Assembly (NCBI RefSeq): GCF_004349065.1
Contig: NZ_SMKZ01000057.1
Span: 1-41,586 of the forward strand
Direction: 5' to 3'
Source: Jiangella asiatica
GTDB lineage: Bacteria; Actinomycetota; Actinomycetes; Jiangellales; Jiangellaceae
Length of the DNA: 41,586 nucleotides
Part shown: piece after piece, positions 1 to 41,586 of the stretch
How the letters are laid out: the number at the start of each line of letters is the position of its first letter
Position numbering within the stretch: the stretch's first letter is position 1
The notes under the pieces: generated by a model
The model's input: only the letters and a program-made list of their open reading frames with translations
Databases searched by the model: none
What the model was told of the DNA's origin: nothing
Program-made: the position numbers and the translations under genes

Positions 1-9
1 GTACGGGGT

Positions 10-651
10 CTAGGCGGGTGGGCCGTAGGCGGCGAGGAAGACGCGGACGCCTTCGGCCGCGTAGCGGTCCAACTCGGCCGGGTCCGGTGCGTCGTCGTCG
101 CCGCTGAGCATGGCCCGGTTCAGCGGGATCGACATCACCAGCCAGTTGAAGTGGGCGGCGGCCAGCTCGGTGTCGCCGACGGTGAGCAGCCCGCGCGCGC
201 CGAGCCGCTCGAACGCCGTCGCCATGGCCGCCATCGTTCGCAGCGGCCCGCGCTCGGCGAACACCTGTCCCAGCTCGGGGAAGCGGCCGGCCTCGCCGAT
301 CACCAGCCGGCGCAGTTGGAGCAGCCGCGGCCGCATGACCATGCCCAGCTGCCGGCGGGCGAGGTCGCGCAGGTCGGCCTCGACGTCGCCGGTGTCCTGC
401 AGGCTCTCGACCTCGGCGTGGACCGGCTCGGCCGCCTCGTCGACGGTTCGGGTGACGAACTCGGTGAACAGCGTCTTCTTGTCGGCGAAGTGCTTGTAGA
501 CGGTCTGCTTGGAGACGGCGGCCAGCGCGGCGATCTCGTCCATGCTGGTGCCGGCGTAGCCGTTGCGGAGGAACACTTCTGCCGCGGCCTCCAGGATGGC
601 GCGGCGCTTGCGGGCCGCACGGGTCTCGTCCACCGCGGTCGGTGCGCTCAT
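10..651 (-). CDS. TetR/AcrR family transcriptional regulator
   Basis: A 213-residue DNA-binding repressor. The N-terminal TetR helix-turn-helix is plain: residues 15-62 hold the ILEAAAEVFLRNGYAGTS segment followed by MDEIAALAAVSKQTVYKHF, the recognition-helix pattern of the family. The C-terminal ligand-binding half resembles the AefR-like TetR_C groups, so the inducer cannot be named. It is read away from the reductase gene at 764, and the shared 112-base gap holds several copies of a CAGTACTG palindrome, so autoregulation and control of the reductase are likely. The ATG at 651 is preceded by a GAGGAGACGAGGA purine run. Family assignment is firm; the regulated pathway is unknown. Confidence 0.93.
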   Translation of the reverse strand: MSAPTAVDETRAARKRRAILEAAAEVFLRNGYAGTSMDEIAALAAVSKQTVYKHFADKKTLFTEFVTRTVDEAAEPVHAEVESLQDTGDVEADLRDLARRQLGMVMRPRLLQLRRLVIGEAGRFPELGQVFAERGPLRTMAAMATAFERLGARGLLTVGDTELAAAHFNWLVMSIPLNRAMLSGDDDAPDPAELDRYAAEGVRVFLAAYGPPA

Positions 652-691
652 GCGGGTCCTCGTCTCCTCTGGGTTGACTCTTCCCGCGACG

Positions 692-728
692 TAGTACTGG
701 ACAGTTCAGTACTGTCGTGCAGTACTGT
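692..728. promoter_or_regulatory. Candidate TetR operator cluster
   Basis: The motif AGTACTG occurs three times in 37 bases (693, 708, 721), twice as the perfect 8-base palindrome CAGTACTG. The interval 700-716 is also an inverted repeat, GACAGT-N5-ACTGTC. It lies between the divergent TetR gene and reductase gene, where TetR repressors usually bind. Binding is inferred from position and symmetry. Confidence 0.6.
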
Positions 729-763
729 ACCGTCTAGTTCCGGGCCGAGTCGAGGAGGAGACC

Positions 764-1360
764 ATGGGCAAGCTGGTCGTGATCGAGAACCTGAGCCTGG
801 ACGGTGTGATGCAGGCGCCGGCCAGCCCGGACGAGGACACCCGCGGCGGCTTCCGTCACGGGGGCTGGGCGATGCCCTACTCCGACGAGGTCGCGATGGC
901 CGAGATGGGCGAGGGCATGGCCAAGGGCGGCCCACTGCTGTTCGGCCGGCAGACCTACGAGAACTTCTTCGGGTTCTGGCCGAAGCAGAACGATGACAAC
1001 CCGTTCACGCCGGTGCTCAACGCCGCCACGAAGTACGTCGTGTCGACGACGCTCACAGAACCGCTGCCGTGGGAGAACTCCCGGCTCATCGGCGGCGACA
1101 CCGACGCCGTCGTCCGGGCCGTGCAGACGGTCAAGGATCGCGAGCCGGGAGACATCGGCGTGCTCGGCAGCGGCGAGCTGATGCAGACGCTGATCAAGCA
1201 TGACCTCGTCGACCAGTACGTGTTGTCCATCCACCCTCTCGTGCTGGGCGAGGGCAAGCGGCTGTTCCGCGAGGGGGCTCCGCTGACCGGCTTCCGGCTG
1301 GCGAAGTCGGTCCCGACGACCACCGGCGTCATCATCGCCACCTACGACCGAGGCCGCTGA
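764..1360 (+). CDS. Dihydrofolate reductase family protein (RibD C-terminal fold)
   Basis: A 198-residue protein of the RibD_C/DHFR-like fold, common in actinobacteria as NAD(P)H-dependent reductases of unassigned substrate. Family marks are the start MGKLVVIENLSLDGVMQ, the LLFGRQTYENF segment near residue 65, the GVLGSGELMQTLIKHDLVD segment near residue 130, and the HPLVLGEGKRLF segment near residue 160. The AGGAGGAG ribosome site lies 4-11 bases before the ATG. It is divergent from the TetR gene, so it is probably the main target of that repressor. It is not the housekeeping FolA; a detoxification or reductase role is only a guess. Confidence 0.88.
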   Translation: MGKLVVIENLSLDGVMQAPASPDEDTRGGFRHGGWAMPYSDEVAMAEMGEGMAKGGPLLFGRQTYENFFGFWPKQNDDNPFTPVLNAATKYVVSTTLTEPLPWENSRLIGGDTDAVVRAVQTVKDREPGDIGVLGSGELMQTLIKHDLVDQYVLSIHPLVLGEGKRLFREGAPLTGFRLAKSVPTTTGVIIATYDRGR

Positions 1361-1379
1361 CGAAGGTCGCACGGAAAGC

Positions 1380-2615
1380 TCACGTCACGGCAGCGCGCAC
1401 GACGTTCTCGGGGCGCTCGTGCTCGCGGCGGGCCAGGACGGCCTCCATGTGCTCGACCGCGTCGTACACGTCGGTGAAGCGCAGGTACAGGGGCGCGAAG
1501 CCGAACCGGGCCAGGTCCGGCTCACGGAAGTCGCCGATGACCCGCCGGCCGATCAGGGCCTGCACGAACCCGTACGCCCCCGGCAGTCGCAGGCACACCT
1601 GCGAGCCGCGGGCCGCGTGCTCCCGGGGCACCTCCGGCACGACGCCGTACGCGGCGAGCCGTTCAGCCGCCAGCGACAGGAACAGGTCCGACATCGCGAG
1701 CGACTTGCGGCGCACCTCCACCATCGACACCCCGTCGAACGCGTCCAGCGCCGCGTCGAGCACGGCTGCCCCGACCACGGGGGTGGTGCCGCTGAGCATC
1801 CGGCGCACGTCCGCCGCGGGCCGGTAGGAGCGCTCCAGCGCGAACGGCTCGGCGTGCCCGAACCACCCGGTGATCGGCTGGTCCACGACGTCGAGCAAAC
1901 GCGGCGCGACGTACACGAACGCCGGCGCGCCCGGCCCGCCGTTGAGGTACTTGTACCCGCAGCCGACGGCGAGGTCGGCGTCCCATCCGGCGAGGTCGAC
2001 GTCGACGGCTCCAGCGGAGTGGCACAGGTCCCACAGCATCACCGCGCCGGCCGTGTGAGCCGCGGCGGTGACGGTGGCGCCGTCGTGCATCCGCCCCAGC
2101 CGGTAGTCGACGTGACACAGCGACACCACCGCCACGTCGTCGTCGAGCACGGCGTGGATGTCAGGCGTGTCCGGAGCCGACCACCAGCGCACGGTCAGCC
2201 CCAGCAGCCGCGCGACCCCGTCGACCACATACGAGTCGGTGGGGAAGTTGCCCGGCTCGGTGACGACGACGCCGCGTCCCGGCCGCGACCGAGCGGCCGC
2301 CACCAGCAGCTTGAACAGCGCGACGCTGGTGGAGTCGCCGACGGTGACCGTGCCGGGTGCGGCGCCCAGCAGGGGTTCCAGCTTCGCGCCGACGGTGGCC
2401 GGCAGGTCGTACCAGCCGTGCGTGTTCCACGACGTGATGAGGTCGTCGCGCCACTCCTGCGCGACCAGCCGGCCGACCCGCTCCTCGACGCCGCGTGGCA
2501 ACGGCCCGAGCGAGTTGCCGTCGAGGTAGATCACCCCGTCCGGCAGCTCGAAGCGGTCGCGCAGGTGGCGCAGCGGGTCGTCGCAGTCCAGAGCCTCGGC
2601 GGATGCGCGGTCCAT
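1380..2615 (-). CDS. kynU: Kynureninase
   Basis: A 411-residue PLP enzyme that cleaves L-kynurenine to anthranilate and L-alanine in tryptophan breakdown. The N-terminal IYLDGNSLGPLP motif, the VTEPGNFPTDSYV segment near 118-130, the LWDLCHSAGAVDVDL segment near 194-208 and the PLP-lysine motif GCGYKYLNGGPGAP (Lys222) are all characteristic. Length is normal for bacterial KynU. No tryptophan dioxygenase or formamidase gene is in the window, so the rest of the pathway must lie elsewhere. It begins 22 bases after the membrane-protein gene at 2638, yet a TACGCT hexamer sits 7 bases before its ATG with no Shine-Dalgarno, so it may have its own leaderless transcript. Confidence 0.94.
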   Translation of the reverse strand: MDRASAEALDCDDPLRHLRDRFELPDGVIYLDGNSLGPLPRGVEERVGRLVAQEWRDDLITSWNTHGWYDLPATVGAKLEPLLGAAPGTVTVGDSTSVALFKLLVAAARSRPGRGVVVTEPGNFPTDSYVVDGVARLLGLTVRWWSAPDTPDIHAVLDDDVAVVSLCHVDYRLGRMHDGATVTAAAHTAGAVMLWDLCHSAGAVDVDLAGWDADLAVGCGYKYLNGGPGAPAFVYVAPRLLDVVDQPITGWFGHAEPFALERSYRPAADVRRMLSGTTPVVGAAVLDAALDAFDGVSMVEVRRKSLAMSDLFLSLAAERLAAYGVVPEVPREHAARGSQVCLRLPGAYGFVQALIGRRVIGDFREPDLARFGFAPLYLRFTDVYDAVEHMEAVLARREHERPENVVRAAVT

Positions 2616-2622
2616 GTGCCGC

Positions 2623-2628
2623 AGCGTA
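2623..2628 (-). promoter_or_regulatory. Candidate -10 element for leaderless kynU
   Basis: On the minus strand TACGCT is followed by 7 bases and then the kynU ATG, the spacing expected if transcription starts at the start codon. There is no purine-rich ribosome site in the gap. The same hexamer and spacing occur before the gene at 16700. Confidence 0.45.
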
Positions 2629-2637
2629 CGACGGGGA

Positions 2638-4140
2638 TCAGCGGACGGCGCGCTCCAGGGCGGTGCCGAGCAGCTGGGCGGCCAGGCCGGCCCAGTCGCC
2701 GTCGGACGGGTCGCCGAAGGCCTGGAAGGAGACGACGACCACGATGTTCCCGACCCGCGCCATGCCGTTGCCGGTGAAAGACGGCTCCGAGCCGGGATTG
2801 TCCGGCGTCGGGGAGTTCAGCACGCTCCAGCTGAGGGCTTCGTCGGAACCGTCGACCTCGACGGCGACCGGCTGCTCCACGGTCTCTTCACGCTGCTCAC
2901 CGACCTCGCCGCAGACCTCGGGGCGGGAGGTGTGCGCGGCGAGCACCCGGAACGCCGAGTCCACGTCCGGCATCCGCAGCACGTACTCGAGCATCCTGCC
3001 CTCGCCCAGCTCCTGGAAGTAGTTCATGTCCAGCGCGGCGTCGGCGTCGGTGGCGGTGAGGTCGTCGATGCAGCGCTCGCCGAGGCCGGCGGGTTCCTCG
3101 TAGTCGGGGTTGCGGGTGAACCCGGTGTACTGGCCGACGGTGGCGAGGTCGGCGTCGGTGAGGAACGGGTCGTCCGCCAGGTCGAGCAGGTCGGCGGGGG
3201 TCTCCGTCTCGGTCGGTTCTTCCGGGTCGCCGGTGGGCTCGTCCGGTTCGCCGCCGGGATCGCCCGTCGGGTCCGCGGCCGCCTCGGTCGGGTCGCCGGT
3301 CGGCGCACTGTCGGTGCCGGCCTCGGCGGTGGCGGGGTCGCCGACGCAGTCGGTGCCGAACAGCACGTCGCAGACGCGCTCGGTGGCCCGGACGGGGGTG
3401 TCGATGTCGACGTCGCCGATGGTGTTCTCGGTCGGCTCGATCCGGGTTGTGATACTGAGGACGTCGCTGACCTGCGTCGCGGCGACGGTGACCGCGTCCG
3501 CCTGCGGGTCGCCGGGGTCGGCGTAGTAGCGGATCATCCAGCCGTCGTCGCCGACCTCGAGGATCTGCAGGGTGTCGACGACCTGCGGCACCTCGCCGCT
3601 GGCACGGTCGGGCAGGCAGCCGACCATCTCGTCGAACAGCGGCTGGATCGAGGCGTCGGGGCCGAGCCGGGCGAGGTCCTGGCGGATCTCGCCGACGCCC
3701 TCGGCCTGGAACGCGACCTCCGCGCGGTCGGTGACCGAGCTCATCGTGTCCACGACGGCGGACGGATCGCAGGCGACGTCGGCGTCCGCCTCGGCTGTTG
3801 CCCACGCGGTGCGGGCGTCGTCGGCGGCAAGGTCTTCCGCCGTCAGCAGTGCGGCGGCAAGGTCGTCGGGCCGCGTCAGCGGGGTCTCGGTGGTGCCCGG
3901 CGTGGACGCGCTGATCGGCGGGGTCCGGTCCGATGTCGTCCTCAGGTCGCCCGGGTCGATGACCAGCACCGCGGCGCCGACGACGGCGATTCCGGCGACG
4001 ATCCCGCCGGTGACCTGGTGGCGGGTGCGACTGGCCGCGCGGCCGCGGGCGGCTGCCGGGCCGGGCAGGGGTGCGGCGGGGAGGTCGCCACCGAGAGAGG
4101 CGAGCCGGCGTTCCAGGGTTTCGTCGAAGTCGTCCGTCAT
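2638..4140 (-). CDS. Single-pass membrane protein paired with ECF sigma factor (copy 1)
   Basis: A 500-residue protein with a basic cytoplasmic N terminus of about 43 residues, one membrane span (about 44-61), then a long acidic extracytoplasmic part. Residues near 270-320 form a Pro/Thr/Glu/Asp-rich linker with repeated PTGDP-like steps; the C-terminal 180 residues form a globular domain with paired cysteines, somewhat like PknH-type sensor domains. Its ATG overlaps the sigma-factor stop (ATGA), so the two are translationally coupled. A paralogue with a nearly identical span (RTRHQVTGG motif) lies at 4649-6106. Anti-sigma or sensor function is inferred from coupling and topology; no zinc anti-sigma motif is seen. 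Confidence 0.8.
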   Translation of the reverse strand: MTDDFDETLERRLASLGGDLPAAPLPGPAAARGRAASRTRHQVTGGIVAGIAVVGAAVLVIDPGDLRTTSDRTPPISASTPGTTETPLTRPDDLAAALLTAEDLAADDARTAWATAEADADVACDPSAVVDTMSSVTDRAEVAFQAEGVGEIRQDLARLGPDASIQPLFDEMVGCLPDRASGEVPQVVDTLQILEVGDDGWMIRYYADPGDPQADAVTVAATQVSDVLSITTRIEPTENTIGDVDIDTPVRATERVCDVLFGTDCVGDPATAEAGTDSAPTGDPTEAAADPTGDPGGEPDEPTGDPEEPTETETPADLLDLADDPFLTDADLATVGQYTGFTRNPDYEEPAGLGERCIDDLTATDADAALDMNYFQELGEGRMLEYVLRMPDVDSAFRVLAAHTSRPEVCGEVGEQREETVEQPVAVEVDGSDEALSWSVLNSPTPDNPGSEPSFTGNGMARVGNIVVVVSFQAFGDPSDGDWAGLAAQLLGTALERAVR

Positions 4141-4643
4141 TGCTCACCCCCCGTCGGAACGTCGTCCTCGGTGAGCAGCTCGGCGAGGGCGGCGCGGCCG
4201 CGGGAGAGGCGCGCCTTGATGGTGCCGCTGGGCGTGCCGGTCTCGTGCGCGATGTCGTCGACGCTCATGCCGACCAGGTGGTGCAGGACGATCGCCTGCC
4301 GCTGCGCCTCGGGGATCTGGCGCAGCGCGGTCACCAGCGCGACGTGGTCGGGGTCCGGCGACGGGGTGTGGCTCGGGGCCCCGTGCTTGACCAGGGCCAT
4401 GACCCCGTTCTTGGTCTTGCGCCACCGGCTGGCGGCGATGCGCCAGGCGACCGTGCGGATCCACGCCTCGGGGCTGGTGGTCTGGCTCACGGTCTTCCAC
4501 CGCTGCCAGGCGCGCGCGTAGGCCTCCTGGGTGCATTCCTGAGCGTCGGCGAGGTTGCCGGTCATCGCGTACATCTGGTGCAGGACGCGACGGCTGGTGG
4601 CGTTGTAGAACTCGTCGAAGTCGGCGGTGCTGATGTCGGCCAT
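4137..4643 (-). CDS. SigE-family ECF RNA polymerase sigma factor (copy 1)
   Basis: A 168-residue ECF sigma-70 factor of the actinobacterial SigE-like family. Region 2 covers about residues 8-75 (DFDEFYNATSRRVLHQMYA, then LADAQECTQEAYARAWQRW) and region 4 about 100-152 (LRQIPEAQRQAIVLHHLVG, then DDIAHETGTPSGTIKARLSRG). The ATG at 4643 is chosen because GGGGGG lies 8-13 bases upstream, although an open frame continues much further. It starts 5 bases after the preceding membrane-protein gene and overlaps the next by four bases. It directs polymerase to unknown promoters, probably under control of its partner membrane protein. Confidence 0.92.
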   Translation of the reverse strand: MADISTADFDEFYNATSRRVLHQMYAMTGNLADAQECTQEAYARAWQRWKTVSQTTSPEAWIRTVAWRIAASRWRKTKNGVMALVKHGAPSHTPSPDPDHVALVTALRQIPEAQRQAIVLHHLVGMSVDDIAHETGTPSGTIKARLSRGRAALAELLTEDDVPTGGEQ

Positions 4644-4648
4644 CGTCG

Positions 4649-6106
4649 TCACCCCCCGAGCCGCTGTCCGGCCAGATCGAGCAGGCGCCGCATCTGCTCC
4701 GGGGGGACGTCGTACGGCTGGCCGTCGCTGTGGCTGGCGATGGAGTGGAGGACGACGGTGACCGTGTCGCCACGCAAGAGCGCACCGTAGACGAAGACGC
4801 CGTACTCGCTCTCTGCGCGCCACGTCATGCCCTCGTACCCGTCGCCGGACACCGCGCCGGTGTTCTCGATCACGTCGCCGGGCTGGGTGAACCCGTCGGC
4901 CGCCGTGACGAGCGCCTCGTAATGGGCGCGTGCGGTGTCCGCGTCGGGGAACCGCGCTCGCAGCTGGTCCAGGGCAGACCCACCCGGCTCCATCGGGTCG
5001 GCGTAGTTGCGGTGCTCCAGTGACTCCGCGCCATCGGCCAGTGGGTCGCGGGGCAGCCCGACATGACCGTAGTCGGTCCACCCGTACTCGTCGGTGTTGT
5101 CGCTGACCTCGCCGCCCTCGGTGATGTCGGTCAGCCCGATCTCGGCGAGATCGTCGATGGTCAGCCAGCCCTCGAGGTCACCTTCCGGCTCGGGGTAGAG
5201 CCGGTTCTGCTCCGGAGTGACGGGGCAGTCGGTGCCGATGGCGCCACAGAGACGTTCGATGGCCCGCACGGCGTCGTCCGGGCCGGGTACTCCGTTGTAG
5301 TCCTGACCCTCGCCACCGCGGAAGACGGCGCTGACATAGCCGCCGGAGCGGGCCAGGCTCGCGGTGACGTAGGTCGTTGTCTCCTGCGTGGTCGGCGGGC
5401 CGCTCCAGACCAGCAAGTAGGCCTCGTCGCCGACGCCGGACAGTTCCCACACCTGGATGAGGTCGTAGTCTCCGCCGCCGTCGGCGCAGGCGGTGACCTG
5501 CGCACGGAGCGCGGCTAGGCGGTCCGCCGCGGTGCCAGGCTCCGTCGGCTCGACGATGTGGTCGAACCGGCTGTTGCCGACGGCGAAGCTCGCGGCTTTG
5601 GCCGCCGAGGGGACCGGCGGCACGCACGGAAGCCAGCTGTCCCCGGGCGGAGCCTCGGCCCAGTCGGCACCGCTGTCTCCGGTGACATCCGCCAGGTCGA
5701 GCAGGGCGCCGGGTGGGACGTCCAATCTCGAGTCGCCGCCACCGCCGTCAGTGTCGCCGTCGTCGGTGCCGGTGTCGGGACTGGACACCTGCGACGGGTC
5801 GGGGCTCGGGTCGGCGGGAGGGGTGGTCGGCTCGTCGGTCGGGGTGGTCGGGACGGTGGTCGGCGTCTCGGCGTCGGTGGCCGGAGGCGCCGGCTCCGGG
5901 GTCGCGGTGAGCTCCGGATCGCCGATCGCGAGAACTCCGGCGGCGATGACGGCGACACCGGCCAAGACCCCGCCGGTGACCTGGTGCCGGGTGCGCTGGG
6001 CGGCACGTCGGCGGGCGGCGGCGGCACCGGGCAGCGCGACGCCGGCGAGATCGGCGTCCAGCCCGGCCAGGCGTCGGGACAGCGCGTCGTCGAGACGGCT
6101 ATTCAC
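4649..6106 (-). CDS. Single-pass membrane protein paired with ECF sigma factor (copy 2)
   Basis: A 485-residue paralogue of the 2638-4140 product. The GTG at 6106 is chosen for its GGAGG site 5 bases upstream; it overlaps the sigma gene by 8 bases. The N-terminal 60 residues match copy 1 closely (the RTRHQVTGG segment then one membrane span at about 44-61). Next come a Thr/Pro/Asp-rich linker (about 70-125) and two extracytoplasmic regions carrying a few cysteines. The two ectodomains have diverged far more than the N termini, which suggests a shared cytoplasmic partner type and different external inputs. The anti-sigma role is inference. Confidence 0.8.
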   Translation of the reverse strand: MNSRLDDALSRRLAGLDADLAGVALPGAAAARRRAAQRTRHQVTGGVLAGVAVIAAGVLAIGDPELTATPEPAPPATDAETPTTVPTTPTDEPTTPPADPSPDPSQVSSPDTGTDDGDTDGGGGDSRLDVPPGALLDLADVTGDSGADWAEAPPGDSWLPCVPPVPSAAKAASFAVGNSRFDHIVEPTEPGTAADRLAALRAQVTACADGGGDYDLIQVWELSGVGDEAYLLVWSGPPTTQETTTYVTASLARSGGYVSAVFRGGEGQDYNGVPGPDDAVRAIERLCGAIGTDCPVTPEQNRLYPEPEGDLEGWLTIDDLAEIGLTDITEGGEVSDNTDEYGWTDYGHVGLPRDPLADGAESLEHRNYADPMEPGGSALDQLRARFPDADTARAHYEALVTAADGFTQPGDVIENTGAVSGDGYEGMTWRAESEYGVFVYGALLRGDTVTVVLHSIASHSDGQPYDVPPEQMRRLLDLAGQRLGG

Positions 6107-6581
6107 GGCGACCTCCGGCGGGGACGGTGTCGTCGGCGATGACGGGGGCGAGCGCGGCCTTCGCGCCGGCCAGCCGGGCCTCGACGGTGCCGACCGGCGT
6201 GCCGGTCTCAAGGGCGATCTCGTCGACGTCGAGGCCGGCGAGGTACCGCAGGACGACGACCCGGCGCTGGGCGGCGGGCAGCTGTCGCAGCACGGCGATC
6301 AGGTCGGACTGGCTGCTGCCCGGCTCCGGCTCCTCGCGGCGCCGCACGCGCCACGTCGTCGGCCGCCAGCGGCCGGCCGCGGCGAGCCAGGCGGTGGTGC
6401 GGACCCACGCCTCGGGGCTGGCGGTCTGGCTGACCGCGCTCCAGCGTCGCCAGGCGCGGCCATAGGCCTCCTGGGTGCATTCCCGGGCATCGGCGAGGTT
6501 GCCGGTCATGGCGTACATCTGGTGCAGGACGCGGCGGCTGGTGGCGTCGTAGAACGCATCGAACTCCGCTCGGCCGCGCAT
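6099..6581 (-). CDS. SigE-family ECF RNA polymerase sigma factor (copy 2)
   Basis: A 160-residue paralogue of the sigma factor at 4137. Region 2 (EFDAFYDATSRRVLHQMYA and LADARECTQEAYGRAWRRW) and region 4 (LRQLPAAQRRVVVLRYLAG and DEIALETGTPVGTVEARLAG) are intact. The ATG has an AAAGGGGGCGGG purine run upstream. It heads a four-gene minus-strand operon: sigma, membrane protein, sigma, membrane protein. The two region 4 recognition helices differ, so the promoters read may differ. Confidence 0.92.
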   Translation of the reverse strand: MRGRAEFDAFYDATSRRVLHQMYAMTGNLADARECTQEAYGRAWRRWSAVSQTASPEAWVRTTAWLAAAGRWRPTTWRVRRREEPEPGSSQSDLIAVLRQLPAAQRRVVVLRYLAGLDVDEIALETGTPVGTVEARLAGAKAALAPVIADDTVPAGGRRE

Positions 6582-6654
6582 CGCCCGCCCCCTTTCGGTG
6601 CTCGTATCGTGGCCTACACCTGTCAGGACCCCCCAATGCCGCCAACGGTTGCAC

Positions 6655-6681
6655 GACGAATCGGTGAACGGTGCCCTTTCC
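6655..6681 (-). promoter_or_regulatory. Candidate ECF-type promoter upstream of sigma operon
   Basis: On the minus strand GGAAA, 18 bases, then CGTC lies about 75 bases before the sigma start. This resembles the GGAAC/CGTC pattern of ECF promoters and would fit autoregulation. The overlapping text GGAATACGA is also present before the secreted-protein gene at 15755. Weak evidence. Confidence 0.25.
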
Positions 6682-6771
6682 TCGTATTCCGGCGCGGAAA
6701 ATGCGGCCTGATCAGCGGCTTGTCGGCGTGGTGACCCCGCCCGCGGCGGAGCTTCTGGTCACCATGGAGAC

Positions 6772-8151
6772 GTGGCCGACCTGTTGACCCGACCGCTGCT
6801 GCGTCGTGACGAACCGGCGTGGGGGTCGCGGGTCCCGTGGCTGGCGGCCATCGTCGCGTCCGCCTGGGCTCTGGTGGCCGGCCTCGCGATCTGCGTGCTG
6901 CCGGGCGTCGCGGTGTGGATCGGCGAGGGCGCCGTAGCACCGATGGGCGACCCGCTGCGCGTCGGCGCCCGGCTCTGGCTGGCTGCGCACCGCGTCGGGC
7001 TGGAGGCCGGCGACGCCGACATCACGTTCGCACCGCTCGGGCTGACGCTCGTCGTCCTGTTGCTGCTGCACCGTTGCGCGCGGTGGGCGGCGCACTCGGC
7101 CGGGGTTGCGACAGGGCGCGGCGCGGTCGCCGTCGCGGTGCCCGCCGCGCTGACGTACGCGCTAGGTGCCGGTCTGATCGCCGGGTTCGCCGGCACTCCT
7201 GACCTGACCGTGCTACCGCTGGAGGCCGTGCTCTGGGCCGCGGCCTGGTCCGGTGCCGCGGTGACGCTGGGCACCGCGCACGAGTCGGGGCTGCTCGCCG
7301 GCCGGCTGGCCGGCCTGCCCGGGTCCGTGCGGGCGACGCTGGCCGGCGCCGCCGCCGCGGTGGCCGGGCTCGTCGTGGTCGGAGCGGTGCTGACGGCGAT
7401 CAGCGCGGTCGTCAACTCCGGCCGGGTCGGCGCGCTGGCCACGGCGCTGGACGCCGGGCCGCTCGGCGGCACGGTGCTCGCCCTGGCCTGTGCGGCCATC
7501 GTGCCCAACGGCGTCGTCTGGAGCTCCGCGTTCGCGCTGGGGCCTGGGTTCGCCGTCGGCACCGGGACGTCAGTGGCGCCGGACGGGGTCACGCTGGGCC
7601 TGGTGCCCGCGGTCCCGGCGCTGGGCGCGCTCCCGGCCGAACTGCCCGGTGCGGTCGCTTGGCTGGTGGTGGCGGGGCCGCTGCTGTCCGGGGTGGCGGC
7701 CGGGCTCGTGGTGCACCGGTGGCTCGGCGAGGACGAGTCGTGGCCGACGTGGCGGGCCGTCGGCGTGGCCGGCGGGTCCGGCGCGGTCGCCGCCGCGGCG
7801 ATGGCGGTGCTGGCGCTGCTGTCCGGCGGGTCGGCCGGCGCGGAACGGCTCACCGAGATCGGCCCGGTGCCGTGGGAGGTGGCGACAGCGACGCTGGCGT
7901 TCGTCAGTGTGCCGGCCGCGCTGGTCGTCGTGGTTCTGCGGCTGCACCGCGACACGCCCGCGACCACCGACGACGGCGACCCTGACGCCGTCGTCGACCC
8001 GGAGCCCGAACCAGGGCCGGAGCCCGAACCAGGCCCGGAGCCCGAACCAGTCCTGGAGCCCGAACCAGCCCCGGAGCCCGAACCAGCCCCGGAGCCCGAA
8101 CCAGCCCCGGAGCCCGAACCGCCGCCACCACCCCCGGCCGACCTGCGTTGA
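6772..8151 (+). CDS. perM: PerM/DUF6350 multi-pass membrane protein
   Basis: A 459-residue integral membrane protein with about nine hydrophobic segments between residues 20 and 390, of the actinobacterial DUF6350 family that includes mycobacterial PerM, a membrane factor for division and persistence. Placement before purN/purH is the conserved actinobacterial order. The C-terminal cytoplasmic tail is a PEPEPx repeat built from seven 18-base units. The GTG at 6772 is the longest reasonable start but has GGAG only 2 bases before it, so the true start is uncertain. The stop codon TGA lies inside the left arm of a palindrome at 8146. Confidence 0.82.
7999..8124 (+). repeat. Seven tandem 18-base units encoding PEPEP[G/V/A]
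   Basis: Seven in-register copies of ccggagcccgaaccagcc with a few substitutions encode the proline-glutamate tail of PerM. Units 5 and 6 (8071-8106) are identical, a sign of recent expansion. Such a tract may vary in copy number between strains. Confidence 0.95.
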
Positions 8152-8220
8152 TCTTGGAGTTTTTGGCGGAATCCATCGTGCGAATCGGACCGCGATTCTG
8201 CGAAAACTCCAAGATCAACG
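8146..8220. repeat. Long palindrome overlapping the perM stop
   Basis: Eighteen-base perfect inverted arms (8146-8163 and 8203-8220, arm CGTTGATCTTGGAGTTTT) flank 39 bases that contain GAATC/GATTC inner symmetry. The perM stop TGA is part of the left arm. It could terminate transcription in both directions or be a REP-like dispersed element; the arm ends in four T bases on the plus strand. Confidence 0.85.
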
Positions 8221-8326
8221 GTGGTCGAGGTGACGTGGCGAGCGGAGCGCGGCGAGACCCGGGGTATTGTCGCCGACGCCGCCCCACGTGTGTCCGGAGC
8301 GGTGACGACGATCGAGGAGTTGGACG

Positions 8327-10510
8327 GTGCCTGAGCGGCCGGGACGGGTCTGCCGGATCGTGGTGCTGGTGTCCGGGACGGGCAGCAACCTCGCGGCCCT
8401 CCTCGAAGCCTGCGCCGACGAGTCCTACGGCGCGACGGTGGTCGCCGTCGGCGCCGACCGCGACGGCATCCGGGCGCTGGAGCTCGCGGCCGAGGCCGGC
8501 GTTCCGACGTTCGTCGAGCGGGTCAAGGACCACCCCGACCGTGCCGACTGGGACCGTGCCCTCGCCGAGCGCACCGCCGAGCACCGTCCCGACCTCGTGG
8601 TCTCCGCCGGCTTCCTGAAGCTGGTGGGGCCGGCGTTCCTGGCCCGGTTCGGCGACCGCTACCTCAACACGCACAACGCGCTGCTGCCGTCGTTCCCCGG
8701 CATCCACGGCCCGCGCGACGCCCTGGCCTACGGCGTCAAGATCACCGGCGCGACCCTGTTCTTCGTCGACGAGGGCGTCGACACCGGTCCGATCCTCGCC
8801 CAGGTCGCCGTGCCGGTGCACGACGGCGACACCGAGCAGACGCTGACCGGGCGCATCAAGGTCGCCGAGCGCGCCCAGCTGGTCGAGTACGTCGGGCGGC
8901 TGGCCCGCGACGGCTGGACCATCACCGAGAGAAAGGTCACCATCGGAGTGAGCGAGGCACGTACGCCGATCCGGCGGGCGCTGATCAGCGTCTACGACAA
9001 GACAGGGCTGGAGCAGCTGGCCCGCGGGCTGGCCGCGGCCGGTGTCGCCATCGTGTCGACGGGGTCCACGGCGCAGCGGATCGCCGCGGCCGGTGTCGAG
9101 GTGACCACGGTTGAGGACCTCACCGGGTTCCCCGAGTGCCTCGACGGCCGGGTCAAGACGCTGCACCCGAACGTGCACGCCGGCCTGCTGGCCGACGTGC
9201 GGCTGGATTCGCATCGCCAGCAGCTGGCGGAGCTGGGCATCGAGCCGTTCGAGCTGCTGGTCAGCAACCTGTACCCGTTCGCGCAGACGGTCGCCTCCGG
9301 CGCCGGCCCGGACGAGGTCGTCGAGCAGATCGACATCGGCGGGCCGTCCATGGTCCGCGGCGCGGCGAAAAACCACGCCAACGTCGCCGTCGTCGTCGAC
9401 CCGGCGCGCTACGGCGACGTGCTGACGGCCGTGGCCGCCGGCGGGTTCACGCTGGCCGAGCGGCAGCGGCTGGCGCTGCAGGCGTTCACCCACACCGCCA
9501 CCTACGACGTCCACGTCGCGTCCTGGCTGGGCAGCGTCGTCGCCCCGCCTGCCGACGGCACCGTCTTCCCGGAGTGGGTGGGCGGCACGTGGGAGCGCAG
9601 CGCCGTGCTGCGGTACGGCGAGAACCCCCACCAGGCCGCGGCGCTCTACCGCACCGGGCACGGCGCACCCGGGCTTGCCGGTGCGGAGCAGCTGCACGGC
9701 AAGGAGATGTCGTACAACAACTACGTCGACGCCGACGCCGCCTGGCGCTCCGCCCACGACTTCACCGAGCCCGCCGTCGCCGTCATCAAGCACGCCAACC
9801 CGTGCGGCATCGCCGTCGGCGCCGACATCGCCGAGGCGCACCGCAAGGCGCACGCCACCGACCCGGTGTCCGCGTTCGGCGGCGTCATCGCGGCCAACCG
9901 GCCCGTCACCGAGGAGGCGGCCCAGCAGATCGCGAAGGTCTTCACCGAGGTGATCGTCGCGCCGGACTTCGAGCCCGGCGCGCTCGAGGTGTTGACGCTG
10001 AAGAAGAACGTGCGGCTGCTGCGGGTGCCCGAGACGGACCAGCGGCCGGTCGAGACCCGCTCCATCTCCGGTGGCCGGCTCATGCAGCAGGTCGACCGGG
10101 TTGACGCGCCCGGCGACGACCCCGCGTCGTGGACGCTGGCGAGCGGCTCGCCGGCGGACGAGGGGGTTCTCGCGGACCTGGCGTTCGCCTGGCGCGCGGT
10201 GCGGTCGGTCAAGAGCAACGCGATCCTGCTGGCCGCCGACGGTGCCGCGGTCGGCGTCGGCATGGGCCAGGTCAACCGGGTCGACTCCGCCCGCCTGGCG
10301 GTGTCGCGCGCCGGCGACCGGGCCGGTGGGTCGGTTGCCGCCTCCGACGCCTTCTTCCCGTTCCCGGACGGCCTGCAGGTCTTGGCCGACGCCGGCGTGC
10401 GCGCCGTGGTCCAGCCGGGCGGCTCAGTGCGCGACGAGGAGGTCGTGGCCGCGGCCAGCGAGGCCGGGGTGACGATGTACTTCACCGGCACCCGGCACTT
10501 CTTCCACTGA
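8327..10510 (+). CDS. purN-purH: Fused PurN-PurH: GAR formyltransferase + AICAR formyltransferase/IMP cyclohydrolase
   Basis: One 727-residue open frame covers two purine-synthesis proteins. Residues 8-207 are PurN: VSGTGSNL near 15, the catalytic NTH motif (Asn114, His116) and Asp152 in [10 protein letters not shown]; the usual Pro after the His is Asn here. Residues 208-727 are PurH: the MGS-like IMP cyclohydrolase domain ([43 protein letters not shown]) then the AICAR transformylase domain ([26 protein letters not shown], ending RHFFH). The junction falls right after RKVTIG, the usual PurN end, at a GTG (8948) that would normally start purH. The GTG at 8327 has GAGGAG 7 bases upstream. Independent purH initiation at 8948 remains possible. 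Confidence 0.9.
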
Positions 10511-10516
10511 CCCCGT

Positions 10517-10576
10517 CCCCATGATCATCAACGGTTGGCGACGCCATGACGTCGCCAACCGTTGATGATCATGGGG
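10517..10576. repeat. 26-bp perfect hairpin between purH and DUF5302
   Basis: Arms 10517-10542 and 10551-10576 are perfect inverted repeats around an 8-base loop, and each contains TGATCATCAACG. It begins 7 bases after the purNH stop. No T-run follows on either strand, so it is either a non-canonical terminator or a REP-like extragenic palindrome. Confidence 0.9.
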
Positions 10577-10586
10577 AGCGGCGGGC

Positions 10587-10592
10587 TAGAGT
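10587..10592 (+). promoter_or_regulatory. Candidate -10 element for leaderless DUF5302 gene
   Basis: TAGAGT ends 6 bases before the ATG at 10599, so transcription could begin at the start codon. No ribosome site is present in the gap. Confidence 0.45.
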
Positions 10593-10598
10593 GTGACC

Positions 10599-10775
10599 AT
10601 GGCAGCAGCCAAGAAGTCCGGCGGCAACGACGATCTCAAGGCCAAGTTCCGCGAGGCCCTGGAGCGTAAGAAGTCCGCCGACCACGAGCACCCGCAGGAC
10701 GACGCGGCTGGCACCGGCCCCTCCCACGAGGACGCGGCCAAGACCCAGCGCATGTTCCGGCGCAAGAGCGGCTGA
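10599..10775 (+). CDS. DUF5302 small protein
   Basis: A 58-residue, charged, probably cytoplasmic protein of the actinobacterial DUF5302 family ([15 protein letters not shown] core, C-terminal QRMFRRKSG). Function is unknown. The ATG at 10599 is preferred over an in-frame GTG two codons earlier because a TAGAGT hexamer lies 6 bases before it. The stop TGA is the centre of a perfect 14-base palindrome. Confidence 0.75.
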
Positions 10776-10782
10776 TCAGCCG
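10769..10782. repeat. Palindrome CGGCTGATCAGCCG over the DUF5302 stop
   Basis: A perfect 14-base palindrome whose centre supplies the stop codon TGA at 10773. It lies only 17 bases before the folD start and overlaps the likely folD promoter region. Confidence 0.8.
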
Positions 10783-10798
10783 TGCGAGAATCGCATCC

Positions 10799-11680
10799 GT
10801 GAGCGCGACGATTCTCGACGGCAAGTCCACAGCAGCCAGCATCCGCTCCGAGCTCACCGGTCGTGTCAAAGCGTTGGCCGACCACGGCGTCGTGCCGGGG
10901 CTGGGTACCGTCCTCGTCGGCGACGACCCGGGCAGCCACGCCTACGTCGCCGGCAAGCACCGCGACTGCGCCGAGGTCGGCATCGAGTCCATCCAGGTGG
11001 AGCTGCCGGCCACCGCCAGCCAGACCGAGGTCGAGGCTGCGGTCGCGCGGCTGAACGACGACCCCGGCTGCCACGGCTTCATCGTGCAGCTCCCGCTGCC
11101 GAAGGGCCTGGACGACGACCGCGTGCTCTCGGCCATCGACCCGGCCAAGGACGCCGACGGGCTGCACCCGCAGAACCTCGGCCGCCTCGTCCTCATGCAG
11201 CCCGCGCCGTTGCCGTGCACTCCGCGCGGCAGCCTCGAGCTGCTGCGCCGCTACGACGTTCCGATCGACGGCGCCGAGCTGGTGATCGTCGGGCGCGGCG
11301 TCACCGCCGGGCGGCCCATGGGCCTGCTGTTCTCCCGGCGCAGCGAGAACGCCACCGTGACCATCTGCCACACCGGCACCCGTGACCTGGCCACCCAGGT
11401 GCGCCGCGCCGACATCGTCGTCGCCGCGGCCGGGGTGCCTGGCCTCGTCACCGCGGACATGATCAAGCCCGGCGCGGCCGTGCTCGACGTCGGCATCACC
11501 CGGGTGGTCGGCTCGGACGGCAAGGGCCGCTACACCGGCGACGTCGCACCCGACGTGCGTGAGGTGGCCGGCTTCCTGGCGCCGATGCCCGGCGGCATCG
11601 GCCCGATGACCCGTGCGATGCTGCTGGCCAACGTCGTCGAGGCGGCGGAGGCGGGGGTTTCGGGCCGGACCGCACCTTGA
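10799..11680 (+). CDS. folD: Bifunctional methylenetetrahydrofolate dehydrogenase/cyclohydrolase
   Basis: A 293-residue cytoplasmic enzyme that interconverts 5,10-methylene-, methenyl- and 10-formyl-tetrahydrofolate. Its product 10-formyl-THF feeds both formyl transfers of the neighbouring PurN-PurH protein. Family motifs are [14 protein letters not shown] (catalytic lysine, about residue 55), the [10 protein letters not shown] motif near 95, the [13 protein letters not shown] segment and the NADP-binding [13 protein letters not shown] near 163, ending with [14 protein letters not shown]. The GTG start has no clear ribosome site; GAGAAT ends 7 bases before it, so a leaderless start is possible. 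Confidence 0.95.
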
Positions 11681-11704
11681 GCAGGCACCGCGACTCGGTA
11701 GGGT
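11677..11704 (+). promoter_or_regulatory. Candidate sigma-70-type promoter of citrate synthase
   Basis: TTGAGC (overlapping the folD stop), 16 bases, then TAGGGT. This would give a leader of about 30 bases ending in the strong GAGGAGGAGGA ribosome site before the ATG at 11742. Confidence 0.5.
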
Positions 11705-11741
11705 GACGCCGGCTCGCCTTTTGAGGAGGAGGATCCAGTAC

Positions 11742-12869
11742 ATGGCCGAGAATTCCCCGCGAGGCCTCGCCGACGTGGTAGCGGCGTCCACGTCGATCTC
11801 CGATATCGACGGGCGAGAAGGACGGCTGTCCTACCGCGGCTACGACATCCACGACATCGCCGGGCGCATCTCGTTCGAGGAGTGTGTCCATCTCCTCCAA
11901 CGGGGCACGCTGCCCACCCAGGCGCAGCTGGATGGCCTGACCGGCGAACTCGCCGACGGCCGCCGTTACGGCGCGGTCGCCACCAGCCTGCTACCGGCGG
12001 TGGTCAACAGCGGCACCCCGATGGAGGCGCTGCGCACTCTGGTCTCGGCCTTGGCGATCGACGATCCCGACGCCGCCGACGCCTCCATCGAAGCCGACCG
12101 GCGCAAGGCCACGCGGCTGGTCGCGCAGCTGCCGGTGCTGGTCGCGGGGTACGAGGCGCAGCGCTCCGGCCGTGAGGTGCCCGACGCCGACCCCGAGCTG
12201 GGCATCGCCGGCACCTTCTTGCTGCAGATCACCGGTGAGCGGCCGGCGCCGCGGGCGGCTGAGATCTTCGACGAGTGCTTGGTCCTGCACGCCGACCACA
12301 CCATGAACGCCTCGACGTTCACCGCCCGGGTCGTCGCCGCGACGCTGTCGGACATGCACTCGGCCATTACCGGCGCCATGGGCGCGTTGCGGGGACCGCT
12401 GCATGGCGGCGCCAACGAGGCGGTCATGAAGACGCTGTCCTCCATCGACGGAGACGTCAGCGAGGTCGACCCGTTCGTCCGGGCCGAGCTCGACGCGGGA
12501 CGCAAGATCATGGGCTTCGGCCACCGCGTCTACAAGACCGAGGACCCCCGGGCCACCCACCTGCGGCGGATGAGCGAGGAACTTGCCGAGCTCACCGGCA
12601 ACCGGCGCTACTACGAGCTGTCCAGGCGCATGGAGCAGGTGGTGCTCGACTCCAAGGGCCTCTACCCGAACGTCGACTTCTTCGCCGCCAGCGTCTACCA
12701 CGCGCTGGGGATCCCGACGGACCTGTTCACGCCGGTCTTCGCCATCTCGCGGATGAGCGGCTGGACGGCTCATGTCATCGAGCAGCACGAGGACAACCGC
12801 CTCATCCGGCCCGACAGCGACTACACCGGGCCGCACGACCAGCGCTGGGTGGAGATCTCGCAACGGTGA
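11742..12869 (+). CDS. Citrate synthase (short type)
   Basis: A 375-residue citrate synthase of the short bacterial class shared by actinobacterial citrate synthase 2 and 2-methylcitrate synthase. It condenses acetyl-CoA (or propionyl-CoA) with oxaloacetate. Catalytic motifs are intact: GPLHGGANEAV (His), GFGHRVY (His) and YPNVDFF (Asp). The ATG is chosen for a strong GAGGAGGAGGA site 8 bases upstream. It ends in a GTGA overlap with the DUF3017 gene. Being next to mdh and icd favours a TCA-cycle role; the specific acyl-CoA cannot be read from the sequence. Confidence 0.92.
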   Translation: MAENSPRGLADVVAASTSISDIDGREGRLSYRGYDIHDIAGRISFEECVHLLQRGTLPTQAQLDGLTGELADGRRYGAVATSLLPAVVNSGTPMEALRTLVSALAIDDPDAADASIEADRRKATRLVAQLPVLVAGYEAQRSGREVPDADPELGIAGTFLLQITGERPAPRAAEIFDECLVLHADHTMNASTFTARVVAATLSDMHSAITGAMGALRGPLHGGANEAVMKTLSSIDGDVSEVDPFVRAELDAGRKIMGFGHRVYKTEDPRATHLRRMSEELAELTGNRRYYELSRRMEQVVLDSKGLYPNVDFFAASVYHALGIPTDLFTPVFAISRMSGWTAHVIEQHEDNRLIRPDSDYTGPHDQRWVEISQR

Positions 12870-13219
12870 ACGCTCGGTCCGGAACCCACCGGGCCCCCGC
12901 GACCAGTCGGTGGGCCCAGGCAGCCGAGCGCCGGCTGACCCCGGCCAGCTGGCTGCGCGCGGTGTTCCGGCAGTGGCCACTGCTGCTGGTGCTCATGGTC
13001 ATCGCGGCCGGCGCGGTCGTCGTCGCCGACGACCACTTCCGGCGCGGCACCTTCATCATGGCCGGCGGGGTTTGCCTGGCAGCGTTCCTGCGCGCGATCC
13101 TGCCCAGCGACCGGGCCGGGCTGCTGAAGCTGCGCTCCCGGTTTCTCGACATCCTGACGCTCGGGTTCCTCGGCGCGGGGACCTTGATCGCGTGCCTCAT
13201 CGTGCCGCCCCCGTCCTGA
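12866..13219 (+). CDS. DUF3017 small membrane protein
   Basis: A 117-residue protein with a basic N terminus (about 33 residues) and three hydrophobic segments (about 36-52, 60-72 and 95-113). It matches DUF3017, an actinobacterial family found between folD and mdh; function unknown. The GTG overlaps the citrate synthase stop (GTGA), so translation is coupled. Here citrate synthase has been placed between folD and DUF3017. Confidence 0.85.
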   Translation: MNARSGTHRAPATSRWAQAAERRLTPASWLRAVFRQWPLLLVLMVIAAGAVVVADDHFRRGTFIMAGGVCLAAFLRAILPSDRAGLLKLRSRFLDILTLGFLGAGTLIACLIVPPPS

Positions 13220-14287
<1,068 letters not shown>

Positions 14288-14350
14288 GGCCGGCCACGCC
14301 GTCTGTTATCTTGACGTCGAGACAACCTCATACTCAGGAGCACTGACACC

Positions 14351-15568
14351 ATGGCGAAGATCAAGGTAGCCGGGCCCGTCGTCGAGCTCGACGGCGACGA
14401 GATGACGCGGATCATCTGGGCCTTCATCAAGGACCGTCTGATCCACCCGTACCTCGACATCGACCTGCGCTACTACGACCTGTCGATCCAGCACCGGGAT
14501 GCCACCGACGATCAGGTGACGGTCGACGCCGCCAACGCCATCAAGGAGCACGGCGTCGGCGTCAAGTGCGCCACCATCACGCCGGACGAGGCGCGCGTGG
14601 AGGAGTTCGGCCTCAAGAAGATGTGGCGCTCGCCCAACGGCACCATCCGCAACATCCTCGGCGGCGTCATCTTCCGCGAGCCCATCGTCATCAGCAACAT
14701 CCCACGGCTGGTGCCCGGCTGGACCAAGCCGATCATCGTCGGCCGCCACGCCCACGGCGACCAGTACAAGGCCACCGACTTCAAGGTCCCCGGCGCGGGC
14801 ACCGTCACCATCACCTACACGCCGGCCGATGGCTCGAAGCCGATTGAGCACGAGATCGTGCAAATGCCCGAGGACGGCGGCGTCGTGCTGGGGATGTACA
14901 ACTACAACAAGTCCATCGAGGACTTCGCGCGTGCCTCGCTCTCGTACGGTCTGCAGCGCGGCTACCCGGTGTACATGTCCACCAAGAACACCATCCTCAA
15001 GGCCTACGACGGCGCCTTCAAGGACATCTTCGCCGACGTCTTCGAGCGCGAGTTCAAGGCCGACTTCGAGAAAGCTGGCCTCACCTACGAGCACCGGCTC
15101 ATCGACGACATGGTGGCCGCTTCCCTCAAGTGGGAGGGCGGCTACGTGTGGGCGTGCAAGAACTACGACGGCGACGTCCAGTCCGACACCGTCGCACAGG
15201 GCTTCGGCTCGCTGGGCCTGATGACCTCGGTCCTCATGACCCCGGACGGCAAGACGGTCGAGGCGGAGGCCGCGCACGGCACCGTCACCCGCCACTACCG
15301 GCAGCACCAGGCCGGCAAGCCGACGTCCACCAACCCGATCGCCTCGATCTACGCGTGGACCGGCGGCCTCAAGCACCGCGGCAAGCTGGACAACACCCCT
15401 GAGGTCACCGGCTTCGCCGAGGCGCTCGAGGACGTCATCGTCACCACGGTCGAGTCCGGCGCCATGACGAAGGACCTCGCCCTGCTGGTCGGCCCGGACC
15501 AGGAGTGGAAGACCACCGAGGAGTTCCTCGCCGCGCTCGACGAGAACCTCGCCAAGCGCCTGGCCTGA
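14351..15568 (+). CDS. icd: NADP-dependent isocitrate dehydrogenase (homodimeric)
   Basis: A 405-residue enzyme that oxidatively decarboxylates isocitrate to 2-oxoglutarate. It belongs to the eukaryote-like dimeric class: [19 protein letters not shown] at the N terminus, [20 protein letters not shown] near 95, [19 protein letters not shown] near 250 and [17 protein letters not shown] near 305. Start ATG has CAGGAG upstream. Together with citrate synthase and mdh it forms a same-strand TCA-cycle group followed by a strong hairpin. Confidence 0.96.
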
Positions 15569-15589
15569 CGACCGGCTCCGTCCGGAACG

Positions 15590-15625
15590 GACCCCGGGAC
15601 GCGCCCCGCCGGCGCGCCCGGGGTC
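15590..15625 (+). terminator. Hairpin terminator after icd
   Basis: GACCCCGGG-A-CGCGCC pairs with GGCGCGCCCGGGGTC around a 5-base loop, with one unpaired base. It lies 21 bases after the icd stop. Only a short TCTTGT follows, as is common in high-GC terminators. Confidence 0.8.
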
Positions 15626-15687
15626 TTGTCATGTCCGGCCGTTGCGCCATGAGGGCCGTACGAAGATCGAATGAAGCGGGACCGAAG

Positions 15688-15715
15688 GGAATACGAAGCG
15701 ACCCTGCCTAGCGTC
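15688..15715 (+). promoter_or_regulatory. Candidate promoter of the secreted-protein pair
   Basis: TAGCGT at 15709-15714 fits a -10 element about 40 bases before the ATG. GGAATA at 15688 with CGTC at 15712 could alternatively be an ECF-type pair, though the 18-base spacing is only approximate. The text GGAATACGA is shared with the region upstream of the sigma operon. Confidence 0.3.
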
Positions 15716-15754
15716 AGCCGTGACGGCACACCCTTCGCAGGCAGGGAGACTCCG

Positions 15755-16195
15755 ATGAGCTTCGGGCTCAGAACGGCCGCCGCCGCGGCCGCGGCCACGG
15801 CCATGCTCGTCGTCCCGGCGACGACGGCAGCAGCGGGAGAGAGCACCGGCAGGTGCAGCGCCGACTCGTACCGCGCGGAATTCACGCTCTGGTACACCAC
15901 GAAAGGCGCCTACGACTACCCGGACGAGTACACCTGGTACATCTACACACCCAGAGGCGAGATCACGTACAAGAACAACGTCCAGGCACGGGTCAATTCG
16001 GTGAACACCGGCGGCACCGACCCGATCCACCACACCTGGATCTCCGCCGACAACATCCGCTCCGGCGGCGACGAACAGGCCATCGACGGTGTCCGTGTGT
16101 CGCGTACCAAGAGCATGTACGGGGCGTTCGAGTTCGTCTTCGACCGCCCGGACGACTCCGACCCGCGGTGCACCGGCCGCACCACCAGCGTCTAG
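15755..16195 (+). CDS. Small secreted protein, paralogue 1
   Basis: A 146-residue protein with a Sec signal peptide (residues 1-27, alanine-rich h-region, AxA cleavage near TAAAGE). The mature part has two cysteines only (Cys34 and Cys139), suited to one disulfide, and is rich in Tyr, Trp and Asp. Distinct segments are KNNVQARV, VNTGGTD, HHTWIS and FVFDRPDDSDPRCTGR. I do not recognise the family. The next gene is a clear paralogue. GGGAG lies 8 bases before the ATG. A secreted binding, inhibitor or toxin-like role cannot be distinguished. Confidence 0.82.
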   Translation: MSFGLRTAAAAAAATAMLVVPATTAAAGESTGRCSADSYRAEFTLWYTTKGAYDYPDEYTWYIYTPRGEITYKNNVQARVNSVNTGGTDPIHHTWISADNIRSGGDEQAIDGVRVSRTKSMYGAFEFVFDRPDDSDPRCTGRTTSV

Positions 16196-16213
16196 AGATC
16201 TCCGAGAGGATCG

Positions 16214-16684
16214 ATGATGAGTACGCACCCGAGCAGGCTGGCCGGGCTGAGCGGCAGGGTGGGCACCGCCGTGGCGTTGGCGGCATCGGTCGTCGTGGCC
16301 GCCACCGCGCCGGCGGCCGCCGCGACCACCTCCGGCTCATGCTCGACCGGCGGCTACTTCGCGCTGTTCAGGCTGGAGTACGTCAACCACGGCGAGTATC
16401 ACTACCCCGAAGAGTTCAGCTGGGGCATCTCTCACAATGACGGCCGCCTCGGCGACAAAAACAATGTCCAGGCGCGCGTCAAGACCGTGAACACCGGTGG
16501 CACCGACACCGTCCACTACACGTGGATCTCCGGCGACAACGTCGAGGCGGGCGGCGGCTTTCATCGGATTCCCGACGCGGTGAGCGTGCCGCGCGGCCGG
16601 TCGATGTACGGGGCGCTCGAGTTCGTCTTCGACCGCCCCGACGACTCCGACCCGCGGTGCACCGGCCGGACGAAAAGCGTGTGA
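16214..16684 (+). CDS. Small secreted protein, paralogue 2
   Basis: A 156-residue paralogue of the preceding gene, 18 bases downstream and probably co-transcribed. The signal peptide spans about residues 1-37 (AVALAASVVVAATAPAAAA). Cys43 and Cys149 match the cysteine pair of paralogue 1, and the segments KNNVQARV, VNTGGTD, YTWIS and FVFDRPDDSDPRCTGRT are shared. The last 70 bases of the two genes are almost identical while the 5' halves differ, which suggests duplication with later gene conversion or strong constraint on the C terminus. An alternative ATG one codon later has better spacing from AGAGG. Confidence 0.82.
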   Translation: MMSTHPSRLAGLSGRVGTAVALAASVVVAATAPAAAATTSGSCSTGGYFALFRLEYVNHGEYHYPEEFSWGISHNDGRLGDKNNVQARVKTVNTGGTDTVHYTWISGDNVEAGGGFHRIPDAVSVPRGRSMYGALEFVFDRPDDSDPRCTGRTKSV

Positions 16685-16686
16685 CA

Positions 16687-16692
16687 TACGCT
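16687..16692 (+). promoter_or_regulatory. Candidate -10 element for leaderless gene at 16700
   Basis: TACGCT followed by 7 bases and the ATG at 16700, identical in hexamer and spacing to the kynU arrangement. Confidence 0.45.
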
Positions 16693-16699
16693 CGTCGGC

Positions 16700-17467
16700 A
16701 TGGCTGACGTGGAGAGGTTCCGGGCGCTGGCCCGGTCCTCTCCATGGCTGTGGACGTCGGTGCGGCTCACCCGCCGGATGGTCGGCGACGCCCGCATCCC
16801 CACCGGCACGGTGCGGGCGTGGGTCGACCGCCCCGGCCGCACCCGGGTCGAGGACGAGAACGGCCGCGTCAGCGTCTACGACGAGTCCAGCCGCGAGCGC
16901 ACCGATCGCGGGGTCTTCGCGGCCACCTCCGACGGATCGCCGCTGCCGGGCGAGGTGATGAAGCCGCGGTACCACTTCCCGCAGGACCCGGAGGCGCCGT
17001 CGCCGCGGCGCCGTCCCGACGGGCTGGTCGCCGCCCGGCCCACGGACTTCTCCGTGATCTACGACGACCCGATGCACGTCAACTATCTGTGGGTGGCCAT
17101 GCTCGACCCGGTCGAGCTGGCCGACGGCGCGCCGCCGGAGGGACCGCCGTCGCCGGAGGTGCCCGCCCTGGACGTGCTCGCGCTGACCGGCGGCACCCGC
17201 GCCGGCCGGCCCACCGTCGACGCGACCGTGCGGCCGGCCTCGTCATACAGCCCGCGCTGCACCTGCTGTGCGCTGCTCGACGGAGAGGTGGTCGCAGGCC
17301 TGCTCCGTCAGGAGGGTGGGTTCGTGCCGCCGCGGCAGGCCTACGCCGACGCCTTCGAGGTCGCCCTCGACACCGAGACCGGCATCTGCGTGCGGATGCG
17401 CGAGCTCGGCGGCGACCACGGCGGCACCGGCTTCGACGTCGTCATCGAGACGGTCACGCCGGCCTGA
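16700..17467 (+). CDS. Conserved-looking hypothetical protein
   Basis: A 255-residue soluble protein with no signal peptide or membrane segment. I do not recognise the family. Codon use is normal and there are ordered features: a basic N terminus (FRALARSSPWLWTSVRLTRR), a repeated acidic/Trp pattern, a long proline-rich stretch (about 90-160) and a cysteine cluster RCTCCALLDGEVV near residue 190 that could bind a metal. The C-terminal segment reads like a beta-rich domain. It may be leaderless (TACGCT 7 bases upstream). Confidence 0.75.
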   Translation: MADVERFRALARSSPWLWTSVRLTRRMVGDARIPTGTVRAWVDRPGRTRVEDENGRVSVYDESSRERTDRGVFAATSDGSPLPGEVMKPRYHFPQDPEAPSPRRRPDGLVAARPTDFSVIYDDPMHVNYLWVAMLDPVELADGAPPEGPPSPEVPALDVLALTGGTRAGRPTVDATVRPASSYSPRCTCCALLDGEVVAGLLRQEGGFVPPRQAYADAFEVALDTETGICVRMRELGGDHGGTGFDVVIETVTPA

Positions 17468-17775
17468 CGCAGACGTGTCGTGTCGAGTGGTTGCTGGTAC
17501 GGCGTACAGCGGCGGCGACGTCCCCTGCCGCGGCTCCAGCATCGGACAGACTCCTCGACACGCCGTGGTGGCGGTACGCGCCGACGTGGTAGGAGCCGCG
17601 CGGGGAGCCCAGTCCGCGCCACTCGCGGGGCCGGACCAAGCGTGGATGCTGGTCGAACGGCTGGCGCCGATGATCGATGTCCTACGGCCGGGTGATCCTC
17701 CATCACCAGCGGAGTTTCCGCTTCACCGGGCAAGCGCTCTGGTGAAGCGGAAACGGCCGTACTTGACGTGATCAT
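17468..17775. other. 308-base intergenic region
   Basis: No convincing gene is seen. Short open frames on both strands (17454-17639 minus; the tail of a plus-strand frame ending at 17771) show no recognisable domain, start or ribosome site. The right end carries a small GGTGAT/ATCACC hairpin (17691-17707) and a strong hairpin at 17714-17754 that separates the convergent genes. Confidence 0.6.
17714..17754. terminator. Bidirectional-looking hairpin between convergent genes
   Basis: Perfect 14-base arms GTTTCCGCTTCACC and GGTGAAGCGGAAAC around a 13-base loop, placed 22 bases beyond the end of the minus-strand DUF4185 gene and facing the plus-strand gene ending at 17467. There is no T-run. Confidence 0.75.
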
Positions 17776-18921
17776 TCAGCTGATGGTCGAGCGCATCAGC
17801 GTCACGTTGTACGGCGCCCACTGCGTCATGGCGAAGTAGAGGTCCGGGCCGCTGGACCACGGGTGCATGAACCCGCCGTAGAGCGCCGGGTACTCAGTGC
17901 CGCTGACGATCACCTGCTCCTCGCTCCACGGGCCGGTCGGCCGCGGCGCGTCGCGCAGCACGATGGCGGCGCGCGACTCGTCGAGGTACGTCATCAGCCA
18001 GCGCCCGGCGTACCCGTTGTACTGCACCGACAGCTCGCCGACGGGTCCGGTCGCCACCGGCGCGGCGGCGGCCTCGTCGCGGGACCAGCCCGAGCCGTCC
18101 CAGTACCGGTAGGCCTCCTTGTCCAGAACCCGCGAGGCCGGGACCCGGGCCAGGTGCGCGTCGCCGAACCGGCCGTTGGGCGTGCCGAACATGTAGACGT
18201 GTCCGCCGTGCCGGGCGAACGCTGCCAGCTGGAACTTGTTGCTCCACTCCGGGGTGTTCGTCCAGACCGCGTCCGGGTCCTTCGTCCACGTCTCGCCGTT
18301 GTCGTCGGAGTATGCGATGCCCGAGTGGTTGGTGAACCATTGGCCGGGCGGGCCCCAGTGGTTGACCGACATGTAGTGGATGTAGCTGCGGCCGTGCACC
18401 GTGACACCCGCCGTCGGGATGACGGTCTCCTCGTCGTTGTTGACCTGCTTGCAGTCGAGCAGTTGCTTCGCGTGCCCCGGCCGGTCCTGGACCATCGTGT
18501 CGAACGTCATGCCGTCGGCGAGGTCGGTGTCGGACGAGCGGGCCAGCACGTTGCAGCGCCAGTCCGCCTCGCGCGGCCCGGCACCGTTGCCGCCCCAGCC
18601 CTCGCCGTACGTGTCGCCGAAGGCCATGAGGACCTCGCCGGCGCCGTTGTCCCAGATGATGCCGAGGTCGGTGCCGTGGACCTGGTAGCTGGCGGCGGTC
18701 TCGTTGATGGACCCGGCGCCGGTGAGCCGGGCCACCGGCACCGCCGGCCCGACCGTCACGCCGGGCGCCGGCTCGGAGCCCGCTGCTGCTGACGAAGCCG
18801 TTGCCGGGTGCGACGACGACGGCGTCGGCTCACCGTCCGCCGTGGGCGCCCCGCCGGCGACGGACGACACCGTCAGCAGTAGAGCGCCGGCTCCGGCGGT
18901 GACGAGCAGCTGGACTCTCAT
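17776..18921 (-). CDS. Secreted DUF4185 beta-propeller protein (GH183-like, candidate endo-D-arabinanase)
   Basis: A 381-residue exported protein. The ATG at 18921 is chosen for AAGGAGG 5 bases upstream; a signal peptide covers about residues 1-28, followed by a Ser/Thr/Pro/Ala-rich linker to about 60. The rest is the DUF4185 five-bladed propeller, with FGDTYGEGWGGNG, SGIAYSDDNGETWTKD, QLAAFARHGGHVYMFGTPNGR and a blade-like PTGPWSEEQ segment. DUF4185 contains the GH183 endo-D-arabinanases, but not all members have that activity. A perfect LacI-type operator lies 39 bases upstream, and a GH172 gene is in the same regulon. The stop TGA lies in a TGATCACG context. Confidence 0.85.
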   Translation of the reverse strand: MRVQLLVTAGAGALLLTVSSVAGGAPTADGEPTPSSSHPATASSAAAGSEPAPGVTVGPAVPVARLTGAGSINETAASYQVHGTDLGIIWDNGAGEVLMAFGDTYGEGWGGNGAGPREADWRCNVLARSSDTDLADGMTFDTMVQDRPGHAKQLLDCKQVNNDEETVIPTAGVTVHGRSYIHYMSVNHWGPPGQWFTNHSGIAYSDDNGETWTKDPDAVWTNTPEWSNKFQLAAFARHGGHVYMFGTPNGRFGDAHLARVPASRVLDKEAYRYWDGSGWSRDEAAAAPVATGPVGELSVQYNGYAGRWLMTYLDESRAAIVLRDAPRPTGPWSEEQVIVSGTEYPALYGGFMHPWSSGPDLYFAMTQWAPYNVTLMRSTIS

Positions 18922-18959
18922 GCGGGCCTCCTTCGACGACGGCGTCGCCAAGGCATCTG

Positions 18960-18973
18960 AGAAATCGATTTCT
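18960..18973. promoter_or_regulatory. LacI-type operator 1 (perfect palindrome)
   Basis: AGAAATCGATTTCT, a perfect 14-base palindrome 39 bases before the DUF4185 start. Close variants occur before the LacI gene, the ABC operon and the isomerase-kinase operon. Confidence 0.8.
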
Positions 18974-19083
18974 AACCTCGAGTCAAGAGCGTAGAGTGCC
19001 CGAACGCCGGGAGTCAACGGCCCGCCCGGTCATGGGGCAGGGCTCGGTCGCGCCAGCACGGCATCGGCTTGGTCAGGAGCATT

Positions 19084-19156
19084 ACCAGGACTTCTCGCGC
19101 GTTACGAGGCTCGCAAGCATGGTGCGACACGAGATTTCGTGCTGAACGTGATCATT
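19084..19156. repeat. Dispersed palindromic repeat, copy A
   Basis: Positions 19113-19156 are identical over 44 bases to 41526-41569, and the preceding 29 bases are similar. It contains the hairpin CACGA-GATT-TCGTG and ends in CGTGATCATT, which overlaps the 3' end of the LacI gene: its stop TGA (19152-19154 region) lies inside TGATCACG on the minus strand. Confidence 0.9.
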
Positions 19157-20165
19157 CCCCAGTGGAGATGCGGCGGGTGGAGCTGGCGCGGACCTGGAGC
19201 TCGGTGGGCAGCAAGACGTTGGTGGCGTCGGCGTCGGGCTTCGTGATGCGCCGGGCGAGCAGCTGGGCCGCCTGCCGGCCGACCTCGTAGGCGGGCTGGG
19301 AGACAGTGGTCAGGGTGGGCCGGATCAGGTCGGCCCAGGGAATGGTGTCGAAGCCGACGACGGCGATGTCCGTGGGCACCGCGAGGTCGCGCTGGACGAG
19401 GCACTCCATCGCGCCGACCGTCATCAGGTTGTTGGCGGCGAACAGGGCGTCGGGCTCGGCGCCGTCGTCGAGGAGGGAGGCCATCGCGTCGTAGCCGCCG
19501 CGCTCGCGGAAGTCGGCGAAGCGGACCAGTGACGGTTCCAGCGAGAGCCCGGCCGTGCCCAACGCGCGCCGGTAGCCGTCGTAGCGGTGGGTGGCGGTGC
19601 TGAGCCAGCGGGGTCCGCCGATGCACGCGATGCGGCGGTACCCCTGGTCGATGAGGTGCGCGGTAGCCTGCTCGGCGCCGCGCTCGTTGTCGACGAGGAC
19701 GGTGTCGGTGCGCAGGCCGTGCAGCTCGCGGTCGATGACGACGACGGGGCAGCCGGAGTCGAGCAGCAGCTTGACGTCGTCGACTCGGTTGGAGGACGGG
19801 GAGATGATGACGCCGGCCATCTGCTCGGTGAGCGCGGCGACGATGTAGTTGGACTCCTTCTCGGGGTTCTCGTCGCTGTTGCAGAGCACCACGGAGTACC
19901 CGGCAGCCAGCGCGATGTCCTCGACGCCGCGGACCATGGAGGTGAAGAAGGGGTTCTCCACGTCGGAGATGATGACTGCCCAGAGGCTGGTGCGGCTCTT
20001 GCGCAGGTTGCGGGCGACGGCGTTGCGGCGGTAGCCGAGCTCGGCGACCGAGCTGGTGACGCGCTCGGCGAGCGCGGGGTCGACCTTGGCGTGCCCGTTG
20101 AGGACGCGCGACACCGTCGCCGCCGAGACGCCCGCGTGGCGCGCGACGTCGTAGATGGTGACCAC
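19152..20165 (-). CDS. LacI-family transcriptional regulator of the sugar island
   Basis: A 337-residue regulator with the LacI HTH at residues 2-50 (TIYDVARHAGVSAATVSRVL, then ELGYRRNAVARNL) and a periplasmic-binding-protein-like sensor domain (ENPFFTSMVRGVE, GVIISPSS, GFDTIPWADLIRPTLTTV). It lies between its likely targets and carries one of the four ATCGAT-centred operators 55 bases upstream, so autoregulation is likely. The effector is presumably a sugar or sugar phosphate made by the pathway. Confidence 0.95.
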   Translation of the reverse strand: MVTIYDVARHAGVSAATVSRVLNGHAKVDPALAERVTSSVAELGYRRNAVARNLRKSRTSLWAVIISDVENPFFTSMVRGVEDIALAAGYSVVLCNSDENPEKESNYIVAALTEQMAGVIISPSSNRVDDVKLLLDSGCPVVVIDRELHGLRTDTVLVDNERGAEQATAHLIDQGYRRIACIGGPRWLSTATHRYDGYRRALGTAGLSLEPSLVRFADFRERGGYDAMASLLDDGAEPDALFAANNLMTVGAMECLVQRDLAVPTDIAVVGFDTIPWADLIRPTLTTVSQPAYEVGRQAAQLLARRITKPDADATNVLLPTELQVRASSTRRISTGE

Positions 20166-20219
20166 CCCGTGCCCCTCTCATGCCCCGTCGACATCAGCGG
20201 CGCCATCTTAGTCGACCGC

Positions 20220-20233
20220 GGGAATCGATTTCT
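20220..20233. promoter_or_regulatory. LacI-type operator 2
   Basis: GGGAATCGATTTCT matches the palindrome of operator 1 at 12 of 14 positions and lies upstream of the LacI gene. Confidence 0.65.
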
Positions 20234-20275
20234 CGTTAGTTTCCCGCCAGGCGCTGACCCCGACCGATCACGCTT

Positions 20276-20458
20276 CTACCCGTAGTACACCTCCAACTCC
20301 GCGATGGACGTGAAGCGCGCCGATCCACCCGGGCGCCCGATGACGCGCACGTCGTCGCCCCAGGTCTCGTCGAAGGTCATCGTGAAGGTCCGGAACGCTC
20401 CCGCTGGGTAGACCGCACGGCGCCGGACTCCCGCTGATGGCTCCGCAGCACGGTCCAT
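20276..20458 (-). pseudogene. C-terminal remnant of a discoidin-like (F5/8 type C) domain
   Basis: An open frame of 60 codons directly after the GH172 gene. Its last 39 residues (FRTFTMTFDETWGDDVRVIG then GSARFTSIAELEVYYG) read like the end of a carbohydrate-binding discoidin domain, whereas the first 20 residues are arginine-rich and unrelated. The rest of the domain is missing. It is most likely the residue of a deleted secreted glycosidase or lectin gene; a small functional gene is less likely. Confidence 0.5.
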
Positions 20459-20462
20459 GACG

Positions 20463-21560
<1,098 letters not shown>

Positions 21561-21615
21561 GGTCGCTTCTCCTTCGTGTGCTTCTCTGCGGAACGGTGTT
21601 TCATCGGGCCAGGTG

Positions 21616-22503
21616 TCACTTCAGGCCCGAGGTCTTGATCGACTCCACGATCCTGCGCTGGAAGATGGCGAACGCCAGGAGGGTCGGCACAGCCGCGACC
21701 GTGGCGGCGGCCAGGACGTACTGCCAGTCGGTGGTGTTCTGGTCCTGGAAACTGACGATGCCCAGCTGCACCACCTGCAGGTCCGTGTCCGTCGTCGCGA
21801 CGAGTGGCCACAGGAACGCGTTCCAGTTGGCCAGGAAGAACAGCACGGCGAGGGCGGCGAAGATGGACCGGCTCAGCGGCACGATGATCGACCAGTAGAT
21901 GCGCCAGTACCCGCAGCCGTCGAGCACCGCGGCCTCCTCCAGCTCAGCCGGGATGGCCAGGTAGAACTGCCTGAGCAGGAAGATGCCGAAGGCGCTGAAG
22001 ATGGCCGGCAGAATCAGGCCGGCGTAGCTGTTCAGCAGCCCCAGCCGGTGCACAACCAGGAAGAGCGGCACGAGCACCACCGGCGCGGTGACCAGCAGCG
22101 TCGAGAAGATCCCCATGAAGATCGCGTCGCGGCCGGGAAACCTCAGCCGGGCCAGGGCGTAGGCGGCCATCGAGTGGAAGAACAGCGCGACCACGGTCAC
22201 CGTCACCGACACGATGAAGCTGTTGAGCAGGTACCGGCCGAACGGCGCGGCGGAGAAGACGTACTCGAAGTTGTCGACGGTGGGCGCCGACGGCAGCAGG
22301 TCCGTGCTGAGCACCTCGTCGGCGCCCTTGAACGAGCTGGTCACCATCCACACCAGCGGGAACACCGTCAGAATGGTGATGACGCCCACCACGACCAAGA
22401 GCGTGGAGGCCTTGCGGCGTCGCCATGACCTGCGCCGCCGGGCGGACGGTGCGGGTGTGGCCGACGGGGCCTGGCGGGGGATGGCCGCGGTGTCACTGGG
22501 CAT
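21616..22503 (-). CDS. Carbohydrate ABC transporter permease (MalG type)
   Basis: A 295-residue inner-membrane permease with six predicted spans. The EAA loop that contacts the ATPase reads EEAAVLDGCGYWRIYWSIIV (about residues 195-214). The start overlaps the upstream permease by 11 bases. With the MalF-type partner and binding protein it forms a CUT1-type importer for oligosaccharides. Confidence 0.94.
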   Translation of the reverse strand: MPSDTAAIPRQAPSATPAPSARRRRSWRRRKASTLLVVVGVITILTVFPLVWMVTSSFKGADEVLSTDLLPSAPTVDNFEYVFSAAPFGRYLLNSFIVSVTVTVVALFFHSMAAYALARLRFPGRDAIFMGIFSTLLVTAPVVLVPLFLVVHRLGLLNSYAGLILPAIFSAFGIFLLRQFYLAIPAELEEAAVLDGCGYWRIYWSIIVPLSRSIFAALAVLFFLANWNAFLWPLVATTDTDLQVVQLGIVSFQDQNTTDWQYVLAAATVAAVPTLLAFAIFQRRIVESIKTSGLK

Positions 22504-23467
22504 GGGTGAATCGGCCTCCCTTGGTGAGGGCGAACAGCAGTGCCGACCAGGCCAGCAGGATCACCACGAGGAACGACCCGATGGCCGCGGCATAGCCGAA
22601 CTCTCCGTACACGAACGCCTGCTGGTACACGTAGTAGATGACCAGCGTGGTCGAGTTGGCCGGACCACCGCCCGTCAGGATCACCAGCAGGTCCAGGCCG
22701 CCGGTCATCACCGCGATCGTCGAGGTCAGCAGGATGAAGAAGCTGGTCGGCTTCAGCAGCGGCCAGGTGATGTTGCGGAACGTGGTCCACGGCCCGGCGC
22801 CGTCGATGCTCGCCACCTCGTAGTACTCGCGCGGGATGTCCTGGAGGCCGGCCAGGAAGATCAGCATGTAGTAGCCCATGGAGAACCAGATCGTGATGAC
22901 CATGACCGTGGGCAGTGCGAACGCCGGGTCGCCCAGCCAGGAGGGCGCGGTGAGCCCGACACGGTCGAGCAGGCGGGCGATGAAGCCGACGTCGTCGGTC
23001 AGCAGGAACTGCCAGATCAGTGCCACGACGACGAGGCTGACGACGTTGGGCGCGAACAGCGCGGTACGGAACAGCCCCACCAGCGGGAACTTGTTCCGAA
23101 CCAGCAGTGCCAGGCCGAGACCGGACAGGAACAGGCCCGGCACCATCACCAGCAGGTACAGCAACGTGCGGCCGAGGCTGGACAGGAAGTACGGGTCGGC
23201 GAACATGCGCTCGAAGTTGGCGAACCCGACGAAGTCGTAGCCGCCGAACCCGTCGACGCGGAAGAAGGCCAGCACGATGGAGAGCAGCATCGGGATCGCG
23301 ACGAAGATCGTCAGCCCGATGAGGTTGGGCGCCATGAACAGATAGGCGGCGCGGCGTTCGCGGCGGGCCCGGGCCGAGCGGGCGCCGCCGGTCGGTCCGG
23401 CGTCGGTGGCGCGTGGCGCACCGGGGCGGCTCGCGGGCTCCGTGGCGCTGGTGGTGGGCGTGCTCAT
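22493..23467 (-). CDS. Carbohydrate ABC transporter permease (MalF type)
   Basis: A 324-residue permease with an extended basic N terminus (about 36 residues), six predicted spans and the EAA-like loop EYYEVASIDGAGPWTTFRNI. Its ATG overlaps the binding-protein stop (ATGA). No ATPase gene is in the window; actinobacterial CUT1 importers commonly share one MsiK-like ATPase encoded elsewhere. Confidence 0.94.
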   Translation of the reverse strand: MSTPTTSATEPASRPGAPRATDAGPTGGARSARARRERRAAYLFMAPNLIGLTIFVAIPMLLSIVLAFFRVDGFGGYDFVGFANFERMFADPYFLSSLGRTLLYLLVMVPGLFLSGLGLALLVRNKFPLVGLFRTALFAPNVVSLVVVALIWQFLLTDDVGFIARLLDRVGLTAPSWLGDPAFALPTVMVITIWFSMGYYMLIFLAGLQDIPREYYEVASIDGAGPWTTFRNITWPLLKPTSFFILLTSTIAVMTGGLDLLVILTGGGPANSTTLVIYYVYQQAFVYGEFGYAAAIGSFLVVILLAWSALLFALTKGGRFTHAQ

Positions 23468-24825
23468 GCCAGGTCCACCCCCTCGTAGGTGGTGAGGTAG
23501 GCGTCAATCGCCTGGGCCGCGGTGGCCGCCTGGTCCTCGGGGTCGCCGCCGGCGAGCTGGCACGACTGGATGGCGTCGGACACCGCCTTGTAGATGACCG
23601 GCGGGTACCGCGGCTCGCCGCGGCCGGTGGGGAAGATCTCGTCGCGGAACATCCGCATGTGCTCGCTGTCGTAGCCGCCGGCCTGGCTGCCGTACTCCAG
23701 GCTGGACCGGCGCGGTGAGATGTCGCGCTTGGAGTCGATGCACCAGTTGGCCACCCGGGCGATGCCGTCGTCGTCCATCGAGCCGAGCGCCCAGGCGCAG
23801 AAGCGGGCCGCCTCGTCGGGGTTGCTGCCCAGCGCGTTGGCGGCGAAGGCCCAGCCACCGAGGACCGTGGCGGACTCCCCGCCGTCGGGAACGGGCAGCG
23901 GGATGACCCCGTAGTCGAAGTCCGGTGCCTTGCGCTCGAAGTCCTGGATCGACCAGATGCCGGACTGCCAGATCGACGCGTAGCCCTCGGAGAAGGAGAT
24001 GACGATGTCGTTGGACGCCGGTGGCACGCGCGGGGTCAGGCCCAGATCGACGCCGTCCTTCCACAGCCGCAGCGCGTCGACGGCGCCGGCCGAGTCGAAG
24101 GCGCTGCGCGCGCCACTGTCGACGACGACCTCGCCGCCGCCCTGCCACATCCACGGGTACCAGACGAAGTTCTGGTAGTAGTCCTGCGCGGTCGGGAACA
24201 CCAGTCCGCCCTGACCCGCCGCGACGAGCCGGTCGGAGACGGAGAGCAGGTCCTCCCAGGTGGCCGGGAGATCGCCCTCGGACAGGCCGGCCTGCTCGAA
24301 CGCCGGGCGGCTGTAGAAGAGCGCGAGCGGCTCGATCTCCATGGGCAGCGCGTAGACGCGGTCGCCGATCATGCGCGTGGCCAGGTTGTCGGCGAAGAAG
24401 TCGTCCACCGCCTCCTGCGTCATGTGCGGCGTGAGCTCCGCCAGGACGTCCCCGTTGAGGTAGCGGGCGATGTCGCCGGGACTGATGAGGAAGATGTCGG
24501 GACCCTCGCCCGCGGAGAACGCGGTGGCCAGCTTCTCGCTGCCGAGCACGGGCGCGTAGACCAGCTCGATCTGCTGGTCGTTCTCGGCGTTCCAGAGGTC
24601 GACGGTGTCCTGCATCCAGGCCGCCCGAGCCATGGTGGCGGGATCCTCGTTCGGCGCCGGTGCGTAGAAGTTCCAGAACTGCAGCGGACGCGACGACGCC
24701 GACGCGTCACCGCATCCGCTCAACACGCTGGGGAGTGCGACGGCGCCGGTCAGCGCGGCGGAGAGACCAAGGAAGTGGCGACGGGACGGGTGCCCGCCGG
24801 GGGACGACAAGGGCGGAGGTGGCAT
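23464..24825 (-). CDS. Extracellular sugar-binding lipoprotein of ABC importer
   Basis: A 453-residue solute-binding protein. From the ATG at 24825 it has a twin-arginine signal (SRRHFLGLS, Arg15-Arg16) ending in a lipobox LSGC (Cys38), so it is probably a Tat-exported lipoprotein. The mature part has the type 1 extracellular solute-binding pattern (FSAGEGPDIFLISPGDIARYL, then DRVYALPMEIEPLALFYSR and GGWAFAANALGSNPDEAARF). An in-frame GTG two codons upstream is possible, but AGAGGA is best spaced for the ATG. A LacI-type operator lies 16 bases upstream. Confidence 0.92.
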   Translation of the reverse strand: MPPPPLSSPGGHPSRRHFLGLSAALTGAVALPSVLSGCGDASASSRPLQFWNFYAPAPNEDPATMARAAWMQDTVDLWNAENDQQIELVYAPVLGSEKLATAFSAGEGPDIFLISPGDIARYLNGDVLAELTPHMTQEAVDDFFADNLATRMIGDRVYALPMEIEPLALFYSRPAFEQAGLSEGDLPATWEDLLSVSDRLVAAGQGGLVFPTAQDYYQNFVWYPWMWQGGGEVVVDSGARSAFDSAGAVDALRLWKDGVDLGLTPRVPPASNDIVISFSEGYASIWQSGIWSIQDFERKAPDFDYGVIPLPVPDGGESATVLGGWAFAANALGSNPDEAARFCAWALGSMDDDGIARVANWCIDSKRDISPRRSSLEYGSQAGGYDSEHMRMFRDEIFPTGRGEPRYPPVIYKAVSDAIQSCQLAGGDPEDQAATAAQAIDAYLTTYEGVDLA

Positions 24826-24840
24826 GGCCACAGTCCTCTC

Positions 24841-24854
24841 AGCAATCGATTACT
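24841..24854. promoter_or_regulatory. LacI-type operator 3 (ABC operon)
   Basis: AGCAATCGATTACT matches operator 1 at 12 of 14 positions and lies just upstream of the binding-protein gene, within the divergent intergenic region. Confidence 0.65.
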
Positions 24855-24991
24855 TGCCGTGGCGCCGAGGTTAACCAGGTGTAACGCCGAGGTCAACACT
24901 CCAGACAGGACGAATGCCGAAATCGCAGGAAACCGGCGGTAGGTCGGGAGGGCTCGTCGTTGACATCGCAGCAGGCCTCACCTAGCGTGTG

Positions 24992-25017
24992 AGCAATCGA
25001 TTTCTAGATCGATTCCT
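24992..25017. promoter_or_regulatory. LacI-type operator 4 (double site, isomerase operon)
   Basis: AGCAATCGATTTCT (13 of 14 to operator 1) is followed by a second ATCGAT centre 12 bases later (CTAGATCGATTCCT, 10 of 14). The pair lies 66-91 bases before the isomerase start. A TAGCGT hexamer at 24983 just upstream could be the -10 element, which would place the repressor on the transcription start. Confidence 0.7.
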
Positions 25018-25082
25018 GGATCAACCGAGAACGTTGTGGCGCGGGTAGCGCAGAGTGAGCGAGACGATGGGAGTGGGACACC

Positions 25083-26492
25083 GTGGCGCGTATCGGTGTG
25101 TTGACGATCTCCGATGGCCGGGACTTCGTGCACAGGGACATCGCGGACTGGGCGCGGTCGTCGGAGGACGCCATCGTCGCCGCCCTGGAAGGGGCCGGCC
25201 ACGAGGTGGTCCGGGCACCTGAGCTGGTGTCGACCAACGAGCTCGCCAGCAGCCAGGCGCGGCTGGTCGCGCAGGAGCGGCCGGACCTGACCGTCTTCAA
25301 CTACTCCGTCTGGGCGTTCCCGCACTTCTCGATGCTGGCCGCCGACGCGACACCGGGGCCGCTGGTGCTGCTGTCCAACATCGACCCGGTGCAGCCGGGC
25401 ATGGTGGGCATGCTGGCAGCCGGCGGCGCGCTGGACCAGATCGGCCGGGTGCACGGCCGCGTCTGGGGCGACGTCGCCGACCCGGCCACGCTGGAGCGCC
25501 TGCTCGTGCACGTGCGCGCGGCGCAGGCAGTCGGCGGGCTGCGCGGCAGCACGTTCGGCCGGTTCGGCGGCCGCCCGATGGGCATGTACACCGCCGTCGC
25601 CAACGCCGACCAGTGGCTGTCGACGTTCGGCGTCGACGTCGAGGAGATCGACCAGTGGGAGATCGTGCGCCGGTCGGAGCTGGTGCCGGACTCGCGCGCG
25701 AAGGCCGGCCGGGAGTGGCTGGAGAAGCACGCCAACGTCCACTACGACGGCAAGCAGCTCACCCCGGAGCTGCTGGAGCGGCAGATCCGCTCCTACCACG
25801 CGGTGCGCGAGCTGATCGACGAGTGGAACCTCGACTTCTCCGGCATCAAGGGCCAGCCGGAGCTGACCACGCACTTCACCACCATGGACGTCACCGAGGC
25901 GTTCCTCAACGACCCCTATGACTGGGAGGGCCCGAAGCCGACCCATGTCACCGCGACTGAGTCGGACATGGATGCCGCGCTGACCATGCAGATCCTGAAG
26001 CTGATCTCCGGCGACCCGGTCCTGTTCGCCGACGTCCGGCACTACCACGCCGACCGCGATATCTGGGACATGGCCAACTCCGGCCAGCACGCCACCTGGT
26101 ACGCCGCCCGCAGCGACGACCCGGCGGAGAACCTGCGCCGCGTGCACCTCTACCCGGAGGTGTTCTTCTTCCCTGCCGGCGGCGCGTCCGTCCACCACAT
26201 CGCGGCGCCGGGCGACATGACGCTGGCCAGGCTGACGCGGCTCAGCGGCCGGTACCGCATGCAGGTCGTGCGCGGCGCGTTCGAGGACTACGGCGACGAG
26301 GTCAACGAGACGCTGGCACGCCAGTCCACCTTCGAGTGGCCGCACGCGTTCACCCGCATGGAGGTCCCGGCCGACGAGTTCCTGTCCCGCTTCGGCGCCA
26401 ACCACATCCACGCCGTCCCGGGCGACTACGTGGCCGAGCTGGAGCAGGTCTGCCGCATGCTCGACGTCGACTTCGAGCCGCTGGGCAGCTGA
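25083..26492 (+). CDS. FucI-fold aldose/ketose isomerase (candidate D-arabinose isomerase)
   Basis: A 469-residue cytoplasmic enzyme of the L-fucose/L-arabinose isomerase superfamily. The Mn-binding residues expected from E. coli FucI are recognisable: Glu293 in THVTATESD, Asp317 in VLFADVRHY (spaced 24 residues as in FucI), and a histidine in NHIHAVPGD near 441-443. It is shorter than E. coli FucI (591). FucI-type enzymes convert both L-fucose to L-fuculose and D-arabinose to D-ribulose. The next gene is a sugar kinase, overlapping by one base; no fuculose-phosphate aldolase is present. The GTG start has GGGAG/GGGA upstream. Confidence 0.85.
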   Translation: MARIGVLTISDGRDFVHRDIADWARSSEDAIVAALEGAGHEVVRAPELVSTNELASSQARLVAQERPDLTVFNYSVWAFPHFSMLAADATPGPLVLLSNIDPVQPGMVGMLAAGGALDQIGRVHGRVWGDVADPATLERLLVHVRAAQAVGGLRGSTFGRFGGRPMGMYTAVANADQWLSTFGVDVEEIDQWEIVRRSELVPDSRAKAGREWLEKHANVHYDGKQLTPELLERQIRSYHAVRELIDEWNLDFSGIKGQPELTTHFTTMDVTEAFLNDPYDWEGPKPTHVTATESDMDAALTMQILKLISGDPVLFADVRHYHADRDIWDMANSGQHATWYAARSDDPAENLRRVHLYPEVFFFPAGGASVHHIAAPGDMTLARLTRLSGRYRMQVVRGAFEDYGDEVNETLARQSTFEWPHAFTRMEVPADEFLSRFGANHIHAVPGDYVAELEQVCRMLDVDFEPLGS

Positions 26493-27970
26493 TGGACGAT
26501 CTCGTCCTCGGGATCGACATCGGGACGGCGAGCAGCAAGGGAGTGCTGGCCACCGTCGACGGTGAGATCGTGGCCGTCGAGGTGGTCGAGCACGAGACGG
26601 CACGGCCGCGGCCGGGGTGGGTGGAGCACGACGCCGACGGTGTGTGGTGGTCGGACGTGTGCGAGCTCAGCCGCCGGCTGACCGGTGCGGCCGACGCGGG
26701 CCGCGTCCAGGCGGTCTGCGTGAGCGGTATCGGACCGACGGTGCTGCCCGCCGGCGCGGACGGGACGCCGCTGCGCCCGGCCATCCTCTACGGCGTCGAC
26801 ACCCGGGCCGTGGGGGAGGCCGCGGAGCTGACGGAGCGCCTGGGCGCCGACGCGGTGCTGGAGCGCTGCGGGTCGCGGCTGTCGTCGCAGTCGGCCGGGC
26901 CGAAGCTGGCGTGGCTGCGCCGGCACGAGCACGAGGTGTGGGCACGCACCCGCTACTTCTTCATGGCCAACGGGTACGTCGTGTACCGGCTGACCGGCCA
27001 GTACGTGCTCGATCACCATTCCGCGAACCAGGCGCAGCCGCTGTACGACCGGCACCGCGGCGAGTGGATCGAGGAGTGGGCCGCTGTCGTCGCTCCCGGG
27101 CTGGCGCTGCCGCGGCTGCTGTGGCCGGCCGAGATCGCCGGGACGGTGACGGCGGACGCCGCGGCCGCGACTGGCCTGCGGGCCGGCACGCCGGTCGCCG
27201 TCGGGACCATCGACGCCTGGGCCGAGGCCGAGAGCGTCGACGTCCGCCGGCCTGGCGACCTCATGATCATGTACGGCTCGACCATGTTCTTCATCGCGGT
27301 CACCTCGTCGCCGGTCGCGGACGCCAACCTCTGGGGCACGGTCGGGCAGCATCCGGGCCTGCACACGCTGGCCGGCGGGATGGCCAGCTCGGGCTCGATC
27401 ACCGGCTGGTTCCGGTCACTGACCGGTGACCGGCCCTACGAGTCGCTGGTCGCCGACGCCGCCGCGGTGGGCGCTGGTGCGGACGGCCTCCTGGCGCTGC
27501 CGTACTTCGACGGCGAGCGAACCCCGTTCGCCGACCCCGACGCCCGCGGCGTCATCGCCGGGCTGACTCTGCGGCACGGGCCGGGCCATGTCTACCGGGC
27601 GCTGCTGGAGGCGACGGCGTTCGGCGTGCGGCACAATCTGGAGGCGTTCGCGGCCGCGGGCGTCACGCCGTCACGCGTGGTCGCGGTCGGCGGCGGGACC
27701 AAGGGTGACCTGTGGACCCGGATCGTGAGCGGCGTCGCCGTGGTCGACCAGGAGGTGCCCACGGTCACCGTCGGCGCGGCCTACGGCGACGCCAAGCTGG
27801 CCGCCGTCGCCGTCGGGGCCGCTGACCGCGACGCGAGGTGGAGCGGCGGCGGAGTCACCGTGGCGCCGGACCCCGCCGACGCCGCCGTCTACGAGAAGCT
27901 CTACCCCCTGTACCGGAGCCTGCACGAGCGCACCAGCGACCTCCAGCACGCGCTGGCCGGCGGGGCGTAG
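26492..27970 (+). CDS. FGGY-family carbohydrate kinase (candidate D-ribulokinase)
   Basis: A 492-residue kinase that would phosphorylate the ketose made by the preceding isomerase. The N-terminal phosphate motif LGIDIGTASSKGVL, the VGTIDAWAEAESV segment with the catalytic aspartate (about residue 243) and the C-terminal VVAVGGGTKGDLWTRIVSG adenosine motif are intact. Its ATG overlaps the isomerase stop (TGATG). Xylulokinase-, fuculokinase- and ribulokinase-type FGGY enzymes cannot be told apart by eye; D-ribulose is suggested by context. Confidence 0.9.
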   Translation: MDDLVLGIDIGTASSKGVLATVDGEIVAVEVVEHETARPRPGWVEHDADGVWWSDVCELSRRLTGAADAGRVQAVCVSGIGPTVLPAGADGTPLRPAILYGVDTRAVGEAAELTERLGADAVLERCGSRLSSQSAGPKLAWLRRHEHEVWARTRYFFMANGYVVYRLTGQYVLDHHSANQAQPLYDRHRGEWIEEWAAVVAPGLALPRLLWPAEIAGTVTADAAAATGLRAGTPVAVGTIDAWAEAESVDVRRPGDLMIMYGSTMFFIAVTSSPVADANLWGTVGQHPGLHTLAGGMASSGSITGWFRSLTGDRPYESLVADAAAVGAGADGLLALPYFDGERTPFADPDARGVIAGLTLRHGPGHVYRALLEATAFGVRHNLEAFAAAGVTPSRVVAVGGGTKGDLWTRIVSGVAVVDQEVPTVTVGAAYGDAKLAAVAVGAADRDARWSGGGVTVAPDPADAAVYEKLYPLYRSLHERTSDLQHALAGGA

Positions 27971-27998
27971 GCCGGGGAAGGGTGTCGGTGGCGGGCGG

Positions 27999-28004
27999 TA
28001 GCGT
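27999..28004 (+). promoter_or_regulatory. Candidate -10 element for leaderless YjbR-like gene
   Basis: TAGCGT is followed by 7 bases and the ATG at 28012, with no ribosome site between. Confidence 0.45.
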
Positions 28005-28011
28005 CGCTCCC

Positions 28012-28467
28012 ATGGCCGACGCCGACATCGCCGATCCGCCGCCGCAGATCGTGCGGCGGCTGCGCGAGGTGTGCCTGAGCCTGCCCGACGCCTACGAGGA
28101 GCCGGCGTGGGTGGGCACCCGGTGGCGGGTCCGCGGCCGCACCTTCGCGCACGTCCTCGACATCGAGCTCGGTCATCCGGCCGCGTACGCCTGGGTGGTC
28201 GGCGCCGACCGGCCGATGACGGTTCTGTCGTTCCGAGCCACTGACGAAGAGATGAACGCGCTGCTCGCCGTCGGTCCGCCGTTCTTCCGCGGCCGGTGGG
28301 GCCGCGACGTCATGATCCTGGTGCTGGGCGACCACACCGACTGGACCGAGGTGGCCGAGCTGCTCACCGAGAGCTACTGCGTGCTGGCGCCGAAGAAGCT
28401 GGTCGCGCAGGTGCGGCAGCCAGGCGGCGAGGACGGTCAGTCCTCGGAGCGGCCGGCGCGCCAGTAG
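28012..28467 (+). CDS. MmcQ/YjbR-like DNA-binding-fold protein
   Basis: A 151-residue protein of the YjbR/MmcQ family, whose CyaY-like fold is of unknown function. Family segments are LREVCLSLPDAYEEPAWVGT at the N terminus, RWRVRGRTFAHVL and the C-terminal LLTESYCVLAPKKLVAQ. The last 31 bases overlap the 3' end of the convergent siderophore-interacting protein gene, so transcripts can pair at their 3' ends. Confidence 0.85.
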   Translation: MADADIADPPPQIVRRLREVCLSLPDAYEEPAWVGTRWRVRGRTFAHVLDIELGHPAAYAWVVGADRPMTVLSFRATDEEMNALLAVGPPFFRGRWGRDVMILVLGDHTDWTEVAELLTESYCVLAPKKLVAQVRQPGGEDGQSSERPARQ

Positions 28468-29390
28468 CCCATGAACGTGACGGCGCCCTTGTCGACGCCG
28501 CGCTCGCGGACCAGGTGCCGGCGGATGGTCTTGACCGCGCCAGCCTCGCCGGCCACCCACGCGTAGGCGCTGCTGGCGGCTCCGGCGGCCACCTCCCAGA
28601 GCACCTCGAGGTCGATGTCGACGGTGTCGACGGCGCTGGCGTCGAGCGCGGCCGCCTGGGCGCCGCGGCCGAAGTCGGTGCCGCGCACTGCGTCGACGAG
28701 CAGCTGGCCGTTCGGCGCGACCGAGCCGTCCGGGCGGTGCCGGGTGAGCCAGGTGACGTCGGCGTGGTGCGGTGCGGACAACGGCAGGACGTCGGCGGCC
28801 TCCGGGACCTCGAGGAACACCTGGAGCCGGGTGGTCTCGGCCAGGGTGGCGCGCAGCCGCTCGAGGATGCCGCCGATGGCCGGCACCGCGGTCTCGTCGC
28901 CGGCGATCAGAACGTCGCGGGCGTCGACCGGGGGGTGCCACTCGTGGCCGAGACAGTCGGCGCCGTACAGGCGGTTGGGGCCGATCAGCGCGACCTCCTG
29001 GCCGACGACGGCGCGGGCCGCCCAGGCCGAGGCCGGGCCGGCGTCGCCGTGCAGCGCGAAGTCGACGTCCACCTCGCGGGCGGCCGGCCGGACGGCGCGG
29101 ATCGTGTAGGTGCGCACGTAGCCGCGCTCTGCCGGCTCGGCGGCGCGGTACTGCGCGTACCAGTCCGTGGTGGAGATCTCCGGCACGCGTCGCCCCGTCG
29201 CCGGCAGGTACAGCTTGATGCGCTGGTCGGGACCGTCGTGGCCGAACTCGTCGAGGTCACCGCCGGTGAACGTGATGCGCAGGAAGCACGGGCTGAGCCG
29301 TTGCACCCGGGCCACCGTGACCCGAAACGGGCGCCAGGACGGTACCTCGGCGGCGCGGCGGCCGGTACGCGCGGTGGTGGCGGTGGTCAT
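28437..29390 (-). CDS. Siderophore-interacting protein (FAD-dependent ferric reductase)
   Basis: A 317-residue cytoplasmic SIP/ViuB-like reductase that releases iron from imported ferric siderophores. The FAD-binding motif RTYTIR is at about residues 93-98, VDFALHGDAGPASAWA continues the flavin domain, and AGDETAVPAIGGIL (about 186-199) begins the NAD(P)H-binding part; GEAGAVKTIRRHLV near the end is typical. An iron-box-like sequence lies about 32-48 bases upstream of the ATG, so DtxR/IdeR control is likely. No siderophore gene is in the window. Confidence 0.93.
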   Translation of the reverse strand: MTTATTARTGRRAAEVPSWRPFRVTVARVQRLSPCFLRITFTGGDLDEFGHDGPDQRIKLYLPATGRRVPEISTTDWYAQYRAAEPAERGYVRTYTIRAVRPAAREVDVDFALHGDAGPASAWAARAVVGQEVALIGPNRLYGADCLGHEWHPPVDARDVLIAGDETAVPAIGGILERLRATLAETTRLQVFLEVPEAADVLPLSAPHHADVTWLTRHRPDGSVAPNGQLLVDAVRGTDFGRGAQAAALDASAVDTVDIDLEVLWEVAAGAASSAYAWVAGEAGAVKTIRRHLVRERGVDKGAVTFMGYWRAGRSED

Positions 29391-29421
29391 CGTGTCCCCG
29401 GTTGAGGTCCCCGTCGAAAGC

Positions 29422-29438
29422 TTGCGTTGCCTAACTAA
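29422..29438 (-). promoter_or_regulatory. Candidate DtxR/IdeR iron box
   Basis: On the minus strand TTAGTTAGGCAACGCAA agrees with the core of the actinobacterial iron box (TAGGTTAGGCTAACCTA) at 11 of 17 positions and holds an intact GTTAGGC. A second GGTTAGCC follows at 29446-29452. Placement before an iron-reductase gene is the main support. Confidence 0.5.
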
Positions 29439-29646
29439 GGGGAGGCTAACCGATTACGCTCAAGATCGCACCCTCGGGGTGCCTTCCGTGGTGCCGTCTG
29501 TCGTGCCGGCGGGGTTCGAGTCGTCACCCACGTACGTGCCGGGCCGGTCAGTCCATCGGTCCAGTACCGCCGCAGCTCGTCCTTGTTGCGCAGCAGCCGT
29601 GCGAACCGGGGACGACCCGGGCGGCGACCGGGCCGGACACCGCCGT

Positions 29647-29652
29647 TAGCCT
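29647..29652 (+). promoter_or_regulatory. Candidate -10 element for leaderless acetyltransferase gene
   Basis: TAGCCT is followed by 6 bases and the GTG at 29659. Confidence 0.4.
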
Positions 29653-29658
29653 GGATGG

Positions 29659-30396
29659 GTGCTGACAACCGCACCCGTCGAACTGTCCGACCACGCCACT
29701 TTGCTGGCCCACAGCGATGGTCACCCGGTTCCCCGCTGGCACCTCGCCCCGGAGGAGTTCGACCGTGCCTGGTCGCTCGGCGGTGCGGTCGGGTGGACGG
29801 CCGTCGCACCGCACGGCCGCGCGCTGTTCGTCGTCGGTCCCGACAGTGAGGCGGCGAGCCTGGCGGCGGCCGTCGTGGATACCGAGCCGGTGCCCAGGGT
29901 CGTCGTACCACGCGACGCGGTGCCGCACCTGGAGCCCCTGCTCGGGGACGGGTGGGAGTGGGTCTGGTTCTGGACCGATCGGCCGCCGTCGCCGCGGCCC
30001 GGTGAGGCCGCGGCGCGGCGCCTGGGCGAGGACGACCACGACGCGCTCGCCGAGCTGCTGCGGGTGTCGTCGCCGCTCACGTCGGTGACGCCCGGCGACG
30101 GTCGCACCCGGTCCTGGTGGGGTGTCGAGGTCGATGGCGTTCTGGTCGCGTGCGCGGCCGAGTTCCCGCAGGCACCGGGCGTCTGGCACCTGCGGGGCGT
30201 CGCCACGCACCCGCGATGGCGCGGCCGCGGCCTGGGCGCTGACGCGACAGCCGCGGTGACGCGCGCCGCGTTCGGGCACGGAGCCCATGCAGTCACGCTC
30301 GGCATGTACGCCGACAACGGCGTCGCCTGGCGCATGTACGAACGGCTCGGCTTCCAGGTCGGCCAGGAGTTCGCCACCCGCACCGTGGTCCGCTGA
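29659..30396 (+). CDS. GNAT-family N-acetyltransferase
   Basis: A 245-residue protein. The C-terminal half is a GNAT domain: GVWHLRGVATHPRWRGRGLG carries the acetyl-CoA pyrophosphate-binding motif (about residues 173-192), followed by TLGMYADNGVAWRMYERLGF. The N-terminal 115 residues are a divergent region, possibly a second degenerate GNAT fold. The substrate is unknown. The gene is convergent with galM. The GTG has no ribosome site but a TAGCCT hexamer 6 bases upstream. Confidence 0.88.
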   Translation: MLTTAPVELSDHATLLAHSDGHPVPRWHLAPEEFDRAWSLGGAVGWTAVAPHGRALFVVGPDSEAASLAAAVVDTEPVPRVVVPRDAVPHLEPLLGDGWEWVWFWTDRPPSPRPGEAAARRLGEDDHDALAELLRVSSPLTSVTPGDGRTRSWWGVEVDGVLVACAAEFPQAPGVWHLRGVATHPRWRGRGLGADATAAVTRAAFGHGAHAVTLGMYADNGVAWRMYERLGFQVGQEFATRTVVR

Positions 30397-30443
30397 ACTC
30401 TCCGGCCCCGGGGCGCGACGGGAAGGAGTGGGCGCTACGAGGG

Positions 30444-31351
30444 TCAGAGTGCGGAGATGGTCCAGGTGGCGCGGTGTGTCTCGCCCGGCGCCATCACCAC
30501 GAGGTCGACGCCGGAGTTGAACGCGTCGGGCGGGCAGGTCATCGGCTCGACCGCGAGGCCGACGCGGTGCCCGGCCTCGCCCGGCCGGTCGGCGGTGTGG
30601 ATCTGCACCCACGGGCAGTTCGCGGCGTCCCAGGTGCACGCCACGCCGCGCCCGTCGGCCGCAAGCACCCGCACCTGAGCCGTGCCGCGGTCGTCGGCCG
30701 ACAGGGCGGTGAACGCGTGGTCGACGAAGGTGTCGCCGATGGTCCGGGCAGCCCGGAAGTCGAACGCGGAGCCGTCCACCGGCGCCCGGCCCACCGGCAG
30801 CAGGCGGTCCGGCGTCACCTCGAGATACTCCGTCGCCGGCAGCTCCAGCGACCACTCGTCGACCCGACCGTCGCCGGCCACGAGGTACGGGTGCGGCGCG
30901 GTGCCGTACGGCGCCGGCCCGTTGCCGGTGTTGGTGGCGGAGACGGTCCAGTGCAGGCCGGCCTCGTCGAGCTGGTAGTGGACGCGAAGGTCGAGCGGGT
31001 GCGGGTAGTACGGCTGGGGAACGAGCCGGTGCGCCAGCTCGACCGCGGCGGCGGACTCCGTCACCACGTCCCAGCGCACCCAGGTGACCAGACCGTGCAG
31101 TGCGTTGCGGCGGTCGGGCTCGGTCAGCGGGAGCTGGCGGGCCTGCCCGGCGAACTCGTAGCGGCCGTCGGCGATGCGGTTCGGCCATGGCGCCAGCACG
31201 GCCCCCCGGTGCGCGGGGCGGATCTCGTCGACGTCGAAGCCGACGACGAGCGGCCGCTGGCCGTGGTGCAGCGTGCGCAGGGTGGCGCCGGCCTCGGTCA
31301 CGACGGCGGTGTAGTCGCCGTGCCGCAGCTCGACCTGGGTGCCACTGGGAC

Positions 31352-31355
<4 letters not shown>
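30444..31355 (-). CDS. galM: Aldose 1-epimerase family protein
   Basis: A 303-residue galactose-mutarotase-like beta-sandwich enzyme that converts beta- to alpha-galactose for galactokinase. Family segments are HRGAVLAPWPNRIADGRY with the substrate arginine, NALHGLVTWVRW with the catalytic histidine, GTAPHPYLV with the second histidine and AVEPMTCPPDAFNSG with the catalytic glutamate. The GTG overlaps the galK stop (GTGA). It is the last gene of the gal operon. Confidence 0.92.
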
Positions 31356-32460
<1,105 letters not shown>

Positions 32461-32464
<4 letters not shown>

Positions 32465-33417
32465 CGCTGCAGGAACGTCCACGCGTCCTCCACGATCGTG
32501 TCCAGGTCGTGCTCCGGCCGCCAGCCGAGGTCGGCGGTGATCCGTTCCGACGAGGCGACGAGGACCGGCGGGTCGCCGGGCCGCCGCTCGCGTTCGCGCG
32601 TGGGCACCGGATGTCCGGTGACTCGCCGCACCGCCTCGATCACCTCACGCACGGAGTAGCCGGTGCCGGAACCGAGGTTGTAGACGCGGTGCGTGCCGCC
32701 CGCCTCGGCGCTGCCGGTCCAGTCCAGCGCCAGCAGGTGCGCCCGGCCGAGGTCCTCGACGTGCAGGTAGTCGCGGACGGCGGTGCCGTCGGGCGTCGGG
32801 TAGTCGGTGCCGAAGACGTCGACCGTCTCACGCCGGCCGGCCGGGACCGCCAGCACATTCGGGATCAGGTGCGTCTCCGGGTCGTGCCGCTCGCCGTGCC
32901 GGCCCAGCGCGCCGCCGACGTTGAAGTAGCGCAGGCTCACCGCGGCCAGGCCGTGCGCGGTCGCCTCGCCGGCCAGGGCGTGGTCGACGGCGAGCTTGCT
33001 CTGGCCGTACGGGTTGATCGGCACCGCCGGGGTGTCCTCGGTGATGGGGACGACCGGCGGCTGGCCGTAGGTGGCCGCCGTCGACGAGGAAACCAGCCGC
33101 CGCACGCCCGCCTCGCGCATCGCGTCGAGCAGCCGGAGCGTGCCCACCACGTTGTTCCACCAGTAGAGCCCGGGCTGCGTCACCGACTCGCCGACCAGCG
33201 ACCGGGCGGCGAAGTGCAGCACGGCGTCGAAGCTGGCGTCCAGCACCGAGCCGGCGTCCTCGACGCCCTTCTCCACCAGCTCGGCGCCCTCCGGCACGAA
33301 GTCGCGGTGTCCGGTCAGGAGGTTGTCGAGGACGACCACCTCGTGCCCGGCGGACACGAGCTGCGCGCCCACCACCGAGCCGATGTAGCCGGCACCCCCG
33401 GTCACCAGCAATTTCAC
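32461..33417 (-). CDS. galE: UDP-glucose 4-epimerase
   Basis: A 318-residue short-chain dehydrogenase-type enzyme that interconverts UDP-galactose and UDP-glucose. TGGAGYIGS (residues 6-14) binds NAD, SSSTAATYG carries the catalytic serine region and NPYGQSKLAVDH the Tyr-x3-Lys pair. It is slightly shorter than E. coli GalE (338). The GTG overlaps the galT stop (GTGA). Confidence 0.94.
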
Positions 33418-34487
33418 AAGAACACCTTCCGCAGTCGTGCCGCGACGTCCTCGGGCAGCATGTCGGTTATGAACGCGCCCATTCCGGACTCCGACCCGGC
33501 CAGGTACTTGAGCTTGTCCGCCGCCCGTTTGACGGAGTACAGCTGCAGGTGCAGGTAGGCGAGGCCACGGTCGGTGCGGACCGGCGCCTGGTGCCAGGCC
33601 GCGATGTACGGTATCGGCGCGTCGTACAGCGCGTCGAACCGCTTCAACACGTCCAAGTAGAGGTCGACGAACTCGTCGCGCTCGGTGTCGTCGAGGTCGG
33701 TGATCGCGGCGACCTGCCGGTGCGGGTACAGGTGCACCTCGATGGGCCACCGGGCCGCGGCCGGCACGAACGCCGTCCAGTGCTCCGTACGTGCCACCAC
33801 CCGCTCGCCGGCCCGCTCCTCGGCCAGGATGTCGGCGAAGAGGTTGCGGCCGGTGCGCTCGCGGTGCCGGCGCGCCGATTCCAGCATCCGCGTGGTGCGC
33901 GGGGTCACGAACGGGTAGGCGTAGATCTGCCCGTGCGGGTGCGACAGGGTCACCCCGATCTCCTCGCCGCGGTTCTCGAAGCAGAACACCTGCTCGACGC
34001 CGGGCAGCGCGGACAGCTCGGTACTGCGGTCGGCCCACGCTTCGACGACCAGCCGGGCCTGCTCCGGTGCGAGCGTGGCGAACGACGCTGTGTGGTCGCT
34101 GCTGAAGCACAGCACCTCGCACCGGCCGCTGCCTGGCCGCACCGGTACCAGGTCGGTGCCGGTGACATCGGTGGTCGCGCGGGTCGAGAGGCTGGGGAAG
34201 CGGTTCTCGAACGCGACGACGTCGTACTGCTCCGAGGGCACCTCGGTCGGCCGGCCCGGCGTGGACGGGCACAGCGGGCACAGGTCGGCGGGCGGCATGA
34301 ACGTGCGGGTCTGGCGGTGCCCGGCCATCGTGACCCACTCGTCCAGGACGGGGTCGTGGCGCAGCTGCGACGTGGTGCTGACCGGCGGGAGGTCGCGGGG
34401 GTCGTCGAGCCGGTGGGCCGCGTCGTCGCGGCGGTCGAAGTAGATGATCTCGCGGCCGTCGGCCAGCCGCGCCGTGGTGCGTTTCAT
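33414..34487 (-). CDS. galT: Galactose-1-phosphate uridylyltransferase
   Basis: A 357-residue enzyme that transfers UMP from UDP-glucose to galactose 1-phosphate. The active-site SHPHGQIYAYPF motif is present near residue 182, with ENRGEEIGVTL just before it. Two cysteines in DLCPLCPST near 90 are the usual metal ligands. The ATG overlaps the DeoR stop (ATGA). Confidence 0.95.
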   Translation of the reverse strand: MKRTTARLADGREIIYFDRRDDAAHRLDDPRDLPPVSTTSQLRHDPVLDEWVTMAGHRQTRTFMPPADLCPLCPSTPGRPTEVPSEQYDVVAFENRFPSLSTRATTDVTGTDLVPVRPGSGRCEVLCFSSDHTASFATLAPEQARLVVEAWADRSTELSALPGVEQVFCFENRGEEIGVTLSHPHGQIYAYPFVTPRTTRMLESARRHRERTGRNLFADILAEERAGERVVARTEHWTAFVPAAARWPIEVHLYPHRQVAAITDLDDTERDEFVDLYLDVLKRFDALYDAPIPYIAAWHQAPVRTDRGLAYLHLQLYSVKRAADKLKYLAGSESGMGAFITDMLPEDVAARLRKVFL

Positions 34488-35284
34488 TCCGGTCCGTTCT
34501 CGTGCGGTGCTTCGGGTTCGGCTGTGGCCAGGACCAGGTCCCCGACCAGGTCGGTCAGCTGCTCGCGGGCGTCGTCGGGGAGTTTGTCGTCGGTGACCAG
34601 TACGTCGGCCTCGTCCAGCCGGACGATGGTGCTGATGCCCACCGTTCCCCACTTCGTGTGGTCGGCGACGACGGCCAGCCGCCGACCGGCCGCCACCAGG
34701 GCGCGGTCGGTGTCGGCCTCGAGCAGGTTGGGCGTGGTGAATCCGGCACGCGGGTCGATACCGTGGACGCCGAGGAACACCAGGTCGAGGTTGAGCCGCT
34801 CCAGAGACGCGACGGCGACCGGCCCGACCAGCGCGTCGGACGGCGTGCGCACGCCGCCGGTGAGGATGACGTCGACGTCGCCGCTGTCGTGCAGCACGTC
34901 GGCGATCTGCATGGAGTTGGTGACGACGGTGAGCCGCGGGATGCCACGCAACAGCCAGGCGAGCGTCCACGTCGTCGTGCCAGCGGACAGGCCGACGGCC
35001 GACCCCGGAGCGACCAGCGCCGCCGCGGCCCGGGCGATGGCCTCCTTCTCGGCCTGCTGGCGCTGCCGCTTGGCGGCGAAGCCGGGCTCCTCGGTGCTGG
35101 GCGCCCGCCGCGACGTGGCACCGCCGTGGACCTTGTCCAGAGTCCCCCTGGCGACCAGGGCGTCGAGGTCGCGGCGGATCGTCATGTCCGAGACGCCGAA
35201 CCGTCCGGCCAGCTCCGTCACCCGTGCCGCGCCGCGACGACTCACCTCGTCGAGGATGAGCGCCTGACGCTCCGCGGCCAGCAT
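34484..35284 (-). CDS. DeoR/GlpR-family repressor of the gal operon
   Basis: A 266-residue regulator with the DeoR winged helix at residues 5-58 (ERQALILDEVSRRGAARVTE, then FGVSDMTIRRDLDAL) and a DeoR-C sensor domain (GLSAGTTTWTLAW, VVTNSMQIADVL, VILTGGV). As the first gene of the operon and coupled to galT, it most likely represses its own operon in response to a phosphorylated sugar. Three TGTTCG/TGTGTG steps 10 bases apart lie just upstream. Confidence 0.93.
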   Translation of the reverse strand: MLAAERQALILDEVSRRGAARVTELAGRFGVSDMTIRRDLDALVARGTLDKVHGGATSRRAPSTEEPGFAAKRQRQQAEKEAIARAAAALVAPGSAVGLSAGTTTWTLAWLLRGIPRLTVVTNSMQIADVLHDSGDVDVILTGGVRTPSDALVGPVAVASLERLNLDLVFLGVHGIDPRAGFTTPNLLEADTDRALVAAGRRLAVVADHTKWGTVGISTIVRLDEADVLVTDDKLPDDAREQLTDLVGDLVLATAEPEAPHENGPE

Positions 35285-35297
35285 CGGACTCCCGTCG

Positions 35298-35331
35298 TGT
35301 TCGGCTATGTTCGTTCCTGTGTGAAAGTGTA
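35298..35331 (-). promoter_or_regulatory. Promoter and candidate DeoR operator of the gal operon
   Basis: On the plus strand TGTTCG occurs at 35298 and 35308, followed by TGTGTG at 35318: direct repeats with a 10-base period. On the minus strand TACACT (35326-35331) is a plausible -10 element, so the repeats would cover the transcription start. Binding is inferred. Confidence 0.5.
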
Positions 35332-35561
35332 GCAGCCGCTGTGCGGTGCTGTGCGAACCCTCCAGCCCTCTCTGCTGCCTCGCGTTGATCAGGGTGATGG
35401 CGGGGAGCGCCGCCGGAGTGGTCGGGTCCGGGGTGGCCGGCAGGGTGGGTTGTTGGGTGCACGCCTACTGGCCTGTCATGACGTCCTGGCTCGGGTGCAA
35501 CGCGTTTCGGCCCGTTCCGGTCGTCGGGCGTCGCTGGCCATTGCTACCGCGTGATCGTCAA

Positions 35562-35648
35562 CGATCCGCGACATCACCAGGCATTCCCGCGCTCCGCCAG
35601 GCACACGACCAGGCGGAGCACACAGCATCCTCGTGATGTCCGCGATCG
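35562..35648. repeat. Nested imperfect palindrome downstream of pgm
   Basis: Outer arms CGATCCGCGACATCAC and GTGATGTCCGCGATCG pair at 13 of 16 positions and enclose an inner perfect hairpin GCTCCGCC-N13-GGCGGAGC (35591-35619). It begins 8 bases after the pgm stop, so it may end the pgm transcript or be a REP-like element. Confidence 0.65.
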
Positions 35649-35655
35649 TCGCTGG

Positions 35656-37326
35656 TCATGGGGGCGTGCTGGTCAGAACTCCATCGACGACGGCGCGCGC
35701 CTGCGCCTGGATCGCGGCCAGGTGGTCGGGGCCGCGGAAGCTCTCGGCGTAGATCTTGTACACGTCCTCGGTGCCGGACGGACGCGCGGCGAACCAGCCG
35801 GACTCCGTCACCACCTTGAGCCCGCCGATCGGGGCGTCGTTGCCTGGCACCCGGGTCATGGCGGCCACGATCGGCTCGCCGGCCAGCTCCTTCGTCGTCA
35901 CCTGGTCCGGCGACAGCGCACCGAGAGCCGCCTTCTGCTCCCGGGTCGCGGGCGCGTCGACCCGGGCGTAGGCAGGTTCGCCGTAACGCTGCGCCAGCAC
36001 TCGGTAGTGCTGGCTGGGCGACGACCCCGTCACCGCGATGATCTCCGCCGCGAGCAGGCAGGCGATGATGCCGTCCTTGTCGGTGGTCCAGGCGCCGCCG
36101 TCGCGGCGCAGGAACGACGCGCCGGCGGACTCCTCGCCGCCGAATCCGACCGAGGCGTCGAGCAGGCCCGGCACGAACCACTTGAATCCGACCGGCACCT
36201 CCACCAGCGACCGGCCCAGCCCGGACGCGACCCGGTCGATCATCGACGAGCTGACCAGGGTCTTGCCGACCGCCGCCGCCGCGGGCCAGCCGGCGCGGTG
36301 GCGGAACAGGTAGTCGATGGCGACGGCGAGGTAGTGGTTGGGGTTCATCAGCCCGCCGTCCGGCGTCACGATGCCGTGCCGGTCGGCGTCGGCGTCGTTG
36401 CCGGTCGCGACGTCGAACCCGGCGCCGTCGTCGGACATGCGGTCGATCAGCGACGCCATCGCGTAGGGCGAGGAGCAGTCCATGCGGATCCTGCCGTCCC
36501 AGTCCAGCGTCATGAAACGCCAGGTGGGGTCGACGAGCGGGTTGACGACGGTGAGGTCCAGCCGGTGCCGCTCGGCGATGGCCGCCCAGTAGTCGACGGA
36601 CGCCCCGCCCAGCGGGTCCGCGCCGATGCGCACCCCGGCGGAGCGGATCGCGTCGACGTCCACGACCGCGGCCAGGTCGTCGACGTAGGTGCCGAGGAAG
36701 TCGTACGTGCCGCTGGCCGGCGCGCCGCGACCGGAGGCCAGGTGCATCCGCTGCACCCCGCCCAGCCCGTTCTCGAGGTAGCGGTTGGCGGCGTCCTGGA
36801 TGGCTCCGGTGATCTCCGAGCCCGCGGGGCCGCCGTCCGGCGGGTTGTACTTGAATCCGCCGTCCCACGGCGGGTTGTGCGACGGGGTGACGACGACGCC
36901 GTCCGCGCGCCGGCCGTCACGACCCGCTCCGGAGTTGTGCCGCAGGATCGCGTGCGACACCGCCGGCGTCGGGGTGTACCGGTCGGCGGAGTCGACCAGC
37001 AGGATCACGTCGTTGGCGGCGAACACCTCGACGGCCGTCGCCCACGCCGGCTCGGACAGCGCGTGGGTGTCCTTGCCCAGGAACAGCGGGCCGTCGACGC
37101 CCGCGGCGGCCCGGTGGTCGCAGATGGCCTGCGCCGTCGCGGCGATGTGGTCGTCGTTGAACGCCGCCGCGAGCGAGGACCCCCGGTGCCCCGACGTCCC
37201 GAACGACACCCGCTGGCCGGGCTGCGTCGGATCGGGATGCGTCGTGTAGTAGGCCCGGACCAGCTGGGCAACGTCGACCAGGTCCTCGGGGGCGGCGGGC
37301 TGCCCCGCGCGGGGGTGGTTGGTCAC
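35656..37326 (-). CDS. pgm: Phosphoglucomutase (alpha-D-glucose phosphate-specific)
   Basis: A 556-residue enzyme that interconverts glucose 1-phosphate and glucose 6-phosphate. The active-site phosphoserine motif [20 protein letters not shown] (about residues 140-160) and the N-terminal [12 protein letters not shown] motif are diagnostic. [17 protein letters not shown] metal-binding text is present as [13 protein letters not shown] near 290, and [12 protein letters not shown] binds phosphate near the C terminus. It follows the gal operon functionally: glucose 1-phosphate made by GalT/GalE enters glycolysis through this enzyme. Confidence 0.96.
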
Positions 37327-37437
37327 CGCGTCATCCTCTCGCGCCTTCGGTCGTGCCGGCTGACACCCCGCACTCTAGGATTTCTGGATGGGCGACTCCA
37401 CCACGGGCCGACATACCAGCTGCAAGGGGACCTCGTC

Positions 37438-38793
37438 GTGAACCAGGGCACCCTGCTCAACTTCGGCCTCGTCATGCTGTTCATCCTGGTCGGCGGGGTC
37501 TTCGCGGCCACCGAGCTGGCGCTGGTGTCCTTGCGCGAGAGCCAGCTGGCACAGTTGGCCCAGCAGGGCCGGCGCGGCGAGCGGGTGGCGGCGCTCGCGC
37601 ACAACCCCAACCGCTTTCTCTCGGCGGTGCAGATCGGCGTCACGGTCGCCGGCTTCTTCTCCGCCGCGTACGGTGCGTCCACGCTGGCGCCGGACCTGGC
37701 ACCGGTCCTCGAGGACTGGGGGCTGCCGGCCGGTGCGTCGGACACCGTCGCGTTCATCGCACTGACGCTGTTCATCGCCTACCTCTCGCTGGTCTTCGGC
37801 GAGCTGGTACCCAAGCGCATCGCCCTCCAACGCTCCGCCGGGGTCTCTCTGCTGGTGGCGCCCCCGCTGGACCGGTTCGCCATCCTCATGCGCCCGGTCA
37901 TCTGGTTCCTGTCCCGCTCCACCGACGTGGTCGTGCGGCTCGTCGGCGGCGACCCGTCCGCGCAGCGCGAGGAGATGAGCGAGGAGGAGCTGCGCGAGCT
38001 GGTCTCCGGCCACGAAGGACTCGGCGAGGAGGAGCGGCGCATCGTGGGTGACGTGTTCGCCGCCGGCGACCGCCAGGTGCGCGAGGTCATGCGCCCGCGC
38101 ACCGATGTCGACTTCCTCGACGCCGACATGCCGGTGTTCAAGGCGGTCAAGCTGGCCGCCGCCATGCCGCACTCGCGCTACCCCGTGGTCGGCGCGTCCA
38201 CTGACGACGTCGTCGGCTTCGTACACGTCCGCGACCTGTTCGACCCCGAAGTGTCCCGGCGCAGCATCCGGGTCGAGGAGCTGGTTCGCGACGTCCTCGT
38301 GCTCCCCGGCACCAAGCGGGTGCTGCCGGCGATGACGGAGATGCGCCGCGAAGGCTCGCACCTGGCCGTCGTCGTCGACGAGTACGGCGGCACCGCCGGC
38401 ATCGTGACCCTGGAGGACCTCGTCGAGGAGCTCGTCGGCGAGATCCGCGACGAGTACGACACCGACGAGCTACCCGCGGCGGCGGCCTTCGGTGGCGTCG
38501 TCGACGTCGACGGCATGCTCAACATCGAGGACTTCGCCCAACGCATCGGGGTCTCGCTGCCCGACGGGCCCTACGAGACCGTCGCCGGCTTCGTGGTGGC
38601 CCGGCTGGGCCGGCTGCCCTACGTCGGCGACTCCGTCGAGTTCGACGGCATCCGGCTCGAGATCACCGCCGTCGACGGACGGCGGGCGTCGCGGCTGCGG
38701 GTCCACCCGCTGGCCGAGCCCGGCGGTGGTGAGGCCGCTGGTCAGCCGGCCGCACCGGACGACGGCGAGACAGCGGCCCCGCCCGCTGGATGA
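37438..38793 (+). CDS. CNNM/CorC-type membrane protein with CBS pair (hemolysin C family)
   Basis: A 451-residue protein: DUF21 membrane domain (about residues 5-190, three or four spans, AATELALVSLRESQLAQL motif), two CBS domains (about 205-330, REVMRPRTDVDFLD and HLAVVVDEYGGTAGIVTLED) and a CorC/HlyC C-terminal domain (about 345-425). Members act in magnesium or cobalt efflux. The GTG at 37438 has AAGGGGA 7 bases upstream; a much longer open frame antisense to pgm is spurious. It is divergent from pgm. Confidence 0.92.
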   Translation: MNQGTLLNFGLVMLFILVGGVFAATELALVSLRESQLAQLAQQGRRGERVAALAHNPNRFLSAVQIGVTVAGFFSAAYGASTLAPDLAPVLEDWGLPAGASDTVAFIALTLFIAYLSLVFGELVPKRIALQRSAGVSLLVAPPLDRFAILMRPVIWFLSRSTDVVVRLVGGDPSAQREEMSEEELRELVSGHEGLGEEERRIVGDVFAAGDRQVREVMRPRTDVDFLDADMPVFKAVKLAAAMPHSRYPVVGASTDDVVGFVHVRDLFDPEVSRRSIRVEELVRDVLVLPGTKRVLPAMTEMRREGSHLAVVVDEYGGTAGIVTLEDLVEELVGEIRDEYDTDELPAAAAFGGVVDVDGMLNIEDFAQRIGVSLPDGPYETVAGFVVARLGRLPYVGDSVEFDGIRLEITAVDGRRASRLRVHPLAEPGGGEAAGQPAAPDDGETAAPPAG

Positions 38794-39867
<1,074 letters not shown>

Positions 39868-39871
39868 CCTG

Positions 39872-40423
39872 GTGACATCCGACTCCCGACCCGCCGGCCA
39901 GACCATCGGTCTGGCCGTGCCGATTCCGGAGCCGTACGGCAGTGAGCTGCAGGACTGGCGGCGCTCCTTCGGAGACCCGCTGGCCGACGCGATCCCCGCC
40001 CACATCACGCTGCTGCCGCCCACCAACGTCGCCGCCGGCGAACGCGACACCGTCTACGCCCACCTCAACGAGGTCGCCACCCGCTTCGCGCCGTTCCGCG
40101 TGCACCTGCGCGGCACGGCCACGTTCCTGCCGGTCTCGCCGGTGGTGTTCGTCGCGCTGGCGCAGGGCATCTCCGCGTGCGAGCGGCTGTCCGACGCCAT
40201 CCGCACCGGCCCGCTCAAGGTCGAGCTGTCCTTCCCGTACCACCCGCATGTGACCGTCGCCCACCATGTGTCCGAGGAGGCGATGGACACCGCCTTCGAC
40301 ACGCTCGCCGGCTACGACGCGGGCTTCGACGTCGCCGCGTTCAGCCTCTACGAGCACGGCGACGACGGCTACTGGCGCCGCGAGCACGACTTCGCCCTGA
40401 GCGGAGAGGCAGCCCGGGTGTGA
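39872..40423 (+). CDS. 2'-5' RNA ligase/2H phosphoesterase family protein
   Basis: A 183-residue protein with the two HxT motifs of the 2H superfamily: AHITLLPP (about residue 47) and HPHVTVAHH (about residue 125). Members hydrolyse or join 2'-5' or cyclic phosphodiesters in RNA; the substrate is unknown. The GTG starts 4 bases after trpS and the stop overlaps the YihY start (GTGA). Confidence 0.9.
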   Translation: MTSDSRPAGQTIGLAVPIPEPYGSELQDWRRSFGDPLADAIPAHITLLPPTNVAAGERDTVYAHLNEVATRFAPFRVHLRGTATFLPVSPVVFVALAQGISACERLSDAIRTGPLKVELSFPYHPHVTVAHHVSEEAMDTAFDTLAGYDAGFDVAAFSLYEHGDDGYWRREHDFALSGEAARV

Positions 40424-41481
40424 TCGCCCGGCTGCGCGCGGTCTGGGCGCGGCTACAACGCACCCTGCCGTTGCGGGCCTGGCAGCGCTACGGCGACCTG
40501 CGCGGCAACCGGCTGGCCGGCGCGTGCAGCTTCTACGGCTTCGTGTCGCTGTTCCCGTTGCTGGTGCTTGCCGCGGCGCTCGTCAGCGCGATCGCCGGCG
40601 AGTCCGGCGTCGAGACCGTCCAGGAGATCGTCGACGACAACCTGCCGGGTCTCCAGCTGGACGTCAGCGACTTCCACGAGCGGGCCGGCACAATCGGCGT
40701 CATCGGCGCGGGAATCCTGCTGTTCACTGGACTGGGCTGGGTCGACGCGGTGCGCGCCGCCGTCCGCTCCATGTGGGGCGTCGACGACCAGCCGGGAAAC
40801 GTCGTGGTGCGCAAGGCCCTCGACATCGTTTCGCTGGCCGGGCTGGGCGTGCTCATCCTGGTCTCCTGGGGCGCCAGCGTGGTGCTGGTGTCCTTCGCCG
40901 GCGACGTCCTCGACTGGCTCGGGTTCAGCAGCGGCGGCTGGGTGCTGCGGGTGGTCAGCGGCCTGGTGTCGGTCGGGGTGAGCGCAGCGCTGTTCGCGTA
41001 TCTGCTGTCCGGGCTGCCGCGCATCGCGGTGCCCGTGCGCAACCTGGCCGTGGTGTCACTGCTCGGCGCCGTGGTGTTCGAGCTGCTCAAGCAGTTCCTG
41101 GTGCAGTACGTCGTCGGCACGGCGACGCAGAGCTCCTACGCCGCGTTCGCCGCGCCGCTGGCGATGCTGGCCTGGATCTACGTGGTGACGCGGCTGCTCA
41201 TGGTGACGGCCGCCATCACCGCCGAGAGCGCGATCGACCGGCTCGAGGACGCGGAGCGGGCCGAGGTCGCGCTGCGGTCGTCCGACCGCGGCGCCGTCGT
41301 CGACCCGGCTGAGCAGTCCGCTGCTGCCCTGTCGCCGCTGACCCCGGCTCAGGTGAAGGCGGTCACTCTCACCTCCGGCGCGGTGCTCGGCGCCGCCACC
41401 CTCGCATTGGCCGTGGTCACCGTCCGCGCCGTTCGCACCGTGGCCTCGGCCGCACTCCGCCGCCCTTCCCTCCCGAAATGA
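40420..41481 (+). CDS. YihY/BrkB-family membrane protein
   Basis: A 353-residue integral membrane protein with six predicted spans within residues 28-270 and the family pattern SFYGFVSLFPLLVLAAAL near 36 and YAAFAAPLAMLAWIYVVTRL near 240. The C-terminal cytoplasmic part has one more hydrophobic stretch (about 310-335). Function is unknown, despite the old ribonuclease BN label. Its stop TGA lies inside TGATCACG, the left arm of a palindromic repeat. Confidence 0.93.
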   Translation: MIARLRAVWARLQRTLPLRAWQRYGDLRGNRLAGACSFYGFVSLFPLLVLAAALVSAIAGESGVETVQEIVDDNLPGLQLDVSDFHERAGTIGVIGAGILLFTGLGWVDAVRAAVRSMWGVDDQPGNVVVRKALDIVSLAGLGVLILVSWGASVVLVSFAGDVLDWLGFSSGGWVLRVVSGLVSVGVSAALFAYLLSGLPRIAVPVRNLAVVSLLGAVVFELLKQFLVQYVVGTATQSSYAAFAAPLAMLAWIYVVTRLLMVTAAITAESAIDRLEDAERAEVALRSSDRGAVVDPAEQSAAALSPLTPAQVKAVTLTSGAVLGAATLALAVVTVRAVRTVASAALRRPSLPK

Positions 41482-41586
41482 TCACGCCGGCCCATCACGA
41501 GGACTTATTGCGCGTCACCATGCGTGCAAGCATGGTGCGACACGAGATTTCGTGCTGAACGTGATCATTTCGGCGCAGGGAGGGGG
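41473..41586. repeat. Dispersed palindromic repeat, copy B
   Basis: Outer 14-base perfect arms CCGAAATGATCACG (41473-41486) and CGTGATCATTTCGG (41560-41573) enclose smaller hairpins CACCATGC/GCATGGTG and CACGA/TCGTG. Positions 41526-41569 are identical to 19113-19156. The YihY stop is inside the left arm. The element runs into the window end (CCCTCCC/GGGAGGG further extends the symmetry). Confidence 0.9.

Follow-up and report, generated by a model that had tools for sequence, protein, structure and literature searches.

A putative D-arabinan catabolic locus of Jiangella asiatica and a second, distant gene set behind the same operator

The window, that is the whole stretch of DNA analysed, is contig NZ_SMKZ01000057.1 of the Jiangella asiatica assembly GCF_004349065.1 (41,586 nt), and the region under study covers positions 17776-27970. 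Pfam scans revealed genes for a GH183 protein, a LacI regulator, a GH172 protein, a CUT1 importer, a FucI-type isomerase and an FGGY kinase in one locus, which bears out the gene list of an earlier note on this DNA, all the genes that it named being found at or near their places. The features are as follows.

17776..18921, minus strand: candidate secreted GH183 (DUF4185) endo-D-arabinanase, 381 aa (PF13810, identity to EndoMA1)
18960..18973, unstranded: operator upstream of GH183, AGAAATCGATTTCT (pattern match)
19152..20165, minus strand: LacI-family regulator (Pfam LacI and Peripla_BP_3; HTH GVSAATVSRVLNG)
20220..20233, unstranded: operator upstream of lacI, GGGAATCGATTTCT (pattern match; missed by the stricter pattern)
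20279..20404, minus strand: relic, final 42 codons of a second, divergent DUF4185 gene (identity to L136 and L151 genes)
20463..21560, minus strand: candidate GH172 (DUF2961) exo-alpha-D-arabinofuranosidase (DUF2961 308 bits, identity to ExoMA1)
21616..22503, minus strand: CUT1 permease, MalG/UgpE type (family profile scans)
22493..23467, minus strand: CUT1 permease, MalF/UgpA type (family profile scans)
23464..24825, minus strand: CUT1 solute-binding protein (SBP_bac_1 and SBP_bac_8; ORF to 24831, start probably 24825)
24841..24854, unstranded: operator upstream of SBP-permease-permease-GH172, AGCAATCGATTACT (pattern match)
24992..25005, unstranded: operator upstream of isomerase-kinase, AGCAATCGATTTCT (pattern match)
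25083..26492, plus strand: short FucI-fold isomerase, 469 aa (Fucose_iso N1, N2 and C domains)
26492..27970, plus strand: FGGY kinase (scanned as 26336-27970, start probably 26492)

The GH183 protein matches PF13810 with 424 bits over model positions 2-309 of 309 and is 52% identical to EndoMA1 (8hhv) over 319 aligned residues. The catalytic Asp33 and Asp51 and the essential Glu243 (EndoMA1 numbering) are kept as D85, D103 and E296, and EndoMA1 W138, P141, R198, L292 and Y293 correspond to W189, P192, R251, L347 and Y348. A signal-like hydrophobic stretch was seen by eye at the N-terminus. The protein has 381 residues against 488 in EndoMA1, whose C-terminal putative CBM domain has no counterpart here. 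Homology thus makes it a candidate endo-D-arabinanase. The relic of a second DUF4185 gene, located between the GH172 and LacI genes, is 83% identical to residues 545-586 of L136:5690-7450 (E 7e-20) and 74% identical to L151:10908-12629. Its full-length counterparts in these two relatives are 573 and 586 aa long and reach 39.1 and 38.9 bits with the DUF4185 model (cut-off 39.5), or 40.3 and 40.4 bits in a second scan.

The GH172 protein, in which no signal peptide was seen by eye, is 63% identical to ExoMA1 (8ic8) over 339 aligned residues. Two glutamates, E228 and E250, are present at what we take, from their positions in alphaFFase1, to be the catalytic sites, and Glu is kept in all 80 related loci. 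N258 is the equivalent of ExoMA1 Asn253, the Asn selecting arabinofuranose, and occupies the place of alphaFFase1 Gly299, where Asn blocks fructofuranose; across the 80 related loci this position is N in 67, C in 11, D in two and G in none. These data point to a candidate exo-alpha-D-arabinofuranosidase of the ExoMA1 clade. Together with the identities of 52% and 63% to assayed enzymes, the kept active-site residues strongly support the D-arabinan reading put forward in the earlier note. We rejected GH172 as a stand-alone regulon marker: among the 61 loci L065-L125, of which some span just 3-5 kb, tblastn found a relative of GH183, GH116 or the isomerase only in L065, L082, L084, L088, L090 and L124, and with a wider query set also in L072. 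GH172 alone is a poor marker because proteins 57-68% identical to it occur in many loci without these arabinan partner genes.

The best solved match of the CUT1 binding protein is an arabino-oligosaccharide-binding protein (6rjy, 77.6 bits), and fourth and fifth rank 4qrz and 7bvt, the two structures named for MIAR_33310 in PMC10509167. We infer that this importer takes up arabino-oligosaccharides.

A shared operator had also been claimed and proved real, with four AATCGATT sites in the window for 0.11 expected and this number reached in none of 100 shuffles. Each of the four likely transcription units has such a site some 20-80 bp in front of it. Out of the 19 AATCGATT places in the genome, eight have the extended operator flanks (by eye). 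Two operator-like sites (C32 and C36) lie beside genes without an arabinan link, and the strict pattern also picks up two sites on C51 of a different flank type. Repression by the LacI at 19152-20165 through GAGMAATCGATTKCTC-like operators, and any inducer assigned to it, we infer from sequence, and lacI itself is probably autoregulated. GVSxATVSRV helices are common in the LacI family, so the HTH comparison favours this LacI as the binder and is no proof of which LacI binds.

Across 11 Jiangella relatives, 40 of the 45 strict-pattern sites lie within 6 kb of a GH116, DUF4185 or DUF2961 gene (0.39 expected) and 20 within 3 kb (0.23 expected). The other five sites are more than 6 kb from any such gene; conversely, a strict-pattern site is missing within 6 kb of 24 of the 63 genes of these three kinds. 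Upstream of isomerase genes, AATCGATT was found in 16 cases out of 17. This footprint across the genus supports the LacI regulon that had been proposed. The link between operator and DUF4185 stops short of the remote Streptomyces and Actinocatenispora genes, since exact AATCGATT is absent from eight of the nine stretches around their DUF4185 genes.

Beyond the earlier note, the window appears to cover a single arm of the regulon, one that does not include the exo-beta enzyme (GH116). The contig of the window gave no GH116 match; the rest of the genome has three such genes. One of them, on contig C34, encodes a Tat-signal protein, and the same operator stands upstream of its operon and of a second C34 operon, whose products are a CUT2 importer and a large secreted protein that combines a signal peptide with a GH172 domain. 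The C34 GH116 matches ExoMA2 (8ic6) with 232 bits, and in this alignment the residues opposite ExoMA2 E431, H446, R483 and D557 appear identical. AATCGATT is present upstream of GH116 in all five genomes whose copy is at least 85% identical to the C34 protein, the right flank of the operator being altered in two (G004 and G009). GH116 motifs alone were rejected as a regulon marker: the other two GH116 genes (C11 and C31) also keep ExoMA2-type motifs (by eye) and are absent from the AATCGATT places of the genome.

It is rather unlikely that the C34 genes form a separate system, for example for fructofuranosides, with its own LacI and an operator that is merely similar. Such a system would account for the other LacI gene downstream (L153:4828-5856), which has a different HTH (GVSVITVSRVIN), and for the Tyr that replaces Asn at the ExoMA1 Asn253 place of the large GH172 protein, as read from the GTGSEDFYEGGWYFN motif. 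Among solved structures, the CUT2 binding protein comes closest to 2x7x (239.8 bits), which is presumably the fructose sensor BT1754, and the GH172 family also includes alpha-D-fructofuranosidases, so that a fructan role for these genes is conceivable. However, AATCGATT upstream of the C34 units is kept in relatives, the residues named for beta-D-arabinofuranose recognition are kept in GH116, and the isomerase is physically joined to such genes in two genomes of other families where parts of both arms form one locus. The first (L168) has the isomerase, GH116, CUT2 ATPase and permease and the large GH172; the second (L167) has CUT1, a 36%-identical GH172, LacI, the isomerase, the large GH172 and CUT2. 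Neither a kinase relative nor a GH183 was labelled in the two joined loci.

The isomerase is a probable D-arabinose isomerase and the kinase, XylB-like, a possible D-ribulokinase, both judged by homology. As in the FucI family (e.g. 1fui, 3a9r), all three Pfam domains are matched and the metal-site Glu and Asp line up, but the protein has 469 residues whereas solved members have 591-612, and short stretches alone align (best 64 bits). Solved L-fucose isomerases carry the same residues opposite E293 and D317, which are 24 positions apart, in a 36.7-bit stretch, and opposite H441 in a weak 5.4-bit stretch; these Glu, Asp and His we take to be the metal ligands. The kinase certainly belongs to the FGGY family and scores below each NCBIfam cut-off matched, the best being TIGR01312 XylB (276.4 of 380.25 bits). 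FucI enzymes accept both L-fucose and D-arabinose, and some sources name homologues of the isomerase L-fucose isomerase, others L-fucose/D-arabinose isomerase. These names would suit a locus for L-fucose or another deoxysugar, in which the isomerase and kinase act on L-fucose and L-fuculose and the hydrolases release something else. This is improbable given the identity of GH183 and GH172 to D-arabinan enzymes, and the kinase reaches 76.5 bits against the L-fuculokinase model with its cut-off of 470.9. Moreover, the scanned window genes between 17776 and 27970 yielded no match to an aldolase or fucosidase family, and the isomerase stands beside GH116 and CUT2 in L168 and adjoins GH172 in GH172 loci of Streptomyces. 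For four isomerase loci out of 17 (L164, L165, L166 and L169), the stretch examined contains no GH183, GH172 or GH116. A distant FucI-like protein that takes the place of the isomerase in five Streptomyces loci was set aside, having no independent substrate evidence; one copy (L059) has no solved relative at E 0.001 and Pfam scores below the cut-offs.

For mycobacteria, which carry DUF4185 genes (PMC10115798), it has been proposed that the cell recycles its own arabinan. In Jiangella this is hardly credible unless another enzyme family makes arabinan, and scavenging fits better, because the Emb arabinosyltransferase family (PF04602) was found in none of 12 Jiangella genomes by a search that, among 14 control genomes, was positive in Corynebacterium glutamicum.

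We give a probability of about 80% to the reading that D-arabinan catabolism in Jiangella is run by a regulon in two arms, with the window as its core arm and the LacI at 19152-20165 as repressor. In the first arm, the secreted GH183 would cut mycobacterial-type D-arabinan, the oligosaccharides would enter by the CUT1 importer and the cytoplasmic GH172 would take off alpha-D-arabinofuranose. In the second, encoded on C34, the exported GH116 and the large GH172-domain protein would trim outside the cell and the CUT2 importer would bring in the freed D-arabinofuranose. Both import-then-trim and trim-then-import would lead to the same short FucI-clade isomerase and kinase, which would convert D-arabinose to D-ribulose and D-ribulose 5-phosphate. 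That one LacI governs two separate arms of this kind, with an isomerase dedicated to D-arabinose behind both, we consider somewhat better than an even bet. Very probably, the gene set enables this soil actinomycete to break down and consume an unusual polymer, the D-arabinan of mycobacterial-type cell walls.

D-arabinan synthesis is the step blocked by ethambutol, and few bacteria make this polymer; organisms that feed on it can therefore supply enzymes as tools for analysing mycobacterial walls. With a defined operator, the hunt for further D-arabinan enzymes becomes a pattern search. Here the operator led from the window to the C34 Tat-signal GH116, the large GH172-domain protein and a candidate D-arabinofuranose importer, to which the window neighbourhood alone would not have led. 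Concrete targets for assays are the short isomerase and the divergent DUF4185 subfamily, which survives here as a relic and in relatives as an intact gene.

The earlier note was wrong in treating a complete operon that combines the hydrolases with D-arabinose breakdown as little described: the basic D-arabinan kit is already known from the utilisation locus of Microbacterium arabinogalactanolyticum, which has an importer, an isomerase and a kinase (Shimokawa et al. 2023, PMC10509167). Its enzymes were assayed on mycobacterial lipoarabinomannan and arabinogalactan, and its hydrolase and SBP genes are induced by D-arabinose in qRT-PCR. Common to both loci are a GH183 endo-enzyme, a GH172 exo-alpha-enzyme without signal sequence, an SBP_bac_8-type ABC importer and a putative isomerase and kinase, all of them in one locus of the window, and the route proposed there also ends in D-ribulose 5-phosphate. 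The Microbacterium locus has four GH183 genes, whereas Jiangella has one without CBM and the relic; its GH116 has no signal sequence and lies in the same locus, whereas that of Jiangella has a Tat signal and lies on another contig; and to the one importer described there Jiangella adds the CUT2 importer and the large GH172-domain protein (PMC10509167). The D-arabinan PUL42 of Dysgonomonas gadei is a Bacteroidota PUL (Al-Jourani et al. 2023, PMC10115798), whereas the Jiangella locus is actinobacterial and has ABC importers. The words LacI and regulator are absent from the main text of PMC10115798, and LacI, regulator, repressor and operator from that of PMC10509167, whereas the Jiangella locus has a LacI with mapped operators. 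What is new is the shared control switch, together with a second, distant enzyme set and transporter under the same operator.

The contig that forms the window (C87, in a genome of 7.03 Mb) carries these genes between positions 17776 and 27970:

17776-27970, minus strand: GH183 protein, LacI regulator, GH172 protein, two CUT1 permeases and their binding protein
within 17776-27970, plus strand: isomerase and kinase

The island with a shared operator described in the earlier note is real: all its genes were found, and the operator core AATCGATT lies upstream of each of the four likely transcription units, giving four copies against 0.11 expected and a number reached in none of 100 shuffles. The five nearest relatives of the GH172 protein come from named Jiangella species (82-84% identity).

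Comparison with the assayed enzymes of Microbacterium arabinogalactanolyticum bears out the proposed GH183 and GH172 membership of the two hydrolases, with key residues kept. The DUF4185 protein is 52% identical to EndoMA1 over 319 aligned residues and the DUF2961 protein 63% identical to ExoMA1 over 339. In EndoMA1, Asp33 is the nucleophile, Asp51 the acid/base, and Glu243 is essential (Shimokawa et al., PMC10509167); D85, D103 and E296 of the window GH183 align with these positions. The paper names five further residues in contact with the ligand, and these are also conserved. Asn253, the counterpart of Gly299 in alphaFFase1, gives ExoMA1 its specificity for arabinofuranose over fructofuranose (PMC10509167). 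The window GH172 has N258 at this place, which argues against a fructofuranosidase. N258 alone is no proof of an arabinan substrate because many loci without arabinan partners share the Asn; across 80 related GH172 loci the residue here is Asn 67 times, Cys 11 times and Asp twice. Chloroflexota, Paenibacillus, other Bacillota and Armatimonadota also have GH172 proteins, with 57-68% identity to that of the window (loci L065-L125). In the stretches examined these loci mostly lack GH183, GH116 or isomerase genes, and the substrate of their GH172 proteins may therefore differ from that of the window enzyme.

In alignments with solved L-fucose isomerases, whose metal ligands are a Glu, an Asp and a His, the window isomerase has the Glu and the Asp in place, and the His falls in a weak stretch. 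The kinase belongs to the FGGY family, below every NCBIfam cut-off, and the best solved match of the CUT1 binding protein is an arabino-oligosaccharide-binding protein.

Genome-wide, AATCGATT occurs at 19 places. Judged by eye, the flanks are close to GAGMAATCGATTKCTC at eight of them: the window has four of these, contig C34 two, and C32 and C36 one each. The flanks at the remaining 11 are of other kinds. On C34, the first operator precedes by 30-odd bp a gene for a 1250-residue GH116 protein with a twin-arginine signal (MSRRSFIALSA), and a CobW-type gene follows (Pfam assignment from the copy in genome G006). The second directly precedes the ATPase, permease and binding protein genes of a CUT2 importer. 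Next to these is the gene for the large GH172, a protein of 1068 residues that has a DUF2961 domain and begins with a signal-like stretch. The GH116 protein scores 232 bits against ExoMA2 (8ic6) and has residues identical to Glu431, His446, Arg483 and Asp557 of ExoMA2 in the alignment, if the chain numbers differ from those of the paper by four, as the spacing indicates. It is a candidate for the exo-beta-D-arabinofuranosidase missing from the window. The CUT2 binding protein matches 2x7x, which we take to be a fructose-binding sensor domain, far above the following hits; this would fit either D-arabinofuranose or fructose, because fructofuranose has the D-arabino ring.

The C32 site with regulon flanks (L020:9106 = G000:C32:47105) precedes a CUT1 binding protein gene by about 33 bp; permease and GH42 genes follow, and no similar neighbourhood was recognised among the operator sites of the relatives. 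The C36 operator-like site (L019:7058 = G000:C36:51057) lies inside or near an ORF of 774 residues that has no Pfam match; a GH2 gene is next to this ORF, and third-position GC is lower in the region. Neither site has an evident arabinan link among its neighbouring genes. Tandem cores with other flanks (GGCAATCGATTGCC, CGAATCGATTCG) at G000:C51:58298-58323 (L031, L032) and G000:C39:48013-48034 (L029, L030) are perhaps operators of other LacI-type regulators. A further island, G000:C33:47785-99681, holds three DUF2961 and three weak DUF4185-like genes, and none of the 19 core places falls inside it.

Twelve Jiangella genomes were searched with the strict operator pattern RGMAATCGATTDCY and, as a control, with the same pattern backward; the operator pattern matched in all 12 and the control in none. 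In the genome of the window the operator pattern misses the lacI operator and also picks up two C51 sites with the GGCAATCGATTGCC flank type. Genes for GH116 (at least 200 bits), DUF4185 and DUF2961 (over cut-off) were then counted near the sites of the 11 relatives. Of the 45 distinct sites, 40 have such a gene within 6 kb, where genome coverage predicts 0.39, and 20 have one within 3 kb (0.23 expected). G004 accounts for two of the five 6-kb misses, which belong to its isomerase/binding-protein divergon close to the end of a contig. Two more, in G002, stand ahead of CUT1 genes, and the fifth (G007:C1:107330) has no clear link. Conversely, 24 of 63 enzyme genes in these relatives have no site of this pattern within 6 kb, so not every member of the three families is in the regulon; one of the 24 is the GH116 gene of G009, where the core is present and the flank differs. 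AATCGATT stands upstream of the C34-type GH116 gene in all five genomes having it at 85% identity or more, and the right flank of this operator is changed in G004 and G009.

Among 216 sampled genomes of the class, 17 have the isomerase at E 1e-60 (12/12 Jiangella, three others of the family and two outside it), and 16 of the 17 genes have AATCGATT upstream. Two genomes of other families join the isomerase to C34-type genes in one locus: G043 has the large GH172, CUT2 ATPase and permease, isomerase (70%) and GH116 (62%), and G128 has CUT1 genes, a GH172 (36% to that of the window), LacI, isomerase (75%), the large GH172 and CUT2 genes, both with AATCGATT sites. By an argument that does not need the operator, these loci support C34 as a probable part of the same pathway. 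Neither contains a kinase relative or GH183, and the fetched stretches of four other isomerase loci (L164, L165, L166, L169) hold no GH183, GH172 or GH116; both observations weigh against a simple picture.

All 13 Streptomyces loci (L051, L053-L064) have GH172, LacI, CUT1 and kinase genes. Seven have a close-type isomerase (71-73%), and in five (L058, L059 at 6492-8126, L060, L062, L063) a distant FucI-like protein (23-24%) replaces it and adjoins the same kind of kinase; no isomerase was found in L064, a short contig piece. Only L055 of the 13 lacks an exact AATCGATT core, having it with one mismatch. A DUF4185 gene over cut-off occurs somewhere in all eight genomes tested on the strength of such loci (seven Streptomyces, one Actinocatenispora). 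Exact AATCGATT is absent from eight of the nine stretches around these genes; the remaining stretch overlaps the GH172 locus.

Between GH172 and lacI, relatives carry a divergent DUF4185 gene of 573-586 residues (L151:10908-12629, L136:5690-7450; the L147 copy is cut by a contig end), of which the window keeps a relic:

20279-20404, minus strand: last 42 codons of a DUF4185 gene, 83% identical to L136

Several Streptomyces and Actinocatenispora loci encode proteins 50-68% identical to this divergent protein, and the two Streptomyces copies tested gave no Pfam match at E 0.001. In all six members aligned, in a very divergent alignment, both catalytic Asp columns hold Asp and the Glu243 column holds Gln.

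The Microbacterium locus comprises GH183, GH172, GH116, an ABC importer and a putative isomerase and kinase, with a proposed route to D-ribulose 5-phosphate, and is induced by D-arabinose and mycobacterial wall extract (PMC10509167). The suggestion that a complete operon linking the hydrolases to D-arabinose catabolism was little described therefore fails, such a locus with isomerase, kinase and induction having been published. The words LacI and regulator are absent from the main texts of PMC10509167 and PMC10115798, and no description of the Jiangella regulon was recognised in the titles and abstract openings of the D-arabinan and D-arabinose-LacI literature among the matches listed. The window locus very probably serves D-arabinan catabolism as the published systems do. 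The additions are the regulon, a second arm of exported exo-enzymes and CUT2 importer, and a decayed second DUF4185 gene, with all functions predicted from sequence.
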